Shown piece by piece: positions 1-64,000 of a DNA stretch of 64,000 nucleotides. Source of the stretch: Pseudoalteromonas viridis (GTDB lineage Bacteria; Pseudomonadota; Gammaproteobacteria; Enterobacterales; Alteromonadaceae). The stretch covers positions 186,001-250,000 of the forward strand of contig NZ_CP072425.1 in the NCBI RefSeq assembly GCF_017742995.1, read 5' to 3'. Position numbers and translations under genes: made by a program. Under the pieces are notes generated by a model that was given only the letters and a program-made list of their open reading frames with translations, did no database searches and was not told the origin of the DNA. The stretch's first letter is position 1, and each line of letters begins with the position of its first letter.

Positions 1-1052
1 GTATTCACCAGTACGGCACAGACCATACCGATAACCACCCCAGTCAGAGTCACTATCAGATTCTCCAGCAAATAGTAACGCAATATCTGTAACTGGTTGG
101 CACCCAGCGCGCGTCGGGTACCAATTTGCTTGCGGCGCTTGAGGATAGCAAACCGGGCCTGACCAAAAATGGCCAACATAGTCAGGATCAACAAGCCAAC
201 CAGGACCAGCTGCAGCGTTTGCAGCTCGGCGACATCCGCCCGATAACTTTCCTCCCGGGTCTGGCTGAAAGGCTTCAGCTTATCTATTTGTCTGCCAGGC
301 GTCATCAGCAACGCCTCTTTGACATCCAGCATAGCCTTATCCAGTGTGCCAGGCTTTGCTCTTACCATCAGGCCTACTTTGTCCTTAATCTCAAACACAG
401 GTGACAATACCGCGTGATCAAACAGTCGCCAGAAGCTCCAGACCGCTTTAAGGTTGTCCACCACCCCAATCACTTGTTGTGGATCTCCCTGCACATACAG
501 CGTCTTGCCTAGCACATCACGCCAGTTATCCGGGTGCAGTGTCTGAGCAAGCGCTTTGGAGACTAAAATTTTGCCGCCTGATTTGGCGCCGAAAAACGAA
601 TGGGTTACATCGCTTCTCTCAAACCATTGCCCGGCAACCAGCTTCAGGTCCAGCGTATCCTTGCTATCGTAATTACTGCCATAATATCCGCTACTGGTGA
701 GCTTATCTTCATCAGCAGGGCCGTAGCCTATATCAGCTGAGCGACCATAACCACTCAGTGGCACTGACGTGACAGGGATGGCATTCTCAACACTGTCCAG
801 GTCTTTAATATCGCGGAGCACTTGCTCAAATTCAGCAACCCGGGCTTCACCCGTTTCCTGTAAATTAATAAACAGTGAAAACACCTGAGTTTCATTGAGG
901 CCACTGGGTGCCGTTACCTTTTCGTGTTTTTGCATCACCATATAGACGGCATTAACGAAAATGGTGAAGGTTAAGGCAATTTGCAAGATCAGCAGCAGCG
1001 GGGACGCCTTGCTGCGCCAAAGCGATTTAAGAATGACTGAAAAATCCTTCAT
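1..1052 (-). CDS. ABC transporter permease, MacB/FtsX family (3' end outside window)
   Basis: The minus-strand frame opens with ATG at 1052, preceded by a strong AGGAGG, and runs off the left edge of the window, so about 350 codons are seen. The protein starts MKDFSVILKSLW, has one N-terminal membrane helix, then a large extracytoplasmic domain (about residues 45-290). It then enters the FtsX permease core, with the typical RKQIGTRRALGA coupling-helix motif and further membrane segments. In this family two such permeases work with a LolD/MacB-type ATPase to drive mechanical export or extraction across the periplasm. It lies 9 bases after the next permease, so the three genes form one operon. 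Substrate unknown. Confidence 0.9.
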   Translation of the reverse strand, partial: MKDFSVILKSLWRSKASPLLLILQIALTFTIFVNAVYMVMQKHEKVTAPSGLNETQVFSLFINLQETGEARVAEFEQVLRDIKDLDSVENAIPVTSVPLSGYGRSADIGYGPADEDKLTSSGYYGSNYDSKDTLDLKLVAGQWFERSDVTHSFFGAKSGGKILVSKALAQTLHPDNWRDVLGKTLYVQGDPQQVIGVVDNLKAVWSFWRLFDHAVLSPVFEIKDKVGLMVRAKPGTLDKAMLDVKEALLMTPGRQIDKLKPFSQTREESYRADVAELQTLQLVLVGLLILTMLAIFGQARFAILKRRKQIGTRRALGANQLQILRYYLLENLIVTLTGVVIGMVCAVLVN

Positions 1053-1061
1053 GACGTCCTC

Positions 1062-2393
1062 CTACAGGCTCTTTAACTGGCTGGATGGCTGGATCCGGGT
1101 AGCACGATAAATCGGCCACAGGCCAAACAATACACTCGCCACCACAGAGAGCACCAAGGTCATCAGCATGATCCTCAGGTCCATTTGCATAATGCTGTCA
1201 TTCAGATAAGTAAAGATTTGCTGAATTAACTGCAAACCAAACTGTGCGAATACCAGCCCCAGTACACCACCCAGAATACCTATCAAAAATGCCTCACACA
1301 AAAACTGCCAACCGATATCCTGGCGGCTGGCACCAACAGCCCGTCGCAAGCCAATTTCACTCCCCTTGCCGTAAAACTTGGTCATCATCAGGCTCATGCA
1401 ATTGAGCAAACACGCCAGCAAAAAGGCAAATGCCAGCCACACGGCCATGTCATTTTCGTTGCTCAGCACGTCAGCCCAGCGCAGGTATTCATCAATGGTA
1501 AATAAGCGACTCAGATTTTCTCTGGCGAAGCGACCTGCCGACTTTTGCTCATCGACATAGACGTTGATGAAATCCATGTAGTCCGCTCTGTCTTTTGCCG
1601 ACTCCAGCTCAACCCAGTAAAACAGCCAGATACAATCCGAGGTGATGAAGTCACTAAACGCGACATCTTCAATATCCTGCCAGCACGCCCAGGTGACATC
1701 ACCGCGAGAGAAGATCTCCTGGTTAATCTGGTATTGCAGTGGCACAAAAAGAGCATGGGGATCATGGTATGCCTGAGACGACAAATAATAAAACCTGGGA
1801 ATAGGGAACCAGTCGTCCATAACACCGACTATTTGCAGCAAGGACTCACCCAACACAATGTGACGGCCCACCGAGTTCACCCCGTCAAACAATTCGTCGT
1901 TCAGCGCTTTGGTGATCACCACAACCTGATTGCCCGCACTATCATCCTGTTCAGACCAGGCACTGCCATACAAAAAAGGCACATCGAACATCGCAAAGAA
2001 GTCATTGTGTATGGTGCGTATCATCCGCATCTGTGCATCACGACGATCTTGCTGCTCTGCCCGGCTCATGCTTTTAAATAAGCCAATGGCGGTTTCTTGC
2101 TGCGCTTTAGCGGCTGTTTTGAGGTTTAGGGCATCCCGATAGGAGATCATGGCAGGGATCTCCTCTCGTCCATCGACCACTTTGTATGGTTGTTGCGGAC
2201 CCCAGGAGCTTAGCTGGACAGTAAAAATACGATCACTTTTTGCAGGCAACGGATCTTTAGTCATCATATAGCTGACGGTGTAAGTCACCATCGCAGCCGC
2301 AATGCCCAAAGCAATCGTGCCCACCATCAGCACGCTCAGTAATGGCGTTTTACGTAAGCTGAGCCATGCCAGCTTAAAATAATAACTTAACAT
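1062..2393 (-). CDS. ABC transporter permease, MacB/FtsX family
   Basis: A 443-residue protein with an N-terminal helix (about 15-40), a long periplasmic MacB-like domain (about 45-310) and a C-terminal FtsX core of three helices. The core carries the cytoplasmic motif GSEIGLRRAVGASRQDI. This is the usual MacB-fold permease topology of four helices and one large soluble domain. It starts 8 bases after the ATPase gene with an AGGAA ribosome site overlapping that gene's stop, and is followed 9 bases later by a second permease. The pair probably forms a heterodimeric channel. No adaptor (HlyD/MacA) gene is visible; it may lie beyond the window edge. Confidence 0.92.
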   Translation of the reverse strand: MLSYYFKLAWLSLRKTPLLSVLMVGTIALGIAAAMVTYTVSYMMTKDPLPAKSDRIFTVQLSSWGPQQPYKVVDGREEIPAMISYRDALNLKTAAKAQQETAIGLFKSMSRAEQQDRRDAQMRMIRTIHNDFFAMFDVPFLYGSAWSEQDDSAGNQVVVITKALNDELFDGVNSVGRHIVLGESLLQIVGVMDDWFPIPRFYYLSSQAYHDPHALFVPLQYQINQEIFSRGDVTWACWQDIEDVAFSDFITSDCIWLFYWVELESAKDRADYMDFINVYVDEQKSAGRFARENLSRLFTIDEYLRWADVLSNENDMAVWLAFAFLLACLLNCMSLMMTKFYGKGSEIGLRRAVGASRQDIGWQFLCEAFLIGILGGVLGLVFAQFGLQLIQQIFTYLNDSIMQMDLRIMLMTLVLSVVASVLFGLWPIYRATRIQPSSQLKSL

Positions 2394-2401
2394 AGCTGTT
2401 C

Positions 2402-3091
2402 CTAAGCAATCGCCTGCGCTTGGGCACGACGCTCACTTAGCACACCATCTTTGATTTCAATGATCCTTTGCGCCTGACTAGCCTGCTCCGTGTCATGCGT
2501 TACCATCAAAATACTGGTCCCTTTCGAGTTGATATCTTTGAGCAAAGACATAATGCCATCTGCCATTTTAGAGTCCAGGTTACCGGTTGGCTCATCCGCC
2601 AGTAAAAATGCCGGACTACCTGCCAGCGCGCGCGCGATAGCAACACGTTGCTGCTGTCCGCCAGAAAGCTGCTGAGGGTAGTGATCTTTACGACTTGCCA
2701 AACCAACCTGCTGCAAAGCATCCATCACACGTTGTTTTCGCTCCGCGGCACTAAAGCTGCGATAGCGTAATGGCATTTCCACATTATCAAATAAGTTAAG
2801 CTCAGGGATCAGATTAAAGCCTTGGAAAATAAATCCAATTTTTTCATTTCGTAAGCGCGACTTTTGTTTATCTGACAGCCCGGTAACATCATTCCCATCT
2901 AGCAGATACTGACCTTCACAATATTCTTCCAGCAAACCCGCAATATTAAGAAAGGTCGTTTTGCCAGAGCCTGATGGGCCAATAACGGCGACAAACTCGC
3001 CCTGCTGCACTTCTAGATCAAATGGTTGCAGCGCTTGAGTTTTTACCGTATCCGTGTAGTAAGCCTTCGCCAGTTTTGACATTTTAAGCAT
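2402..3091 (-). CDS. ABC transporter ATP-binding protein, LolD/MacB family
   Basis: A 229-residue stand-alone ATPase. The Walker A motif GPSGSGKT lies at residues 38-45, the signature [15 protein letters not shown] near 142-156, and Walker B with the D-loop ([12 protein letters not shown]) near 160-171; the switch His follows in MVTHD. Length and motifs fit the LolD/MacB/FtsE group that powers FtsX-type permeases, and both permease genes follow directly. It is the first gene of the operon, with an AAGGAAA ribosome site before the ATG at 3091, so the promoter should be in 3092-3470. Substrate unknown: efflux of peptides or antimicrobials and lipoprotein-type extraction are both possible. Confidence 0.95.
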
Positions 3092-3473
3092 AAAATTTCC
3101 TTATGAATTGTCTTATTTTTGTAGCTCGCAAGCCTGTGTACTTCTATTTATGACTCACTCTTGCAAGAAGAGCCTGTCCCCAAGGCAATGCGCTGGCGGC
3201 TTAGCGGGCTTGTGTCTAAAATTAAAGCCCGTGGGCAATTTACCAGCGGACTCCAGAAGGTACACAAAAAACCATTTAAAGTCACGTTTTTTAAACGTTC
3301 CGTTAAACTAATGATGGTTCCGCCTTTATCGACTATATTTTTTGTAGGTGTTTGAAAGTAATGATTAAGCATCGCTTTGCTTAGAGCAGTTTGTTAATAA
3401 CAATTGTGCGTCGGTCCCTGCCTGTCGTGCCATGAACTTTATGTACATTTTGATTTATTTGAACGAGGGAAAA
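3092..3473. other. Intergenic region between divergent genes
   Basis: Non-coding stretch of 382 bases that must hold the promoters of the minus-strand ABC operon and the plus-strand DUF1993 gene. Short open frames on both strands (e.g. 3161-3355) show no recognisable family. I see no clear operator or terminator. Confidence 0.5.
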
Positions 3474-3968
3474 ATGAGCCAAATTATTGAGCCATTCATA
3501 CATTATCTAAACCAAATGCGTACTATGATGCAACGCGACGATATTACCGAAGATTTGCTAAAGCAAAGACTCAGCCCGGACATGTTTCCTTTGCATCAAC
3601 AAGTCTCAACAGCTGCGGCCTTGTCGCTTCGTTGTTGCTGCCCGTTATTTAATAAAGAGGTCAAGAGCTTCAAACGCCCAACCATTAGTCTCACCGACTT
3701 GCAGCAAGAGTTGGACGACACCATAGAGTATCTGGAGCAGTTAGAAAACAACCCCTTTGAGTCGATGCCTTCGAGCATCACTTTCGTTGCGGGCTTTGCC
3801 AACCACACGCTGGAGCCTGAGCAGTACTTTCAGTTTTATGCCTGGCCTAACTTCCTGTTCCACTTTTCCATGGCCTACGCAATACTGCGGGTTGCCGGAC
3901 TGCCACTCGGCAAAGGCGATTTTGATGGTTTCCACCGCTACCCGGCCGGATTTTCATTTCCCTCGTAA
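3474..3968 (+). CDS. DUF1993 family protein
   Basis: A 164-residue protein from the ATG at 3474, which follows a GAGGGA ribosome site; an upstream in-frame ATG at 3432 lacks one. The sequence begins MSQIIEPFIHYL and contains LSLRCCCPLFNK, a fairly hydrophobic centre (YFQFYAWPNFLFHFSMAYAI) and a C-terminal FDGFHRYPAGFSFP. The spacing of helices and the end of the chain match DUF1993, a helical-bundle family resembling DinB-like proteins, of unknown function. It stands alone, divergent from the ABC operon and convergent with the AraC regulator. There is no signal peptide, so it is probably cytosolic. Confidence 0.75.
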   Translation: MSQIIEPFIHYLNQMRTMMQRDDITEDLLKQRLSPDMFPLHQQVSTAAALSLRCCCPLFNKEVKSFKRPTISLTDLQQELDDTIEYLEQLENNPFESMPSSITFVAGFANHTLEPEQYFQFYAWPNFLFHFSMAYAILRVAGLPLGKGDFDGFHRYPAGFSFPS

Positions 3969-3986
3969 TTTCCTCGGCTCAGAAGG

Positions 3987-4826
3987 TTAGCGTTTTCGCC
4001 AGCTAAACTGACGCCGGTAGGCCCCCGGTGTCATGCCCGTGTGTGCTTTAAAAAACTGACTAAAATAGGCGGCACTGGCAAACCCGCATTGCTGTGCCAC
4101 CACCCCAACCGGCCGCCGCTCCGTTGCCAGTAAATGCTGGGCTCGCTGACAGCGCAGCTGTGCACAATACTGTGAAAACGAACAACCAAGCTCGTGTTGA
4201 AACCAGCGCTTTAGGGTCGCTGTACTGACATTGATATACGCGGCACACTGAGCCAGGCTGGGAGGTTCATCAACCCGGCTTGCAACCCAGGCCTTTACCC
4301 GGGCCAATCGCTCTGAGTTACGCGAGTGATCCAGAGCGATCCCTTTGGCGGGAGAAGTACGCAATTCAGCCAGTATCTCACATAGCAAAGTCAGCCGGTT
4401 AAGCGGGCTTGCGGTGTTGAGTGCCAGACATTGTGCACGTACATGCTCAGCGCTATCCCGGCAAAAGACCAGCCCGCTTTCAATACTATCAAGCCAGCTC
4501 TGTAAGTCGGCCAGCTCGGCAATGGCACAAGCCAGCAATGTCTTTGGCCACAACACCACCACAACCAGCTCGGCACTGTCATAAGGGGGTTGACTGTCCC
4601 ATGTGTGGGATACGCCAGGTGCGATCAGGGCCAGGTCAATGCCGTCAAACGCATGAATGGCGCTGCCGATAAACCCGCAGCCCTGCGCACCTATTGTCAG
4701 GATCAGCTCAAAGCAATCATGCTGATGCCACTCGAACAGCACCTTTTGCTTTTCAATATACTTAACTTGCACAGATTGGTTCAGCGCAAAGCGGACTGGG
4801 GCGGGTTTTCCTGTATTAATGGTCAA
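3987..4826 (-). CDS. AraC family transcriptional regulator
   Basis: A 279-residue regulator with an N-terminal cupin-like sensor domain (about 20-150; HQHDCFELILTIG is typical of the effector pocket) and a C-terminal double helix-turn-helix (about 175-275). The latter contains LKRWFQHELGCSFSQY and the AraC signature around GFASAAYFSQFFKAHTGMTP. No ATG is available in frame; the best start is TTG at 4826, since a stop lies about 40 bases upstream. It is divergent from the HAD phosphatase gene, separated by about 95 bases, and may control it or itself. Effector unknown. Confidence 0.88.
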   Translation of the reverse strand: MTINTGKPAPVRFALNQSVQVKYIEKQKVLFEWHQHDCFELILTIGAQGCGFIGSAIHAFDGIDLALIAPGVSHTWDSQPPYDSAELVVVVLWPKTLLACAIAELADLQSWLDSIESGLVFCRDSAEHVRAQCLALNTASPLNRLTLLCEILAELRTSPAKGIALDHSRNSERLARVKAWVASRVDEPPSLAQCAAYINVSTATLKRWFQHELGCSFSQYCAQLRCQRAQHLLATERRPVGVVAQQCGFASAAYFSQFFKAHTGMTPGAYRRQFSWRKR

Positions 4827-4921
4827 TTTGAGCCAATATTTATAAATTATGAGCCAATAACCAAAATACTAAATGGTGAGTTTGGCAAAGTAAATGCTCT
4901 GTTTTGTACCCGGAAGTAATA

Positions 4922-5674
4922 ATGAATTTTGTTTTTGATTTAGATGGCACGACCGTATTCCATGCCCAGCGCATGCATGATGACATCAAAGATGGCCTGT
5001 TAGCACTGCAAAGTAACGGTGGTAAGTTGTACTTTGCCACCGCCCGACCACTGAGAGATACCTTGCCAGTCTTGCCTGAGTGCTTCTGGCATCACCCTAT
5101 CATTGGCTGCAACGGCGCTATGTTCAGTGAACACAAGGCGGTAGTCAGTGCCCACAGTTTCGAGCCAAAGCAAATTACCACTTTGCTTACCTGGCTGGAC
5201 AACCACGAAATCGCCTATTTATTTGACGGCCACTGGCAGTATGCCATCTCAAACAAGCCTCATCATTTTCATCAGCATGTGGCCGAACTGGGTATTCCTC
5301 CGGGCAGCAATGAACAGCTAAGACATGAGCCCATTGTGAAGTTACTGGTACTAGAGGATGAGCATCACGAGCGGGTCAAAGAAGTCTGTGAACAAACACT
5401 CAGCAGCTTTGAAATCTATCATCACAACGGCCATCATTGCTTTGATCTGGTGCCCGCTCGCAGCAACAAGCTTACAGCGCTGCTGGAACTTGGCCTGGAT
5501 ATGCAGCAAACCGTATGTTTTGGCAACGATGTCAATGACATTGCAATGCTGGAAGCCGCCCGGCAGGCCTATGTTGTCGGCGAGCAAATTACGCCAAATT
5601 GTGACTATGTTCAGCTGACACAGGAAACCGTGGCACAGACCCTCCACCAGTTAGCAAACAATCTTTGCGCATAA
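4922..5674 (+). CDS. HAD-IIB (Cof-like) hydrolase
   Basis: A 250-residue Cof-type haloacid dehalogenase phosphatase. Motif I is at the very start (FVFDLDGTT, with the nucleophile Asp at about 7), motif II is the Thr/Ser region in YFATAR near 40, and motif III/IV is VCFGNDVNDIAML near 205. The middle part (about 80-185) is the C2-type cap that selects substrate, usually a sugar phosphate or flavin/pyridoxal phosphate. ATG 4922 is preferred to the earlier in-frame start at 4904, because the catalytic motif begins immediately after it. It is divergent from the AraC regulator. The exact substrate cannot be read from sequence. Confidence 0.9.
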   Translation: MNFVFDLDGTTVFHAQRMHDDIKDGLLALQSNGGKLYFATARPLRDTLPVLPECFWHHPIIGCNGAMFSEHKAVVSAHSFEPKQITTLLTWLDNHEIAYLFDGHWQYAISNKPHHFHQHVAELGIPPGSNEQLRHEPIVKLLVLEDEHHERVKEVCEQTLSSFEIYHHNGHHCFDLVPARSNKLTALLELGLDMQQTVCFGNDVNDIAMLEAARQAYVVGEQITPNCDYVQLTQETVAQTLHQLANNLCA

Positions 5675-5696
5675 ACCCGCTCCTTGCTCACCCCCG

Positions 5697-5723
5697 GCCG
5701 CGATTTAATGCTAAAATCGCGGC
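5697..5723 (+). terminator. Strong hairpin between HAD gene and ybiT
   Basis: Perfect 10-bp stem GCCGCGATTT / AAATCGCGGC with a 7-base loop, 23 bases after the HAD stop and 24 bases before the ybiT start. There is no T-run, so it could be a terminator for the HAD gene or a leader structure of ybiT. Confidence 0.5.
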
Positions 5724-5747
5724 AATTGAATCTAATGAGCACCCTTT

Positions 5748-7340
5748 ATGCTGTCTTGTAACAACATCACCATGCAGTTTGGCGCTAAGCCGCTGTTTGA
5801 AAATATCTCGGTCAAATTTGGCGACGGTAATCGCTATGGTCTGATCGGCGCCAATGGCTGCGGTAAATCGACCTTTATGAAGATCCTCAGCAAAGAGCTT
5901 GAGGCCAGCGCGGGTAACGTTTCTTACGACCCCAACGAGCGCATTGCGAAACTTAATCAGGATCAGTTTGCCTACGAGGAATTCTCTGTGGTCGACACGG
6001 TTATCATGGGCCATAAAGAGTTGTGGGAAATAAAACAGGAGCGCGACCGCATCTACTCGCTGCCTGAAATGAGCGAAGAAGACGGTATGAAAGTGGCCGA
6101 TCTGGAAACTCAGTTTGCCGAAATGGACGGTTATGCCGCCGAAGCTAAAGCCGGTGAGCTGCTGCTGGGTGTGGGCATTCCAACCGAACAACACTACGGA
6201 CCTATGTCTGAAGTTGCACCCGGCTGGAAACTACGAGTGCTGCTGGCGCAGGTGCTGTTTGCCGAGCCAGACATCATGCTGCTCGACGAACCCACCAACA
6301 ACCTGGACATCTACACCATCAAGTGGCTGGAAGACGTTCTGAACCAGCGCGACTGCACTATGATCATCATCTCGCACGACCGTCACTTCCTGAACTCGGT
6401 GTGTACTCATATGGCTGATATCGACTATGGCGATCTGCGCATTTACCCGGGCAACTACGACGAATATATGCTGGCCGCCACCCAGGCGCGGGAGCGTCTG
6501 CTAGCTGACAACGCCAAGAAAAAAGCTCAGATCTCTGAACTTCAGCAGTTTGTTGCGCGCTTCTCAGCAAACGCGTCTAAAGCAAAGCAAGCCACTTCGC
6601 GTGCCAAACAGATAGATAAGATCCAGCTGGAAGAAGTTAAAGCATCAAGCCGTCAGAACCCGTTTATTCGTTTTGAGCAATCCAAACAGCTATTCCGAAA
6701 TGCGCTGGAACTGGAAAACCTGTCACAAGGCTTTGACGATACTCTGTTCAGTGGCCTCAACGGGCTGGTCGAAGTGGGCGAAAAAGTCGCTATCATCGGT
6801 GAAAATGGCGTGGGTAAAACCACCTTGCTGAACACCCTAGCCGGGCGCATGGCACCTAAGTCGGGTGAGTTTAAATGGTCTGAAAATGCCAACATTGGCT
6901 ACTATGCTCAGGACCATGCGGATGAGTTTGAAAAAGACTTAGATCTGTTTCAGTGGATGGAGCAGTGGCAGCAGGAAGGCGATGATGAACAGGTAGTTCG
7001 TGGCTTCCTGGGTCGTATGCTGTTCTCACAAAACGACATCAAAAAGTCGGTAAAAGTGATTTCCGGGGGTGAGCAGGGTCGCATGCTATTCGGTAAGCTG
7101 ATGATGCACAAACCGAATATTCTGTTGATGGATGAACCGACCAACCACATGGATATGGAATCCATTGAGTCACTGAATATGGCACTGGAGCAGTACGAAG
7201 GAACCCTGTTCTTCGTGTCACACGACCGCCAGTTTGTTTCTTCTCTGGCCACTCGCATTTGGGAGATCAAAGACGGTCAGATCATTGACTTCCAGGGCAC
7301 TTACGACGAATACCTGGCTAAGCAAGCAGCTGAGCAGTAA
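5748..7340 (+). CDS. ybiT: ABC-F family ATPase YbiT
   Basis: 530 residues, the same length as E. coli YbiT, with two ABC cassettes. The first has Walker A GANGCGKS at 34-41, a degenerate signature ([15 protein letters not shown]) and Walker [15 protein letters not shown] linker rich in Lys and Gln (about 240-300) follows. The second cassette has Walker A GENGVGKT, signature [11 protein letters not shown] and Walker [17 protein letters not shown] proteins have no membrane part; they bind the ribosomal E site and modulate translation. The missing LSGGQ in the first half is normal for YbiT. It is monocistronic, with hairpins on both sides. Confidence 0.95.
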
Positions 7341-7350
7341 GCCTGACTTT

Positions 7351-7371
7351 CTGGCCGCGCCCTGCGGCCAG
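7351..7371 (+). terminator. Hairpin after ybiT
   Basis: Perfect 8-bp GC-rich stem CTGGCCGC / GCGGCCAG with a 5-base loop, 10 bases after the ybiT stop. It is followed by AATTACCC rather than a T-run, so termination may be weak or factor-assisted. Confidence 0.55.
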
Positions 7372-7579
7372 AATTACCCACCCCCAAGCTTGTTATTTTC
7401 CTCGCATAACTTTATCTCAAAAAGTTTAAATAAGCAGCTTTATCAAAAGCTTAATAAAAACCCCATGACTAAACTCAAGCTAAAATATTTCTATTTTTCT
7501 CACTTTGTAAAAATTCGCTAGGATTTTACCCTCTCTGCTTAGGCATGGTGAAGGCGTCTTTTTTACAGGAAAAATAATC

Positions 7580-9235
7580 ATGAAATTCACACTTCGCCAT
7601 TCGACGCTTTTGCTGCTGACCATCTGTGCACCCGCACTCGCCGGTAAAACCCCTTCACCCATTGAACCCATTATGGTCACGATCCCGGCAGGCAGTTTTA
7701 CTATGGGTACTACAGACAATAAAAACAGCCAGCCGGTTCATACTGTCACGCTGCCAGAGTTTAGCCTGGGCAAATATGAAGTCACGGTCAGAGAGTACCG
7801 ACGCTTTGTAGAAGCGACCGGCTTTGTGGCACCGCAGGAATGCTATCACCAGCTTGATAGCTGGTTTATTGGCAGCACACCGGGTAGCTGGGATAACAAC
7901 AGCCTGACAGACAATGAGTTCCAGCCTGCTATCTGTGTGAGCTGGGCGGGCGCGAAAGCCTATGTGGACTGGCTGGCAAAAACAACCGGGAAACCCTACC
8001 GGCTGCCCACTGAGGCGGAATGGGAATATGCGGCAAAAGGAGCGGTTCAGACGCGCTTTTATTTTGGCAACGACCCCAAACATCCCTCAGTCTGCCAATA
8101 TGAAAACACGGCAGATCTCAGTGGTGAAAATGAATTACAGCGTACCACCAGCAGTACCTATGTGAACTTTGTTGATGGTTTTGCCGATTGTGTCGATCAT
8201 GCTACGTATGCCAGTGTTGTTGGCATGTACCAGCCCAACCCCTATGGTTTGCACGACATGCTCAGCAACGTAGCCGAATTGATGGGTGATTGCTTTGAGG
8301 GCGACTATCAGAACGCCCGCTCCGATGGCAAAGCCTTACCGTCCGAGCAGTGTGACAGGCGCGCCGTGCGCGGCAGCAGCTGGCACTGGAATATCTGGCC
8401 TGTTACCCGCCGCGGTAGCCAGCCCGAAAACTTTGCCGGAGCTGCGGAAGGCTTTCGCGTCGCACTAGATGGTCAGGCGCCTAAAGCCAGCAAAACCACG
8501 CAACAATTTAAAAAACAGCTCGCCTTCGCGCAGCAGCAGGAACAAAGTCGGCGCGACCAGCAGTTTGCTTACCCTATGCCAGTAACTGGCCTCACCCTGT
8601 CACAAAGCCATGGTAATACTGTACTCAGCTGGGATCCTAGCTCAGAAAAAGACATCGCCGGTTATCGTATTTATCGAAATCAAAGTGCAGGCTCTATGTT
8701 TGCACTGATGGCTGACAATGTCATAGATACTCGATTTATTGATGCCAATGCCTCTCCCAATGTATATGAGTATACGGTGGTTGCGGTGCGCCGTAACCTG
8801 CAAAGTAACTACAGTAATGTGGTTAAAACCCCAGGGACGGTCTTCTTAATTCCTGGCAGAATTGAAGCAGAATACGCCCATGCAATCACAGGCGCAAACT
8901 CAGCCCGTACCTCAGACATTGACGGGCGCTTTAACCTCACCGGTGGCAATGGTATAGCCGAAGGCGCACAATTAAAATACCAGATCAATGTTAGCCAAAG
9001 CGGACACTATCGCCTGAGTTACCGAATTGCCGGACCGCGCGATGGTAAGGGCTTTACGGTAACCCTTGACGACAAGCCTCTGGGTAAATACGCAGTAAAA
9101 GGCACCGGTGGTTTTCACCAGTGGCAAACGCAGCAGGGTCCGCGTATCTTCCTGAATGCCGGTCAGCATACATTGACCCTTCATTCTCAAGACAGCCACT
9201 GGAAACTGAACTGGCTGGCATTAGATAGCGAATAA
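7580..9235 (+). CDS. Secreted SUMF1/FGE-fold protein with fibronectin III and carbohydrate-binding modules
   Basis: 551 residues starting with a signal peptide (cleavage near ALAG, residue 22). Residues 30-295 have the formylglycine-generating-enzyme fold: IPAGSFTMGT, YEVTVREYRRF, LPTEAEWEYAAKG and RGSSWHWN...GFRVAL. A fibronectin III-like segment follows (about 335-415), then a C-terminal beta-sandwich (about 425-548, beginning RIEAEYA and ending LNWLALDS) that resembles CBM6/CBM35. The region where true FGEs carry their copper-binding cysteine pair (after RGSSW) has no cysteine. It is therefore probably not a sulfatase-maturing enzyme, but a relative using the fold for binding or other oxidation. 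Flanking terminators make it a single-gene unit. Confidence 0.85.
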   Translation: MKFTLRHSTLLLLTICAPALAGKTPSPIEPIMVTIPAGSFTMGTTDNKNSQPVHTVTLPEFSLGKYEVTVREYRRFVEATGFVAPQECYHQLDSWFIGSTPGSWDNNSLTDNEFQPAICVSWAGAKAYVDWLAKTTGKPYRLPTEAEWEYAAKGAVQTRFYFGNDPKHPSVCQYENTADLSGENELQRTTSSTYVNFVDGFADCVDHATYASVVGMYQPNPYGLHDMLSNVAELMGDCFEGDYQNARSDGKALPSEQCDRRAVRGSSWHWNIWPVTRRGSQPENFAGAAEGFRVALDGQAPKASKTTQQFKKQLAFAQQQEQSRRDQQFAYPMPVTGLTLSQSHGNTVLSWDPSSEKDIAGYRIYRNQSAGSMFALMADNVIDTRFIDANASPNVYEYTVVAVRRNLQSNYSNVVKTPGTVFLIPGRIEAEYAHAITGANSARTSDIDGRFNLTGGNGIAEGAQLKYQINVSQSGHYRLSYRIAGPRDGKGFTVTLDDKPLGKYAVKGTGGFHQWQTQQGPRIFLNAGQHTLTLHSQDSHWKLNWLALDSE

Positions 9236-9244
9236 CACAGAAAT

Positions 9245-9265
9245 CGGGGAAACGCGGTTTCCCCG
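9245..9265 (+). terminator. Terminator after FGE-like gene
   Basis: Perfect 9-bp stem CGGGGAAAC / GTTTCCCCG with a 3-base loop, 9 bases after the stop codon, followed by TCTTGCCT. Confidence 0.65.
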
Positions 9266-9346
9266 TCTTGCCTAATCACGATAACAGTGACTATTTTTAT
9301 AAAGGGTGTGGATCCGACTTATCACTTTGATGGTCGACAATACGGA

Positions 9347-9853
9347 ATGCACTACCAGATGCTCATAAAGACCTTTAGTATATTGCTCATTGCCTGCTGC
9401 TCATTTGCTCTGCAGGCTCGCTCGCTTTGTGACAGCCCTCACTATCATGCCTTTGATTTCTGGGTGGGTGAATGGCGGGTGATGTCAAAAGGTCAGTTTG
9501 CTGGCAATAGTAAAATCACAAAAATACTCAATGGTTGCGTGATCCTGGAGGAATATCAGGCGGTGTCCGGCTATCAGGGAAAAAGCCTCAATATCTTCGA
9601 CAAGCAACAACAGCAGTGGCACCAGAGCTGGACCGACAACGCCGGTTTGCTACTGCAACTGAGTGGCAACCGCGACAATAACGGTATGGTGTTGCAAGGT
9701 CCGGGGCTGGATAGCGAAGGCAAACCCGTGTTACACCGTATTACCTGGCAACCCAAACAAGATGACACGGTACATCAACACTGGCAGTCTTCTGCCAACG
9801 AGGGCAAGTCCTGGCAAACCTTGTTTTATGGTGTTTATCATAAAATTCAATAA
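9347..9853 (+). CDS. Secreted protein of unknown function (lipocalin-like, DUF1579-type)
   Basis: From the ATG at 9347 this is a 168-residue protein with a signal peptide (LLIACCSFALQA). An in-frame start at 9287 would put 20 polar residues before the signal and is unlikely. The mature part starts with AFDFWVGEWRV, continues with KILNGCVILEEY and GKSLNIFDKQQQQWHQSW, and ends as a beta-rich domain. This pattern is common in periplasmic proteins of gammaproteobacteria that look like small lipocalin-like barrels. I know of no established function. It lies between two terminators and is convergent with the next gene, so it is probably monocistronic. Confidence 0.7.
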   Translation: MHYQMLIKTFSILLIACCSFALQARSLCDSPHYHAFDFWVGEWRVMSKGQFAGNSKITKILNGCVILEEYQAVSGYQGKSLNIFDKQQQQWHQSWTDNAGLLLQLSGNRDNNGMVLQGPGLDSEGKPVLHRITWQPKQDDTVHQHWQSSANEGKSWQTLFYGVYHKIQ

Positions 9854-9901
9854 CCGATGGCGGCGTGCTGATGTGGGACTGACATTTCATTCAGCATAAA
9901 A

Positions 9902-9923
9902 AAGCGCAGACTCGTCTGCGCTT
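9902..9923 (-). terminator. Rho-independent terminator of the 9935-11473 gene
   Basis: Stem AAGCGCAGA / TCTGCGCTT with loop CTCG. On the minus strand it is followed by TTTTTT (the A-run at 9898-9903), 12 bases after the stop of the minus-strand gene. It also stops readthrough from the left. Confidence 0.85.
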
Positions 9924-9934
9924 ACATCCACCCG

Positions 9935-11473
9935 TTACTGCGCAGGTATCGCTGGCCAGTAACCCAGTACAAAGTTATCCATCTCCCCTTTTATACTGAC
10001 ATTACCATAGGCACGCACCCTGACCAAAATGCGATATAATCGCCGCTCGGGGTCTACCGGATAGACGTCATACAGTGCGAAACTGCCAGCGCCCAAAACG
10101 CGCTCTTTACAGTAACTGTCTTTGCCACCTGCCATGTAATATACATCTGTACAGACTCTGACCGGCGTATCTTTCTGGGCATCTTGCAGTTGCACGGCGA
10201 GCTGAGTATAGACTTTGTCTGCGTAATACTGATTTGCCCAACCAAAGTAATGGGTAAATCCGGCCTGACGCCATGGTGCCATATCAAAGCCCAGACTTTG
10301 CTCACCGCTGATCACCTGTTGAGCCTGACTGATAAGCGTAACGTCTTGCGGTGAACTAGTGGTAAACCCGCCCGAGTCAGTTTCGAAACCAGATGTCGCA
10401 ATGGTCACCAGACCGTCTGATAGGCTGGTCCCTGAATGCAAAGTGAGACCGTTTAATAACACGGCCCCATCAGCCTCAATACGCAGCTCAGTAGATGCAA
10501 TATCTGAGGTCAGACCATCTTTACCTAAATCTACGATAATCGGCACCACAGCTGTACTGTTCGGTGCAATATAATAGCTGGGGGCAAAAGCGGCACTGTG
10601 ATCTGCGTCTCTAAACTGCTTTTGATAGCTGGCACTGCCGTAAAGCTGTGCACTCACAGGCTGAGAGCCTGGGTTAGAAATACTCGCCTGATAAACCAGA
10701 TACTCAGGATAGGTGTGAGAAAACTCAGGCGCTTCTAGATGAAACCGGGTACTGTAACGACCAGATGCGGTTTGACTCAAACGCAAACTTGCCTTGCCAT
10801 TGTCGTGCGTTAAAGTCGGGGTATTACTGAAAAAAGTGTCGACCTGCGCCTCGGTCAACTCAGAGAAGTCTCGCCCTTGCCAAAACAGATCTACCTGCGC
10901 ATTACGCTGATGGCTCCCTTCATTGAGCGTGATTTCGAGATTATCCAGATAGACGGTCTCATTAGGTAAGGCATAGCTGTCAAGAAACCAGGTGACCTTA
11001 TGAATCGCTTTGCCCGCAGGCAAAGTGGCCTGGCAATTATGTGAATAAATGCTTTGCTGGTAAGTCGGCACCTCATCATTACGTGACACATAAGACTGAT
11101 ACACATTGCCATCGGCGTACTCAATCTCGAATACACACTGCACTAATGTGTAGGGGCTGCGGTCAGGACTATCGGAAAATGGCATCGCAATATCAAACGA
11201 TGCATTCAACTGGCTCACCTCAGGCAATGTTCTCATGATCAGTGCTTCCGTACCAACCCGATAGTGTCCTTCGCTGGTCATCGCCAGGCTCTTATCTCCA
11301 CTGATAGGCCTGAGCGATGAAGCCTCAAACTGGCTCAATGTGCCATCTGCTACAAATAGGCCCACGTAGCCACTATCAAAGTTCTGACTGACCAGCGTTG
11401 TTGTTGAGTTTGAAGCCTGAACGGCTGCGGCAGAGGCCAGCAGGCTGACCAGGGGTAAAATAGTTTTAGACAT
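9935..11473 (-). CDS. Secreted beta-rich protein of unknown function
   Basis: 512 residues with a signal peptide (SLLASAAAVQA, cleaved near residue 20). No catalytic motif is recognisable. Two segments look related: SQNFDSGYVGLF...SGDKSLAMTSEGHYR near residues 28-70 and ATSGFETDSGGF...SGEQSLGFDMAPWR near 358-400. Each is followed by beta-strand-rich sequence, as in jelly-roll carbohydrate-binding or adhesion modules. The C-terminus (LYRILVRVRAYG..GEMDNFVLG) is also typical of such a sandwich. Only a few cysteines are present, possibly disulfide-bonded. It has its own terminator and a long upstream region. A role in surface binding is a guess. Confidence 0.75.
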   Translation of the reverse strand: MSKTILPLVSLLASAAAVQASNSTTTLVSQNFDSGYVGLFVADGTLSQFEASSLRPISGDKSLAMTSEGHYRVGTEALIMRTLPEVSQLNASFDIAMPFSDSPDRSPYTLVQCVFEIEYADGNVYQSYVSRNDEVPTYQQSIYSHNCQATLPAGKAIHKVTWFLDSYALPNETVYLDNLEITLNEGSHQRNAQVDLFWQGRDFSELTEAQVDTFFSNTPTLTHDNGKASLRLSQTASGRYSTRFHLEAPEFSHTYPEYLVYQASISNPGSQPVSAQLYGSASYQKQFRDADHSAAFAPSYYIAPNSTAVVPIIVDLGKDGLTSDIASTELRIEADGAVLLNGLTLHSGTSLSDGLVTIATSGFETDSGGFTTSSPQDVTLISQAQQVISGEQSLGFDMAPWRQAGFTHYFGWANQYYADKVYTQLAVQLQDAQKDTPVRVCTDVYYMAGGKDSYCKERVLGAGSFALYDVYPVDPERRLYRILVRVRAYGNVSIKGEMDNFVLGYWPAIPAQ

Positions 11474-11876
11474 TACTTTATTTCCTTTTTTGTATCCCTG
11501 TGCCTTATCGGCCAGCCTGGAAAAATATTGAGCAAATACTCAAACATTATTCCCATTTGACAATGGATGAGAAAAAACTATTCCACATCCATTTTTTAAT
11601 CACAATTTAAAAACATAGTATTAACTTTATGACATTTGGCACAGATGGCTTAGAACCTGCTATTAGCAAGACAATTAACCTATCGCGACATGACCTGGCA
11701 TAAAAAGCGTGAAACAAAGGATAAATTAATGTTAATATTGATTTACATAATTTACTTTGTATCACATGCAGCTGCTTGCAGCACACACATCTGGTAAGGC
11801 GGATGGCAATGGCGGGTTTACATATAGTGACCGCTAAGCCACCGTCGAAATGAAGACATCACTCTAAGGGATTAAC
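11474..11876. other. Intergenic region between divergent genes
   Basis: 403 AT-rich bases between the divergent secreted-protein and sterol-desaturase-like genes. It should contain both promoters. I could not identify a convincing operator, RNA gene or conserved small frame. Confidence 0.5.
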
Positions 11877-13145
11877 ATGGATCTCAACTTTACCGAAGAA
11901 GTAATGTACACCCTGCCCTTTTATCTGGGCCCGCTATTTATTCTGGCAACCATCAACTTTTTAAGAAAACAAAAAAACTACCGCCTCAATGACACGCTCA
12001 CCAATGCCACCATTGCGCTTGGCAATTTGGGGTTGTCCTTTATTTTTTTACTTGCCGTAGTCGCACTGTATACGCTGGTGTATAACGAGTATCGCTTGTT
12101 CGAACTCGACCAAAGTAACCCGCTGATTTATGTGCTGGCATTCTTTGTTTATGACTTTTTATATTACTGGAATCACCGCTTTCACCATATGATAGGGCTG
12201 TTCTGGGCCGACCACCTGGTGCATCACACTGCTGAGAATTTTAACTTTGGCGTCTCGATTCGGATCAGCTATTTTACTGAACTCACCATGTGGATGACCT
12301 TTATTCCTATGGCATTTATGGGCATTTCACTGGAAGTGTTCCTGGCCGCCAGTTACACCCAGATCATCTGGGCATTTTGTATCCACACGAAATACCTGAA
12401 AAAGACCCCACGTGCTGACAAGATTTTTAATACGCCGTCGCTGCATCGCGTACATCACGCCCGCAACCGTCAATATATAGATAAAAACTATGGCGGCATT
12501 TTGATCATCTGGGATCGCTTGTTTGGCACCTATCAGCGGGAGCTGGAGGATGATCCGGTGGTATACGGCGTGCGTGAATCCTACCCGAGTTTTAGCCCAC
12601 TGGTGATCAACTCCTATTACCTCAAAACCATCTGGCAGAAAATCAAATGTTCCAGCTCCGTGTTTGAGGTGTTTTGCTCTGTTTTCGCGCCACCAGCCTG
12701 GCTCCCTAAAAACGCCAACAAAGCGGATTTTTATTCGCTCACCGCCAAGGTACGCTCTAAAGACTTTAAGCCAAAAGACCCCTTCATCTGTAAACGTACC
12801 AAATGGACCGCATTCGTGCGCTTTAGCGCCATTGTGGTCGTGTTTACCTATCTGATGAGCTATTTTGGCGAGCTACCCACTTTACCGCTGGTGAGTATGT
12901 CACTGCTGTTTTTCTGGTTATGCCACTTTAATGGCCTGGTCTTTGATGGGGCCAAGGTGGGCCTGCATATGGAGGCGGTCACACAACTGCTGTATGGTTT
13001 AATTTTGTACTGGGCAATTGCGAGTGAACAAGCCGCCTGGATAACCTTAGGGACTGCCACTCTGGCACTGATATCTCTGTGTAATTACATGATCTATCGT
13101 ACACGTACTGTTGAGCCCGTGGCGCTGGCCACAGAGCCCCAGTAA
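11877..13145 (+). CDS. Sterol desaturase / fatty acid hydroxylase superfamily, alkylglycerol-monooxygenase-like
   Basis: 422-residue integral membrane protein. The diiron histidine clusters of the superfamily are present: WNHRFHH near 100, HLVHHTAENF near 114-118, and LHRVHHARN near 197. Helices flank them on both sides. After a soluble loop (about 255-310) come four more C-terminal helices (about 310-405), as in TMEM195/alkylglycerol monooxygenase rather than short bacterial desaturases. The reaction would be O2-dependent hydroxylation or cleavage of a lipid in the inner membrane. The DUF1295 membrane protein follows after 39 bases, so the two probably act together on a lipid. Confidence 0.88.
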   Translation: MDLNFTEEVMYTLPFYLGPLFILATINFLRKQKNYRLNDTLTNATIALGNLGLSFIFLLAVVALYTLVYNEYRLFELDQSNPLIYVLAFFVYDFLYYWNHRFHHMIGLFWADHLVHHTAENFNFGVSIRISYFTELTMWMTFIPMAFMGISLEVFLAASYTQIIWAFCIHTKYLKKTPRADKIFNTPSLHRVHHARNRQYIDKNYGGILIIWDRLFGTYQRELEDDPVVYGVRESYPSFSPLVINSYYLKTIWQKIKCSSSVFEVFCSVFAPPAWLPKNANKADFYSLTAKVRSKDFKPKDPFICKRTKWTAFVRFSAIVVVFTYLMSYFGELPTLPLVSMSLLFFWLCHFNGLVFDGAKVGLHMEAVTQLLYGLILYWAIASEQAAWITLGTATLALISLCNYMIYRTRTVEPVALATEPQ

Positions 13146-13184
13146 CAGACAACCACTTAAGCTATAACGATTGAAGGAAAAAAT

Positions 13185-13928
13185 ATGGAAACAGTAAATC
13201 ACAACTCGGACAGTCAAAATGCCGGTGGCGGGGTCAACCGCGAACATGGTCGCACCGTGGCACAAAGATGGACCTTTGTTGGCCTGCACTTTGGCTTAGT
13301 ACTCTTTTGTGCCTGGCTGGCACTGGCCGACGGCTGGGCACACATCGGCCAGCTCTTTGGCCAGCAATGGACCTTGGTTGATCAAGACAGAGCTCTGATC
13401 ATGCTGGCTTGCGTTTTTGTCTACTGGCTGCGACACGCCATTACCGTGCTGTATCTGTTGCAGCGTCGCATTGATTGGGCTGAGGCGCTGGGCTTGCTGT
13501 GCTTTATGGCATTTTTCGAAATCGGCCTGCTCTTGGTTGGCGGCGGTGCATTCAGAGCTGAGGTGATCCCCTTTGGTACTTTGGATATCGTGGCGCTGGC
13601 GCTGCTGGTGATTGGTTCATACCTCAACAGCGGCTCTGAGATCCAGCGTAAATGGTGGAAACAAGACCCGGCGAACAAAGGCCAGTGTTACACCCAGGGC
13701 TTGTTCAAATATTCAATGCACATCAACTACTTTGGTGATGTCGTCTTGTTCACCGGCTGGTGCTTACTGAGTTATAACTACTGGACCCTGCTGCTGCCTT
13801 TCTTTATGGCTTACTCTTTTATCAGCTTCCATATTCCGGCGCTCGATGGCTATTTGTCAGAACGTTACGGTGAGAAGTTCGATCAGTATGCTGCAAAAAC
13901 CAAAAAACTGATCCCCTTTGTTTACTAA
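13185..13928 (+). CDS. DUF1295 / steroid-reductase-methyltransferase-type membrane protein
   Basis: 247 residues with about six membrane helices. The C-terminal third (about 150-245) has the pattern of DUF1295 and the related steroid 5-alpha-reductase/isoprenylcysteine methyltransferase fold: NSGSEIQRKWW, YTQGLFKYSMHINYFGD, and the ending YLSERYGEKFDQYAAKTK. These proteins bind NADPH or SAM at the membrane face and modify lipids. The N-terminal 25 residues are polar and unusual. A GAAGGAAAAA ribosome site precedes the ATG. It lies 39 bases after the diiron hydroxylase in the same direction, so it is probably the second gene of a lipid-modification operon. Confidence 0.8.
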   Translation: METVNHNSDSQNAGGGVNREHGRTVAQRWTFVGLHFGLVLFCAWLALADGWAHIGQLFGQQWTLVDQDRALIMLACVFVYWLRHAITVLYLLQRRIDWAEALGLLCFMAFFEIGLLLVGGGAFRAEVIPFGTLDIVALALLVIGSYLNSGSEIQRKWWKQDPANKGQCYTQGLFKYSMHINYFGDVVLFTGWCLLSYNYWTLLLPFFMAYSFISFHIPALDGYLSERYGEKFDQYAAKTKKLIPFVY

Positions 13929-13937
13929 CCCCCTGCC

Positions 13938-13976
13938 TGCCAGACTCAGCGATCCCGATAGTTCCTGAGTCTGGCA
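13938..13976. terminator. Bidirectional terminator
   Basis: Perfect 12-bp inverted repeat TGCCAGACTCAG / CTGAGTCTGGCA with a 15-base loop, placed between convergent genes ending at 13928 and 14004. No clear T-run on either side. Confidence 0.6.
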
Positions 13977-14003
13977 CCTCAATTAACAGTAACGAATCCA
14001 GGC

Positions 14004-15824
14004 TCAGCCACTGTGCGGTGCCAGGTTGAGTGCCAGTAACTGCGCTGCATTCTGAGTTCGCCAATCCGGCGTTGCATGTTCGCTGATATACTGGGCATAA
14101 AAGTCGCTGTTTACGCCCAGCTCAATGGGCATCTGACACAACAACAGCGCAACATCGAGGCCAATCCGGCGATCTCCTGATAACTGTGCCAGTTCAAAGG
14201 CACGCAGCGCCAGCGGCAGAAGCTCTGCCTGAGTTTGAGCAGCCGCAGCATACATGACTGCCAGGTAAGCGTTTTGCACATTGTCCAGGCTCACACTGTC
14301 AACCAGCGACTGGGCCTCATTATATCGTCCTTCACTTAGATAATATCGGACCAGAGATTTTCGACTGACCTGAGCGACCCAGTGGTTCGGTGTCAAAGCA
14401 GTGTACTCCAGTACTCGCCGGTAATGGGGTTCTTTGTCAGCGGGTTTGTCCGCAAAAATGGCGTAGTGAAAAGGCACTTTGGCAAAGTGATAAATCGGCA
14501 AATCATAGCCTCGCATTTTCTCCTCTGCCTGTCTCAGATAAAGGTATTTATCTTTATCCTGTCGGTTCTTACTCGCCATAATGGACAAATAAGTCAGGGC
14601 ATCCAGCTCTCTGGCAATATCCTGTGCCTGAACAGCCAATTGTGCCGAGCGCAGCAAGCTGGTTTTGACCTGTCCATAGTTGCCTTGTAAATGATACAAC
14701 CATGAACGACTGTGCCAGACATCCGCCAAAGCCCTCAGATCCTGACTCATTTCCAGCGCCTCCAGGGCCGCATCCAGTCTTATCAGGCTCAGGTCGACCA
14801 GGTTTTTGCGTAACAGAATTTCGCCCTGATAGGCCAGTGCGCGACCCAGTTGCTGTGAATTGGTTTGCGCTTTGGCCCGCACTGCCAGCTTCTCAGACAT
14901 TGCCATCGCTTTTTCCAGCTCCCGAACATCAAGGTAGGCACTAACCAAGGCACCCAACAAGATTAAGTCCTCTGGTGCAGCCTGATGTGCCTGAGTCAGC
15001 ATGGCCAGTTTCAGATCAGGAGAATGCGGGTTTTGCACCAAAGACTGTACCACAGGCTGATTGAGGTGATGATACAGCTGCTGCGTAACCGTTTGAGGGG
15101 TTTCACCATGTAATACGCCCTGCCACTGCCCAGCCGGCCCTTTTAGCCAGAAACTCAGGTACCAAAGGGAATCGACATAGCGGGCACTGGCAGTGAGGAT
15201 AACCGGGTGTTGTGGTGCCACTTCAGGATAAACCAGCTCTTGTGAGGTTCTGAAATGGGCGGCAGAAAGCGTGGTAAGCGCGGTAAAGTCCAGCCGGGCT
15301 GTGTCTTGGAGTTGCCACTCATCAGCTTCTGCACCTTCAAGAGGTAAATAAGCCAATGCAAAGGAAACTTGCGCTGGCTCATCGCGCTGGATGATAAAAA
15401 CCACGGCAAACAGGACTAATATGCAGCTCATTAGTATGCCCAGCCACTTTGCGCCTGAATGACGCACAGGCAAAGCGGTATCGGTCACTGCCACTTGCGG
15501 CTGTGTATTATTACCCCTTAACTCTGTTATCGGCTCACCAAGCGGTCGTTGCCACTGATAACCTCGCTTTGCATAGGTTTTGATGGCGTCGTTGCCGAAT
15601 AAGGCCCGCAAATGACTGATATTCTGAAACACCGCCTGATCAGAGACCACCTTACCCTGCCACACTTCATTCAGGAGCTCTTCTTTACTGAGCACGCGGT
15701 GGGGGTTTGCCAGCAACAGCGCAAGGAGCTTTGCCTCATTATGACGAATCGCAAGCGCTGCGCCTGCACGATACAAAATCAAATCTTTGCTGTCGAACTC
15801 AAAGTCATCAAACCGGTAACGCAT
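14004..15824 (-). CDS. ToxR/CadC-type winged-helix regulator with TPR domain
   Basis: 606 residues. The N-terminal OmpR-type winged helix (about 3-95) includes LVL-like strands, HRVLSKEELLNEVWQG and the ending KTYAKRGYQWQRPL. One membrane helix follows (about 126-146, WLGILMSCILVLFAVVFIIQ), so the DNA-binding part is cytoplasmic. The rest, about 450 residues, is periplasmic and helical, with TPR-like pairs. This is the CadC/ToxR layout, in which a periplasmic sensor controls DNA binding directly. No obvious target lies in the same operon; the neighbours are the divergent membrane genes at 11877-13928 and MmcQ upstream. Signal unknown. Confidence 0.88.
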   Translation of the reverse strand: MRYRFDDFEFDSKDLILYRAGAALAIRHNEAKLLALLLANPHRVLSKEELLNEVWQGKVVSDQAVFQNISHLRALFGNDAIKTYAKRGYQWQRPLGEPITELRGNNTQPQVAVTDTALPVRHSGAKWLGILMSCILVLFAVVFIIQRDEPAQVSFALAYLPLEGAEADEWQLQDTARLDFTALTTLSAAHFRTSQELVYPEVAPQHPVILTASARYVDSLWYLSFWLKGPAGQWQGVLHGETPQTVTQQLYHHLNQPVVQSLVQNPHSPDLKLAMLTQAHQAAPEDLILLGALVSAYLDVRELEKAMAMSEKLAVRAKAQTNSQQLGRALAYQGEILLRKNLVDLSLIRLDAALEALEMSQDLRALADVWHSRSWLYHLQGNYGQVKTSLLRSAQLAVQAQDIARELDALTYLSIMASKNRQDKDKYLYLRQAEEKMRGYDLPIYHFAKVPFHYAIFADKPADKEPHYRRVLEYTALTPNHWVAQVSRKSLVRYYLSEGRYNEAQSLVDSVSLDNVQNAYLAVMYAAAAQTQAELLPLALRAFELAQLSGDRRIGLDVALLLCQMPIELGVNSDFYAQYISEHATPDWRTQNAAQLLALNLAPHSG

Positions 15825-15885
15825 GGTGATAGGTAGTTGTTGTTATTTCACTCCTCACCAGCATAACCCAATTACCATCGAAACA

Positions 15886-16263
15886 CTAAAGGTATACCTG
15901 CACGGCCTCGCGCTGCTTTTTGGTCATCTTTGCGACGACCAGTAAAAAGGAATTGTCTATCATACGTTCGATTTCTCCACGGGGCACAGTGCCATCGAGG
16001 ATCACCGTATTCCACAGCCGTTTATTCATATGATAACCGGGGATCACTGAGTCAAAGATATCCCGCAGCGCCTGCGCCTCATCCGGGTCGCATTTCAGAT
16101 TCAGCCACCAGTGACGGGTTTCTCCTTCGTTGTATTTGCCAGGAGACAGCGTAGCGAACATTTTGTCTTTCACTTTAAACACGTCGACGCCCTCACCAAA
16201 GGGCTGACCGACGCTTGAAAAAGGTTTACTAAGCAGGTAGGCATGCGCCTGAGTATGGTCCAT
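15886..16263 (-). CDS. MmcQ/YjbR family protein
   Basis: 125 residues with the whole-length YjbR/MmcQ fold (a CyaY-like alpha-beta fold). It shows VFKVKDKMFATL near 28-39, HWWLNLKCDPDEAQALRD, and the conserved end HMNKRLWNTVILDG...IERMIDNSFLLVV. Members are often called DNA-binding, but the biochemical role is not established. The ATG at 16263 follows an AAGGAA ribosome site. It lies 50 bases after the stop of the upstream acetyltransferase gene (start to stop, same strand), so co-transcription is possible. Confidence 0.85.
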   Translation of the reverse strand: MDHTQAHAYLLSKPFSSVGQPFGEGVDVFKVKDKMFATLSPGKYNEGETRHWWLNLKCDPDEAQALRDIFDSVIPGYHMNKRLWNTVILDGTVPRGEIERMIDNSFLLVVAKMTKKQREAVQVYL

Positions 16264-16313
16264 GGTGAATTCCTTTGCCGTTGTTATACATGCACCATAC
16301 AGGTTAGCGCGGG

Positions 16314-16973
16314 TTAGGCCAAGTGACCATAGGGCGATTTGTGCTCGCCAAAAGTCGTAAAGATTTGCTCATAAAAATGCCCCCGGGTGCCCATCAGCAG
16401 CGCGGCGCGTTTATGCGGAAAGTCAAACTCGAACTGGCTGTGATAGCCCAGCTCAGCCATGCGCATCATCAGCCGTGCGTTATCGGCTCTGGGCTCCAGC
16501 ACGATGCGCTGAGTCTGTGGCTGGCTTTGGTAGATAAGGTGGCTCAGGCTGCTCATCCAGCCACGAAAGTTTTCCGGTCCACGACAACTTTGTTCTCCCA
16601 CCAGCAGGTGGATCCCACGGTCATAAGGCGCGACGTCATAGTACTGGGCCAGCTTGTCTTTTGCCGCCCAGTACACTTCCAGATAGGCAAACGGCTGATC
16701 ATCTAAGAAACCTATCAAAGGCAAAGTATGGGTATCAGCGAGTTTCTCACTGAGATACTGCCATTGCTTTTCCTCGCTCCAGGCTTGTTGCCAGAACTGC
16801 TCTACCCTGGGGTCATTCATCCAGCGGCAAAAACGCGCCAGATCGGCGCGCTCAATCAGTTTGAGCGAAAAGCGCTTGTTGATGTAAGGGTTGTGGTACT
16901 CGGCCAGCACAGTGCCCATCTCGCGGGGCTTATCCTGTTCAAGCCCACTGGCCCATAAGTTTGCAATATTCAT
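16314..16973 (-). CDS. GNAT acetyltransferase of the siderophore N-hydroxylysine type
   Basis: The reading frame can be extended upstream to a TTG at 17045, but the first ATG is at 16973, giving 219 residues. The sequence matches the AlcB/IucB-type acyltransferase domain that acetylates N6-hydroxylysine in hydroxamate siderophore synthesis: RFCRWMNDPRVEQFW, AYLEVYWAAKD, YDRGIHLLVGE, RIVLEPRADNARLM and the C-terminal FDFPHKRAALLMG. No NIS synthetase or lysine monooxygenase lies nearby, so the enzyme is an orphan here. It may serve a pathway elsewhere on the chromosome, or another acyl acceptor. Confidence 0.8.
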   Translation of the reverse strand: MNIANLWASGLEQDKPREMGTVLAEYHNPYINKRFSLKLIERADLARFCRWMNDPRVEQFWQQAWSEEKQWQYLSEKLADTHTLPLIGFLDDQPFAYLEVYWAAKDKLAQYYDVAPYDRGIHLLVGEQSCRGPENFRGWMSSLSHLIYQSQPQTQRIVLEPRADNARLMMRMAELGYHSQFEFDFPHKRAALLMGTRGHFYEQIFTTFGEHKSPYGHLA

Positions 16974-17084
16974 AGATAGTTTAATCAGATTGGCGGATAA
17001 CACTTTACCAGACGACCGCACCGCAGATAAATTTACATTACACAAACCCTGACAAGTTCACCGCGCATCAAAACAAAACCGTTA

Positions 17085-17540
17085 TTAGCTCGTCTGTAGC
17101 GGAGACTTTATAACAAATCCATTCTCTATATTTGATTTAAATCCGACCTTTTCATACAACTTATGCGCACTGGCTCTGGTCGCACCAGACAGCAACATCA
17201 CTTTGTAACAGTGCTGCTCCCAGGCAAGCGACAAGGCCTTTTCGAGCACCCGCTGACTGAGCCCCCGACGACGAAACGACTCAGCGGTAATAACATGTTC
17301 AATGATCCCAAATGGACGGCACCCGTTAGTCAGAGTTGGTACGACTCCCAGCTGACAAGTCGAGGCAAGCTGCCCGTCCACTTCCGCAACCACTATGCTG
17401 ATTCCCGGATTATTCAACAGCTCATCCCATGTCACCTTTAATGTGTGCGTACTCATTTTTGGGTCGTGACTACGCAGCTCTTGGTACAATTTCACTATGC
17501 CGGGTAAATCCTGCGGTGTTGCCAGTCGAATAGTAGTCAT
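17085..17540 (-). CDS. GNAT family N-acetyltransferase
   Basis: 151 residues, a complete single GNAT domain. Typical elements are TTIRLATPQDLPGIVKLY at the N-terminus, the central strand with GIIEHVITAESFRRRGL and the acetyl-CoA loop RRRGLSQRVLEKAL (about 93-106). The end, MLLSGATRASAHKLYEKVGF, is the Y/F-x-GF pattern common in small-molecule and amino-acid acetyltransferases. Substrate is not predictable. It lies 40-110 bases upstream of the siderophore-type acetyltransferase on the same strand and may be co-transcribed with it. Confidence 0.88.
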   Translation of the reverse strand: MTTIRLATPQDLPGIVKLYQELRSHDPKMSTHTLKVTWDELLNNPGISIVVAEVDGQLASTCQLGVVPTLTNGCRPFGIIEHVITAESFRRRGLSQRVLEKALSLAWEQHCYKVMLLSGATRASAHKLYEKVGFKSNIENGFVIKSPLQTS

Positions 17541-17720
17541 TGTTGCACCTTGTCCTTACTTAAATTCAGTCAGTGGCTTTCCTGGCTCGGCTAAAACCGT
17601 AAGCCATTTTATTGTACTAAGTTGACGGTTACGTCATTTCATCAATCACGTTGGCAAAGATTAATTTAACGTTTTAGCTTAACGCCTGCATACCATGATA
17701 TTCATCTATCCGCCAAAAAC

Positions 17721-17742
17721 AAAGGGCTCATTTGAGCCCTTT
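17721..17742 (-). terminator. Terminator of the BNR-protein gene
   Basis: Perfect 10-bp stem AAAGGGCTCA / TGAGCCCTTT with a 2-base central gap. On the minus strand it is followed by GTTTTTGG. It lies 26 bases after the stop of the minus-strand gene at 17769. Confidence 0.8.
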
Positions 17743-17768
17743 TTCAGTTCACTATCATCAATGGCAGA

Positions 17769-20700
17769 TTAAATCTGCGGCAGTGACTGGCCGGGTACCC
17801 AAGGAGCCCCTTTGGCCTGTAGTTGCTGCTCAAACGCTGGAATGGTCTCGCTCAGAATGGTCTGCAATTCATTACGTATTGCTCTGAGCTCTTGTGTTGC
17901 CAGGTCTACGCTGGTGCGAATAGCCGGAGTCGGGCCATACGTCGAGTAGCTGGTGCCAATCAGGGCATGGAACAAACGGTCGCCCACGGTGGCCGTGTCG
18001 TTCGTTGCGCCTACCTGGTTTTTCGCCGGGTTGCCGTTCAGGCGACTGTCCAGAGCCAGCAACTGACTGCGGATGGCTGCAAACTGGCTGTCAAATTCAC
18101 CCGGTTCAACGGAGGTGCGATCCAGTGACTGCTCCAGCATATCGAGACGCTTCACCGCTTTGCCCAGTGCCTGACCGGTTGCACTGGCCACACGCTGCAC
18201 ATCTGCCAGCTCTTTCCAGAAGGCCGCTACTTTTTCGCCGTCAATTTCCTTCAGTGCGTTACGCTGATTCAGCTGCACCACCTCAAAGGTTTGCGGTGCC
18301 TGTAACTGAGTTACCTGACCGTCGACCTCTTTGCTCATGCTGACACTGTAAGTACCCGGTGTCACCAGTGGACCCTGAGGATTAGGCGAGAAGTAATTGC
18401 CCTGTACGCCAATGGCCTGATGTGCCGGCCAGCGCAGATCCCAGTTAATGCGGTGCAAGCCTTTATTGGCCTTGCCCTGCAATTTGCGGATCACGTTGCC
18501 CTGGGCATCGCGCACAGTGAACCAGACCACCGGCTGCTGCTGGCGTTCTTCGGCTTCCAGCGACTGCCAAGATGGAACACCAAATGACTTGCCATCTTCT
18601 TTCAGGCTTTTTTCTCTTTCCTGACGCTGTGCCTTCAGGCTCTTAATGTCGTCTTTAAGGTAGTAAGTAAAAGTGGCACCAAAGTCCGGGTTCGGTGCAC
18701 GGTATTTGTTACCGCCCTGCGTGCCGACGTCCCCGCCGCCCAGCGGGCTGCGCTCGATATACCAAAGTGCATCGCGGGTTGGGAATAACAAAGACTCCTT
18801 GGCCAGCTTATCCTCAGACAAATTACGCAGTGCGCGGTAGTCATCGAGCACAAAGAAGCCGCGGCCAAAACTGGCGCCCACTAAGTCGTTTTCACGGCGC
18901 TGAATGGCCAGATCGCGGAACGAAATGGTCGGTACATTACCCGTCAGCTCCACCCAGCGTTTACCGCCATTAATAGTGAAAAACAAGCCAAACTCGGTAC
19001 CTGCGAATAACAGATCCGGGTCGACATGATCTTGCACCACACGCCACACTAAGTGCTTATCAGGCAGATTACTGGCAATCGACTTCCAGGATTTACCGCG
19101 GTTGGTACTTTTCAGTAAGTAAGGTTTATAGTCGCCAAACTTGTGGTTATCCAGCGCGATATACACGGTATCCGGGTCAAATAAATCGGCTTTAATGTCG
19201 TTGATAAATGCCGTATCTGGCACCCTGGGTAAACGTTTTACATCCACTTTACGCCAGGACTTACCGCCATTTTCGGTGATCTGAATATGGCCATCGTCGG
19301 TGCCGGCATACAGCAGGCCTTCAACCAGCGGCGACTCCGATAAAGAAGTAATGGTGCTGTATTGCGACATTGCAAACATATCCCAGGCGCCATCCCAGCC
19401 CTGCTTTCCCCCCATAATGGGCTGATGGATACGCTCGCGGTTTTTGGTCAGATCGCCCGAGATTGGCGTCCAGCTGTCGCCGCGGTCTTCAGACTGCCAC
19501 ACCCGGTGTGAGGCAAAATACAAGCGTGACGGTTTGTGCGGGCTGACCAGAATGGGCGCGTCCCAGTTAAAGCGCTCTGGCTTTTCGCCTTTGCCCGGCT
19601 GCGGCTTAATATAGACAATTTCACCTGTGGTGCGGTCGTAACGGGTCAGGTTGCCCTGCTGCCACTGCGCATACACAATATCCGGATTACCCGGCTCAGT
19701 GGCTGGCTGGTGACCATCACCAAACAGCACCACTTTCCAGTCGGTGTTCAGAATGCCGTGGCTGTTTAGCGTACGAGACGGCCCGCCCTGGGTATTGTTA
19801 TCCTGCGTACCACCGTAAATGTTGTAGAACGGCTTGTCGTCATCCAGTGCCAGCTTGTAATACTGAGTGACTGGCAAGTTTTCGTGATAACGCCAGTGCA
19901 CACCACTGTCGAAGCTCTCGTATAAGCCGCCATCAGAGCCGACCATCATGTAATTCTTATCACCGGCGATGAACTCCATCGCATGGTTATCGCCATGTTT
20001 GTCTTTCTCTTCCATTCTTTTGAAAGACTGGCCACCATCTTTGGATTCATGCAGACGCACACCGGCCAGATAGATATGGTCAAAGTGGTGAGGACTGGCG
20101 TAGAGCTCCTGGTAGTAATGCGGTCCGGTACCACCCGCCACGGCATCGGCGCCTTTGACCCAGGATGCACCGCGATCCGACGAACGATATACCGCACCTG
20201 TACGGCGGTTGAGTTCAATTGCGGCATACACCACATCCGGATTGATTGGTGAAACTTCCAGGCCAATCTTGCCCATTTCTCCCGGGGGTAACCCTTGCGA
20301 CAGCTTTTGCCAGGTTTTACCGCCGTCGGTCGATTTATGCAGGCCCGAACCCGGACCGCCGCCATAATACGCGGCCACAGTACGGTGGCGCTGCCAGGTT
20401 GCCGCATACAGTACATTCGGATCGCGCGGGTCGATGGCCACGTCGGTTACACCGGTCCAGTCGTTATCGCCAAGCACTTTGTCCCAGGTTTTACCGCCAT
20501 CGGTGGTTTTGTACAGGCCGCGCTGGCCGCCTTTGCTCCATAAAGGCCCCTGAGCAGCCACCCACACTGTGTTTGAATCGCTTGGATGAACAATGATCTC
20601 GGAGATATGGCCAGAGTTCTTCAGGCCCATATTAGTCCAGTTTGCCCCGCCATCATGACTAACATAAATGCCATCACCAAAGCTGACGTGACGACCGCCG

Positions 20701-21068
20701 ACGTTTTCGCCCGTGCCCACCCAGACGGTATTGCTGTTGCTTGGGTCCAGCACCACGGCACCGATTGAATAAACAGGCTGATCATCAAAAATGGGTTGCC
20801 AGGTGACACCGGCATTGTTGGTTTTCCACACCCCGCCGGAGCCAACACCCACATACCAGACACTGGTATCTCTGGGGTCGATGGCAATATCGGCAATACG
20901 GCCCGACATAAAGCCCGGACCAATATTTCTCAGCTCAAGCCCCTTGAAGGTGGCCGCAGACAATACCCCTTCCTCACCTTTTGCAGCCAGCCCGGGCAAG
21001 CTACAGAGCGCAGTGGCAGCACCAAACAATGCGATACGCATAGTGCGGCCAAGTTTTAGTTGTTGCAT
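17769..21068 (-). CDS. Secreted BNR/VPS10-type beta-propeller protein
   Basis: 1099 residues with a signal peptide (cleaved near GLAA, residue 28). Residues 35-770 contain many copies of the BNR/Asp-box pattern S/T-x-D-x-G-x-T/S-W, for example NNAGVTWQPIF, SHDGGANWTN, TTDGGKTWDKV, ENGGKSWRKV and TNRGKSWKSI. This indicates one or two large beta-propellers of the sortilin/VPS10 and GH74-like kind. After about 800 there is a basic linker, then a beta-sandwich (about 850-960; INWDLRWPAHQA) and a helical C-terminus. Such proteins are often annotated as glycosyl hydrolases, but I see no catalytic acids that would prove it. It is probably periplasmic or exported, and monocistronic. Confidence 0.88.
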   Translation of the reverse strand: MQQLKLGRTMRIALFGAATALCSLPGLAAKGEEGVLSAATFKGLELRNIGPGFMSGRIADIAIDPRDTSVWYVGVGSGGVWKTNNAGVTWQPIFDDQPVYSIGAVVLDPSNSNTVWVGTGENVGGRHVSFGDGIYVSHDGGANWTNMGLKNSGHISEIIVHPSDSNTVWVAAQGPLWSKGGQRGLYKTTDGGKTWDKVLGDNDWTGVTDVAIDPRDPNVLYAATWQRHRTVAAYYGGGPGSGLHKSTDGGKTWQKLSQGLPPGEMGKIGLEVSPINPDVVYAAIELNRRTGAVYRSSDRGASWVKGADAVAGGTGPHYYQELYASPHHFDHIYLAGVRLHESKDGGQSFKRMEEKDKHGDNHAMEFIAGDKNYMMVGSDGGLYESFDSGVHWRYHENLPVTQYYKLALDDDKPFYNIYGGTQDNNTQGGPSRTLNSHGILNTDWKVVLFGDGHQPATEPGNPDIVYAQWQQGNLTRYDRTTGEIVYIKPQPGKGEKPERFNWDAPILVSPHKPSRLYFASHRVWQSEDRGDSWTPISGDLTKNRERIHQPIMGGKQGWDGAWDMFAMSQYSTITSLSESPLVEGLLYAGTDDGHIQITENGGKSWRKVDVKRLPRVPDTAFINDIKADLFDPDTVYIALDNHKFGDYKPYLLKSTNRGKSWKSIASNLPDKHLVWRVVQDHVDPDLLFAGTEFGLFFTINGGKRWVELTGNVPTISFRDLAIQRRENDLVGASFGRGFFVLDDYRALRNLSEDKLAKESLLFPTRDALWYIERSPLGGGDVGTQGGNKYRAPNPDFGATFTYYLKDDIKSLKAQRQEREKSLKEDGKSFGVPSWQSLEAEERQQQPVVWFTVRDAQGNVIRKLQGKANKGLHRINWDLRWPAHQAIGVQGNYFSPNPQGPLVTPGTYSVSMSKEVDGQVTQLQAPQTFEVVQLNQRNALKEIDGEKVAAFWKELADVQRVASATGQALGKAVKRLDMLEQSLDRTSVEPGEFDSQFAAIRSQLLALDSRLNGNPAKNQVGATNDTATVGDRLFHALIGTSYSTYGPTPAIRTSVDLATQELRAIRNELQTILSETIPAFEQQLQAKGAPWVPGQSLPQI

Positions 21069-21583
21069 ACATTTTCCCTATTTTTATTTTTTGGATTACC
21101 CAGAGCGTTACAACATAACACCTTGAGAAACTTATTAACCGTATGTTACTTGCAGAAGCAGTGCAATAAGTGTGCGTTGGCGCTCAAATAAAATGCGATA
21201 AAAAACGAATACTGTCAGTTTGAATGATCAGGTCGCAATAAAGAAACGCACTTTAGAATTATGATTTATATATAAAATCATGTTTTTATGAGGGTATGGA
21301 TATTAGCTAGTTCGCCGCCCTGTTCACCTTCTGCCCCAGCAAGATTCACAACTCCCTGTCCGGCATAAATGCATTGGATGCGTACATTTTCGTGATGTGC
21401 TGTTAACCAAACCCCAAACCGGATATCGCGTCAATCGATTACATATCAGCCAGATAAATAAAAAAGCCTATTTGGGTCCATATACGCAAATGATAGTGGA
21501 TATCATTTGTATTTTTAGAATAATCCAGTATTATTCCCGGGAAAAATTATTTATAACTCTCTTACTCTCTGGAAGCGTGACGT
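21069..21583. other. Long regulatory region between divergent BNR and TonB-receptor genes
   Basis: 515 bases without a credible gene. The right half is AT-rich and holds a perfect palindrome (21487-21509) and a second inverted repeat, AATAAT-CCAGT-ATTATT, at 21519-21535. Both lie within 100 bases of the TonB-receptor start. The left part should hold the BNR-gene promoter; nothing specific was recognised there. Confidence 0.55.
21487..21509. promoter_or_regulatory. Candidate Fur-like operator upstream of TonB receptor
   Basis: Perfect inverted repeat CAAATGATA-GTGGA-TATCATTTG (9-bp arms, 5-base spacer), 74 bases upstream of the receptor ATG. The TGATA/TATCA arms and the position resemble Fur boxes before iron-uptake receptors, but the centre does not match the classical 19-mer well. 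Another dimeric repressor is possible. Confidence 0.45.
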
Positions 21584-23911
21584 ATGAAACTGAATATTTT
21601 GGCTAAATCTGTCGGATTAGCGCTGATCTCTGCCGCCACGGCATCAACTTCAGCCATTGCAGATGAAGCAAAAGAGCTGGATGTGATCCTAGTACAAGGT
21701 CAAAAGATTGACCGTACTTTGCAAGAAACCCCAACCAGTGTTGCCGTTGTTACCAGCAAAGATCTTGAGCAAAACAACTTGCAAAATATCAACGATGTCT
21801 TCGCAATGATGCCAAACGTAGCCGGTGACTTTAACCAAGGCTTCAGCATCCGTGGCGTCGATTCGTTCTCGGTTTCCGGAGGGGGCAGCAGCTTTCTGAC
21901 CAGTATGTACCTGGATGGTGCACCTCTGCCGTTTCGTATGGTAAAAAGCGGCGGCCTGTCCGTGTGGGATCTGGCTCAGGTTGAAGTATTCCGTGGCCCG
22001 CAATCGACTCTGCAAGGGCGCAACGCACTGGCAGGCGCCATCATGATGCGTTCGCAAGACCCAACGTATGAACCAAGCGCAAAATTAAAAGCGACTGTGG
22101 GCCAGCATGGCCAACAGGAATATGCCTTTGCAGGTGGTATGGGGCTGGTAGAAGACATGCTGGCATTCAGAGTCAGTTATGAAGACAAGCAAACGGATGG
22201 TGACATAGATAACATCACCCGGGGTGACACCGCTAACTTTGAAAACAGTGAAACGTTGCGCGCCAAACTGTTATTTGAGCCAAACGATGATGTAGATGTA
22301 CTGTTTACTTACACCAACAACGACAACCGCTATGGTGCTCAGTTTGCCATGTATGACTTCGGCGGCACCCCGTTTGACCGTCAGGTTGATTTCAACTCAC
22401 CTATCTGGGAAGAAACCAAAACCGACATCTATAACCTGGAAATGAGCTGGGATCTCAACGAGACCACGTCGCTGCATTCTGTCACCACCTATAACGAGTC
22501 TGACTATCGCTACAACTGGGATGGCGATATGCTGCCCACCCAGCTGGTAAAAGACAACTACGACCACCGCATCGATGAGACCTTCAGCCAGGAATTCAGA
22601 ATGACCTATGAGTCTGATGCAATTCAGGCTGCGTTTGGTGTCTACGCATCTCAGGTCGATGTCGATGACAAAGCACAGGGTCAGCGCCTGATGACGCTGG
22701 AGCAAGCAGTCAGAGAACCCGATCTGGTGACAGCGATAACAAATCTATTGATAAAACAACGCCTGCCTGCCGAGATGGCGGCACAAACCGCAGCAATGGT
22801 TGCGCCTTTCTACCCTGATATTGAGCCGATCAATCTTGAGCTTAATTATGGCCTGACGCAAAAGATCAAAACAGCGGCTATTTATGGCGACCTGACCTGG
22901 TCTGTCACTGACCAAATTGACCTGCTGGCTGGACTGCGCTACGACACCGAAGAGCAAACCAATAGTGCCAACAATGCCTACAAGATCAATAACCCAATGC
23001 CCGATCCGGCACAGGCTCCGGCACAAATTGCACCGGTTATTAGTGGCATCAACGCCTATTTACATAGCTTTGCACAAGCCGCTTCCGGTGTAGAGCCTGC
23101 AACCACAGAAGACTTCAGCGCGTGGTTGCCAAAACTAGGGGCGACTTACCACTTCAACCAGGATATGTCGACCAGCTTCATTTACCAAAAAGGCTACCGT
23201 TCTGGTGGCGTCGGGTTTAATGTCGCACGCTCCAATATTTTCAGTTACGACCCTGAATATACCAACAACTATGAATTGTCGTTACGCTCTGTTTGGCTGG
23301 ACGGCAAACTGGTCGTAAACGCCAATGCGTTCCTACTGAAATGGACAGACCAACAAGTCATTAAGAGCTATTCTTCGTCTCCTTATGACAAAGAAACCAC
23401 CAACGCTGCTGAGTCAGAAGTGAAAGGGTTTGAAACCGAAGTCTTCTACTACCCAAGCAATAGCTGGTCTGTGACCGCGGGTGTGGGACTGGCGGAGTCT
23501 GAGTTTACTGACTACGGCCATCTGACTGGCCGAGCGTTTGAGGATGCGCCTAAGCTGACGGCAAATCTGGCAACTAATTACGCCTTTGACAATGGCTTCT
23601 ATGTGAATGTTAATGCTAAGTATACCGACTCAAGTATTGCCTACCTGGACCCGGCCGCATCCCTCACAAAAGAAAAGTATGCAGTTAACTCAGATCCAAT
23701 CAATGATCAGCATACGATTGTAAATACGCAGCTGGGTTACAACTGGGATAACTACACTGTGCGCCTGGACGTGAAAAACCTGTTCGATAAAGAATATATC
23801 AGCACCTACTTTAAAGAGGCCGATAACCAGGGTAACCCGTTCACCAGCTACGGCCAGATGTACCTTGGCAAATCTCGTCAGGTGTCATTAACACTTCAGA
23901 TGGATTTCTAA
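21584..23911 (+). CDS. TonB-dependent outer-membrane receptor
   Basis: 775 residues. A signal peptide (cleavage near SAIADEA, residue 26) is followed by a TonB-box-like start (LDVILVQGQK) and the plug domain, about 45-160, with LQETPTSVAVVTSKDLEQ and RGVDSF. A 22-strand barrel then runs to a C-terminal Phe (SLTLQMDF). The plug and barrel features (VEVFRGPQSTLQGRNALAGAI, YDTEEQTN, YQKGYRSGGVGFN) are typical of siderophore- or nutrient-type receptors in marine gammaproteobacteria. The palindrome upstream suggests metal or nutrient control. No periplasmic binding protein or ABC importer is adjacent, so the ligand is open. Confidence 0.93.
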   Translation: MKLNILAKSVGLALISAATASTSAIADEAKELDVILVQGQKIDRTLQETPTSVAVVTSKDLEQNNLQNINDVFAMMPNVAGDFNQGFSIRGVDSFSVSGGGSSFLTSMYLDGAPLPFRMVKSGGLSVWDLAQVEVFRGPQSTLQGRNALAGAIMMRSQDPTYEPSAKLKATVGQHGQQEYAFAGGMGLVEDMLAFRVSYEDKQTDGDIDNITRGDTANFENSETLRAKLLFEPNDDVDVLFTYTNNDNRYGAQFAMYDFGGTPFDRQVDFNSPIWEETKTDIYNLEMSWDLNETTSLHSVTTYNESDYRYNWDGDMLPTQLVKDNYDHRIDETFSQEFRMTYESDAIQAAFGVYASQVDVDDKAQGQRLMTLEQAVREPDLVTAITNLLIKQRLPAEMAAQTAAMVAPFYPDIEPINLELNYGLTQKIKTAAIYGDLTWSVTDQIDLLAGLRYDTEEQTNSANNAYKINNPMPDPAQAPAQIAPVISGINAYLHSFAQAASGVEPATTEDFSAWLPKLGATYHFNQDMSTSFIYQKGYRSGGVGFNVARSNIFSYDPEYTNNYELSLRSVWLDGKLVVNANAFLLKWTDQQVIKSYSSSPYDKETTNAAESEVKGFETEVFYYPSNSWSVTAGVGLAESEFTDYGHLTGRAFEDAPKLTANLATNYAFDNGFYVNVNAKYTDSSIAYLDPAASLTKEKYAVNSDPINDQHTIVNTQLGYNWDNYTVRLDVKNLFDKEYISTYFKEADNQGNPFTSYGQMYLGKSRQVSLTLQMDF

Positions 23912-23932
23912 GCGTTTAGGAACACCTACTTT

Positions 23933-23956
23933 AAAAGCCGCCGACAGGCGGCTTTT
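23933..23956 (+). terminator. Terminator of TonB-receptor gene
   Basis: Perfect 10-bp stem AAAAGCCGCC / GGCGGCTTTT with loop GACA and a following T-run, 21 bases after the stop codon. Confidence 0.92.
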
Positions 23957-24163
23957 TATTACTGCTGATTTTTGCCATTGCAGTGCCTTAGCGCTCTTTG
24001 ACTTTTGAACTCAAAATGGACCCCAGCTAATTGCCCGGTTCAATCAAGAAACCATCTAAAAATCAAAACAAGTCACTTCCTTACGACCGCAGCAACACAT
24101 AACGTTCCAAAGTTCACACTAATATGTTGAAATATATGAAATTACCCAGAATACTGAATAACC

Positions 24164-24781
24164 ATGAAAATCCTCGTTGCGGATGACCATCATATCGTCA
24201 GGCAGGGACTGCTGGCGCTGATCCAGGCAGCCAACGTTGGCACCATCATTGCTGACGTCGATTCCGGTGAACAGGCCTGGCAATACATTCTCAGTCATCA
24301 ACCGGATATTGCCATTCTCGATATCACCATGGGCGAAATAAGCGGGCTCAGCGTATGCCAGCGCATCAAAGCACGTGGCCTTAAAACGCGGGTGATTTTA
24401 CTGACGATGCACAATGACATTAAAGTCATAGACACCGCATTTGAAGCCGGCGCCCATGGCTATTTGCTTAAAAACGATGCGTTTAATTCGCTCGCTACAG
24501 CAATCCAGGCTGTGCAAGCTGGCAGGCAATATCTCAGCGCAGAGAATCAATCTGAACTACAAAGCTACCGCAACAACAAAACTGACTTTGGCTTAACCTT
24601 CCGGGAAAAAGAAATAATCCGCCATATCTCCTTAGGCCAGACCAATAAGCAAATAGGCAACACCTTACATATATCGGCTAAAACCGTGGATGCGCATCGC
24701 ACCCGGGTTATGAAAAAACTGGGATTTAATAAAACCGCTCAGTTGGTACGCTTCGCTATAGAAGAAGGCTTATCGTTGTAA
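24164..24781 (+). CDS. Orphan NarL/LuxR-type response regulator
   Basis: 205 residues. The receiver domain (1-120) has the acidic pair in LVADDHH (about 6-7), the phosphorylated Asp about 53 in AILDITMGE and Lys about 105 near YLLKNDAF. The LuxR-type HTH (about 142-203) has LTFREKEIIRHISLG and KTVDAHRTRVMKKLGF. It will bind DNA as a phosphorylated dimer. No histidine kinase is adjacent; the nearest in the window is at 37817-40078. The dockerin/cohesin pair begins 138 bases downstream in the same direction, so it may be that pair's regulator. This link is inferred from position only. Confidence 0.93.
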   Translation: MKILVADDHHIVRQGLLALIQAANVGTIIADVDSGEQAWQYILSHQPDIAILDITMGEISGLSVCQRIKARGLKTRVILLTMHNDIKVIDTAFEAGAHGYLLKNDAFNSLATAIQAVQAGRQYLSAENQSELQSYRNNKTDFGLTFREKEIIRHISLGQTNKQIGNTLHISAKTVDAHRTRVMKKLGFNKTAQLVRFAIEEGLSL

Positions 24782-24918
24782 TTCACAAATACGATACATA
24801 CTAAGTGCCAGTATAGGGTAAATACCCTATACACTGTCTTCTAACACCAGCCTAATATAACCCCGCGCTCACCTGTTGATGGATCCTCAACATTTTACAA
24901 AAATTAAGGACAAATAAA

Positions 24919-26997
24919 ATGATCAGTACCCCCTTGAACTCAATTGCTCTGCGTATCAAAAATATGCTTTCCCTGCACGGTGCTCGCAATGTGCTACTGA
25001 CAAGCGTGCTATGCCTGCCTCTGGCTGGTCTGGCTCAAACACCTATTCAGGCCACCGATGTTATTCAGCTAAACTCAACCAGTCTCAGCTACAAAGCTGG
25101 TTCGTCCGTCACACTGCTGGACGATGGCAGCTATGTTGTCGCCTGGGTTGGTTATATTCCCGATACAGAGCACAGCAAAATCTACGCCCGGCGCTTTTTG
25201 GCCAATGGCATGCCAATCGGTGAGCGCTTTACCATTAACCCAGTGAACGGTGCAACTGATGAAGTACCTAACATTACCACCTTGAAAAATGGTGGCTTTG
25301 TTGTTAGCTGGCGAAGTAAGACTATCAGCCACGAAGGTTATACGCACTTTAGACTCTATGCTAAGCGCTATAACGCACAGGGCATGGCTTCATCTGAAAT
25401 GGAGTTACTCTACAATGATACAGCCTTCAAAACATCACCAGCTGTCAGTGCCTTAGATAATGGCGGAATGGTATTTACCTGGCACGGCGGTTATGAGAAC
25501 GACATATTTTTTAAGCTATATGACGCACAAAGTCGCGCAGTTGGTCAATCTGTTCGGGTCCCTGTACCAAGTTATACTAAGGTCAGAGATGTGAAAGCTA
25601 CCCAATTGAATGATGGCTTTGTGATCACCTGGGTCAGTGAAAAGAGCCGTAAATACTCAATACTAGGTCAGCGCTATAACTTAGATGGTGGAGTTGAAGG
25701 CGATACTATCACTGTGGCTGAGAATCTCCCCTTTACCAAACATAGTATTGAGACCCTGAAAAACGGCGATTTCGTTGTCAGCTGGGGAGCTAACGACAAC
25801 GTTTATGCAACCCGGCACAAGTCCAATGGTCAGCGTGTTTCCGATCCATTTGTAGTTAACACTGACACAGTAGGTAAACAATCAACCCCCTCCATCACAG
25901 GTCTTGAGAGTGGCGGTTACCTTATCAGTTGGCTCAGCGAAACGCCAAATAGTACTGGCTCAGTTTATGCCCAGCAATTTGATACACAAGACCAGCCCAC
26001 GGATGATGCGTTTGTAATCCACGCCAGCCTTGATCAAAACACAGTAGCTCAGCGCGCTAAATCTCTCAATGATGAACAATTCTTAGTAACCTGGGCTAGC
26101 AAATCACAAACTGACAACAGTTATAATATCTTCTCGCAGCACTATCAGTTTGCTGGCAGCATGACGCATTCGCTTAGGTTAGCCCTGCCACAAAACACAA
26201 TTTTGCAAGGCGATGTTATCACTCTGCCCCTACAGGTATCAGGTACTGATATTTATGGCCTGGATGCGGTTGTTAGCGTAAGTGATACCAGCAAAGCCCG
26301 TATTTCTGGCGGGGAATATGGTGAGTTCCTGCCTTCAGATGAACGCCTCTCTGTGCCTATGGGTATCAGCGATAACCAATGGGATGGCGCGCTGGCACTG
26401 ATGGCCCCCGCCACCGCCAAATCGGGCGAAGGTGAGTTTGCCGCTGTCACCCTGATTGCTGAACAAGCAGGTACCGTCAATCTAACCTTGCAAGCGCATA
26501 TGACCGACTCGCAAGGCAATTACCTGCTACAAAACAGTACCGACTATACATTTATCATCTCAGAGTCCGTCACCTTAACTGGCAACATCGCAAACCTGGG
26601 TACATCCGGGGACTTTACGGATGTTACCTTCTATATCAACGGGCAACTTGTCACCATCAATCCGGATGGCAGTTTCTCTGCCGTCGTCGGCCTGGGTGAC
26701 GTCACTATGGCGTTAAGTGCACCGGGGTATCTCACGGCCGAAAAACAGGTCAACCTGGCGGCGGGTCAGGCCGACATCGACTTTGATCAGATCAACCTGG
26801 TTGGCGGTGACAGCAATGGTGACAACCAAATCGACATTGCCGACCTGACACTACTGCTGGGGGCTTATCGCTCTGTAGAAGGTGAACAAAACGGCTACGT
26901 AACGGCCGCCGACTTTAACCGCGACGGCGCAATCAACCTGCAAGATCTCACTTTGCTGGGCGCGAACTTTGGTAAACAAGGACCGCAAAGCTGGTAG
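24919..26997 (+). CDS. Secreted seven-repeat propeller protein with cohesin-like and dockerin domains
   Basis: 692 residues with an N-terminal signal region (the hydrophobic stretch VLLTSVLCLPLAGLAQ ends near residue 40). Residues 45-410 contain seven related units, each with a core such as DGSYVVAW, NGGFVVSW, NGGMVFTW, NDGFVITW, NGDFVVSW, SGGYLISW and DEQFLVTW. A seven-bladed propeller is likely. Residues 415-550 look like a cohesin-type sandwich (GDVITLPLQVSGTDIYGLDA), 553-625 like a carboxypeptidase-regulatory sandwich. The last about 64 residues form a type I dockerin with two EF-hand-like calcium loops, DSNGDNQIDIADL and DFNRDGAINLQDL. The next gene encodes a membrane-anchored cohesin-like protein, the obvious partner. 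Confidence 0.85.
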   Translation: MISTPLNSIALRIKNMLSLHGARNVLLTSVLCLPLAGLAQTPIQATDVIQLNSTSLSYKAGSSVTLLDDGSYVVAWVGYIPDTEHSKIYARRFLANGMPIGERFTINPVNGATDEVPNITTLKNGGFVVSWRSKTISHEGYTHFRLYAKRYNAQGMASSEMELLYNDTAFKTSPAVSALDNGGMVFTWHGGYENDIFFKLYDAQSRAVGQSVRVPVPSYTKVRDVKATQLNDGFVITWVSEKSRKYSILGQRYNLDGGVEGDTITVAENLPFTKHSIETLKNGDFVVSWGANDNVYATRHKSNGQRVSDPFVVNTDTVGKQSTPSITGLESGGYLISWLSETPNSTGSVYAQQFDTQDQPTDDAFVIHASLDQNTVAQRAKSLNDEQFLVTWASKSQTDNSYNIFSQHYQFAGSMTHSLRLALPQNTILQGDVITLPLQVSGTDIYGLDAVVSVSDTSKARISGGEYGEFLPSDERLSVPMGISDNQWDGALALMAPATAKSGEGEFAAVTLIAEQAGTVNLTLQAHMTDSQGNYLLQNSTDYTFIISESVTLTGNIANLGTSGDFTDVTFYINGQLVTINPDGSFSAVVGLGDVTMALSAPGYLTAEKQVNLAAGQADIDFDQINLVGGDSNGDNQIDIADLTLLLGAYRSVEGEQNGYVTAADFNRDGAINLQDLTLLGANFGKQGPQSW

Positions 26998-27006
26998 CAA
27001 ACCAAA

Positions 27007-27035
27007 CAGGAGTCAGGGACCTCCCCTGACTCCTG
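27007..27035 (+). promoter_or_regulatory. Intercistronic hairpin between dockerin and cohesin genes
   Basis: Perfect 12-bp stem CAGGAGTCAGGG / CCCTGACTCCTG with loop ACCTC, between the stop at 26997 and the start at 27059. There is no T-run, so it may be an attenuator or an mRNA-processing/stability element setting the ratio of the two proteins. Confidence 0.6.
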
Positions 27036-27058
27036 ACATTGATTTTATGGAGCAAAAA

Positions 27059-27697
27059 ATGAATTACATTGTGTGTATCGCCGCGTTACTGTTTAGTCTG
27101 AGTGCACTTGCAGAGCAAGGACGTATCTACCTCACAACCTCCGATCCGCAAATTAAAACCGGCAGCGAATTTTATGTGGATGTGATGGCAGAAAACTTGC
27201 CTGAGGTATACGGCGTGCAGCTCACCCTGAACTATGACGCCAAATCCATCACCTTTGTCGATCAAGACAGCAAAGCCAAGGGTGAACAGCTTGAGCAGGG
27301 TAACTTTCTCGATGAAAAACACCTCTATACCCTGCGTAACCAGGCTGACTCGAAAACAGGCCAGATCCAATATATTGCCAGCCAGGTTGCACCGGCAAAA
27401 AACGCAGCCGGTAACGGACGTATCGCCCGTCTGTACTTTAGCGCGCCAGATAACGCCACCCAAGCGGAGGTAGCCATTACGCTTGCAGAGTTTGGCACCC
27501 GCAGTGGAGAAAAATACACATACCGCCCCCAGGCACCTTTGAGCGTCAGCTTTGCTAACAACTACCAAGTACAAGCCAAGCCGGGGACAGGGTTCCCGAC
27601 CTGGGCATTTGGCTTAACAGCCTTATTGTTGGTGATCCCTGGAATTTTTTTATTGCGCAGACGCCCTGCTGCCAAACACGCGGAACAATCCGTTTGA
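27059..27697 (+). CDS. Membrane-anchored cohesin-like protein
   Basis: From the ATG at 27059 (GGAG ribosome site 7 bases upstream; in-frame starts at 26969 and 27047 are less good) this is a 212-residue protein. A signal peptide (IAALLFSLSALAEQ) is followed by one cohesin-type domain: IYLTTSDPQIKTGSEFYVDV, YGVQLTLNYDAKSITFVD, GRIARLYFSA. After a short linker there is a C-terminal membrane helix (WAFGLTALLLVIPGIFLL) and a basic tail RRRP. The domain faces the periplasm or cell surface and could hold dockerin proteins such as the one encoded just upstream. Cohesin/dockerin interactions are calcium-dependent in cellulosomes; function here is unknown. Confidence 0.83.
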   Translation: MNYIVCIAALLFSLSALAEQGRIYLTTSDPQIKTGSEFYVDVMAENLPEVYGVQLTLNYDAKSITFVDQDSKAKGEQLEQGNFLDEKHLYTLRNQADSKTGQIQYIASQVAPAKNAAGNGRIARLYFSAPDNATQAEVAITLAEFGTRSGEKYTYRPQAPLSVSFANNYQVQAKPGTGFPTWAFGLTALLLVIPGIFLLRRRPAAKHAEQSV

Positions 27698-27711
27698 GTA
27701 CAAACACGCCA

Positions 27712-27963
27712 TCAGCGGTGTTTATATTGTGTCGGGCAATAACCTCTCGAAACTTCAGCCGGTCGTAACTTACCGTGTTTAGTTGCCCGACCACTCACCC
27801 GTTTGCGCCACAGTCGAAAACTGGCAGGCTTGAGGTGAGTGCGCATTAGTCGGATCAATGCCGATTCGTTTAATCCAAATTGCTGCTCTATGGCTTCAAA
27901 CGGCGTTCTGTCTTCCCAGGCCATCTCAATGACTCTCGACTGCTCATCACTCGTTAACTGCAT
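27712..27963 (-). CDS. DUF2805 / TIGR03643 family protein
   Basis: An 83-residue basic protein whose sequence matches TIGR03643: DEQSRVIEMAWEDRTPFEAI, FGLNESALIRLMRTHLKP, SFRLWRKRVSGRATKH. The helical core has the look of a small DNA-binding HTH, but no function is established for the family. It lies convergent to the cohesin gene, 14 bases from its stop, and is monocistronic. Confidence 0.85.
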   Translation of the reverse strand: MQLTSDEQSRVIEMAWEDRTPFEAIEQQFGLNESALIRLMRTHLKPASFRLWRKRVSGRATKHGKLRPAEVSRGYCPTQYKHR

Positions 27964-28232
27964 TATGTACTCTTACCTTGTGTTTCTACCCTGTAACAGT
28001 ACGAGGCAAAAAGCCGCGCGGTTTAGTGGGTAGCTATGTATTTTGTAATGAACCTGAGAATTTCGGACTTTTTCTATCGAAGAGAGTAAAAATTACAAAG
28101 TCATTGATATTTTACATAAAAATTTTTCACCCTTTTATGACCCCAAAAATATAACCTATAAAAATCAACGATTTAAAATTGGCAAACATATTGCTCTATC
28201 TATATCGAATCTAATTTTTAAGGAGTCGAAAT

Positions 28233-28796
28233 ATGAAAAAGACAATGTTTATCTCTTTGCTAACCACTTCTTTAATGGCCAGTTCTGCATTTGCCGCTGA
28301 CAATAACTGGGAAAAAGAAGCCAGTGATGCCTGGATTGACGGAAAAGCAGAAGCCACCCTGTTATTTAATGGTGAGCTAAACAACTTCGATATCAACACA
28401 GATGTAAAAAATGGCACGGTTATTTTGACCGGTGAAGTCGAACATGCCGTTGACAAAAAGCTTGCTCAAGAGCTGGTGCTGGGCATCGACGGAGTTAAAA
28501 ACGTTGAAAATGAGCTAACGGTTGTCGATATGTCTGATGACAAGACTTCGAGCCAACACCAGGCAGAAACCAACACCTTTACTGATGCCAAAATAGCCAC
28601 AGTGATCAAGTCACGATTTTTATTTGATTCTGACATCGATGGCACCGACATTGATGTCGATGTCGAGCGTGGTGTCGTGACCCTTTCAGGGGATGTGGAT
28701 ACCGATGCCGAGCGCCAGCTGGCGGTGCAAATTGCCAAAAATGCCGACGATGTAAAATCGGTCAAGTCTCGCCTGACTCTGGATAAAGACGCATAA
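28233..28796 (+). CDS. BON-domain periplasmic protein (OsmY-like)
   Basis: 187 residues with a signal peptide (cleaved after SSAFAA, about 21) and two BON domains, about 35-100 and 115-185. Each contains the typical D-V-x-x-G-x-V-x-L-x-G core (DVKNGTVILTGEV, DVERGVVTLSGDV). BON proteins bind membranes or stabilise the envelope under osmotic or general stress. OsmY has the same two-domain layout. An AAGGAG ribosome site precedes the ATG. The outer-membrane barrel gene follows 66 bases later in the same direction, and a terminator follows that, so the two may be one envelope operon. Confidence 0.9.
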   Translation: MKKTMFISLLTTSLMASSAFAADNNWEKEASDAWIDGKAEATLLFNGELNNFDINTDVKNGTVILTGEVEHAVDKKLAQELVLGIDGVKNVENELTVVDMSDDKTSSQHQAETNTFTDAKIATVIKSRFLFDSDIDGTDIDVDVERGVVTLSGDVDTDAERQLAVQIAKNADDVKSVKSRLTLDKDA

Positions 28797-28862
28797 CAGT
28801 CTTTGCAGATAAACCCGTTTTAACGCTTTTGAACAAACAGATTGAATAAAGAAGGATCAATT

Positions 28863-29438
28863 ATGAAACGCTTTTCTATTGCAACGACGTTACTTGCACT
28901 GTGTGGTATGACTGCAACTATGGCACAAGCAGAGACCACATCCGATCCGGATAGCTACAAAATCTACACCGGCCTGGGTTATGGCCAATACTCTTTCCAG
29001 TGGGAAGACAGAGAAAATGACACGTCGTTTGACGAAGATGCCTCTATGCTCAAAGCCTATGTGGGTACGAAAATCAATCCTTACTGGAGCTTTGAACTGG
29101 CATATGAAAACTTTGATGAAGCCAGTGACATAGACAACAGCGCGGAAATAGACGGCGTCTCTTTGTCTACCCTCTTATCGGCTCCTATTAATGAATACTT
29201 TTCTTTGTACGCCAAAGGCGGCTGGCTGGAGTGGGACGCTGAGCTCTATACCGACATCCCAGCCATTGGCCGGATAACTTCCGAGCTCGAAGGAGGCGAC
29301 TGGCTATATGGTGCGGGTGCAGCGTTTCATGTCAGCGACAACGTCAACCTGCGTCTGGAATACGTGCGCTATGAGCTGGAAAACAACATTGAACCGGATA
29401 TGGATGTGGCTTCCGTTTCAGTAGAGTATCAGTTTTAA
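28863..29438 (+). CDS. Outer-membrane beta-barrel protein (porin family, OmpA-type 8-strand)
   Basis: 191 residues from the ATG at 28863 (AAGGA upstream). A signal peptide (ALCGMTATMAQA, cleaved near residue 23) is followed by about 165 residues of alternating hydrophobic/polar strands: YKIYTGLGYGQYSFQW, YWSFELAYENF, YFSLYAKGGWLEWD, NLRLEYVRYEL. The C-terminus is ASVSVEYQF, the end signature for outer-membrane insertion. Size fits an eight-stranded barrel of the OmpW/OmpA-like porin family. Function (structural or small-solute) is unknown. It follows the BON protein. Confidence 0.87.
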   Translation: MKRFSIATTLLALCGMTATMAQAETTSDPDSYKIYTGLGYGQYSFQWEDRENDTSFDEDASMLKAYVGTKINPYWSFELAYENFDEASDIDNSAEIDGVSLSTLLSAPINEYFSLYAKGGWLEWDAELYTDIPAIGRITSELEGGDWLYGAGAAFHVSDNVNLRLEYVRYELENNIEPDMDVASVSVEYQF

Positions 29439-29536
29439 AATGACTGAGAAACGCACTGCACGGTAGTTCCAAAGCGTGGCAGTGGCTGCATGAGCTGGGC
29501 TACTGCACCAAACACCGGACTAAACTGCTGCATAAC

Positions 29537-29565
29537 AGAGATACCGGCCGTGAGCCGGTATCTCT
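29537..29565 (+). terminator. Terminator after the BON/barrel genes
   Basis: Perfect 12-bp stem AGAGATACCGGC / GCCGGTATCTCT with a 5-base loop CGTGA, followed by ATTTC, 98 bases after the barrel gene's stop. Confidence 0.75.
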
Positions 29566-29702
29566 ATTTCACCTTGCGTAAAGACCAAGCTAAAGCTTGA
29601 CTTTACACGATAGCTGCGAAGCGTAGCTTCGGTCTTGCTTAAGCTACGAGTGGGCACACATCCTTGTGGGGGGTTCCGGCTCGACGTCCATGTCTCGCGT
29701 TC

Positions 29703-29735
29703 GCCAAAAAAGAGATACTTAATCTCTTTTTTGGC
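29703..29735 (-). terminator. Terminator overlapping the end of the AGCS gene
   Basis: Perfect 14-bp stem GCCAAAAAAGAGAT / ATCTCTTTTTTGGC. The loop (29717-29721) contains the TAA stop codon of the minus-strand AGCS gene at 29719-29721, so the upstream arm is coding sequence (Ser-Gln-Lys-Arg-Asp end). The long A/T arm would supply the U-run on either strand. Confidence 0.8.
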
Positions 29736-31146
29736 TCACCCAAACATCTTTGTGTAAGTAGCCTTGGTAGTTTACTTTGCTTGGGTCGAAGTGGACTTTT
29801 TTCGCTGACTTTTGCTGGTTTTGGTAGTCTTTTGTCAGGTTCATAATTGTCGGGGTGAGTTGGATGATGGCGTAGATGTTCACCAGGGTCATCAGGCCCA
29901 GTGCCATGTCGGCCAAACTCCAGACTTGCTGCAAGGTGGCGCTGGCGCCCCATAACACCATGGCCAGGTAAACGCTTGTGTAGCCGAGGCGTCCGGCTTT
30001 GTTGTCCAGCTTGAATAAGTGCAGGTTGCTTTCTGCATACGCGTAGTTGGCAACCACAGAGGTAAAGGCAAACAAGGTAATGGCGGCGGCTATCAGGTAG
30101 TCGCCCACCTCACCAAAATGTGCCTGCATGGCATTCTGGGTCAGGCTGATACCGGCCATTTCGCCGCTAACAGGTAGCCCGGATAGCAATACCACCACGG
30201 CGGTACAGCTGCACAGCACCAGGGTATCGATAAATACTCCCAGCATTTGTACATAGCCCTGGGCCACCGGGTGATTGGGCACTGGCGTTGCCCCGGCTGC
30301 CGCATGGGGCACACTGCCCGCACCCGCTTCGTTGGAATACAAACCGCGCTGAATGCCATTTTTAATGGCGGCCCCCAAAGCACCGGCACCGGCTTCTGTG
30401 AGGCCAAATGCGGACTGGAAAATATCCAGCAGCATGACTGGCACCTGAGTAATATTGAGGACCAGAATCAACAATGCGGTTGCCACAAACGCCAGGCCCA
30501 TAAAGGGCACGATCAGCTCGGCAAAACGCGCGATACTGCGCAGGCCGCCATACACTATCGAGCCTGCCAGCACAGCGATCACCAGACCCGTGTAGAGCGG
30601 ATTAATAGCAAAGGTATTGTTCAGCGCTTCGGCAATGGTATTGGCCTGCATGGCGCTGAAACTAAAGCCATAACCGAGGAATAAACACAACGCAAACACC
30701 ACGGCCAGTTTAGGCTTGCCAAGCCCCGCGCGGATATAATACGCCGGGCCGCCGCGAAATTCGCGATGCTCATCGCGCACTTTATAGAGCTGACCGAGCA
30801 CACTCTCGGCAAAGCCGGTTGCCATACCCAGCAGGGCAATCACCCACATCCAGAACACCGCGCCGCTGCCACCCAGCGAAATGGCCATCGCCACCCCCGC
30901 CAGATTACCTGTGCCGACCCGCGCTGACAGGCCGGTGCATAACGCGGCGAAAGAGCTGATCCCCGAGCTGTCGCCGCTCATACTGCCTTTCATCACACTG
31001 AACATATGACCAAAGTGACGAAACTGCACCCATTTCAGCCGCCAGGTAAACCAGCACCCGGCGATCAGTAGCAGGTAAATGAGGATCTGGCCCTGCCCCC
31101 ACAAAAGATTGTTAATCGGGTCAACGATAAATGCCATCATAGTCAC
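29719..31146 (-). CDS. Alanine/glycine:cation symporter (AGCS family)
   Basis: 475 residues with about ten or eleven membrane helices. Family motifs are clear: GDSSGISSFAALCTGLSARVGTGN near 58-80, RGGPAYYIRAGLGK, GLYSNEAGAGSVPHAAA near 275-290, and HPVAQGYVQMLGVFIDT. AGCS carriers import alanine or glycine with Na+ or H+ in the inner membrane. It is followed (upstream on the map) by CtlX with a 51-base gap between the two genes on the same strand, so it may belong to an amino-acid catabolism unit. The terminator hairpin contains the stop codon. Confidence 0.93.
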   Translation of the reverse strand: MTMMAFIVDPINNLLWGQGQILIYLLLIAGCWFTWRLKWVQFRHFGHMFSVMKGSMSGDSSGISSFAALCTGLSARVGTGNLAGVAMAISLGGSGAVFWMWVIALLGMATGFAESVLGQLYKVRDEHREFRGGPAYYIRAGLGKPKLAVVFALCLFLGYGFSFSAMQANTIAEALNNTFAINPLYTGLVIAVLAGSIVYGGLRSIARFAELIVPFMGLAFVATALLILVLNITQVPVMLLDIFQSAFGLTEAGAGALGAAIKNGIQRGLYSNEAGAGSVPHAAAGATPVPNHPVAQGYVQMLGVFIDTLVLCSCTAVVVLLSGLPVSGEMAGISLTQNAMQAHFGEVGDYLIAAAITLFAFTSVVANYAYAESNLHLFKLDNKAGRLGYTSVYLAMVLWGASATLQQVWSLADMALGLMTLVNIYAIIQLTPTIMNLTKDYQNQQKSAKKVHFDPSKVNYQGYLHKDVWVSQKRD

Positions 31147-31197
31147 CTGCCTGTTGTTATTGTTGTTGTGTTTATTATATTTATTCAGCCGCTTGCG

Positions 31198-32112
31198 TTA
31201 GCGCCGGGACAAGTGCACACCCGCCAGCATACAACGTACCGAGCCCCCCGCCAGCTCAATGGCAGAAACCTCCAGCGGCAGCAAAGTGACACAGGACTCC
31301 AGCACCGCAATTTGCTCAGCCGTTAGCGCGTCATACGCTGTTTGCGACAGTGCCAGCACCCGCCCTTCACTTGCGCTCAGTTCCAGTGCGTTACCACAAA
31401 ATGCGTTGATCTGGGCTTCACTCAAAGCGATTAGTTTTTTACCAGCCAGCTGCAACCGGTGTTTGATTTCTGCGCGCCGTTCTGGGTCAACTATCATATC
31501 GAACCCACCCAAAGCATAGTCACTGCCCACACACAGAAGCACATTGGTGTGGTAGACCGGCACACCGCCCTCACTGAGCGCCTCGAACACCATAGGCTCA
31601 AAATTAAAATGGCTACAGAATCGCTCCAGTACGTGGGAATCCGTGCGTTTTGAGCGGGCGGTGTAGGCAACCCGCTCAATGTGATCCAGTACCATGGCGC
31701 CAGTACCTTCCAAAAATAGGTTGTCATATTCCAGGCCAGAGTAATCAATCACATCCTGCACCCGATACTCGCGCTTTAACAGCTCAATGATGTCGGTGCG
31801 TCGCTCGCGGCGGCGGTTTTTCGCATACATGGGATAAATGGCGATTTGCCCGCCCGCATGGGTGGAAAACCAGTTGTTTGGAAACACCGAGTCGGGTGTA
31901 TCTGTACCTAAGTCTTCGAACAGGTGCACCTGCACGCCGGCCTGCTCCAGTTGCTCGGCAGCCCGCGTTACCTGCTCGTAGGCCAGCTGGCTAACCCCGC
32001 CGTCAAACTGCTGTGCCTGCGACTGAAAACTGTTGTCGGCGCGGGTTTCTTCATTGGGCAAAAAATGGTGTGGCCGGATCATCACCACGGCACTGGGCGC
32101 TTGTGGAAACAT
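31198..32112 (-). CDS. ctlX: Amidinotransferase-fold hydrolase, CtlX/arginine deiminase-related
   Basis: 304 residues from the ATG at 32112 (GAGG ribosome site 10 bases upstream); a longer frame to 32157 begins with a basic tail and is unlikely. The five-bladed guanidine-modifying fold is recognisable: VVMIRPHHFLPNEET, DSVFPNNWFSTHAGG (the Asn/Asp substrate loop), LEGTGAMVLDHIERVAY, and the C-terminal catalytic Cys in GGSVRCMLAG. This pattern is that of CtlX (citrulline utilisation hydrolase), related to dimethylarginine hydrolases. It precedes the AGCS carrier in transcription order and is divergent from hscC. Substrate, perhaps arginine or citrulline, is inferred. Confidence 0.85.
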   Translation of the reverse strand: MFPQAPSAVVMIRPHHFLPNEETRADNSFQSQAQQFDGGVSQLAYEQVTRAAEQLEQAGVQVHLFEDLGTDTPDSVFPNNWFSTHAGGQIAIYPMYAKNRRRERRTDIIELLKREYRVQDVIDYSGLEYDNLFLEGTGAMVLDHIERVAYTARSKRTDSHVLERFCSHFNFEPMVFEALSEGGVPVYHTNVLLCVGSDYALGGFDMIVDPERRAEIKHRLQLAGKKLIALSEAQINAFCGNALELSASEGRVLALSQTAYDALTAEQIAVLESCVTLLPLEVSAIELAGGSVRCMLAGVHLSRR

Positions 32113-32349
32113 AACTGAAATACCTCTAATACAAATACGGATAACACGCGCCTTCATGGTCTGGCCAGGATGGCGTCATTCATACACCCAAACTTTGCAG
32201 GTGCACAGGCTAGACGTGCGCGCGCCTGGAATATTTTTTCATCTACCATCGCTCATAAAGAAAACAAACGCAAAAACTATTGCAGTGATTTACTCACTTA
32301 CCCAAAGCCAATACACTATGCGCTGGATTTACAAACTCAGGAAGTAGTG

Positions 32350-34041
32350 ATGATCACGGTAGGTATCGACTTAGGCACAACCAATAGCGCAATCAGTTAC
32401 TGGGATGGTGAACAAAGTGTGTTAATTCCCAATTCGCTGGGCGACGCTCTGACCCCGTCGGTGGTTGGGGTTGACAACAGCGGCGAGGTATTAGTGGGCA
32501 AAGCGGCTAAAGAGCGGCTGATCTCACACCCGCTACACACCACCGCCTTGTTTAAACGTTATATGGGTACCCAACGTACCGTGACTTTGGGTAAGCAACA
32601 CTATAGCGCCGCCGAGTTATCCTCTCTGGTGCTGAAATCGCTTAAAGCGGATGCCGAAGCTGCGCTTCGGCAACCCGTCACACAAGCCGTGATCAGCGTA
32701 CCGGCCTACTTTAATGACTATCAGCGTAAAGCCACGAAACTGGCCGCAGAGCTGGCCGGGTTGGAAGTGCTGCGCCTGATCAACGAACCCACCGCGGCGG
32801 CACTGGCCTATGGCCTGCAATCCCAAGAAGACGACACCCATTACCTGATCCTGGATTTAGGCGGCGGCACGTTCGATGTGACCATTTTGGAATACTTCGA
32901 CAGGGTAATGGAAGTCAAAGCCTCGGCAGGCGACAACCACCTGGGCGGCGAAGACTTTACCGGTTTGCTGATCTCGGATTTTCTGCGCCAGCACCAGCTG
33001 CAGCCGCAGCAGCTCAATGAGCATCAGCAGCAAAACCTGACCCGACTGATTGACGAGTGTAAATGCCGCTTAAGCGGCGAAAAACAACCGCACTTTGAGA
33101 TAGAGCTGGCCGAGCAAACTCTGCGCTATGAGCTAAGCGAAGACAAGATGCGCGAGATCTGCCAGCCACTGCTCAACCGATTACTCACGCCCATTGAACG
33201 GGCATTTAATGATGCCGGACTGAGCCCCTCAGACATTGACCACATTGTCATGGTCGGTGGAGCATCGCGCATGAATATTTATAAGCAGTGCCTTATCAAA
33301 GCACTCAAATGCTTTCCGACTACTCAGCTTGACCCGGATTTGGTAGTGGCGATGGGCGCAGGCATACAGGCGGGCCTGGTAGACAAAAATGAAGCCCTGG
33401 ATGACGTGGTACTGACCGATGTCTCGGCGTTTAGCCTGGGGACAGGTACCCACAATGAGCACGACAGCGATGGTAAGGTTGGTGACTATTTTACACCCAT
33501 TATTGAACGTAATACCGTTTTGCCGTGCAGTAAGGAGCAGGTATTTTATCCTATCCATAAAGCGCAAAAACGCCTGTTGATGACCATTTATCAGGGTGAA
33601 AGCCGCTATGTGAAAAACAACATCAAGCTGGGCGAAATTAATGTACCGCTGCCCAAATCCGACAGCATCGACGACAAAATGGTGCGCGTACGCTTTACTT
33701 ACGATATCAGCGGCCTGCTGGATGTAGACATAACTGTGGAGCAAACCCAGCACACCATCAGCCAGACCTTTGAACAGTCTTCTTCGATGCTGTCAGACAA
33801 AGAAAAGGCCCAGCTGAAAGAGAAAATGCAAAAGCTCAAAGTACACCCCAGAGATCAGCAGCATAACCGCCTGCTGATGGCCAAACTGGAACGTATTTAC
33901 GAGCAAAGCCGCGCTCAGTATCGTGAACAGATAGCCGAGCTCATCAGCGTCTGGGAAACGGCACTCGCAAGCCAGGACAGCCAACGTATTGAGCAAACCT
34001 ATCAGGACATTACCCAATTTTTAAAAGAGTTAGGTGAATAA
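32350..34041 (+). CDS. hscC: Hsp70-family chaperone HscC
   Basis: 563 residues from the ATG at 32350, where the chain starts directly with GIDLGTTNSAISYWDG (phosphate 1 motif); E. coli HscC has 556. An in-frame start far upstream would add 60 non-homologous residues. Further motifs: AVISVPAYFNDYQRKATKLAAELAG, INEPTAAALAYGL, LDLGGGTFDVTILE (phosphate 2) and VMVGGASRMNIYK (adenosine). The substrate-binding half (about 360-510) is shorter than in DnaK, and the C-terminal lid is reduced, as is usual for HscC. It overlaps the J-protein gene, its likely co-chaperone. HscC in E. coli has been linked to sigma70 control. Confidence 0.93.
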   Translation: MITVGIDLGTTNSAISYWDGEQSVLIPNSLGDALTPSVVGVDNSGEVLVGKAAKERLISHPLHTTALFKRYMGTQRTVTLGKQHYSAAELSSLVLKSLKADAEAALRQPVTQAVISVPAYFNDYQRKATKLAAELAGLEVLRLINEPTAAALAYGLQSQEDDTHYLILDLGGGTFDVTILEYFDRVMEVKASAGDNHLGGEDFTGLLISDFLRQHQLQPQQLNEHQQQNLTRLIDECKCRLSGEKQPHFEIELAEQTLRYELSEDKMREICQPLLNRLLTPIERAFNDAGLSPSDIDHIVMVGGASRMNIYKQCLIKALKCFPTTQLDPDLVVAMGAGIQAGLVDKNEALDDVVLTDVSAFSLGTGTHNEHDSDGKVGDYFTPIIERNTVLPCSKEQVFYPIHKAQKRLLMTIYQGESRYVKNNIKLGEINVPLPKSDSIDDKMVRVRFTYDISGLLDVDITVEQTQHTISQTFEQSSSMLSDKEKAQLKEKMQKLKVHPRDQQHNRLLMAKLERIYEQSRAQYREQIAELISVWETALASQDSQRIEQTYQDITQFLKELGE

Positions 34042-34795
34042 AGTGACAGACAATCCCTGGGATGTACTGGGCATTGAGCCCGGTGCAGACAAAAAGACCA
34101 TCAAGCGTGCCTATACGAGCAAGCTCAAGCTGTGCAAACCCGATGAAGATCCCGAAGGGTTTCAGCTACTAAGGGCAGCCTATGACGAAGCTCTGGCCCA
34201 ACTGGAAGAACAACCAAAGCAGCGCGTAAAGCTGGGTGCAGAGGAGGAGCCACCGGTTCAGGCCATCGAACAGGCCACCCCACAAAACAACCCACCGGAA
34301 GTTTTACCTGATATAACTGTGCAACCTCATAGTGAGCCTGTGCAGACACCCGTTTCAGCACCCGATGAAGCTGCTCAAGAAATGCAGGCGTTCGAAAAAG
34401 AACTGACCGAGCTGCTGGATAATTCATACCGGCGCAACCAGCAAGGGGCCTGGCAACTGCTGATTGAGCACCCGGCCTGTGTGGATATGCAAAATCGCCG
34501 CACGGCTTCTCATCGGGTATTTCATGCCGTACTGGATTTTCAAAAATCAGCGCGCGCGGAAGTCACCCCGCTGGATATTGAGATCCTGGTGTTTCTGAAC
34601 CAGCACTTTGACTGGGCAGAAGATCAAGCGCTGGAGCAGCAGGTGGGCCATCCTGACTTTTACAATATGACCCACAAAGAAATGCCAGAGCCAGAAATAC
34701 GCATAGAGCCGGTGGGCGACACCAGCAACATCGCCAACCTGTTTATTGGACTGACCATACTCTGTGCGCTGGGCCTGATCATGATTTCGCTCTAA
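34034..34795 (+). CDS. J-domain protein, partner of HscC (DjlB/DjlC-like), tail-anchored
   Basis: 253 residues, GTG start at 34034 overlapping the hscC stop by 8 bases (a second GTG at 34043 is also possible). Residues 8-55 form a J-domain-like unit (NPWDVLGIEPGADKKTIKRAY), but the HPD tripeptide is replaced by KPD (35-37) in CKPDEDPEGFQLL. This variation is typical of DjlB/DjlC, the J-proteins that go with HscC. A disordered acidic/proline-rich middle (about 60-120) follows, then a helical part (about 125-215) and a C-terminal membrane helix (IANLFIGLTILCALGLIMI), so it is probably tail-anchored. Gene overlap implies translational coupling with hscC. Confidence 0.88.
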   Translation: MNKVTDNPWDVLGIEPGADKKTIKRAYTSKLKLCKPDEDPEGFQLLRAAYDEALAQLEEQPKQRVKLGAEEEPPVQAIEQATPQNNPPEVLPDITVQPHSEPVQTPVSAPDEAAQEMQAFEKELTELLDNSYRRNQQGAWQLLIEHPACVDMQNRRTASHRVFHAVLDFQKSARAEVTPLDIEILVFLNQHFDWAEDQALEQQVGHPDFYNMTHKEMPEPEIRIEPVGDTSNIANLFIGLTILCALGLIMISL

Positions 34796-35748
34796 GCGTC
34801 TGGCACCTCATGTGACGCCGCGGCTGGCCGAGACGGATCTTCGCTGCTGCGTTTACGCCACCAGCTTGCCAGCACAGAGCCGCTGACATTGTGCCACACA
34901 GAAAACAAGGTGCCGGCCAGCGCACTGGCCGGGGCAAAGAACTTCATTGCCAGGGCAACCGCCAGTCCTGAATTTTGCAGCCCCACTTCCAGCGCAATTG
35001 TGCGGCAACTTTTCTCTGGTAACCCCAACTGCCTGGCCACCAGATAGCCAAGCGCTAACCCCGTCGTATTATGCAGCACCACAGCCAGCGCCACGATTGG
35101 CCCTATGGTTGGTAAGGTCGCCGCATTCAGTGCCACCACAATAGCAATTATCAGCACAATGGCCGCCACTGAAAACAAAGGCAAAAGTGGTGCCAGGCGC
35201 TGTATCGGGGCGCTAAAAAAATGGTTCAGCAGCACACCTAATACCACCGGGATCAGGACAATTTTAAACAGGTTCAACATCATGCCGGTGATCGGAATAT
35301 CCACCACCTGACCGGCCAGCAGCTCAACCAGCAAAGGAGTGAGGACTACACCTGCAAGGGTACTGATGGCCGTCATGGAAATAGACAAGGCGACATCGCC
35401 TTTGGCCAGAAAACACATTACATTGCTGGCCGTGCCGCCAGCCACACAGCCCACCAGCACCATGCCTAAGGTCAAATTGGCGTCAAACTGCAACAAGGTG
35501 GCTATCAACAAAGCCACCAGCGGCATGACGCTAAACTGTAACACCAGACCAACCAGCACCGCTTTGGGTTGTGTTAGTACATGACGAAAGTCCGCCGGAG
35601 TCAGGGTTAATCCCATGGTCAGCATAATAAAGGCGAGCAAAGGAATAATGCTGGCTTTGAGCGCCACAAACGGCTCGGGAGTAAAAAGGGCAAAGGCACT
35701 GAGCAAAATCGCCCAGAGCGGAAACAGTTGGGTGGTTAAACGCAGCAT
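34792..35748 (-). CDS. Bile acid:sodium symporter family (BASS) transporter
   Basis: 318 residues with about nine or ten membrane helices. BASS features are visible: MLTMGLTLTPADFRHVL, VGCVAGGTASNVMCFLAKGDVALS (the crossing helix motif GGTASN), and RTIALEVGLQNSGLAVALAMKFF (the second motif, ExGxQNSGLA). These transporters move bile acids, pantoate, pyruvate or other organic acids with Na+. Bacterial substrates are rarely bile acids. It overlaps the 3' end of the J-protein gene by 4 bases, convergent. Divergent from the ToxR-like regulator at 35890, which may control it. Confidence 0.92.
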   Translation of the reverse strand: MLRLTTQLFPLWAILLSAFALFTPEPFVALKASIIPLLAFIMLTMGLTLTPADFRHVLTQPKAVLVGLVLQFSVMPLVALLIATLLQFDANLTLGMVLVGCVAGGTASNVMCFLAKGDVALSISMTAISTLAGVVLTPLLVELLAGQVVDIPITGMMLNLFKIVLIPVVLGVLLNHFFSAPIQRLAPLLPLFSVAAIVLIIAIVVALNAATLPTIGPIVALAVVLHNTTGLALGYLVARQLGLPEKSCRTIALEVGLQNSGLAVALAMKFFAPASALAGTLFSVWHNVSGSVLASWWRKRSSEDPSRPAAASHEVPDA

Positions 35749-35889
35749 ATAAGGCGCTCGGTCTGGCAGTTAAGGTGGCTCAGTTATACCGCAATTACCA
35801 CGCAAAACAAATCCTGCCTCTGCGCTCGTATTTTTTACGCTGTGTGATAGAGTTAGGTCCAGTATCGTGGATTTATGCGAAGGAATGAC

Positions 35890-36864
35890 ATGGCCGAGTA
35901 CCGCTTTTTATCTTATCGTTTTGATTGCCAGACGCACACACTTAAGCAAGGCAAACAGCCTCTGGAGCTGCGCCCGAAAGCCGCCAAAGTGCTGTGTTAC
36001 CTGCTACAAAATGCCAACACTGTGGTGACTAAACAGGAGATCATCAACGCCGTCTGGGGCCATACACAGGTTCAGGACCATCGTTTGTTTCAGCTGATCA
36101 GCGAGCTCAGAAAGCTCGCCCCCGAGCAGGATATGATCCGCACCTTCCCAAATCAGGGTTACTGCTGGCAAGTCAAGACGACCGTGATTTCATCGTCCTC
36201 TTCACGCCCTCTCATAGCTATGGCGGCTTCGGTCACGCTTATATTGACCGCGGTTACCAGCGCTTACCTGGGTAACCTGAACCCGCCTGCTGCCACATCG
36301 GCTATGCTGCCGGCATTGTCGGCCTACCACAAGGCCATTGTCGCCTTTGAGCAGCACGATTATGCCCATGCACAACAATGGCTAACGTTCAGCCTGCAAG
36401 AAAACCCGGATTCCGTTGAAGCACAACTGTTGATGGCTGAAACCTTGCTGCAATTAGATGAAACAGCACAAGCGCAGCATTATGCCAGCCAGGTTGTGCA
36501 GCAAAGCCCCGTTAACAGTTATTACTTTTCCCAGGCAGCTGACGTGCTGAGCCGCCTTTATGCCAGCCAGGCCCGCTTTACCGAAGCGCTGGACTTTGCC
36601 ATTCAGGGGCAACAAGCAATCGATGAACAGGCGATTTGCAGCGCTGTGGTCATGCAACAGCGCATAGCCGATTTAATCTTAGCGCAGCCGGCACCTTTGC
36701 ACTCCCCCACATTGCAAAATACCAGCGTGCAGCTGCTCACAACGACCGACACACACTCAAAGCAGGCCACGCTGTGCAAGCAGCTGACCCAGCCGGGGCC
36801 GACTTCGATGCGCCTGTGTCCTGCGAGTCACGATGTTCAACTTGGCAGAGAAAGATTCGCTTAA
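35890..36864 (+). CDS. ToxR/CadC-type winged-helix regulator
   Basis: 324 residues from the ATG at 35890, which has an AAGGA ribosome site 5 bases upstream; the earlier ATG at 35875 has none. The winged helix (about 1-95) contains LELRPKAAKVLCYLLQN, VVTKQEIINAVWG and MIRTFPNQGYCWQV. A membrane helix follows (about 105-125, LIAMAASVTLILTAVTSAYL), then a periplasmic helical region with two or three TPR-like pairs. It is much smaller than the 14004-15824 relative. Neighbours: divergent BASS transporter, and the downstream DsbC-like protein after 117 bases. It may sense periplasmic state through the TPR. Confidence 0.85.
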   Translation: MAEYRFLSYRFDCQTHTLKQGKQPLELRPKAAKVLCYLLQNANTVVTKQEIINAVWGHTQVQDHRLFQLISELRKLAPEQDMIRTFPNQGYCWQVKTTVISSSSSRPLIAMAASVTLILTAVTSAYLGNLNPPAATSAMLPALSAYHKAIVAFEQHDYAHAQQWLTFSLQENPDSVEAQLLMAETLLQLDETAQAQHYASQVVQQSPVNSYYFSQAADVLSRLYASQARFTEALDFAIQGQQAIDEQAICSAVVMQQRIADLILAQPAPLHSPTLQNTSVQLLTTTDTHSKQATLCKQLTQPGPTSMRLCPASHDVQLGRERFA

Positions 36865-36981
36865 ACCACTGATTTTATTGCTTTGATAGAAAATTATAGA
36901 TAGCTTAAGACGAATTTATAAGCCCTATTTAGCAGCACGCGTTATAACCGGTGTAACTTAATTACAACCGGAATAATCACC

Positions 36982-37737
36982 ATGACTTTGTCCTGTACGT
37001 TTTCTACCTTACTGCTTGGTACTGCCCTGCTAAGCGCCTCTCCCCTGGCAGCTGACCCCGAGCACCGAGCCTCTGCAACACCCGCCAGCCCGATAGAACA
37101 AGCAAAAACTAAATTACGGGCGCTGACGGGCACGGGCATTGACTTTGAACTGCACCCCTACTCGGATGACTTTTATCGCCTCAATCTGGGTAATGAACAC
37201 TTATTGTTGTCAAAAGATGGCAATTACCTGTTCAGTGGCCGTGTCATCGATGTGCGCAGCCGGGTGGATCATATTGCCAAAATACAGCAAATCGCCAATC
37301 AGCAGAGCATGGCCAACATCCCCTATGAGCAACTGCTTACTTACCCGGCAAACAACGAGCAATATAGCATTACCGTGTTTACCGATATCGACTGCCCTTA
37401 TTGTCGTAAGTTTCACAAAGAATTGCCCGCGCTCAATCAGCTCGGCGTCACCGTTCATTATGTGATGCTTCCCAGAGGCCGTGCCGGCAGCCCGGCTTAT
37501 GAAAAAACGGCGGCGACACTGTGCGCGGAGCGCCCTAATCAGGCCATGGATGCCGCCATGCGCAGCTCGCCTGCACCGCTGCAAAATGCCCAGTGTCAAC
37601 ACTCACTGGATACTCAGGTTGCACTGGCCAGGCAATTTGGCTTTCAGTCCACGCCAACCATTTTGCTGCCAAATGGAGAAGCCTTGCCAGGCTACGTACC
37701 GGCCAGGGATCTGGTTGCGCGACTGGAAAAGCTTTAG
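36982..37737 (+). CDS. DsbC/DsbG-like periplasmic thiol:disulfide interchange protein
   Basis: 251 residues with a signal peptide (LLSASPLAADP, cleaved near 24). Residues 38-120 resemble the dimerisation domain of DsbC, and 125-250 is the thioredoxin domain. The active site is CPYC at 138-141 (TDIDCPYCRKFHKEL) and the cis-Pro loop is STPTILLPNG near 219. Later cysteines, as in DsbC, lie near 176 and 199 (TLCAERP, NAQCQHS). DsbC isomerises wrong disulfides in the periplasm and is kept reduced by DsbD. The gene lies between a ToxR-like regulator and a TPR histidine kinase, all in one direction. Confidence 0.93.
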   Translation: MTLSCTFSTLLLGTALLSASPLAADPEHRASATPASPIEQAKTKLRALTGTGIDFELHPYSDDFYRLNLGNEHLLLSKDGNYLFSGRVIDVRSRVDHIAKIQQIANQQSMANIPYEQLLTYPANNEQYSITVFTDIDCPYCRKFHKELPALNQLGVTVHYVMLPRGRAGSPAYEKTAATLCAERPNQAMDAAMRSSPAPLQNAQCQHSLDTQVALARQFGFQSTPTILLPNGEALPGYVPARDLVARLEKL

Positions 37738-37816
37738 CTATTGAGAGCACAGGATAAATCGGGTTAGTATGACAGCATAATTGGTTTGCACCTTCGCGTG
37801 TTGCTCTGAGGATACC

Positions 37817-40078
37817 ATGCTGGATAGTTGTCATACTCGTCGTAAATTTGGCTCTTTTTGTCCGCTGGCATGGCTGCGTGCAGGTACGTTAATGCTGCTG
37901 TTGACACTGTCCGGCATGCCGCCTGCGCAGGCCCAAAACAGCTCGGCAACCCCGCCCTCAGACGCGGAGCTGGTCGCACGCCAGCAACTCGCCCATGCTC
38001 AAACGCTCAGTAAACAAGCAGCCATAGACGCCTATTTGTCATTGCTCGACATGCCGGTGCCCGAAGCGCCCGATATCCACCTTCAGGCCCTTGAAGCTTT
38101 GTTTTTTTTGTATATACGGCAGGGGGATTATGAGGCGGCAAAGGCCACTGCCAGTCAGCTCTCCACCCGCTCGTTGCGCCTCGGAGATACATACTACCCG
38201 GTGTTTTCAAAGCTTTTGCTAGGTTATATAGAAGACCAGAAAAACCATTTTCCCGAGGCAGAACAACACTATCGAGATGCACTTGAGGATGCTCTGGCTA
38301 TTGGTCATAACGAACTAATGGCCAGGTCGTATGAACGAATATCTTCCGTGCTTAGGCGTCAGGATAAATATATCGAGGCACTGCAAATCGCTCAGCGCTC
38401 AACCAATGTGTTACGAGATCTTGGTGAAGACTTACTCTACCTCAGTGCGTTACAAAATTTGGGGATCATTCAGGCCATTTTAGGAGATTACACCACCGCT
38501 CTGGCGACTTTGACTCAGGTCTTTGAGCTGGCAACCAAACTGGACAACCAGCCGAGCATTGCCGATGCCCTATACGAAACGGGCGAAGTATATCGAAAAA
38601 TGGGCAACTTTGAGCAAGCTCTGCCGCATTTTCAGCAAGCCCACGAAATAGACATCAGGTTTGGGAACAAACTATACATTGGCAACAGTGCCATGAAGAT
38701 TGGCTATATCGAACTGGAACGTCAGGAATATGAGACTGCGCTGCACTATGCACGCAAAGCGTACGGACTCTATCTGGAAGTTGACTCAAAAACCGGCCAG
38801 GCCAGAGTGCTCAACCTGCAAGGCCTAATTGCACTGAAGCAAAATAACCTCATTGAAGCACAAACACATCTGGAGCAGGGGCTGGCACTGGCCAGCCAAC
38901 ACCAGTTTGAGTCAATCGTGGTCCTGTTGCAGATCAGCACTATCAAGTTGGCGCAGGCACAACAACGCCATGAAGATGCCATCGCACTGAGCGACACGGC
39001 ACTGGCTGCCGCCACTTCAATGCAGGACAAAAAACATCAACTTGAACTCCATGAGTTGCGCGCAATCTCTTTTGAGGAGCTCGAGTTACACCAGCAGGCA
39101 CTGACCGAAACTCAGGCTTACCACACATTGAGCGATGCCCTGGGGCAGAACCAGCATAATCTCACTCTGGCAGCCCTGCAAAGCAAAGTTGAGTTTATGC
39201 GCAAGCAGCAGGAAATTGAAAGCCTGAACCTGGACAGAGCGCTTCATCAGGCTGAACTCAGCCAGAGAGAGTGGCAGCTGCGCGCCTGGTGGTTGGCGTC
39301 TGCAGCCTTGTTTATTCTGATTTCGGCACTTGCCTATCGGCAGGTTAAAAAGCGCAAACTGGCAGCGGAGCGGGCAACCCTATTACAAGAAGTGGTGGAT
39401 AAAAAAAATGCGATGCTGGCGGATGTGTCCCATGAGATCCGCACACCACTGACCGCGTTACAATTACAGGTTGAGGCATTACAATTCAACATAGCTCAGG
39501 ATGTAGACGCCTCATACAACACCATCAATCGTAAGCTGTCGGATATCAACCGTCTTATTTCAGACATACACCAGCTGGCGATGGCCGACTCACAAAGTTT
39601 GCACCTGAATCTGGTGCAATGTAACCTGACCGAAGTGATGGCACTGTGGGAGCAGGAGTTTGCTCAGTTTACGCACGGTAAAGGCTTTGACTGGGAAGCG
39701 CGTATTCAGCTCAGCGGCGAAGTCACCATCAGCTGGGATATCGATCGTATCAAGCAAGTGCTCACGAACTTGATTGCCAACAGTACGCTATATACGGATA
39801 AACCGGGTAAACAACGGCTAACGGTCTGGCAGCAACGCCAGCACATCCACATTACCCTGGAAGATACCGCACCGGGCGTTGCAGGTGAGCACCTGAGCGA
39901 GATATTCGAACGGCTATTTCGGGTCGAAAAATCTCGCAGCCGACGCACCGGCGGCTCAGGCTTGGGCCTGGCTATTTGCAAAAGCCTGACCGAAGCGCAT
40001 CAGGGCACCATTTGTGCCCAACACAGTGAGCTGGGCGGGCTGAAAATGGTGATTGAGTTGCCTCAAACGGTTAGCTAA
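37817..40078 (+). CDS. TPR-containing sensor histidine kinase
   Basis: 753 residues from the ATG at 37817 (TGAGGAT ribosome site); an upstream TTG at 37781 is less good. A signal/anchor (LRAGTLMLLLTLSGMPPAQA) precedes about eight TPR pairs (about 50-450), for example LLYLSALQNLGIIQAILGDY and ADALYETGEVYRKMGNFEQAL. A membrane helix lies near 490-510, then a short coiled linker and the HisKA domain with the phosphorylated His in LADVSHEIRTPLTAL (about 545). The ATPase domain ends with the G2 box SGLGLAICKS. The sensor half is probably periplasmic. No response regulator is adjacent; the LuxR-type regulator at 24164 has no kinase. Confidence 0.92.
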   Translation: MLDSCHTRRKFGSFCPLAWLRAGTLMLLLTLSGMPPAQAQNSSATPPSDAELVARQQLAHAQTLSKQAAIDAYLSLLDMPVPEAPDIHLQALEALFFLYIRQGDYEAAKATASQLSTRSLRLGDTYYPVFSKLLLGYIEDQKNHFPEAEQHYRDALEDALAIGHNELMARSYERISSVLRRQDKYIEALQIAQRSTNVLRDLGEDLLYLSALQNLGIIQAILGDYTTALATLTQVFELATKLDNQPSIADALYETGEVYRKMGNFEQALPHFQQAHEIDIRFGNKLYIGNSAMKIGYIELERQEYETALHYARKAYGLYLEVDSKTGQARVLNLQGLIALKQNNLIEAQTHLEQGLALASQHQFESIVVLLQISTIKLAQAQQRHEDAIALSDTALAAATSMQDKKHQLELHELRAISFEELELHQQALTETQAYHTLSDALGQNQHNLTLAALQSKVEFMRKQQEIESLNLDRALHQAELSQREWQLRAWWLASAALFILISALAYRQVKKRKLAAERATLLQEVVDKKNAMLADVSHEIRTPLTALQLQVEALQFNIAQDVDASYNTINRKLSDINRLISDIHQLAMADSQSLHLNLVQCNLTEVMALWEQEFAQFTHGKGFDWEARIQLSGEVTISWDIDRIKQVLTNLIANSTLYTDKPGKQRLTVWQQRQHIHITLEDTAPGVAGEHLSEIFERLFRVEKSRSRRTGGSGLGLAICKSLTEAHQGTICAQHSELGGLKMVIELPQTVS

Positions 40079-40395
40079 GGCACTTGCGCCCGATCATGGC
40101 TGCCATAATCGCGCGCCACCGCAGCCACGCGAATGCGATAATGCTCAAAGAGGTGCTCCCGTCCCTGTTGCTGGGCTGCTCGATGTTCTTCCTGCGTTCG
40201 CCATTGCTGCACCGCCGTCTCATCCCGCCAAAACGAGAGTGACAGTAATCGATCAGGGTCGTTCAGGCTTTGATACCTTTCTATGGATATAAACCCGTCT
40301 ATTTCTTGTAGCCTGGATTTAAGGTCCGCCGCAACATCCAGATAAACCTGCCGCTTTTCTCTGTACGGGGTCACTTCAAAAATAACGGCTATCAC
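40075..40395 (-). CDS. Antibiotic biosynthesis monooxygenase (ABM) domain protein
   Basis: 106 residues forming one dimeric alpha-beta barrel half: [62 protein letters not shown]. These positions match the ABM family, which includes cofactor-free monooxygenases and heme-degrading relatives. It overlaps the end of the histidine kinase gene by 4 bases (convergent). It also overlaps the NIPSNAP gene's stop by 4 bases, suggesting translational coupling. With the divergent ArsR-type regulator it forms a small regulated unit. Reaction unknown. Confidence 0.88.
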
Positions 40396-40724
40396 TGTGC
40401 GTTCACTCCCTGCAAAAACGTCTGCGTAACACAGGATAGAAAGCTGCGTTTTTCCTGCAAAATAAACCGCTCTTTAAGGGCAAAGTTAAAATTATCCCGC
40501 CCTTGCTGATCTGCCTTGAGCCGAACCCGATACGCCTCGTATTCGGCCAGGCTGGCAAAATTGATCAAGCCGTAAGCCACAAAATTGGTGCCTTCGTGTG
40601 GTAAAAAGTAGCCAACCAGCTCTCCTCCACACCTTGGGATGATCTCCCCCCAGTTTCGGGCATATTGCTCAAACAGCGCCAGTTTGCTCGGGTCTAACTG
40701 ATATTCGATAAAACAAGTGATCAT
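40392..40724 (-). CDS. NIPSNAP family protein
   Basis: 110 residues, again an alpha-beta barrel half: [25 protein letters not shown], then [24 protein letters not shown]. These fit NIPSNAP, a family structurally related to ABM and found next to it in many bacteria. It is the first gene of a two-gene operon; the ABM gene starts within its last codons. The promoter lies in the 81 bases shared with the divergent ArsR-type gene. Function not established. Confidence 0.87.
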
Positions 40725-40757
40725 AGTGCATTGTCTCCTTTAGCGTTTTTAGGCACT

Positions 40758-40793
40758 ATACAGACCACCCAATAGCTATGCTTCGGCCTGTAT
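40758..40793. promoter_or_regulatory. Inverted repeat in the divergent ArsR/NIPSNAP promoter
   Basis: ATACAG (40758-40763) and CTGTAT (40788-40793) flank an ATAGCTAT palindrome in the only 81-base region shared by the two divergent units. It could be an operator for the ArsR-type protein, but similar repeats may occur by chance. Confidence 0.3.
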
Positions 40794-40805
40794 CGAACTA
40801 TTCCT

Positions 40806-41503
40806 ATGCACGAACCCGACATCACCCTGATCGCCAGCTTAATTGGCGAGCCCGCCAGAGCCCGTATGCTCACCGCTCTCATGTCGGGTAAAGCGCTGAC
40901 AGCAACGGAGCTGTCACTGGAAGCGGACATAACTGCCCAGACTGCCAGCAGCCATTTGGCGAAATTGGTTGAAGGCTCACTACTGTCGGTCAGAAAGCAA
41001 GGCAGGCATAAATATTTCCAACTAAAGAGCCAAAAAGTTGCAGGGTTAATTGAGCAACTCCTGACGCTCAGCAGTGAAATAACACTGAAAACACACACGG
41101 GGCCAGCGGACCCCTACTTACGACAAGCACGCGTCTGTTATGACCATATTGCGGGTGAGCTGGGTATACAGCTTTATGACGCGCTGGCTGAAGCCAACTA
41201 CATCGAAGACCAACAAGCTGAAACCCAGCTGACTCCAAAGGGGATTGCCTTTTTTGAGCAACAGGGTGTCTGCATTCAAACGCTTAAGAAAAAAAGCGCC
41301 CGATCTGTAAATCTTGCCTGGACTGGAGTGAGCGGCGCAACCACCTGGCAGGTAGCCTGGGACACTGGATTTTAAATGATGCACTTGAGCGAGGATGGCT
41401 GCAAAGAGTACCGGACTCCCGGGCACTTATCCTGGATAAAACCCGTGGCAACCTCTTTGCAAAAACCTATGGTATTGCGCTTACAGGCAATACTGAGAAA
41501 TGA
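40806..41503 (+). pseudogene. ArsR-family regulator split by a frameshift in an A-run
   Basis: The first frame (40806-41375, 189 residues) encodes an ArsR-type winged helix (about 5-90; MSGKALTATELSLEADITAQTAS and SSHLAKLVEGSLLSVRKQG) and a C-terminal extension. After the A7 run at 41289-41295 the frame gives unrelated residues. The other frame continues the family sequence with CKSCLDWSERRNHLAGSLG and ends at the TGA 41501-41503, about 232 residues in all. One extra A (A8) would restore the full protein. The C-terminal CLDWSERR..HLAG motif is known from ArsR regulators with this extension. Causes: a real mutation, slippage, or a sequencing error. Divergent from the NIPSNAP/ABM operon it probably controls. 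Confidence 0.82.
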
Positions 41504-41855
41504 TTTTATACACCTGATTGATATTGTCGCCCGCTTTAAACTCTTTGGTCAGCGGCTCAGGCTCTGAGCCAATCCAGATTTTCAGCTCCGCGTCGAGATC
41601 GAAATGACCCGCCGACTCTTTGCTGAACTTGGTGATTTTACCGTACGGAATGCTCAGCATCTCGACTTTAGAGCCGGTGACTCCCTGCTTGTCTATCAGG
41701 ATCAGGCGTTTGTTCGTAAACACAAACATATCCCGGATCACTTTATAGGCCTGTGCCACGCTCTCTCCCTCAATCAGGGTATCGTTGAGTAATTTATCCA
41801 GCTCGTCGCTGTCTACTTCGCTGGCATTGCCTAGTAACCCACTTAATAGTCCCAT
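41481..41855 (-). CDS. PH-domain protein (bacterial PH, PF08000-type)
   Basis: 124 residues: a short N-terminal helix (MGLLSGLLGNASEVDSDELD), then a pleckstrin-homology-like fold with YKVIRDMFVFTNKRLILID, SKVEMLSIPYGKITKFSKES, and a C-terminal helix INQVYKIISQYCL. This is the pattern of the YvbH-type bacterial PH domain, which forms ring oligomers in known structures. Function is not established. ATG at 41855 follows AGGAG. The 3' end overlaps the restored frame of the ArsR-type gene by 23 bases (convergent). Confidence 0.9.
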   Translation of the reverse strand: MGLLSGLLGNASEVDSDELDKLLNDTLIEGESVAQAYKVIRDMFVFTNKRLILIDKQGVTGSKVEMLSIPYGKITKFSKESAGHFDLDAELKIWIGSEPEPLTKEFKAGDNINQVYKIISQYCL

Positions 41856-41936
41856 CTGGTTGCTCCTTTTTATTTAATCAGCCACAAGCTTAGTAATATA
41901 ACCGCTGTTTGTCGAAAGCCTTATCTTATTGCTCGC

Positions 41937-42125
41937 CTAAGCTGCCATAAGGTAAGGCTCTCGGCCCTGGTGTTTGTCCTTACGACGGTAGCTGCCTTTG
42001 CCTTTTTTACTTTTCTCTACTTTGCTTCTAAACAGCGGGCTGGTTACCAAAGCTTTTAAAGCGTTGTCTTTTATCTCGCCCCGTAAATGTTCGTGGGACT
42101 GGCTGCGTTTGCTTGCCATACTCAT
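41937..42125 (-). CDS. arfA: Alternative ribosome-rescue factor ArfA
   Basis: A 62-residue basic protein with the ArfA core: [31 protein letters not shown], then [10 protein letters not shown]. ArfA recruits RF2 to ribosomes stalled at mRNA ends when tmRNA is missing. In E. coli its mRNA has a hairpin near the 3' end that yields a truncated active protein; here GTAAGG/CCTTAC (41952-41957 and 41978-41983) could pair in the same area, with a 20-base loop. The protein is shorter at its C-terminus than E. coli ArfA and lacks a long hydrophobic tail. ATG at 42125 follows AGGAG. Confidence 0.9.
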
Positions 42126-42317
42126 TTTGCTCCTGAATTTAGTTTAAATAACCACCAATTGTGGCGCGCTGATTATTGATGTATTCCCCTTCGCACGCAA
42201 GTCAATTTTTTACTTTTTTAGTAAAAATTTTCTTGTTCATTTCGCCTTCAGCTCAAGATTGTAACTCTCTATGCGCTATACTTTTTTCTTAACCGTAGCG
42301 TCGCACTAAAAAACCCT

Positions 42318-43304
42318 ATGCGCAGCATTAAAACCTCAAACGGCATAACCCTGAGCTATCAGGATTGTGGTAACCGACATGCACCCGCCATTATTCTGAT
42401 CATGGGGCTGGGCGCACAAATGACGGTGTGGCCCGATGAGCTGTATTTTGGTCTGGTAGACAAAGGCTTCAGAGTGATCCGCTTCGATAACCGCGACAGC
42501 GGTTTGTCGAGCCACCTGGACGACTACGGCACCCCCAATCTGTTTAAAACCTGGTTACGCCGCAAGGTCCCCTTTGGTAAGCAAGCGCCCTACTCGCTCG
42601 AAGATATGGCAGACGATGTACTGGCACTGATGAAGGCACTGAAAATTAAAAAAGCTCACCTGGTTGGTGCCTCTATGGGTGGCATGATAGCGCAGATTTT
42701 AGCCGCCAAGGAGCGCAAAAAAGTGCTCAGTCTGACTTCAATCATGTCTAATTCAAACAATCAGTTAATTTCAGGAAAAAGCCTGGGTGTGCTGATCAAA
42801 CTGGCACGACTCACGCCCCGCGACAACTGTCGACAGGCCGCGATTTCATATAATGTCAGGCTTAATCAGCTAATAGGCAGCCCCGCCTATCCGCGAGACG
42901 AACATACCCTGCGCGAGCAGGCCACCATGCATATCAGCCGGGCCCACAATCCAGCAGGGTTTAAACGCCAGCTGGCCGCCATCACCGCCAGTGGCGACCG
43001 ACGCCACCTGTTAACCCGGATCAAGGCGCCTACCTTAGTGATCCACGGCACCCATGACCCGATTTTTCCGCTTACGGCGGGTGAGCAAACCGCCGCCGAG
43101 ATCCGCAAGGCACGGCTAAAAGTGGTAGAGGGCCTGGGGCATGACTTTCCGCCCATACTGATGGGCAAAATGGCTAAGTGGATTGCCAAACACGTAAAAA
43201 AGGCCGAACTCAAACGGCTCAAAAAGAAACGTAAGAAAAAGGCGGCAGCAGAACAAACCGAGCCAGTTTCGGCACCTACCTGTAAGCCCGACCCATCCAG
43301 CTAA
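42318..43304 (+). CDS. Alpha/beta hydrolase
   Basis: 328 residues. The canonical fold is present: ILIMGLGAQMTVWPDELYFGL (oxyanion strand), RVIRFDNRDSGLS, VGASMGGMIAQILA with the nucleophile Ser about 119, HGTHDPIFPL with Asp, and VVEGLGHDFPP with His. The similarity is to esterases and lipases of the proline-iminopeptidase/hydrolase type with a small cap. The C-terminus is strongly basic (KKAELKRLKKKRKKK), unusual and possibly nucleic-acid- or membrane-binding. No signal peptide. Monocistronic, 83 bases before the nitronate monooxygenase gene. Confidence 0.92.
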   Translation: MRSIKTSNGITLSYQDCGNRHAPAIILIMGLGAQMTVWPDELYFGLVDKGFRVIRFDNRDSGLSSHLDDYGTPNLFKTWLRRKVPFGKQAPYSLEDMADDVLALMKALKIKKAHLVGASMGGMIAQILAAKERKKVLSLTSIMSNSNNQLISGKSLGVLIKLARLTPRDNCRQAAISYNVRLNQLIGSPAYPRDEHTLREQATMHISRAHNPAGFKRQLAAITASGDRRHLLTRIKAPTLVIHGTHDPIFPLTAGEQTAAEIRKARLKVVEGLGHDFPPILMGKMAKWIAKHVKKAELKRLKKKRKKKAAAEQTEPVSAPTCKPDPSS

Positions 43305-43386
43305 CCCCTTTATAAAATATTCGCTTTTCTTCCAGGCGATTTTCCCGGTATGCTTACAACACATCAGACCAGTTAAAATCATCAAC

Positions 43387-44424
43387 ATGAAAACACCTAT
43401 TACTGACTTACTGGGCATAGAAAAACCCATCGTCTTACCTGGCATGAGCTGGATTTCAGTTCCTGAGCTGGTTGCAGCAGTCTCCAATGCCGGGGGCCTT
43501 GGGATCTTAGCCACCGGACCGTTAACGCAGGAGCAAACCCGTCAGGCCATTGCCAAAATTCGCACCCTCACCGACAAGCCCTTTGGCGTTGGGATCACCT
43601 TGCTGATGCCCGGCGCAAAAGAAAACGCCAAGGTCGCGCTGGCTGAACAAGTGCCAGTGATTAACTTTTCGCTGGGTAAAGGCGACTGGATAGTGGAAGG
43701 CGTAAAACGTTACGGCGGCAAAACCATCGCCACAGTCGTGACCGAAAAGCATGCGCTGGCCGCGCAAAAAAGTGGTGCAGATGCCCTGCTGGTAACCGGC
43801 CATGAAGCCGCCGCACACGGCGGTGAGGTCACATCCTTGTGCCTGGTACCCAACATTGTTGAGCTGGTCGACATTCCGGTGATTGCAGCAGGTGGATTTT
43901 CCGATGGCAAAGGCTTACTGGCTGCCTTGGCACTGGGGGCCGATGCCGTTGCCATGGGCTCTCGTCTGGCAACCAGCACGCAAAGCCCGGTCCACCAGAA
44001 TGTTAAACAGGCGGTGGTCGATAAAAAGGTCGCCGACACCATTTACTCTAAGAACTTCGATGGCCTCTACGCCCGGGTAATGAAAACTCCGATGGCAGAA
44101 AAAGCCACCCGCCGCCCGATGAATCCCATCGTGGCCGTTTTTAAGTCCTTTAAAGCCTCAAAAATGGTCGATATGCCGCTGTGGAAATTACTACTGGGCT
44201 TACTGGCTCAGTTCGACAAAATCCGTATGCTGACCCTCTTTGGTGCCGCCACCGAAAAGCTGGAAGCCGCCACCATCAGGGGCGACCTGGAACAGGGCGT
44301 TCAGTTTATTGGCCAGTCGCAGGGGATGATCCGCGACATCGAACCCGTCGAGATCTTGATCGACCGAATCATGGCTGAAGCGAAAGCCGAGCACGCCCGG
44401 GTAAGCAAACTACTGGCAGAATGA
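43387..44424 (+). CDS. Nitronate monooxygenase (2-nitropropane dioxygenase family)
   Basis: 345 residues of the FMN-binding TIM-barrel family. It starts with IEKPIVLPGMSWISVPELVAAVSNAGGLG, the classical N-terminus, and has NFSLGKGDWIVEGVKRYG, the catalytic-His region GADALLVTGHEAAAHGG (about 140-150) and the FMN-phosphate loops IPVIAAGGFSDGKGL and GADAVAMGSRLATS. These enzymes oxidise nitronates such as propionate 3-nitronate using FMN and O2. Same direction as the upstream alpha/beta hydrolase but separated by 82 bases with no obvious link. Confidence 0.92.
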   Translation: MKTPITDLLGIEKPIVLPGMSWISVPELVAAVSNAGGLGILATGPLTQEQTRQAIAKIRTLTDKPFGVGITLLMPGAKENAKVALAEQVPVINFSLGKGDWIVEGVKRYGGKTIATVVTEKHALAAQKSGADALLVTGHEAAAHGGEVTSLCLVPNIVELVDIPVIAAGGFSDGKGLLAALALGADAVAMGSRLATSTQSPVHQNVKQAVVDKKVADTIYSKNFDGLYARVMKTPMAEKATRRPMNPIVAVFKSFKASKMVDMPLWKLLLGLLAQFDKIRMLTLFGAATEKLEAATIRGDLEQGVQFIGQSQGMIRDIEPVEILIDRIMAEAKAEHARVSKLLAE

Positions 44425-44529
44425 TTTGCAATAACTGCATATCGTAAGCAAAGTCATTGGGTGATTTTAACTGGCTGTCTGTGTAATAATCGACTGTAAT
44501 TAAAACACTTACAATAGCCAGACACCCAG

Positions 44530-45330
44530 ATGCAACAGGTAATCGACATCCAGTGGTGGCAGCTGGGCTTGTTCAGCCTGACCCTACTGCTGCCCTTTGC
44601 TATCAACGCGCTGTATCAGCTCAATATTGGCAAAGAAGCCGTGATTGGACTGATCCGTATGGTCGTGCAGTTATTACTGGTCGGCCTGTATCTGGAATAT
44701 CTGTTTACCCTCAATAATCTCTGGGTGAACCTCGCCTGGTTATTGGTGATGCTGCTCATCGGCAGCAGCGCTATTCTCAGTAAAGCCCGCCTGCCCAAGC
44801 GCCCGCTCTTTGTGGCCGTGTTTACCGGGCTGTGTGCCGGACTCTTACCTCTGTTAAGCTTTGTCACTTTGGTGATTATCCAGCCAACGCCCTATTACCA
44901 TGCTCAGTATCTGATCCCACTGGCGGGCATGTTGCTGGGCAACAGCCTCAATGCCAACATCGTTTGCCTGCAACACTTCTTCGACGCCTTTAAAACCCGC
45001 TGGCCCGAGTATGAGGCCGCACTGTCGCTGGGTGCACAGGTGCGCGAGGCCACTTTGCCCTTTGTACAAAACGCGCTGCAAAAGGCGCTTGCGCCCATTC
45101 TGGCGACCATGGCCACCACCGGCCTGGTGTCGTTACCTGGCATGATGACCGGCCAGATCCTCGGCGGCGCCAGCCCCATGGTCGCCATCAAATACCAGGT
45201 GATGATCATGATAGCCGTCTGGGTCATGATGAGTGTGTCTATCACCGTATGCTTGTTTATTGCTGTGCGTCGCGTGATTAACCCGCAGGGCAAGCTCGAC
45301 ACAGGGTGTTTAGAGCAAGGAGTAACCTAA
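44530..45330 (+). CDS. fetB: FetB-like ABC permease (UPF0014)
   Basis: 266 residues, about seven membrane helices, with the UPF0014/FetB signatures KEAVIGLIRMVVQLLLVGLYL and IPLAGMLLGNSLNANIV. The downstream ones are EYEAALSLGAQVREAT (the cytoplasmic coupling motif) and GLVSLPGMMTGQILGGASP. In E. coli FetAB exports iron. The ATPase FetA is not adjacent; the 11-codon frame GTGGTTGATCTTC... directly after the stop is only a remnant-like start and ends at a stop codon. The partner is either elsewhere or lost. Confidence 0.88.
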   Translation: MQQVIDIQWWQLGLFSLTLLLPFAINALYQLNIGKEAVIGLIRMVVQLLLVGLYLEYLFTLNNLWVNLAWLLVMLLIGSSAILSKARLPKRPLFVAVFTGLCAGLLPLLSFVTLVIIQPTPYYHAQYLIPLAGMLLGNSLNANIVCLQHFFDAFKTRWPEYEAALSLGAQVREATLPFVQNALQKALAPILATMATTGLVSLPGMMTGQILGGASPMVAIKYQVMIMIAVWVMMSVSITVCLFIAVRRVINPQGKLDTGCLEQGVT

Positions 45331-45686
45331 CGTGGTTGATCTTCTGGCGATTAAAGAGAAATATTAGAGTAATGTTATATCTGGCGAAGGTGCTTGCCAG
45401 ATCAGCGAGCCAATTTCGTCGAAAAGTATCGCGTAGTTCAGAATGGTCATTCGCAACCTGATCAAATAGCACACTGCTTGTAAAAACTTGATCTGTGGTA
45501 AGTGTGTTGGGGCTAGCTTTGATGATAAGTTCAGGACAAAGCTCATCTGTGGTGAATGACAACTAACAAAAAATACGTACGCCCTGCATAATACGTTATC
45601 TAAGTTAGAATTTTTTTACTTAAGTTTTGAAGCTTTAAGTCGATTAACAAGATTAGTACATACTATAGTGAAATAAGGAATATGAC
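45331..45686. other. Unassigned region between fetB and the 45687 gene
   Basis: 356 bases. Right after fetB a GTG frame at 45332 gives only 11 codons before a stop. A minus-strand frame of up to 94 codons (45278-45562) has no family I recognise and overlaps the fetB end. The last about 80 bases are AT-rich and lie upstream of the AAGGA ribosome site of the next gene, so they probably hold its promoter. Confidence 0.45.
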
Positions 45687-46439
45687 ATGAAAGTGAGTAA
45701 TAACCAAGGGGCAATACAGTATGCCAGTAATCAAACTGCCCCAGCACTCCAAGATAATAAAGCACTTCATCAAGACGCGACTAAGAGCCAAGATGAGGCA
45801 CTGAATACGGTCCTTGCCGATGACATATTCACCCGCTCAAACGCCGACTTTTCTGATTATGAAAAAGCAAATTACACACCGGATGGTCGCTTAAACCTTC
45901 CCCCTGCTTTTGAATCGCACCGAGGTACAATTGAAGCGATTTTTACCTCTATGGACAAACTTTATAGTGACACACCTAAAGCGGCTCAGCGTATGTTTCA
46001 AGCGTACTCAGGCTTAGAAGAGAAAATTCTGAGTGAATCACCTGAATTAAGGCATAAAGACTGGGGGTTTTCAGTGAATGACCAAGGTGTTTTGGTTGCT
46101 ACAGGCCAGCTATCAGATGCGCAGCGTGATGCGATAGAAACTAACCTCAACAGTAACGATAGCCTGGTGAAGGCTGCGCAAGATTTTAAAGCGCATTTTA
46201 TCGAAGGACTTGAAATTCAACGAGGAGACTCGGGTAAGAGCCAATACTGGGGCAAGTATGATGTAAACAATGAAAACTTCTCAGATATTATCGACTTTAA
46301 ATCGATGATGAACCAAATTGCAAGCGCCAACGAGAGTAAAACGGGTGGGTTTGAATGGCGCTCAAAAAGCCAATATGCGTGGGAGCAAGGCATGGTTGCA
46401 CAGTTGAAAGCCAAAGCAGAGCCTAAATTTTCTGCTTGA
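45687..46439 (+). CDS. Protein of unknown function, 'MKV' family (paralogue of the 63099-63839 protein)
   Basis: 250 residues without signal peptide or membrane segment. The first about 60 residues are polar and probably disordered; residues 80-120 look helical. Residues 125-210 hold a block also present at nearly the same positions in the protein encoded at 63099-63839: WGFSVN, a G-x-LV-x-x-G turn, LN-N-x-x-LV-x-x-AQ-x-F, EG-x-E, then YW-x-KYD and NF-x-DIIDFK. Both begin MKV. I do not recognise a named family. It is followed by a terminator and a convergent secreted protein, and part of this gene is duplicated at 49664. Ribosome site AAGGA before the ATG. Confidence 0.7.
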   Translation: MKVSNNQGAIQYASNQTAPALQDNKALHQDATKSQDEALNTVLADDIFTRSNADFSDYEKANYTPDGRLNLPPAFESHRGTIEAIFTSMDKLYSDTPKAAQRMFQAYSGLEEKILSESPELRHKDWGFSVNDQGVLVATGQLSDAQRDAIETNLNSNDSLVKAAQDFKAHFIEGLEIQRGDSGKSQYWGKYDVNNENFSDIIDFKSMMNQIASANESKTGGFEWRSKSQYAWEQGMVAQLKAKAEPKFSA

Positions 46440-46560
46440 GTGAAACAAGCAGGTCAAGCCTGCTTGAATAAGAATACAACTAGCTTTTAGTACTGGAAAC
46501 TAGACGTTGTTTACAGATGTGGCCTAGAGAAACAATTTCGACATTAGGGCCACCTACACC
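46191..46560. repeat. Segmental duplication, intact copy
   Basis: This stretch covers the last 83 codons of the 45687 gene, its terminator and the last about 27 codons of the convergent 46480 gene. It recurs in degenerate form at 49664-50023 in the same orientation, about 3.47 kb to the right. Confidence 0.9.
46446..46466. terminator. Terminator between convergent genes
   Basis: Perfect 8-bp stem CAAGCAGG / CCTGCTTG with loop TCAAG, 7 bases after the stop at 46439 and 13 before the stop at 46480. The corresponding hairpin is destroyed in the 49664 copy. Confidence 0.6.
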
Positions 46561-47877
46561 TGTTGCTTGACCAAGTGATGTTGGTACGACCAATTGCCAA
46601 GCACCGATATTAAAGTTCGATTTCCAACGGTTTACATACCCAAGGCTACGCTCAATATGCTCAACTTCATAGTCGCCATATGAGCAACGGCCTATATCAA
46701 GTTGCTTGTTAATTTTACCTTCACTATCTGAGCTTAAAAAAGTACGTTCATCATTCTCTGAAGTTCTATTGTAATAGTCTCGCCAGAGTCTAAATACTGC
46801 ATTAGCACCGGGTACAGGGTGGCCAGTTGAGTCATTGAGTGTGAATGAGATGTTCAGTTTTTGATATGCTTGAGTGGTTAAATAGGGATCATTCATTGCG
46901 GAGTATGGTAATCGCAATACGTTGTTTTCACCATTAATGTTGATACTTGACACCGATTTTACTGTAGAGCCAAACGTTAACATATATTGGTTAGCGGGAA
47001 TCGTTTCTAAATTTGGGTTTGGACTCACACGAACAACGTGAAATTCTCCAGCTTCAGTTGGCGTAATTGACTTGCCTTTAGAGGGGACCTCGCTCCAAGT
47101 CCCAGACTCGAAGTGCTCTAAAACAAACGCGCCACTGTTACTTAAGTCATCTAATTTTAGCAGTAGCTCCTGCCCTCGTTTTGCTTCAAATGCATAATGA
47201 TCCACATCGAGCATATGGTCGAGATTTGCTGAAAACTTGTTTTGTTGATCTGGCAATTGAGTTGAAGCTGCTACCGTATCATTTGACTCAAATGAATCGA
47301 TAGTTTCACTTGTGATTACACCAAAATTGAATTCCGACCCATCAGCTTGTTCATACTGTAAAAGCCAATAATAATGACCTGGTTGTGTTAAAGCAGAAAC
47401 CATTTCATTAAGATTACCGTTATTTGCTGATGTACCCATAAAGGTCAAGGTGTCATCCGCATTATGGCGGACTAGAGATAAAGTGACATCGGTGTTTTCA
47501 TTCTGCCCCAGTACGAAAGCATAGGCCTTACTCCGATTTGTGATCTCGAAATGGAAGCAATCAGAGCCACCGGTACTGGCACCTGCTAATGGGTATGCGG
47601 TATTGGTTTGTAGAGTTGGCTGACACTTTAATTGAATAGTGCTGCTTTCCTCAGCCATTGCGGAAAAGGTAGAAGCGTCGGCGCTGCTTAGACGTTTCAA
47701 ATGGCTTAGTTTGGCGAAGTTTTTTGCTTGATTACTTGAGGTATGTTTCTGAGTTACACCAATGGTTAGCGAGTCGCTCAAATCTGACAGTGTTAAGTTA
47801 TTACTAGCAGCAAGAGCAAGATTAGAAGTGCTACCTATGATAGTTCCAAATGCGCTTATTAGCATGATTTTATTCAT
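46480..47877 (-). CDS. Secreted protein of unknown function with PPC-like domain
   Basis: 465 residues with a signal peptide (MLISAFGTIIGSTSNLALAAS, cleaved near 24) and an AAGGAAAA ribosome site. Residues 80-180 form a beta-rich part with possible disulfides (KCQPTL, SDCFHFE). Residues about 190-310 resemble the bacterial pre-peptidase C-terminal domain: DSFESNDTVAASTQL, then LDHMLDVDHYAFEAKRGQELLLKL. The C-terminal part (about 335-430) looks like a regulatory-type sandwich. There is no protease catalytic motif, so it could be a stand-alone adhesion or binding protein. The 3' end is repeated in decayed form at 49920-50023. Confidence 0.72.
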   Translation of the reverse strand: MNKIMLISAFGTIIGSTSNLALAASNNLTLSDLSDSLTIGVTQKHTSSNQAKNFAKLSHLKRLSSADASTFSAMAEESSTIQLKCQPTLQTNTAYPLAGASTGGSDCFHFEITNRSKAYAFVLGQNENTDVTLSLVRHNADDTLTFMGTSANNGNLNEMVSALTQPGHYYWLLQYEQADGSEFNFGVITSETIDSFESNDTVAASTQLPDQQNKFSANLDHMLDVDHYAFEAKRGQELLLKLDDLSNSGAFVLEHFESGTWSEVPSKGKSITPTEAGEFHVVRVSPNPNLETIPANQYMLTFGSTVKSVSSININGENNVLRLPYSAMNDPYLTTQAYQKLNISFTLNDSTGHPVPGANAVFRLWRDYYNRTSENDERTFLSSDSEGKINKQLDIGRCSYGDYEVEHIERSLGYVNRWKSNFNIGAWQLVVPTSLGQATGVGGPNVEIVSLGHICKQRLVSSTKS

Positions 47878-48159
47878 AAATTTTCCTTTTTAATTGTAAC
47901 ATCCATATAGAATCAAATCGTCCCTGTAAAGTCAACAACAGAGATCAAGTCGGGGAGAAGTTATAGGGGGTTCTTACCTCTGCCAAAGGCCGCCGTTGGT
48001 CTAGTTCGAAAACCGTCCTTCCTGACGGTATTTTAGCCCTTGGTATAGCTTGTTACAGGTTGATTTGAAGGTACCTATTTAGATGTTTTAGCTTCGCTAA
48101 AGCAAATACAACTCAACTCGCGCTCTTTATTAGGGCATTTTATTATCAGGAAACCAGCC

Positions 48160-48759
48160 ATGAAACCGAAAGAAATAGGAAAAGCCTACAATCAAATTAC
48201 CCACCTCTGGGAGCGTGAGGAGTTTGATATGACCAATGGCATTGCACAACACCAGAGGGCGATTAGTTTTGTTAAACATCGCGGCAACGCGCTGGATATT
48301 GGCTGCGGTTGCACAGGTCGTTTTATCGAGTTACTGGTCAATGCAGGCTTTAAGCCAACTGGTTTAGATATTTCAGAAGAAATGCTCGCTCTGGCAAGGC
48401 GTAAGCATCCAGATATTTCTTTTATGCAGGGTGATATTTGCACCTACATGTTGCCACTTAAATATGATTTTATAACAGCATGGGACAGCATCTGGCATGT
48501 ACCTTTGTCGGAGCAGAAGCAGGTGATCGCTAAGATCATCAACAGTCTCAACCCTGGAGGCGTGTTTATATTTTCATTTGGTGGCACAACACAAGCAGGT
48601 TGCCATACAAATAATGCTATGGGGCCAGAGGTTTACTATTCGTCTCTTGGCGTCTCTGGATTTTTACAAGTACTCTTAGATATGGGCTGTATTATTAGAC
48701 ATTTAGAGTTCGACCAATACCCAGAGGTTCACACTTATCTGGTCGTCGAAAAAGCCTGA
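48160..48759 (+). CDS. Class I SAM-dependent methyltransferase
   Basis: 199 residues. The SAM-binding glycine loop is ALDIGCGCTGRF (45-55), motif II is PTGLDISEEMLALARRKH, motif III is ISFMQGDICTYMLPLKYDFITAWDSIWHV (cut here into the family's post-I region), and motif post-III is SLNPGGVFIFSFGG. The fold is the usual Rossmann-like methyltransferase of the type that modifies small molecules. No specific substrate. Ribosome site AGGAA before the ATG at 48160. It lies alone, about 250 bases before the intradiol dioxygenase. Confidence 0.9.
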   Translation: MKPKEIGKAYNQITHLWEREEFDMTNGIAQHQRAISFVKHRGNALDIGCGCTGRFIELLVNAGFKPTGLDISEEMLALARRKHPDISFMQGDICTYMLPLKYDFITAWDSIWHVPLSEQKQVIAKIINSLNPGGVFIFSFGGTTQAGCHTNNAMGPEVYYSSLGVSGFLQVLLDMGCIIRHLEFDQYPEVHTYLVVEKA

Positions 48760-49012
48760 TATGTATACAAACTTAGGACGAAAAAGTACATAGATACACA
48801 ATTAGCTTAGGCTAAGCCCAATCTTATTCAAAGGCTCACTCATTGGTAAAAGTGACGTAGCTAGAAAATAAAACTATATATTACAAATTGTTATTTACTG
48901 TCTTTCACCAAGCATAAATCTATTTAAGTTAAAAAATAGCTTTTTGATAAGACACCTCTGTTCTCAGCACTCTATGCTGATTAGTAAATAACAAACTAAA
49001 CTCAGGTGTTTT

Positions 49013-49654
49013 ATGTCGCATCATTCCAGACGTCACTTTATTAAAAACCTTGCCGCGGGAACGCTGGCAGGCGCATTTGCAGGCACTGTACAAGCACAAA
49101 CGCTACTGACTCCCAGAGAAATGGAGGGACCTTATTACCCCATTACCCCACAAAAAGACCAAGATGCCGATCTCACCCGGGTGGCTGGCAAGTCAGGTGT
49201 GGCCCAGGGAACGCATATAGAAATAGCCGGACAAATATTTGATCATGAGGGAAATACCGTTGAAGATGTCACGTTGGACCTGTGGCAGGCCAATACCTTT
49301 GGAAAGTACCATCACCCTCACGATAACAGCGATGCCCCTGTCGATGAGCACTTCCAGGCATGGGCCATAATTCAAAGTGGTAAACAAGGGCGATTTCGTT
49401 TCAAAACCGTATTTCCCGGCGCCTACCCGCTCAATGCTGCTAGCCAGCGCACGCCCCACATTCACCTGAAAGCAGCCAAGCTGGGTTACGACTCCTTACT
49501 GACTCAGTTGTACTTTCCGGATCATCCATTAAATCAAAAAGATGGTCTGTTTATGCGTAAAAGCGCACAAGAGCAGGCGCTGATGACGGTCAGACGAACT
49601 GAGCGAGAAAATCATTACCTGTACAACCTGATATTACAAAAAATTCCACTATGA
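49013..49654 (+). CDS. Tat-exported intradiol ring-cleavage dioxygenase
   Basis: 213 residues with a twin-arginine signal (SRRHFIKNLAAGTLAGAF, cleaved near AQA, about 29). The catalytic domain starts MEGPYYP (the family N-terminal motif) and contains LDLWQANTFGKYHHPHD and FKTVFPGAYPL. Iron ligands are probably two Tyr (YYP and KYHH regions) and two His in TPHIHLKAAK. The fold is the beta-sandwich of catechol and protocatechuate 3,4-dioxygenases. An exported single-domain type may act on aromatic substrates in the periplasm. No beta-ketoadipate genes are near. The decayed repeat copy begins 9 bases after its stop. Confidence 0.9.
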   Translation: MSHHSRRHFIKNLAAGTLAGAFAGTVQAQTLLTPREMEGPYYPITPQKDQDADLTRVAGKSGVAQGTHIEIAGQIFDHEGNTVEDVTLDLWQANTFGKYHHPHDNSDAPVDEHFQAWAIIQSGKQGRFRFKTVFPGAYPLNAASQRTPHIHLKAAKLGYDSLLTQLYFPDHPLNQKDGLFMRKSAQEQALMTVRRTERENHYLYNLILQKIPL

Positions 49655-49663
49655 GTCCCTTGG

Positions 49664-50023
49664 GCGCATTTTATCGAAGGACTTGAAATTCAACGAGGAG
49701 ACTCGGGTAAGAGTCAATCCTGAGGCAAGTATGAGGTAAATAATGAGAACTTTGCAGATATTATCGACTTTAAATCGATGATGAACCAAATTGCGAGCGC
49801 CAATGAGAGTAAAACGGGTGGGTTTGAGTGGCGCTCAAAAAGCCAATATGCGTGGGAGCTAGGCATAGTTGCGCAGTCGAAAGCCAAAGCAGAGCCTAAA
49901 TTTCAGCTTGAGTGAAACAAGCCTGCCTGGAATAGAATACGGCTCGCTTTTGGTGCTCAAAAGCAGACGCTGTTTACAGGTGTGGCCAGGAGAGACAATT
50001 TCGACATTATGACCACCAGCCCC
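49664..50023. pseudogene. Decayed copy of the 46191-46560 junction
   Basis: The region aligns in the same orientation with 46191-46560, with many substitutions. The copy of the 45687 gene keeps the segment from AHFIEGLEIQRG on, but YWGK has become a TGA stop, there is no start, and the terminator stem is broken. The copy of the 46480 gene keeps GHNVEIVSPGHTCKQRLLL on the minus strand but has lost its stop and upstream part. It is a non-functional relic. Confidence 0.88.
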
Positions 50024-50255
50024 CTGAAAATAGATTAGCAACATTTGCAGTAAAAGCGTGACTGGCAAGTACAGTCAACAAAAGCCTCAGGCACTTGATC
50101 TTAGCCTGTTTAACGTTCGTACTAAGGTTGAGGATAAGCAAGCGACCAAAGAGCAGGGTTTGCTCGCTCACAATACATCTCAAACTAAACCAGCGCGAGT
50201 AACTGGCACAAACCATTACTCTGTTACCAACCAAAACATACATGGTAATGAAGAC

Positions 50256-50576
50256 ATGAAGCTATTCTATAAAGATCTGGCAACCAGAAAAATTGACAAG
50301 CTCATCATCAATTCCCTTGATCAGGCGCTGTACCAAGCAATTGTCCTAATCAATGGTGCAGAACATACCGTCTGGAAGGATGAAAAAACAACCCTGCTGA
50401 CCAGAAACTTAACCGAGATGAGAGAGCTCTTTGAGCAATTTGATATCAATGATATCGTCCTCAGACATGAAAGCGCTTACGACGAAATGATTGGGTCTGA
50501 GCCGAAAAGAAACAGCAACAGACTAGAGGTCCCGCTAGGCAAAAACCCCTATGCTTTGCCCAAACACCTGCACTGA
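50256..50576 (+). CDS. DUF6482-like protein
   Basis: 106 residues from the ATG at 50256. A longer in-frame reading extends back to 50058 through polar sequence adjoining the decayed repeat copy and is probably not translated as one piece. The part from MKLFYKDLATRKIDKLII to YDEMIGSEP resembles the DUF6482 proteins common in Alteromonadales and Vibrio, with features such as LDQALYQAIVLINGAEHTVW and RHESAYDEMIG. Function not established. The ribosome site is weak. It sits next to the segmental duplication. Confidence 0.6.
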   Translation: MKLFYKDLATRKIDKLIINSLDQALYQAIVLINGAEHTVWKDEKTTLLTRNLTEMRELFEQFDINDIVLRHESAYDEMIGSEPKRNSNRLEVPLGKNPYALPKHLH

Positions 50577-50888
50577 GCACGTAAGTCAAATAAATACGAG
50601 CAACTCGTTGGCGCAAAATGCGACTGAGTAGTCGTAGGTTGTAGCCCTGCTATAGTATCTCAGCGAGCCTTAATCCTGAAAACACATCCCGCTTTTCCAA
50701 TCCTTTAATGTGTGCAGCTCCAGCATGAGTATTGACGTGAATAATGATAACTCTAACGGTGGTGGAGGTTCTGATAGCGGCGGCGGTGACTAAGCAAACT
50801 GCCACATAACCATCAAAGATCAAGCTATTCCATTGACGCCCAAACATATATATTGTACATCCTTCGACTGTTTTAAAAGGAGTGTCTA
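50577..50888. other. Unassigned region with a short Gly-rich open frame
   Basis: 312 bases without a recognised gene. At 50725-50793 an ATG frame of 22 codons ends in a glycine-rich peptide with NGGGGSDSGGGD. It has no clear ribosome site, so it may be the tail of a lost gene or a small peptide gene. The last 10 bases carry AAAAGGAG, the ribosome site of the DUF523 gene. Confidence 0.4.
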
Positions 50889-51377
50889 ATGGAAAAAGTA
50901 CTCGTTAGCGCCTGCCTGCTTGGTAACAAAGTTCGCTACAATGCTAGCTGTTTGTCGATCCCCGAATCTGATCTACATTGGCTGCAATCCAATATGAAGC
51001 TGGTTGTGCTTTGTCCTGAAGTATCGGCAGGCTTACCCACGCCCAGGGCCCCGGCTGAGATCATCGCTGGGCAAGGCCAGGATGTGCTCAACGGCTTTGC
51101 CAGAGTCGTTGAAAGTACGGGCGTTGATGTCACCACACCATTTATTAAAGGAGCAGAAAACGCATTACTGCTGTGTCAGCAACAGCAAATAAAATATGCG
51201 GTACTTGCCCAGGGAAGCCCTTCATGCGGCAGTACACAAATTTACGACGGCACATTCAGTGGGGTCAAAATCAATGGTTCAGGGGTCACCGCAGCATTAC
51301 TGGCGCGCAGCGGAATTAAAGTGTTCAGCCAACACACCCTAGCTCAGCTACGAGATTTACTGCGAAAAAATGGATAA
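50889..51377 (+). CDS. DUF523 domain protein
   Basis: 162 residues: MEKVLVSACLLGNKVRYNASCL at the N-terminus, VVLCPEVSAGLPTPRAPAEI, then AVLAQGSPSCGSTQIYDGTFSG. These cysteine-containing motifs (SACLLG, LCPE, GSPSCG) are the DUF523 signature. The family is common and its function is not established; the cysteines may bind a metal or cluster. ATG follows AAAAGGAG. It lies upstream of, and in the same direction as, the LRR lipoprotein but about 210 bases away. Confidence 0.9.
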   Translation: MEKVLVSACLLGNKVRYNASCLSIPESDLHWLQSNMKLVVLCPEVSAGLPTPRAPAEIIAGQGQDVLNGFARVVESTGVDVTTPFIKGAENALLLCQQQQIKYAVLAQGSPSCGSTQIYDGTFSGVKINGSGVTAALLARSGIKVFSQHTLAQLRDLLRKNG

Positions 51378-51586
51378 TAAGCAATAAAGTATTCAAAGCG
51401 TGAAAGTTAACACTTTAATTTTAAACAAATAAATTACCAGCAATATTACAATCCATTACATTCACTGTATTTTTTATTCGAATATACGATTACAATAGGC
51501 TAATTCATCGCCAAATCATAACCAACTCAGCCCCCTGCGAGTCGCTGCGATATGGCGATCTACTAGACAAACCTTTGGAGTACCCA

Positions 51587-54500
51587 GTGACATACAGACG
51601 AATTTTCCCTGCGGCAGCCCTGCTCTCCCTTATTTTGAGTGGTTGTGGCGGAGGCAGTAACAACGCGGATAATACAAACCAATCAACGCTCACGACACCA
51701 GCTGAAACCTTTACTCTGACTACCAATATTAGCGGCTCTGGCAGCGTCACTCCCGCTACACAATCTGTGCGTAAAGGTGGTTATGCCACTTTAATACTCG
51801 AGCCGGAAGAAGGTTATTACTCAGACTCAGCCACCGGGTGTGACGGCACATTGGATGGCGATCTGTATACCATTGAAAACATGCAGGCCGCCTGTACTGT
51901 TGAAATTCAGTTTAAACCCCGTATAAAACTCAGCGAACTGGATATGGACCCGGCACTCGCGCAATGCTTAGCCCGCGATAATAGCTATCAATACGCTGAC
52001 GAAGTGACTTATTTGTACTGTGAAGAACCAATCAGTAGCGCCGAGGCCATCAAGCACTTTAGAAAGCTGCAATCTTTAGACTTGCATAGCGAAAGTTTAA
52101 CCAGTCTGGATATCTCAGAAAATTCAGAGTTAGAGGTATTGTGGTTCTCAGGTCCACTGCTTGCTGCGCTTGATGTATCAAACAACACAAACCTTAACGC
52201 CTTGTTCGTGCACAACAGCCAACTTAAGTCACTGGATACCTCCAAAAACCTTGCCCTGACAAGCCTGACAATATCCAGTGAACAACTGAAAACACTGGAT
52301 ATCTCTCAGAATAAACAGCTCACTGGCCTGGCGATATACTCTTATCCATTGGAAGCGCTGGATGTGTCTAACAACCCGGACCTAACTTCACTGTCAGTTA
52401 ACAGTCAGGTGCTGTCGAACCTTGATATCAGCACCAACATACACCTTGAAAGTTTGAGCCTTGAAAGTACACCAATAACCACTCTGGATCTTTCTAACAA
52501 TACCAAGCTTTACTCCCTGTGGCTTAATCGCGTTGCAATCACAGAGCTGGATCTATCACACAATTCTGCGCTAGCGAGTATGAATCTTTACGACATCCCG
52601 CTATCAAGCCTGAACTTAGCAAACGCCCCACAATTGAGCAGTTTAGATATGTATAGCAACCAGCTGACTCATCTGGATCTAACTAATGCCACACAACTTG
52701 TCCATTTGGGGGTAGCCGATAATCAGCTTACTGAGGTTGATCTCAGCCAAAATAGCGCACTGGAAAGCCTCTGGCTACCCGATAACGCGCTGACAAAGAT
52801 TAATTTGAACAACAATCCGCGTTTACAATCACTGAACCTGTCGGGCAATGCGTTAACCACCATTGACCTGTCTAACAGCCCTGCTCTGACTAGTTTGCAG
52901 CTTGGATATAATCAACTTTCCGCCCTGGATTTGTCTGGGTTGCCGAATCTCACAGCGCTCAATGTACAAAACAACCAGCTGAGTGAGTTGGATATCTCGC
53001 ATAACCCCATGCTGGCTGAACTTCACCTGTCAAACAACCAGCTATCACAGCTTAACTTTCCAGTAAATGATGCGCTGACTGAACTATCAGTTTCTGGTGA
53101 TGGATTTACCCAGCTGAACTTCTCAAATTTCAAAGCGCTCACCAAGCTGTCTGTGTCTGGTAACAAGCTAACAAGCATCACACTAGACCAAAACACAGAA
53201 CTATCAGAACTAATGATATTCGCAGATAATTTACAAAAGTTAGATGTGTCAAAAAACACTGCGCTTACCCATTTTGCAATCGAAAGCGAGGCTCTCACAG
53301 TACTGGACGTCAGCAACAACACCGTACTGCAAACACTGAAAATATATGACTCGCAGCTCGATACTCTGGATATCTCTAAACAGGCTTTGCTGACAGAGCT
53401 GCAAGTGCTTGCGTGGGACATGCCAGAGCTGGATATTAGTAGTAACCCGCTACTTAAAAAGTTGTCCGTTCAAAGTGAACAGCTCACCGCGCTCGACTTA
53501 TCCAATAACACACAGCTTGAACAGCTGACCGTCTATGCTAAACAACTACCTCGGCTGGATGTCTCTGTCACTCCCAACTTAAAAGAACTCAAGGTAAGTA
53601 GTTCTTTAATTGAAAACCTGGCGCTATCTAAGTTAACACTACTTAAGCAGCTGGAGTTGAGTTCGATGCCGATAAAAACACTGGATTTATCCGCTCACCC
53701 AGAACTCACTGAGCTATGGCTTGACGACCTGCCACTTAACAGCCTGAACCTGTCTGATGTACCTCAAATAGATAGACTGACTATCAGGTGGTCACAACTT
53801 ACTCACCTTGACCTTACATCTAATACGAAGCTGCGCAACCTGCACCTAGGTGGCAACCCACTGACGAGCATAAATTTATCTGCCAACACGCTATTAGAAC
53901 ACGCCTATTTATCTGATAACCAGCTGACAGAGCTGGATATTTCCAACAGCCCCCAATTGTATTTTCTGAGTGCGAACTACAACCAACTGACTACATTGCG
54001 TATTGCAGACCAACCCGGGCTGCAAACGCTGCTTGTGCGCAGCAACCCGCTCAATACACTCTCCGTGATAAATGCACCTTTGCTATCTGAGCTTGATGTC
54101 TCCAGCAACCAGCTCACGTCGCTCAGCCTGTCTGGTGTCAACACGCTAAATAACCTCAGAGCTCACAGCAATCAATTAAGCTCGCTGGACCTATCTGAGT
54201 TGTCAGCGTTGCAAACACTAGATGTGAGTTCAAATCAACTTACAACGCTGGACCTGAGCAACAATTCAGCCCTTTCTACTGTTAATGTAAACTACAATCA
54301 ACTGTCCTCTGTGACACTGGGCAGTCATGATGCACTCACCGAACTGCGGGCAGTAGACAATCAGCTGAAAGAGCTTAACCTTTCATCGACCCCGGCGCTC
54401 ATTACCCTGGAAGTGGACAACAACCAGCTGACGCAACTGGATACCACTGCAAGTCCGGCAATCGAGTCAATAAGTGCTAACTACAACCAGTTGTCCGGGC

Positions 54501-54910
54501 TTAATCTGGCAACCAATTCGGCGTTAAAAAGCTTGTCTGTCTCAAGCAACCAGCTAAGTACGTTAGATGTCTCTGGTCAAACTGCTCTCACCTATGTTGA
54601 TGTGACAGTGAATAAGCTCGCTCAGCTTGATGTCACTCAAAGTGCTGCGCTGTATACCTTGCTAGCCAGCAACAACCAGCTAACGGGGCTAGACTCGTCG
54701 GGCAACAAAGCGCTGGTGTATCTGAACCTGACGGGTAACCGGATCACATCTCTTGATTTAACCAATAACAGTCAATTGAACTACCTCTACCTTTACGACA
54801 ATGCCTTGTCGCATATCGATGTCAGTGCAATTGAACAACTGTACTCTCTTGAACTCGACTTCGGCGTAACCTGTACTGGCGATATGTGTTCAGCGGCCTA
54901 TTACTACTAA
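51587..54910 (+). CDS. Giant leucine-rich-repeat lipoprotein with InlB-like domain
   Basis: 1107 residues from the GTG at 51587 (GGAG 6 bases upstream). A lipoprotein signal peptide ends with LSGC, so the mature protein begins at the lipidated Cys (about 19). Residues 40-115 resemble the divergent InlB B-repeat: TNISGSGSVTPATQSVRKGG, then EEGYYSDSATGCDG. From about 165 to 1085 there are some forty or more repeats of about 21 residues built on LTxLDLSxNxxLTxLxVxxN, for example LDISENSELEVL, LDVSNNTNLNAL and LDLSNNTKLYSL. The repeats form a long solenoid. Probably surface-exposed and adhesive. The protein ends with two Cys (VTCTGDMCSAA). No partner gene is adjacent. Confidence 0.88.
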   Translation: MTYRRIFPAAALLSLILSGCGGGSNNADNTNQSTLTTPAETFTLTTNISGSGSVTPATQSVRKGGYATLILEPEEGYYSDSATGCDGTLDGDLYTIENMQAACTVEIQFKPRIKLSELDMDPALAQCLARDNSYQYADEVTYLYCEEPISSAEAIKHFRKLQSLDLHSESLTSLDISENSELEVLWFSGPLLAALDVSNNTNLNALFVHNSQLKSLDTSKNLALTSLTISSEQLKTLDISQNKQLTGLAIYSYPLEALDVSNNPDLTSLSVNSQVLSNLDISTNIHLESLSLESTPITTLDLSNNTKLYSLWLNRVAITELDLSHNSALASMNLYDIPLSSLNLANAPQLSSLDMYSNQLTHLDLTNATQLVHLGVADNQLTEVDLSQNSALESLWLPDNALTKINLNNNPRLQSLNLSGNALTTIDLSNSPALTSLQLGYNQLSALDLSGLPNLTALNVQNNQLSELDISHNPMLAELHLSNNQLSQLNFPVNDALTELSVSGDGFTQLNFSNFKALTKLSVSGNKLTSITLDQNTELSELMIFADNLQKLDVSKNTALTHFAIESEALTVLDVSNNTVLQTLKIYDSQLDTLDISKQALLTELQVLAWDMPELDISSNPLLKKLSVQSEQLTALDLSNNTQLEQLTVYAKQLPRLDVSVTPNLKELKVSSSLIENLALSKLTLLKQLELSSMPIKTLDLSAHPELTELWLDDLPLNSLNLSDVPQIDRLTIRWSQLTHLDLTSNTKLRNLHLGGNPLTSINLSANTLLEHAYLSDNQLTELDISNSPQLYFLSANYNQLTTLRIADQPGLQTLLVRSNPLNTLSVINAPLLSELDVSSNQLTSLSLSGVNTLNNLRAHSNQLSSLDLSELSALQTLDVSSNQLTTLDLSNNSALSTVNVNYNQLSSVTLGSHDALTELRAVDNQLKELNLSSTPALITLEVDNNQLTQLDTTASPAIESISANYNQLSGLNLATNSALKSLSVSSNQLSTLDVSGQTALTYVDVTVNKLAQLDVTQSAALYTLLASNNQLTGLDSSGNKALVYLNLTGNRITSLDLTNNSQLNYLYLYDNALSHIDVSAIEQLYSLELDFGVTCTGDMCSAAYYY

Positions 54911-54921
54911 GCTGCTAAACA

Positions 54922-54950
54922 GTGACTGACACACAAGATGTGTCAGTCAC
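54922..54950 (+). terminator. First hairpin after the LRR gene
   Basis: Perfect 12-bp stem GTGACTGACACA / TGTGTCAGTCAC with a 5-base loop, 11 bases after the stop codon, without a T-run. Confidence 0.6.
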
Positions 54951-54977
54951 GCAAATGAAAAACATGTATCAAACACG

Positions 54978-55000
54978 AAGGGCTGCACAAAGCAGCCCTT
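54978..55000 (+). terminator. Second hairpin after the LRR gene
   Basis: Perfect 9-bp stem AAGGGCTGC / GCAGCCCTT with loop ACAAA, followed by TCATATTCTC. It could terminate readthrough from the LRR gene and, on the other strand, from the gene ending at 55092. Confidence 0.65.
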
Positions 55001-55091
55001 TCATATTCTCAGTCAGGGCGCTGAGCCAACTCCGGTCACACGCTCAAGTAAAGACAAGCCATATTGGCGGCAATGTATCTGTTTAGTGGGC

Positions 55092-55985
55092 TCACTGGCT
55101 TAAACGGCGTACCTCAGCACGACTTGGCGCCTGCTCAACACTGAACGTATCAAGCTGTACATCATCACCAAATACATCGCTGAGCAAGGCTTTGTATTCA
55201 TCCGGCGTTCTGTCAAAATCAACCGTAAATAGCGATTTCAGCTGTGTTCGCTCAATGCCGCGCTCATCGGCAAGAAATGTCAGGGCTTGGCCAACATCAG
55301 CAAAGCCCTTATCATCCATGCTACCAACGACTGCGCCGCCAACACGAAACACCGCCGTTTGAGGGCTCTGCTCAAACATCAGTTTACGTCGGTATGTCTC
55401 ATCCTGCGCCAACTGCTGAGTATATTCTGCCTCTTTTCGGCTGGCGACCTGCTCACTGATAAACGCCTGATAAGAACGCCCATTAAACAGCTCGAACACC
55501 TCGGCATTGGTCGGCCCTTTTCCCGATTCAAAAAACTCAACCTCACCGCTCCCCGGGTACTGCTGTTCAACCAGTGACTGCAACTTTTCAATATCACCGC
55601 CGGCTTGTCGAAATAAACCCTCTACGCCTTTGCGCCCGGCAAAAGAACCATCTTCCTTCAGGTATGCCATGACCTGACCGTCAATTTTGATCATTGCCCT
55701 CACGTCTTGCTGTTGACCATGCCTTTGATAATGCGCCGCCAAGTCTTTTGCACCCAAAGATAACGCATCCATATCCTGATTCAGCCTGTTCATATCTTCT
55801 TCACTGGCCACTCTGAAACTGTCGGGCTTGAGTAAGTATGTCAGGTTTTGTTTGCCTTCTAACCGTGCTGTTAAGGACTTGCCTGTCGATACTTCACTGG
55901 CGTCTTGGCCTGGTTGCGCAGACTTATCAGCCTGAGTGCGTTTATGGTATTGCTCCGATATGCTGTGAGAATGAGATATTTGCAC
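55092..55985 (-). CDS. Protein of unknown function
   Basis: 297 residues, GTG start at 55985 after a strong AGGAG. No signal peptide or membrane segment. The first about 45 residues are polar (QISHSHSISEQYHKRTQADK). The rest has two parts: about 50-150 with QNLTYLLKPDSFRVASEEDM and VRAMIKIDGQVMAYL, and about 160-290 with GSGEVEFFESGKGPTNAEV and LFEQSP-like helices. The general style (polar N-terminus, acidic body) is like the proteins at 45687 and 63099, but I find no shared block. Function unknown. Confidence 0.65.
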   Translation of the reverse strand: MQISHSHSISEQYHKRTQADKSAQPGQDASEVSTGKSLTARLEGKQNLTYLLKPDSFRVASEEDMNRLNQDMDALSLGAKDLAAHYQRHGQQQDVRAMIKIDGQVMAYLKEDGSFAGRKGVEGLFRQAGGDIEKLQSLVEQQYPGSGEVEFFESGKGPTNAEVFELFNGRSYQAFISEQVASRKEAEYTQQLAQDETYRRKLMFEQSPQTAVFRVGGAVVGSMDDKGFADVGQALTFLADERGIERTQLKSLFTVDFDRTPDEYKALLSDVFGDDVQLDTFSVEQAPSRAEVRRLSQ

Positions 55986-56348
55986 AATTCAGCTCCTTTT
56001 GATGTTTCGTCTTAACCATTCTGCGTGGATATTCCACTTAACCACACGCAGTGAAAACATGAATTACCTTGGCACAGCAAATTTCGGACCATGAAATAAT
56101 CATACTTTAAAAATTCAGCTGCACTTGGTGGTAGCCCATTAATAGCCGGCACTGCGCGCCATAGGTCAGAAAACTAAGCAGTAGAAGGCTCTTTGCACCG
56201 GGCTGCTCATTAGCCACGCCACAGGCAAGGCGTTGCCGCATGGTCTGAGTATGTCCTTGTGCTATCACCATAAACATGCATAAAATTTAATGAGCGCTTC
56301 GCTATAAAAAACGAAATAACTCTAAGGAAAAATGGAATAAGAAATACG
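55986..56348. other. Intergenic region between divergent genes
   Basis: 363 bases between the gene starting at 55985 (minus) and the Crp-like gene at 56349 (plus). It should contain both promoters. No clear operator, RNA or small frame seen. Confidence 0.5.
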
Positions 56349-56939
56349 ATGGATACGTCTCATTTTGCTTTGCTACACACGACATTGAACCGAGTCTCTG
56401 CGCTCGACCAATCATTGACAGCCCGCCTGGCTCACGCCATGCATATACAGCATTACCCGGCAAACGCCACGATTTTTGCCTGTGGTGACACAGTTAAGAC
56501 CGTCTCTTTTTTACTGGACGGGATTGGCCGCTATTTCTACCTGGATAGCCAAGGTAACGAACGTAATAAATCTCTGGTCCAGCCGGGCGGCGCTTTTACC
56601 AGCGTCAGCTCACTGGTAACCGGTTGCCCAAGCCCATTTGCAACCCAAGCCATCACCCACTGCACCACGGCAAAGATTCACTACAGCACACTGCTCGAAT
56701 TGTCTGAACAACACGTCGAGGTAGCTACTTTTGTCAGGTGCCTGTATGAGCGCCTGGTGATTAAAAAAGAGCAACGCGAAGCTGCTTTTTTAATGCAAAG
56801 TGCCACTGAACGCTATCAGGCATTTTTACTCGAATTCAGTGATACCTGCCACCAGATCCCGCTGCGCCAGGTTGCCATGTATCTGGGGATCACCGATGTT
56901 GCCTTGTCCAGAATAAGAAACCAGCTGGGCTTAACCTAA
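56349..56939 (+). CDS. Crp/Fnr family transcriptional regulator
   Basis: 196 residues. The cyclic-nucleotide-type sensor barrel lies at about 15-115 (HYPANATIFACGDTVKTVSFLLDGIGRYFYL), with a long dimerisation helix near 115-135 and a winged helix at about 150-195 (QIPLRQVAMYLGITDVALSRIRNQLG). The barrel lacks the four-cysteine pattern of Fnr, so the effector is not an iron-sulfur cluster by this criterion. It ends 65 bases before the PEMT-type methyltransferase gene, which it may regulate. ATG at 56349 has no clear ribosome site. Confidence 0.87.
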   Translation: MDTSHFALLHTTLNRVSALDQSLTARLAHAMHIQHYPANATIFACGDTVKTVSFLLDGIGRYFYLDSQGNERNKSLVQPGGAFTSVSSLVTGCPSPFATQAITHCTTAKIHYSTLLELSEQHVEVATFVRCLYERLVIKKEQREAAFLMQSATERYQAFLLEFSDTCHQIPLRQVAMYLGITDVALSRIRNQLGLT

Positions 56940-57004
56940 GTTAAGGCCAATGCTCAAGTCGCTTGCTAGAGTGCCTCTGCCCGCTCAATGAATGGAGACT
57001 CACA

Positions 57005-57451
57005 ATGCAGCGATTACTGCCACCAATATTACTGATACTTTTTATAATAACCATGCTAGTCGGTTGCTGGTACAGCGAACTGACTCACCGTCTGCTCACC
57101 CCTTACAACTTGCTCGGATTGCCTGTCTTGCTGGGAGGTCTTGCCCTGGCGCAAACGGCAAAAGGGATCTTTAAGCAGGCTAAGACTAACATCATGACGT
57201 TCGGTGAACCGAATAAACTGATCACCCAGGGACCATTTGCTTATTCGCGTAACCCCATGTACCTGGGGATGAGTAGTGCGCTATTAGGCTGTGCGCTGCT
57301 GTGCGGCGCTACGCTGTGGTCACTCGGGTTAACCCTGCTATTTATTGTGGTGGTCGACTTTTGGTACATACGCCATGAGGAACAGGCCATGCGCAATAAA
57401 TTTGCTGAAGATTACGAGCAATATCGCGCGCGCGTCAGGCGATGGCTCTGA
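57005..57451 (+). CDS. Isoprenylcysteine/phospholipid-type membrane methyltransferase
   Basis: 148 residues from the ATG at 57005 (GGAG 6 bases upstream). Four membrane helices. The signature is in the second half: FGEPNKLITQGPFAYSRNPMYLGMSSALLGCA, then WYIRHEEQAMRNKFAEDYEQYRARVRRWL. This R-N-P-M-Y and E-x-x-x-x-x-F-G/E-x-x-Y pattern is that of the ICMT/PEMT family, which methylates small lipids or prenyl-cysteines in the inner membrane. Follows the Crp-like gene. Confidence 0.88.
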   Translation: MQRLLPPILLILFIITMLVGCWYSELTHRLLTPYNLLGLPVLLGGLALAQTAKGIFKQAKTNIMTFGEPNKLITQGPFAYSRNPMYLGMSSALLGCALLCGATLWSLGLTLLFIVVVDFWYIRHEEQAMRNKFAEDYEQYRARVRRWL

Positions 57452-57517
57452 GCAACGAGACATCGACCACCTCAACAGTGCGCACCATAGCCGATACCGG
57501 CGGCCTGTGCCGCCTTG

Positions 57518-58174
57518 TTACATATAGCTTTCTGCATCATAAAAAAGCTGTTTCAGCGTGCCGCAGTTAATGAACTTGTAGGCCAGCTCCCCTGCACTAG
57601 GCACCCGCTTAGAAGCCCGGAATTTTTGTAGGCAGGCTCCGGTTAAATCAACAAAAATCAGATGATTAAAGCTGGGCCTTTGCTGTATTTTGTGCACGTA
57701 AATGCGCTCCGTTTTATTAATTTCGATGACATCATATTCGTGCCACTGAGAGGCGGGCTCCAGTTTGCTGAGCTTGCGGGCAAATAGCTTATCACTGAGC
57801 ACCAGCTGGCGCTGCGGATACACCAGCCGGCCATCACGTGCGTAGTGGCCTTCGTAAACATCTGCCATGATTGTTACTTCTTCGCCGCGTTCCAGTCGCT
57901 GCAAGTTAAACGGCTCGGGTTTGATGGTGATCAGTTTTGAATCTCTGATCAGGCTCAGAAAGGCCACATCCGGATTCTCAAGCCGGTATACAACATGAAT
58001 ATCGTTGGGCAACCTATACGATGGAAAGTTACTAGCATAAATCCGTGAGCCCCGATTCATTAATACCATCCCATGCTCGCCCTTATATGCCGGGTTCAGT
58101 GGCGGTGCTTGCTTTTCATCGGCTGATGCCACACAGGTAAATATCAGTGTGGTTAATAGCAAAATCACTTTCAT
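57518..58174 (-). CDS. Secreted protein of unknown function
   Basis: 218 residues from the ATG at 58174 (AAGGA upstream; a longer frame to 58228 starts in the noncoding part). A signal peptide (VILLLTTLIFTCVASADE, cleaved near 20) is followed by a beta-rich body: HVVYRLENPDVAFLSLIRD, VTIMADVYEGHYARDGRLVY, TERIYVHKIQQRPSFNHLIFVDL. Cysteines (ACLQKF, NCGTLKQ) near the end may form a disulfide. No family recognised. A weak hairpin GGCGGC/GCCGCC at 57499-57514 lies just after its stop. Confidence 0.72.
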   Translation of the reverse strand: MKVILLLTTLIFTCVASADEKQAPPLNPAYKGEHGMVLMNRGSRIYASNFPSYRLPNDIHVVYRLENPDVAFLSLIRDSKLITIKPEPFNLQRLERGEEVTIMADVYEGHYARDGRLVYPQRQLVLSDKLFARKLSKLEPASQWHEYDVIEINKTERIYVHKIQQRPSFNHLIFVDLTGACLQKFRASKRVPSAGELAYKFINCGTLKQLFYDAESYM

Positions 58175-58320
58175 TGTCAGTTTCCTTGCAGTGTTTCCAC
58201 TGAGTATAGCAAGCAATGCGCAAGTCACCTCGGTACAAGCCGGACTGAATAACTGAGCGGATGGGCGCTTTGATAGGGAGAAAATCCGCCCGAACTCAGC
58301 GGATCATCAACGCACAAAAA

Positions 58321-58346
58321 GGCCGCGCAGACTAAGCTGAGCGGCC
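58321..58346 (-). terminator. Terminator of the double-cystatin gene
   Basis: GGCCGC (58321-58326) pairs with GCGGCC (58341-58346), and inner bases CAG/CTG can extend the stem. On the minus strand it is followed by TTTTTG. It lies 30 bases after the stop at 58376. Confidence 0.78.
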
Positions 58347-58375
58347 AGTTATCAACGTTGCCAAACAGTGATAGG

Positions 58376-58945
58376 TTATGGCTTAACCGGGATCAGGTTA
58401 AAGTTTTCCAGTCTGCCATCCAGGTTGCGGAATGCTTCAATCTCTGCAAAGAATGCCTGACCATTGCGTGTTGCAGGGGTGACCACTGAGTAGAATACAA
58501 AGTTAAGACCTGCTACAACCTGCTGCTGTGCAGCCAGGATGTCATAATCTACGCCGATCAGCGACTCGATTTGCTCAGCCGCTGCTTGCTCTGCTTCTGT
58601 GAACTCATCACGCAATGCAACACCATCGAACGAACCGATAGGTGGAACCAGTACAGGGCGGCTTAATACGCGCTCTGCAGTTTCAGTGTACTTGTCATCC
58701 AGTGCATGGATCACGATAAGCTCTAACTTGTTTACTTTTGCCACATCCGGTGCAACAACCGGCTCAACCAGGCAGTAGAACGCATAGTTAATGCCATTGA
58801 CCACCTGAGACTGGCCAGCCAGTGGCGTGATTTTTACACCATCGCGCTGATTAATGTGCTCAAACGCATTGATAAAGTCTTTGCTGAAATCTTTTGCCAG
58901 TACCACTGAACCATAGGCACCCAAGTTATGAACTGTCTGAGACAT
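58376..58945 (-). CDS. Two-domain cystatin-like protein
   Basis: 189 residues, no signal peptide. Two half-length repeats each hold a cystatin-type QxVxG loop: GQSQVVNGINYAF (QVVNG at 47-51) and AQQQVVAGLNFVF (QVVAG at 142-146). Each is followed by a short strand and preceded by a helix, as in the cystatin/stefin fold, where this loop enters the active site of papain-like proteases. Bacterial examples exist but are few, and a tandem cytosolic one is unusual. It could inhibit a cysteine protease, the cell's own or a predator's, but the loop may also be used otherwise. Single-gene unit with its own terminator. Start ATG at 58945 follows AAGGAAAC. Confidence 0.72.
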   Translation of the reverse strand: MSQTVHNLGAYGSVVLAKDFSKDFINAFEHINQRDGVKITPLAGQSQVVNGINYAFYCLVEPVVAPDVAKVNKLELIVIHALDDKYTETAERVLSRPVLVPPIGSFDGVALRDEFTEAEQAAAEQIESLIGVDYDILAAQQQVVAGLNFVFYSVVTPATRNGQAFFAEIEAFRNLDGRLENFNLIPVKP

Positions 58946-59211
58946 AATTGTTTCCTTATTATTTCCAGTAATCCCGCACCATGCGGGGCTTATTCAACTG
59001 GCACTCAGTGTAGATGCGAATGACCCGCTTGTTGGTATCAGTTCAGTATCAGTTTGGTATCAGTTTCACTGCCCCTAAATCTAAGACATTAGGGTGAAAA
59101 AATACTGACAGTGTGTAGCAAAAAATGAACACTTAAAGTAACGGTCACCATTTGGCAAAAGACGCCAATGACTGCTAGCCTTTGGTCTCAACGTCAGTCA
59201 GGAGCACGTTA

Positions 59212-59442
59212 ATGGACGGCAGAGTCAAACTCAATTGTCACCGGCTCAAGGAACTCAGAAAAAGCCTGGGCCTGAGTCAGGAAAAACTAGCCTGTGCATG
59301 TCAGGATCAAGCTTTGTGCGTGTCAATTGCCACGCTTAAACGCGCCGAATGCGGCAACCGAGTGTACTATCGCACCGCAGGCGACTTGGCACGTTTTTAT
59401 CAAATCCCAGTCGCCGAGCTGCTCAGTGAGCAGTCAGGTTAA
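59212..59442 (+). CDS. XRE-type helix-turn-helix protein
   Basis: 76 residues from the ATG at 59212 (AGGAG 7 bases upstream). A single [22 protein letters not shown], then [30 protein letters not shown]. The HTH resembles the N-terminal HTH of larger ATPase-type or TPR-type regulators, where it is normally fused to a long effector domain. Here it ends with AELLSEQSG and a stop, so it is a stand-alone or truncated form. It lies upstream of rhlE, and the next gene starts 113 bases later. Confidence 0.75.
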
Positions 59443-59554
59443 CGGCGCTTACCTGCAACCCCCCTCAGTCAACCCAGTTCAGGCACTGACAAAAATTGCT
59501 ATATTGGGGCAAATCTTGTACTCTTCCGGCCCGCATTCTTCAGAGTACACAATC

Positions 59555-60940
59555 ATGAGCTTCAGCAGTCTCGGCTTATCTCCCGAAATTAATCAAGCCG
59601 TAGTCGATCAGGGCTACTCAACGCCAACCCCCATTCAGGAGCAAGCCATTCCCGCCATCCTGCAGGGACGAGATATTATGGCAGCAGCCCAAACGGGCAC
59701 AGGGAAAACCGCAGGCTTTACCCTGCCAATGCTGGAGCTGTTGAGCAACAAGGCCAAAGTTCAGGCCAATCAAGTCAGAGCTTTGATCCTCACACCCACG
59801 CGCGAGCTGGCCGATCAGGTCTGGCAAAGTGTTGAGCTGTACAGTAAACACCTGACTTTATCCTGCCAGGTTGTGTACGGCGGCGTGAAGATCAACCCGC
59901 AAATGATGAAACTGCGCAAAGGTGCCGATGTCCTGGTTGCAACGCCAGGCCGACTGCTCGATTTGTACCAGCAAAACGCGGTAAAATTCGACCAGCTGGA
60001 CATTTTTGTACTCGATGAAGCAGACCGAATGCTGGACATGGGCTTTATCCACGACATCAAACGTCTGATCAAACTGCTGCCTCCGCGCCGTCAGAACCTG
60101 CTGTTTTCGGCCACCTTCTCCGATGATATTCGCGCACTGGCGAAAGGACTTATCCAGGATCCGGTCGAAATATCGGTGGCTCCGGCGAACAGCACCGCCA
60201 AAAGCGTCACCCAATGGGTGTACCCGGTCGATAAAAGTCGTCGCACTGCCTTGCTCAAACACCTGCTGACAAGCCATGGCTGGCAACAGGTGCTGGTCTT
60301 TACCCGCACCAAACACGGCGCTAACAGACTGGTGCGCGACTTGGAAAAGGCTAAGATCAATGCCGCGGCCATTCATGGCAACAAAAGTCAGAGTGCACGT
60401 ATGAAGGCACTTGCCGGGTTTAAGAGTGGCGAGTTACGGGTCCTGGTCGCCACTGACATCGTCGCGCGCGGCCTGGATATTCAGGAGCTCCCCCACGTTG
60501 TTAACTTTGACTTACCTAATGTCTATGAAGACTATGTTCACCGAATTGGCCGTACAGGCCGTGCCGGCGCAACCGGCGAAGCGGTTTCTTTTGTCAGCGA
60601 AGACGTTGCCGGTGACTTGTTTGGCATTGAGCGACTTATTCAGCAAGTGATCCCGCGCGTGGTTGAGCCTGGCTTTGAGCCACAAAACCCGGTGCCAGAG
60701 TCCAAGCTGGATACGCGCCCCGTTAAGCCAAAAAAACCCAAAAAGCCAAAGAAACCAAAAACGTCGGACACTGAGCAAACGGCACAAAGCAAACCGGCAA
60801 ACAAGCCAAAAAATGGCCAGAAACCACAATCCGGCAACGACAAGCAGGGTGCGCCAAAGCGCCGCAGAAGACGTCCGACAAATGGTCAGTCAAAGCCTGC
60901 AACACAGCATAAGCACAGAACGAACTCACAGCAGTCATAG
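59555..60940 (+). CDS. rhlE: DEAD-box RNA helicase RhlE
   Basis: 461 residues from the ATG at 59555. A longer in-frame reading back to 59294 overlaps the XRE gene and is not needed. The helicase core starts with the Q motif ([17 protein letters not shown], about 20-36), then Walker A AQTGTGKT (45-52), [12 protein letters not shown] in [15 protein letters not shown] in [13 protein letters not shown] and [10 protein letters not shown]. The C-terminal tail is low-complexity and very basic ([12 protein letters not shown], then PKRRRRRP). RhlE-type helicases help ribosome assembly and RNA decay. Confidence 0.93.
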
Positions 60941-61057
60941 AGCACCTGCTCTTCAGTTCAAACCAAGATATGCTACATCAACAGGCAGAGTTCTCCATCA
61001 AAGAGCCTGCCTGATTAGCATGTTATACTTACCCTTTAAATCAAAAAGAAACCAGCT

Positions 61058-62449
61058 ATGAGCACCTCAACGCCCTTTTCCAGCATTAATTTGTCTTCGT
61101 CTTTACAAGAGAACCTGACATCTCTTGGCTACCACACCATGACCGATATTCAGGCACAGACACTGCCCGAGATTTTGGCTGGTAAAGACGTTATCGGTCA
61201 GGGAAAAACCGGCTCAGGCAAAACCGCCGCATTTGCGCTTGGTCTGCTCCACAACCTGAGGGTGAAGCGCTTTCGGGTTCAGGCGCTGGTTGTGTGTCCC
61301 ACCCGGGAGCTAGCAGATCAGGTGGCTGTTGAGATCCGTAAGCTGGCACGGGCCATTCATAACATTAAAGTACTGACCTTGTGCGGCGGCGCTCCAATGG
61401 GCCCCCAAATTGGCTCGCTGGAACATGGTGCTCATATCGTTGTGGGTACACCCGGACGGATTGAAGAACATTTGCGTAAAGGTCGCCTGTGCTTAGACGA
61501 GGTCAATACCTTTGTGCTGGATGAAGCCGACCGGATGCTGGAAATGGGCTTTGAAGAAGCGCTGGAGTGCATCGTGTCGCACTGCCCTGAGCAGCGACAA
61601 AACCTGCTATTTAGCGCCACCTACCCGGCCAAAATAGAGCAGCTGGTCGGCCATATAATGCGCGAACCGGTCAAAATTGAAGTGGTGGTTCAGCATGATC
61701 ACAGCACCATAGAGCAACATTTTTTTGAGGTTGCCGACAACGACGAGCGAGACATCACACTACACAAATTGCTACGCCAGCATCAACCCGATGCCGCCGT
61801 GGTATTTTGTAATACCAAAGCACAGTGCCAGGATGTCAGCGATATGCTGCAAGACCATGGCTTTGACTGTGCGGCACTGCATGGCGATCTGGACCAAAAA
61901 GACCGGGATAAAACCCTGGTACGTTTTGCTAATCGCAGTTTAACTGTGCTGGTTGCAACGGATGTGGCAGCACGTGGGATAGACGTCGACCATGTTGATA
62001 TGGTGATCAACTATCACATTGCCCACGACCCGGAAGTGCACGTTCATCGTATCGGCCGCACCGGTCGGGCAGGCAAAACCGGCGTAGCCTGCTCACTGAT
62101 GAGCTATAAAGAGTCTCACAAAGTGAATATGCTCGAAGACTACCTAAACCTGCGTATCGAGCCGACGCCGCTGCCTGGCGAACAGGTACTTTCGAACCAG
62201 GTGCATCGTGCGCCTATGGTCACAATACAAATTGACGGTGGTAAAAAGGCCAAACTGCGTCCTGGCGACATTTTGGGTGCACTTACGGCCAATCAAGCCT
62301 TGCGCGGCGATCAGATTGGTAAGATTAAAGTCACCGCCATGTCTTCCTATGTGGCGGTAGAGCGCAAATACGCCAATCAGGCGGTGAAAGTGATCGGCGA
62401 AGGAAAAATGAAGGGTCGTAATTTCCGCGCTCGCAAGCTAACCCGCTAA
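61058..62449 (+). CDS. dbpA: DEAD-box RNA helicase DbpA
   Basis: 463 residues. Q motif YHTMTDIQAQTLPEIL, Walker A GQGKTGSGKT (about 47-56), [12 protein letters not shown] in [15 protein letters not shown] in FSATYPAK, ARGID and [10 protein letters not shown]. The last about 75 residues (from about 388) match the DbpA RNA-binding domain, which in E. coli recognises 23S rRNA hairpin 92: VTIQIDGGKKAKLRPGDILG, LTANQALRGDQIGKIKV. It acts in 50S subunit assembly. It follows rhlE by 117 bases in the same direction; strong hairpin after its stop. Confidence 0.94.
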   Translation: MSTSTPFSSINLSSSLQENLTSLGYHTMTDIQAQTLPEILAGKDVIGQGKTGSGKTAAFALGLLHNLRVKRFRVQALVVCPTRELADQVAVEIRKLARAIHNIKVLTLCGGAPMGPQIGSLEHGAHIVVGTPGRIEEHLRKGRLCLDEVNTFVLDEADRMLEMGFEEALECIVSHCPEQRQNLLFSATYPAKIEQLVGHIMREPVKIEVVVQHDHSTIEQHFFEVADNDERDITLHKLLRQHQPDAAVVFCNTKAQCQDVSDMLQDHGFDCAALHGDLDQKDRDKTLVRFANRSLTVLVATDVAARGIDVDHVDMVINYHIAHDPEVHVHRIGRTGRAGKTGVACSLMSYKESHKVNMLEDYLNLRIEPTPLPGEQVLSNQVHRAPMVTIQIDGGKKAKLRPGDILGALTANQALRGDQIGKIKVTAMSSYVAVERKYANQAVKVIGEGKMKGRNFRARKLTR

Positions 62450-62468
62450 CACGCAACATCCTTAGAGG

Positions 62469-62499
62469 TTGCAGCAGCGCCGAACCGGCGCTGCTGCAA
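62469..62499 (+). terminator. Strong hairpin after dbpA
   Basis: Perfect 14-bp stem TTGCAGCAGCGCCG / CGGCGCTGCTGCAA with a 3-base loop, 19 bases after the stop. It has no following T-run but is a very stable structure. Confidence 0.65.
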
Positions 62500-62571
62500 G
62501 GCGCCTAATCCAGCCCCAACCACAAAGACACTATTACGAATTATTTTCATTTACCATTTTCATTACGGTTT

Positions 62572-62586
62572 TGTTATGATATAACA
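62572..62586 (+). promoter_or_regulatory. Zur-type operator overlapping a -10 element
   Basis: Perfect inverted repeat TGTTAT-GAT-ATAACA, 28 bases before the rpmE2 ATG, like the GTTATnATATAAC core of gammaproteobacterial Zur boxes. It contains TATGAT (62575-62580), a good -10 element, so binding would block transcription. Low zinc would relieve repression of the zinc-free paralogues of L31 and L36. Confidence 0.75.
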
Positions 62587-62613
62587 CACGCATTCAATAA
62601 ATTGGAGAAGAAA

Positions 62614-62871
62614 ATGAAGCCAGATATCCACCCTGATTACCACTTAGTTGCCTTTCACGATACCTCAGTAGACAAGTATTTTATTGTGGGCTCCACCATC
62701 AAGACCGACCGCACGGTAGAGGTGGACGGCGTGACTTATCCATACGTACCTATCGATGTATCGAGCGAGTCTCACCCTTTCTATACCGGTAAACAAAAAC
62801 TGGTTGCCAGCGATGGTCGGGTGGCCCAGTTTAACCGCCGCTTTAAGAATCTGGCTGGTAAAAAAGGATAA
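62614..62871 (+). CDS. rpmE2: 50S ribosomal protein L31 type B (zinc-independent)
   Basis: 85 residues from the ATG at 62614 with GGAGAAG upstream. The type B sequence is clear: [27 protein letters not shown], then [22 protein letters not shown]. The type B form has no CxxC zinc ligands, unlike type A. It replaces the zinc-containing L31 when zinc is low. Start of a two-gene operon with rpmJ2 (gap of 5 bases), behind a Zur-type operator. Confidence 0.95.
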
Positions 62872-62876
62872 TCACC

Positions 62877-63014
62877 ATGAAAGTACTCAGCTCACTGAAA
62901 AGTGCCAAATCTCGCCCGGGTTGCCAGGTGGTTAAACGCCGTGGCCGGGTATATGTGATCTGCAAAGATAACCCGCGCTTTAAAGCGGTTCAGGGTAAGA
63001 AGAAAAAGCGCTAA
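62877..63014 (+). CDS. rpmJ2: 50S ribosomal protein L36 type B
   Basis: 45 residues ([17 protein letters not shown], then [17 protein letters not shown], ending KKKKR). Starts 5 bases after rpmE2; AAAGGA ribosome site within the end of that gene. The type B form has an altered cysteine pattern and does not hold zinc. Only 138 bases long. It replaces the zinc-binding L36 under zinc starvation, as its upstream neighbour does for L31. Confidence 0.95.
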
Positions 63015-63030
63015 GCGAGATTAATAGTGC

Positions 63031-63053
63031 CGCCGGTTGTTATTCAACCGGCG
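63031..63053 (+). terminator. Terminator of the rpmE2-rpmJ2 operon
   Basis: Perfect 9-bp stem CGCCGGTTG / CAACCGGCG with loop TTATT, followed by ATTTAG, 16 bases after the rpmJ2 stop. Confidence 0.75.
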
Positions 63054-63098
63054 ATTTAGAACGTATTCCTTTCACACAACAGAGCAGATTGTCACACC

Positions 63099-63839
63099 TT
63101 ATAGCTGCCTGGCATTGCGCTGTAACTGCTCGCCAATGTTATCCACCAGCGTAAACTGATTGAGCCTGGCATCACCCAGTCTGACTTGCTCATTATCCTG
63201 GCTGCTTTGTTCCATCAGGGCTTTAAAATCAATGATGTCGGCAAAATTGCTGCGGTCAATATCGTATTTAGCCCAGTAGCCTCCGCGCTCATTAGGCCCT
63301 TTTAGCAGCTCAATCCCTTCCATCATGGTATCCTGAAAGGCTTGTGCCAGAGCCACCAGGTCCTGATTTTCATTAAGCTTCTGCTCGAGCAACAGCTTTT
63401 CACTGTCTGTCAAGTCATCACCACTGACAACCAAAGCCCCTTCCTCATTGACAGAGAATCCCCATGCCTTGTCGTTCAATCCCGGCGCAAGCCGCTCCAC
63501 CTCTTGCTCCACTTTGGCAAACTCGGCACTCATGTCCTCGGCAATTTTAGGAATAGAAACGGCAAACAACATCCCAGTGGCGGCATCCATACGCTCGCTA
63601 TATTGCTCTGGTGTTTCCTGCTCATCAGAGGCGGTGATCACTAAGGGTCGGTCATAAACCAGTGCCGGTGATGGCGCTTGCGCACCGTGGTATACGTCTT
63701 TGGCTAACACTTGCCCATCATTGTTGGCGGTCGGTGTATCGGCCTGTTTGGCCGCCTTGAGGTTGCTACTGGTCGCTACCTTGTTTTGCACGTCAAACTG
63801 CGCGCTTGCTCCCCCACTGCTGGGTGTGGTCACTTTCAT
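63099..63839 (-). CDS. Protein of unknown function, 'MKV' family (paralogue of the 45687-46439 protein)
   Basis: 246 residues from the ATG at 63839 (AAGGAA upstream; a further in-frame ATG at 63866 gives nine extra residues without a ribosome site). The first about 60 residues are polar and probably disordered. Residues 125-211 share the block described for the 45687 protein: WGFSVN, G-x-LV-x-SG, LN-x-N-x-x-LV-x-x-AQ-x-F, GIE, YW-x-KYD and NF-x-DIIDFK-x-LM. There is no signal peptide or membrane helix. Function unknown. Monocistronic; nothing else is seen from 63840 to the window end. Confidence 0.7.
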   Translation of the reverse strand: MKVTTPSSGGASAQFDVQNKVATSSNLKAAKQADTPTANNDGQVLAKDVYHGAQAPSPALVYDRPLVITASDEQETPEQYSERMDAATGMLFAVSIPKIAEDMSAEFAKVEQEVERLAPGLNDKAWGFSVNEEGALVVSGDDLTDSEKLLLEQKLNENQDLVALAQAFQDTMMEGIELLKGPNERGGYWAKYDIDRSNFADIIDFKALMEQSSQDNEQVRLGDARLNQFTLVDNIGEQLQRNARQL

Positions 63840-64000
63840 CCTATTTTCCTTATAGATATCTGGCATGTACGGCTTAAAGACACTCTAACGAATAAAGTGC
63901 CGTACTTTCAATAAGTCATCGGCCGATGACGGCAATACTTGAGCACGATATGCAGCGTCAGAGCGCACGACTCAACAGCAACCAAGCTGCAACGCTGACA

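Follow-up and report, generated by a model that had tools for sequence, protein, structure and literature searches.

A probable cohesin-dockerin tether with a hypervariable propeller head in Pseudoalteromonas

Introduction

Why would a marine gammaproteobacterium keep a gene for a secreted dockerin protein directly beside one for a membrane-held, cohesin-like protein? Most of what is known of cohesin-dockerin pairs comes from plant-fibre-digesting anaerobes. The question is raised by a stretch of 64,000 nucleotides of Pseudoalteromonas viridis (contig NZ_CP072425.1, positions 186,001 to 250,000), hereafter the window, for which an earlier note, made from the letters alone, had proposed that the first protein (A) is bound through its dockerin, in a calcium-dependent manner, to the second (B) at the cell envelope. 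We examined the domains of both proteins, their recurrence in genus, family and class, and the way in which each part of the pair varies.

Results

Both genes that the earlier note had described are present, downstream of a regulator, with the following features in window numbering:

24164..24781, plus strand: response regulator upstream of A, receiver and GerE domains, NarL/LuxR type (PF00072, 90.6 bits; PF00196, 62.1 bits)
24919..26997, plus strand: gene A, secreted dockerin protein of 692 aa (open reading frame; PF00404 above cut-off)
25039..26157, plus strand: head of A, hypervariable seven-repeat beta-propeller, about aa 41-413
26200..26562, plus strand: cohesin-like domain within A, about aa 428-548, which opens the conserved tail (profile comparison)
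26563..26802, plus strand: small beta module ahead of the dockerin, about aa 549-628 (2b59_B match; PF13715 below cut-off)
26806..26958, plus strand: type I dockerin of A, aa 630-680, two calcium loops (PF00404)
27059..27697, plus strand: gene B, 212 aa, cohesin and C-terminal membrane helix (PF00963; predicted fold)
27155..27496, plus strand: cohesin domain of B, aa 33-146 by Pfam (PF00963, the genome's only match)
27599..27694, plus strand: membrane helix of B and basic tail RRR, without PEP or GlyGly motif (hydropathy; tails of relatives)

The N-terminus of A is signal-peptide-like, and relatives at 50-53% identity occur in three named Pseudoalteromonas records. The seven repeats claimed for A are found as the pattern [GEDN]x[FYMS]..W at residues 70, 125, 182, 232, 283, 332 and 386, while the same stretch shuffled 2000 times gives a mean of 0.06 repeats and a maximum of 2. 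In a structure model of A, built from an alignment of five sequences and with a mean pLDDT of 64, residues 41-413 or thereabouts form a beta-propeller that aligns to CylK, Photorhabdus lectins, integrins, sialidase-type enzymes and others, with residues 46-413 superposing on the propeller part of CylK over 347 residues at 3.0 Å; repeats and model together give the repeated blades closing a ring by which a beta-propeller is recognized. Searched for spare heads, the genome gave A only.

At the other end of A, PF00404 (Dockerin_1) matches residues 630-680 with 32.7 bits against a cut-off of 22.9, the genome's best dockerin match, and the two calcium loops already pointed out in the earlier note, DSNGDNQIDIADL and DFNRDGAINLQDL, can be read in the sequence. 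Two EF-hand-like calcium loops together with a match above cut-off identify a type I dockerin. The beta module ahead of it, which takes the position that the X module has in type II dockerins, scores 17.4 bits with PF13715, under the cut-off; a match to 2b59_B spans aa 595-686, part of this module and the dockerin (E 8.3e-6). A cohesin-like sandwich inside A, likewise claimed, is supported less strongly than the other domains, and by related A proteins rather than by the window's own, which the cohesin profile does not match: the profile matches six A proteins from other genomes, PF00963 matches two related A frames below cut-off, and a profile of 23 A-internal domains of this kind reaches 91.5% in hhalign against the cohesin family (E 8.5e-7), with no match to solved chains at E up to 1.

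The likeliest start of B is the ATG at 27059, with 27047 as the alternative; the TTG start of the program's ORF list, at 26969, falls within A. As the earlier note had it, B joins a hydrophobic, signal-peptide-like N-terminus to one cohesin-type domain and a C-terminal helix followed by RRR, as seen in sequence and hydropathy. PF00963 (Cohesin) matches residues 33-146 with 34.7 bits against the curated cut-off of 24.1. Structure prediction, on which the note would have given up its proposal had B taken another fold, agrees: in a second model, a computed join of the module and dockerin of A with B, the B part has a cohesin fold, its best 43 VIA entries are all cohesins, and Foldseek ranks a type II cohesin first. 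Searched as a single sequence, B had matched antibodies (best E 0.055); we rejected that identity and take the matches as Ig-like noise, because the family profile gives cohesins. The dockerin part has a pLDDT below 50 both in the model of A alone and in the joined model, so neither informs on docking.

The regulator that the note had seen upstream of A is there, as a response regulator, with no kinase gene directly adjoining it. In 15 of 21 Pseudoalteromonas loci it lies upstream of A, no more than two ORFs away; from gene order, it may control A and B, as the note had further suggested. No glycoside hydrolase is found among the eight flanking genes scanned, in line with the note. The same part of the window holds, near the pair, a 1099-aa secreted sortilin/BNR-type propeller protein (17769-21068, minus strand) adjoining a TonB receptor; farther off, at 51575-54910 on the plus strand, lies a probable lipoprotein of 1111 aa with many leucine-rich repeats.

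For the family, the earlier note was wrong to call such a pair unusual in marine gammaproteobacteria: PF00404 matches in 73 of 147 genomes of this family, the Alteromonadaceae (PF00963 in 20 of 147), and most dockerin genes adjoin a cohesin-like gene. Over the family PF00404 gives 115 dockerin matches, of which two lie in the window's own genome, the outcome of the search for further dockerin genes that the note had proposed. A first fetch of 94 loci covered 97 of the matches, together with six loci chosen by cohesin match, and a second the remaining 16 (G080 and G113:C3 are without a called dockerin ORF). A small cohesin-like gene adjoins 75 of 98 dockerin genes in the loci first fetched for a dockerin match and 7 of 13 in the second fetch, or 82 of 111 in both, with 29 of the 111 lacking one; a cohesin gene between two dockerin genes is scored for both, the cohesin of L139 is not a direct neighbour of its dockerin gene, and a sub-cut-off cohesin match (G083:C11:101431) was not confirmed. 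Because the neighbours were chosen by eye (79 of 104 candidates retained), cross-validation tests the likeness among those selected: a profile trained on half of the loci recovered 78 of 78 in the other half and matched 2 of 769 other ORFs, one of these being a PEP-CTERM cohesin near a dockerin gene. In an alignment of 80 such anchor proteins, the window's included, PF00963 matches 43 and PEP-CTERM PF07589 matches 47 at E up to 0.1; compared with solved chains, the alignment has cohesin modules as its 24 best matches. Dockerin and cohesin distances correlate, a correlation inflated by shared ancestry, which was controlled in part only. In a class sample of 369 genomes, 22 have a cohesin match and 42 a dockerin match.

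These counts bear on the reading that the dockerin-like loops of A bind calcium for stability only and that the cohesin of B serves some other partner. It would accommodate the 29 family dockerin genes without a cohesin neighbour, as well as the four regulator-cohesin loci of the genus described below, but adjacency at 82 of 111 genes and the co-variation of dockerin and cohesin make it very improbable. In three loci (L065, L066, L111) a single PEP-CTERM cohesin gene is flanked by two large dockerin genes, and therefore one anchor may serve two cargoes.

The cargo was read from two samples. Ten dockerin proteins scanned singly include five with Exo_endo_phos nuclease domains, one of these with Endonuclease I in addition, as well as a glucuronyl esterase and an M43 peptidase. 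In 41 further proteins (42 drawn at random, L150 left out; 25 of 42 families shown) we found LTD in 20, Exo_endo_phos in 17, Endonuclease_1 in 14, M9 collagenase in two and S8 peptidase in one. By these domains, dockerins in the family are most usually carried by extracellular nucleases; the propeller protein of the window is a cargo of another sort.

Two other dockerin classes were seen. The second dockerin protein of the window's genome (L004:7824-11162, contig C2) belongs to a class of about 1112-1118 aa, also present in L196-L203, that adjoins a lipoprotein gene of about 177 aa (in the window's genome, L004:7824-11706, minus strand), conserved at 8 of 9 loci of the class. Its dockerin scores 25.1 bits, over the cut-off, in the genome search and 18.9, under it, in another. 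The lipoprotein is possibly a lipid-anchored cohesin, a lead to which our tests lent no support (hhalign 46% against the cohesin family; no solved chain; no match to the cohesin profile). Proteins of a third class (L204-L209, about 1213-1222 aa) carry an internal dockerin at about 943-995 and have no cohesin neighbour; in several of these loci a gene of about 875-878 aa adjoins the dockerin gene.

Within Pseudoalteromonas, a dockerin is matched in 23 of 108 genomes and a cohesin in 21; 19 genomes have the two together (overlap counted by hand). Twenty-one loci with the class of A of about 700 aa hold 28 A genes, including a 188-aa fragment and a broken copy, and B adjoins A in all 21, being recognized by the cohesin profile in 17 and by PF00963 in four. 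PF00963 matches 27 times in the genus; 23 of these matches fall inside the 21 loci, two of them within A frames. The remaining four (L250, L251, L252, L253) adjoin a regulator and have no dockerin gene next to the cohesin, so the regulator-cohesin unit can exist without A; there the cohesin-membrane protein also lies next to a secreted repeat protein of about 385-395 aa on the opposite strand. In L156 (4667-5821) and L184 (5921-7075) the first tandem A gene has broken up into ORFs that overlap (313 and 384 aa), and its conserved tail still reads through.

The gene order is A-A-B in five loci and A-B-A-B in two (L190, L192), where each dockerin gene has a cohesin gene of its own. Two A genes to one B, and a dockerin and a cohesin-like domain in the same protein, could be understood if A formed head-to-tail chains, the dockerin of one A sitting on the cohesin-like domain of the next, with B as cap and anchor. 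That domain is divergent, however, found no solved cohesin and was missed by the cohesin profile in the window's A, and the A-B-A-B order likewise speaks against chains, which we think unlikely.

The two halves of A differ sharply in how they vary. We compared heads and tails of 26 A proteins (325 pairs; the 384-aa copy of L184 and duplicate records L154-L156 left out). Tails are more than 80% identical in 49 pairs, and in 41 of these 49 the heads are less than 50% identical. Heads are also inherited, because the other eight of the 49 keep heads at 50% or more (above 90% in four). Median head identity is 0.27-0.28 for tail identities from below 0.4 up to 0.8, 0.33 at 0.8-0.9, and 0.50 in the 13 pairs with tails above 0.9. 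At shared residues in the 0.8-0.9 tail class, codon identity is 0.37 in heads and 0.63 in tails; distant pairs have about 0.37. The window and its P. rubra relative (L186) share 31% in the head, 90% in the tail, 91% in the regulator and 68% in B. Between the tandem A copies of L177 the tail is 95% and the head 28% identical, and DNA identity drops from 0.93 to 0.48 between adjacent blocks of 40 residues. In L182 and L184, two heads are 96% identical and their tails 92% (codons 0.75), and one of these tails is closer to that of the other A copy of the same genome (0.96, codons 0.86), a pattern such as gene conversion of tails would produce. B identity climbs with tail identity, from a median of 0.39 to 0.89, which fits docking partners, since these are expected to co-vary.

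Could the heads simply be old paralogs that diverged fast, with neither exchange nor selected diversity? Such divergence would be in keeping with the tolerance of propeller repeats to change and with the 91-96% identity between some orthologous heads. It sits badly with heads whose codon identity is at background although their tails hardly differ at synonymous sites, as in the L177 copies (tail 0.95/0.95, head 0.28/0.39), and with the differing nearest relatives of head and tail in L182/L184, and it strikes us as improbable. A conserved tail with a divergent head is the pattern to be expected of a recognition device on a standard mount.

The anchor differs as well. Exosortase (PF09721) matches in 115 of 147 family genomes (114 above cut-off), in 71 of 73 with a dockerin and in 44 of 74 without (Fisher p 9e-9, uncorrected for relatedness). 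No exosortase matches in two dockerin-bearing genomes, that of the window and G029; the latter is 81% complete, and neither of its two dockerin genes adjoins a cohesin gene. In Pseudoalteromonas, 0 of 108 genomes reach the exosortase cut-off, with one weak match. Most cohesin-like neighbours in the family carry a PEP-CTERM (exosortase) tail, whereas those of Pseudoalteromonas end in a plain helix: the 19 B tails read in the genus have a membrane helix and basic residues and no common sorting motif, and no sorting-tail family matches the window's B at cut-off. B was accordingly rejected as a PEP-CTERM/exosortase substrate (no tail match; no PF09721 match in the genome) and as a GlyGly-CTERM/rhombosortase substrate (motif absent; no GlyGly family match), even though a rhombosortase is encoded in the genome (167.7 bits, cut-off 84).

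With a plain C-terminal helix, B is predicted to sit in the inner membrane and the propeller hence in the periplasm; this fits poorly with ligands outside the cell, where a hypervariable binding head would be expected. This tension would be relieved if, once the complex had formed, another sorting enzyme, for instance the rhombosortase, cut B and moved it to the outer surface with the propeller facing outward; a surface-sorting tail does end most family relatives of B. Against this stand the same 19 tails, with no PEP or GlyGly motif ahead of the helix, and a genome with no exosortase match, and we hold surface sorting to be possible yet doubtful.

Discussion

We consider it probable, from the sequence evidence, that A and B form a non-cellulosomal cohesin-dockerin tether in which the tail of A and B are the constant mount and the propeller is the variable part. 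Attachment to the envelope is well supported by the sequences, the predicted fold of B, the gene order and the recurrence of the pair, from which we infer the binding itself. Both proteins would be exported through the signal-peptide-like N-termini seen in their sequences, and by topology rules the C-terminal helix should keep B in the membrane with its cohesin on the non-cytoplasmic side. The calcium-loaded dockerin of A would then bind this cohesin, as family, gene order and co-variation suggest, and the propeller would be held at the envelope because the dockerin would bind membrane-held B. On the mount so formed, the propeller appears to have been replaced, or to have diverged beyond recognition, while tails remained alike, and identity patterns suggest that in one genome or more the tails of tandem copies have been evened out by gene conversion. 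The lectin-like fold of the propeller and its hypervariability hint that the head is likeliest to bind a changing ligand, perhaps a glycan or a foreign surface structure.

A bolder and more tentative proposal, which we place somewhat below an even chance, is a polymorphic recognition system. Dockerin tail and membrane cohesin would be a universal mount on which heads are recombined between lineages or tandem copies, their diversity selected by a changing partner (phage, competitor, host glycan or kin), and the whole would derive from the family's exosortase-anchored dockerin-enzyme module through loss of the sorting system and a change of anchor.

If the tether is real, it would show how marine Gammaproteobacteria keep nucleases, peptidases and esterases at the envelope rather than lose them, and protein engineers would gain small natural pairs to work with. 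In Pseudoalteromonas, a conserved tail joined to a hypervariable head points to a recognition system whose partner can be sought directly, and a pair kept without recognizable exosortase is a natural test of what the PEP-CTERM tail contributes.

The cellulosome's type II anchoring, one of the closest known systems (X-dockerin of CipA, Clostridium thermocellum; 2b59, 5k39, 5g5d), likewise pairs a cargo that carries a beta module and C-terminal dockerin with an envelope anchor that carries a cohesin; 2b59_B is matched by A, and a type II cohesin tops the Foldseek matches of B. The cellulosomal type II anchor is held by SLH repeats. A and B differ in being one cargo and one single-cohesin anchor without a scaffold, in their membrane helix, Gram-negative host and hypervariable head, and in having no glycoside hydrolase among the eight genes flanking them. 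A cellulosome itself was rejected: the genome has one cohesin match and two dockerin matches, not a multi-cohesin scaffold. The Photorhabdus PLL/PHL lectins are seven-bladed beta-propellers; the head of A resembles them in fold at 9-13% identity, and integrins and sialidase-type enzymes match it too.

Non-cellulosomal modules from C. perfringens (2vo8, 2jh2) and Archaeoglobus (2xdh) are among the best structural matches of B, and PMC5244752 places cohesins and dockerins outside cellulose degradation in ANME archaea also, with a function outside cellulosomes that is, according to the same source, not known. Here, by comparison, cohesin and dockerin form a two-gene unit of their own, found again and again across a gammaproteobacterial family. 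With PEP-CTERM/exosortase sorting, as outlined in PMC1569441, 47 of the 80 anchor proteins share the tail, unlike the window's B, in a genome without an exosortase match. GlyGly-CTERM/rhombosortase proteins, which include extracellular nucleases in the account of PMC3237569, hold the same sort of cargo through a C-terminal signal, and the window's genome has a rhombosortase; in the dockerin genes, however, a dockerin closes the cargo, it is a second protein that bears the sorting tail, and the window's B has no GlyGly motif. The open-access literature searched gave no description of a pair of this type (dockerin with PEP-CTERM/exosortase anchor, or with a hypervariable propeller), and in it dockerin and exosortase are mentioned together in work on archaea. 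The A-B pair is thus a variant of the known non-cellulosomal cohesin-dockerin kind; it is not a cellulosome, nor is B an exosortase substrate by the tests made, and what is new within the genus is the joining of a conserved C-terminal half of A to a hypervariable propeller head.
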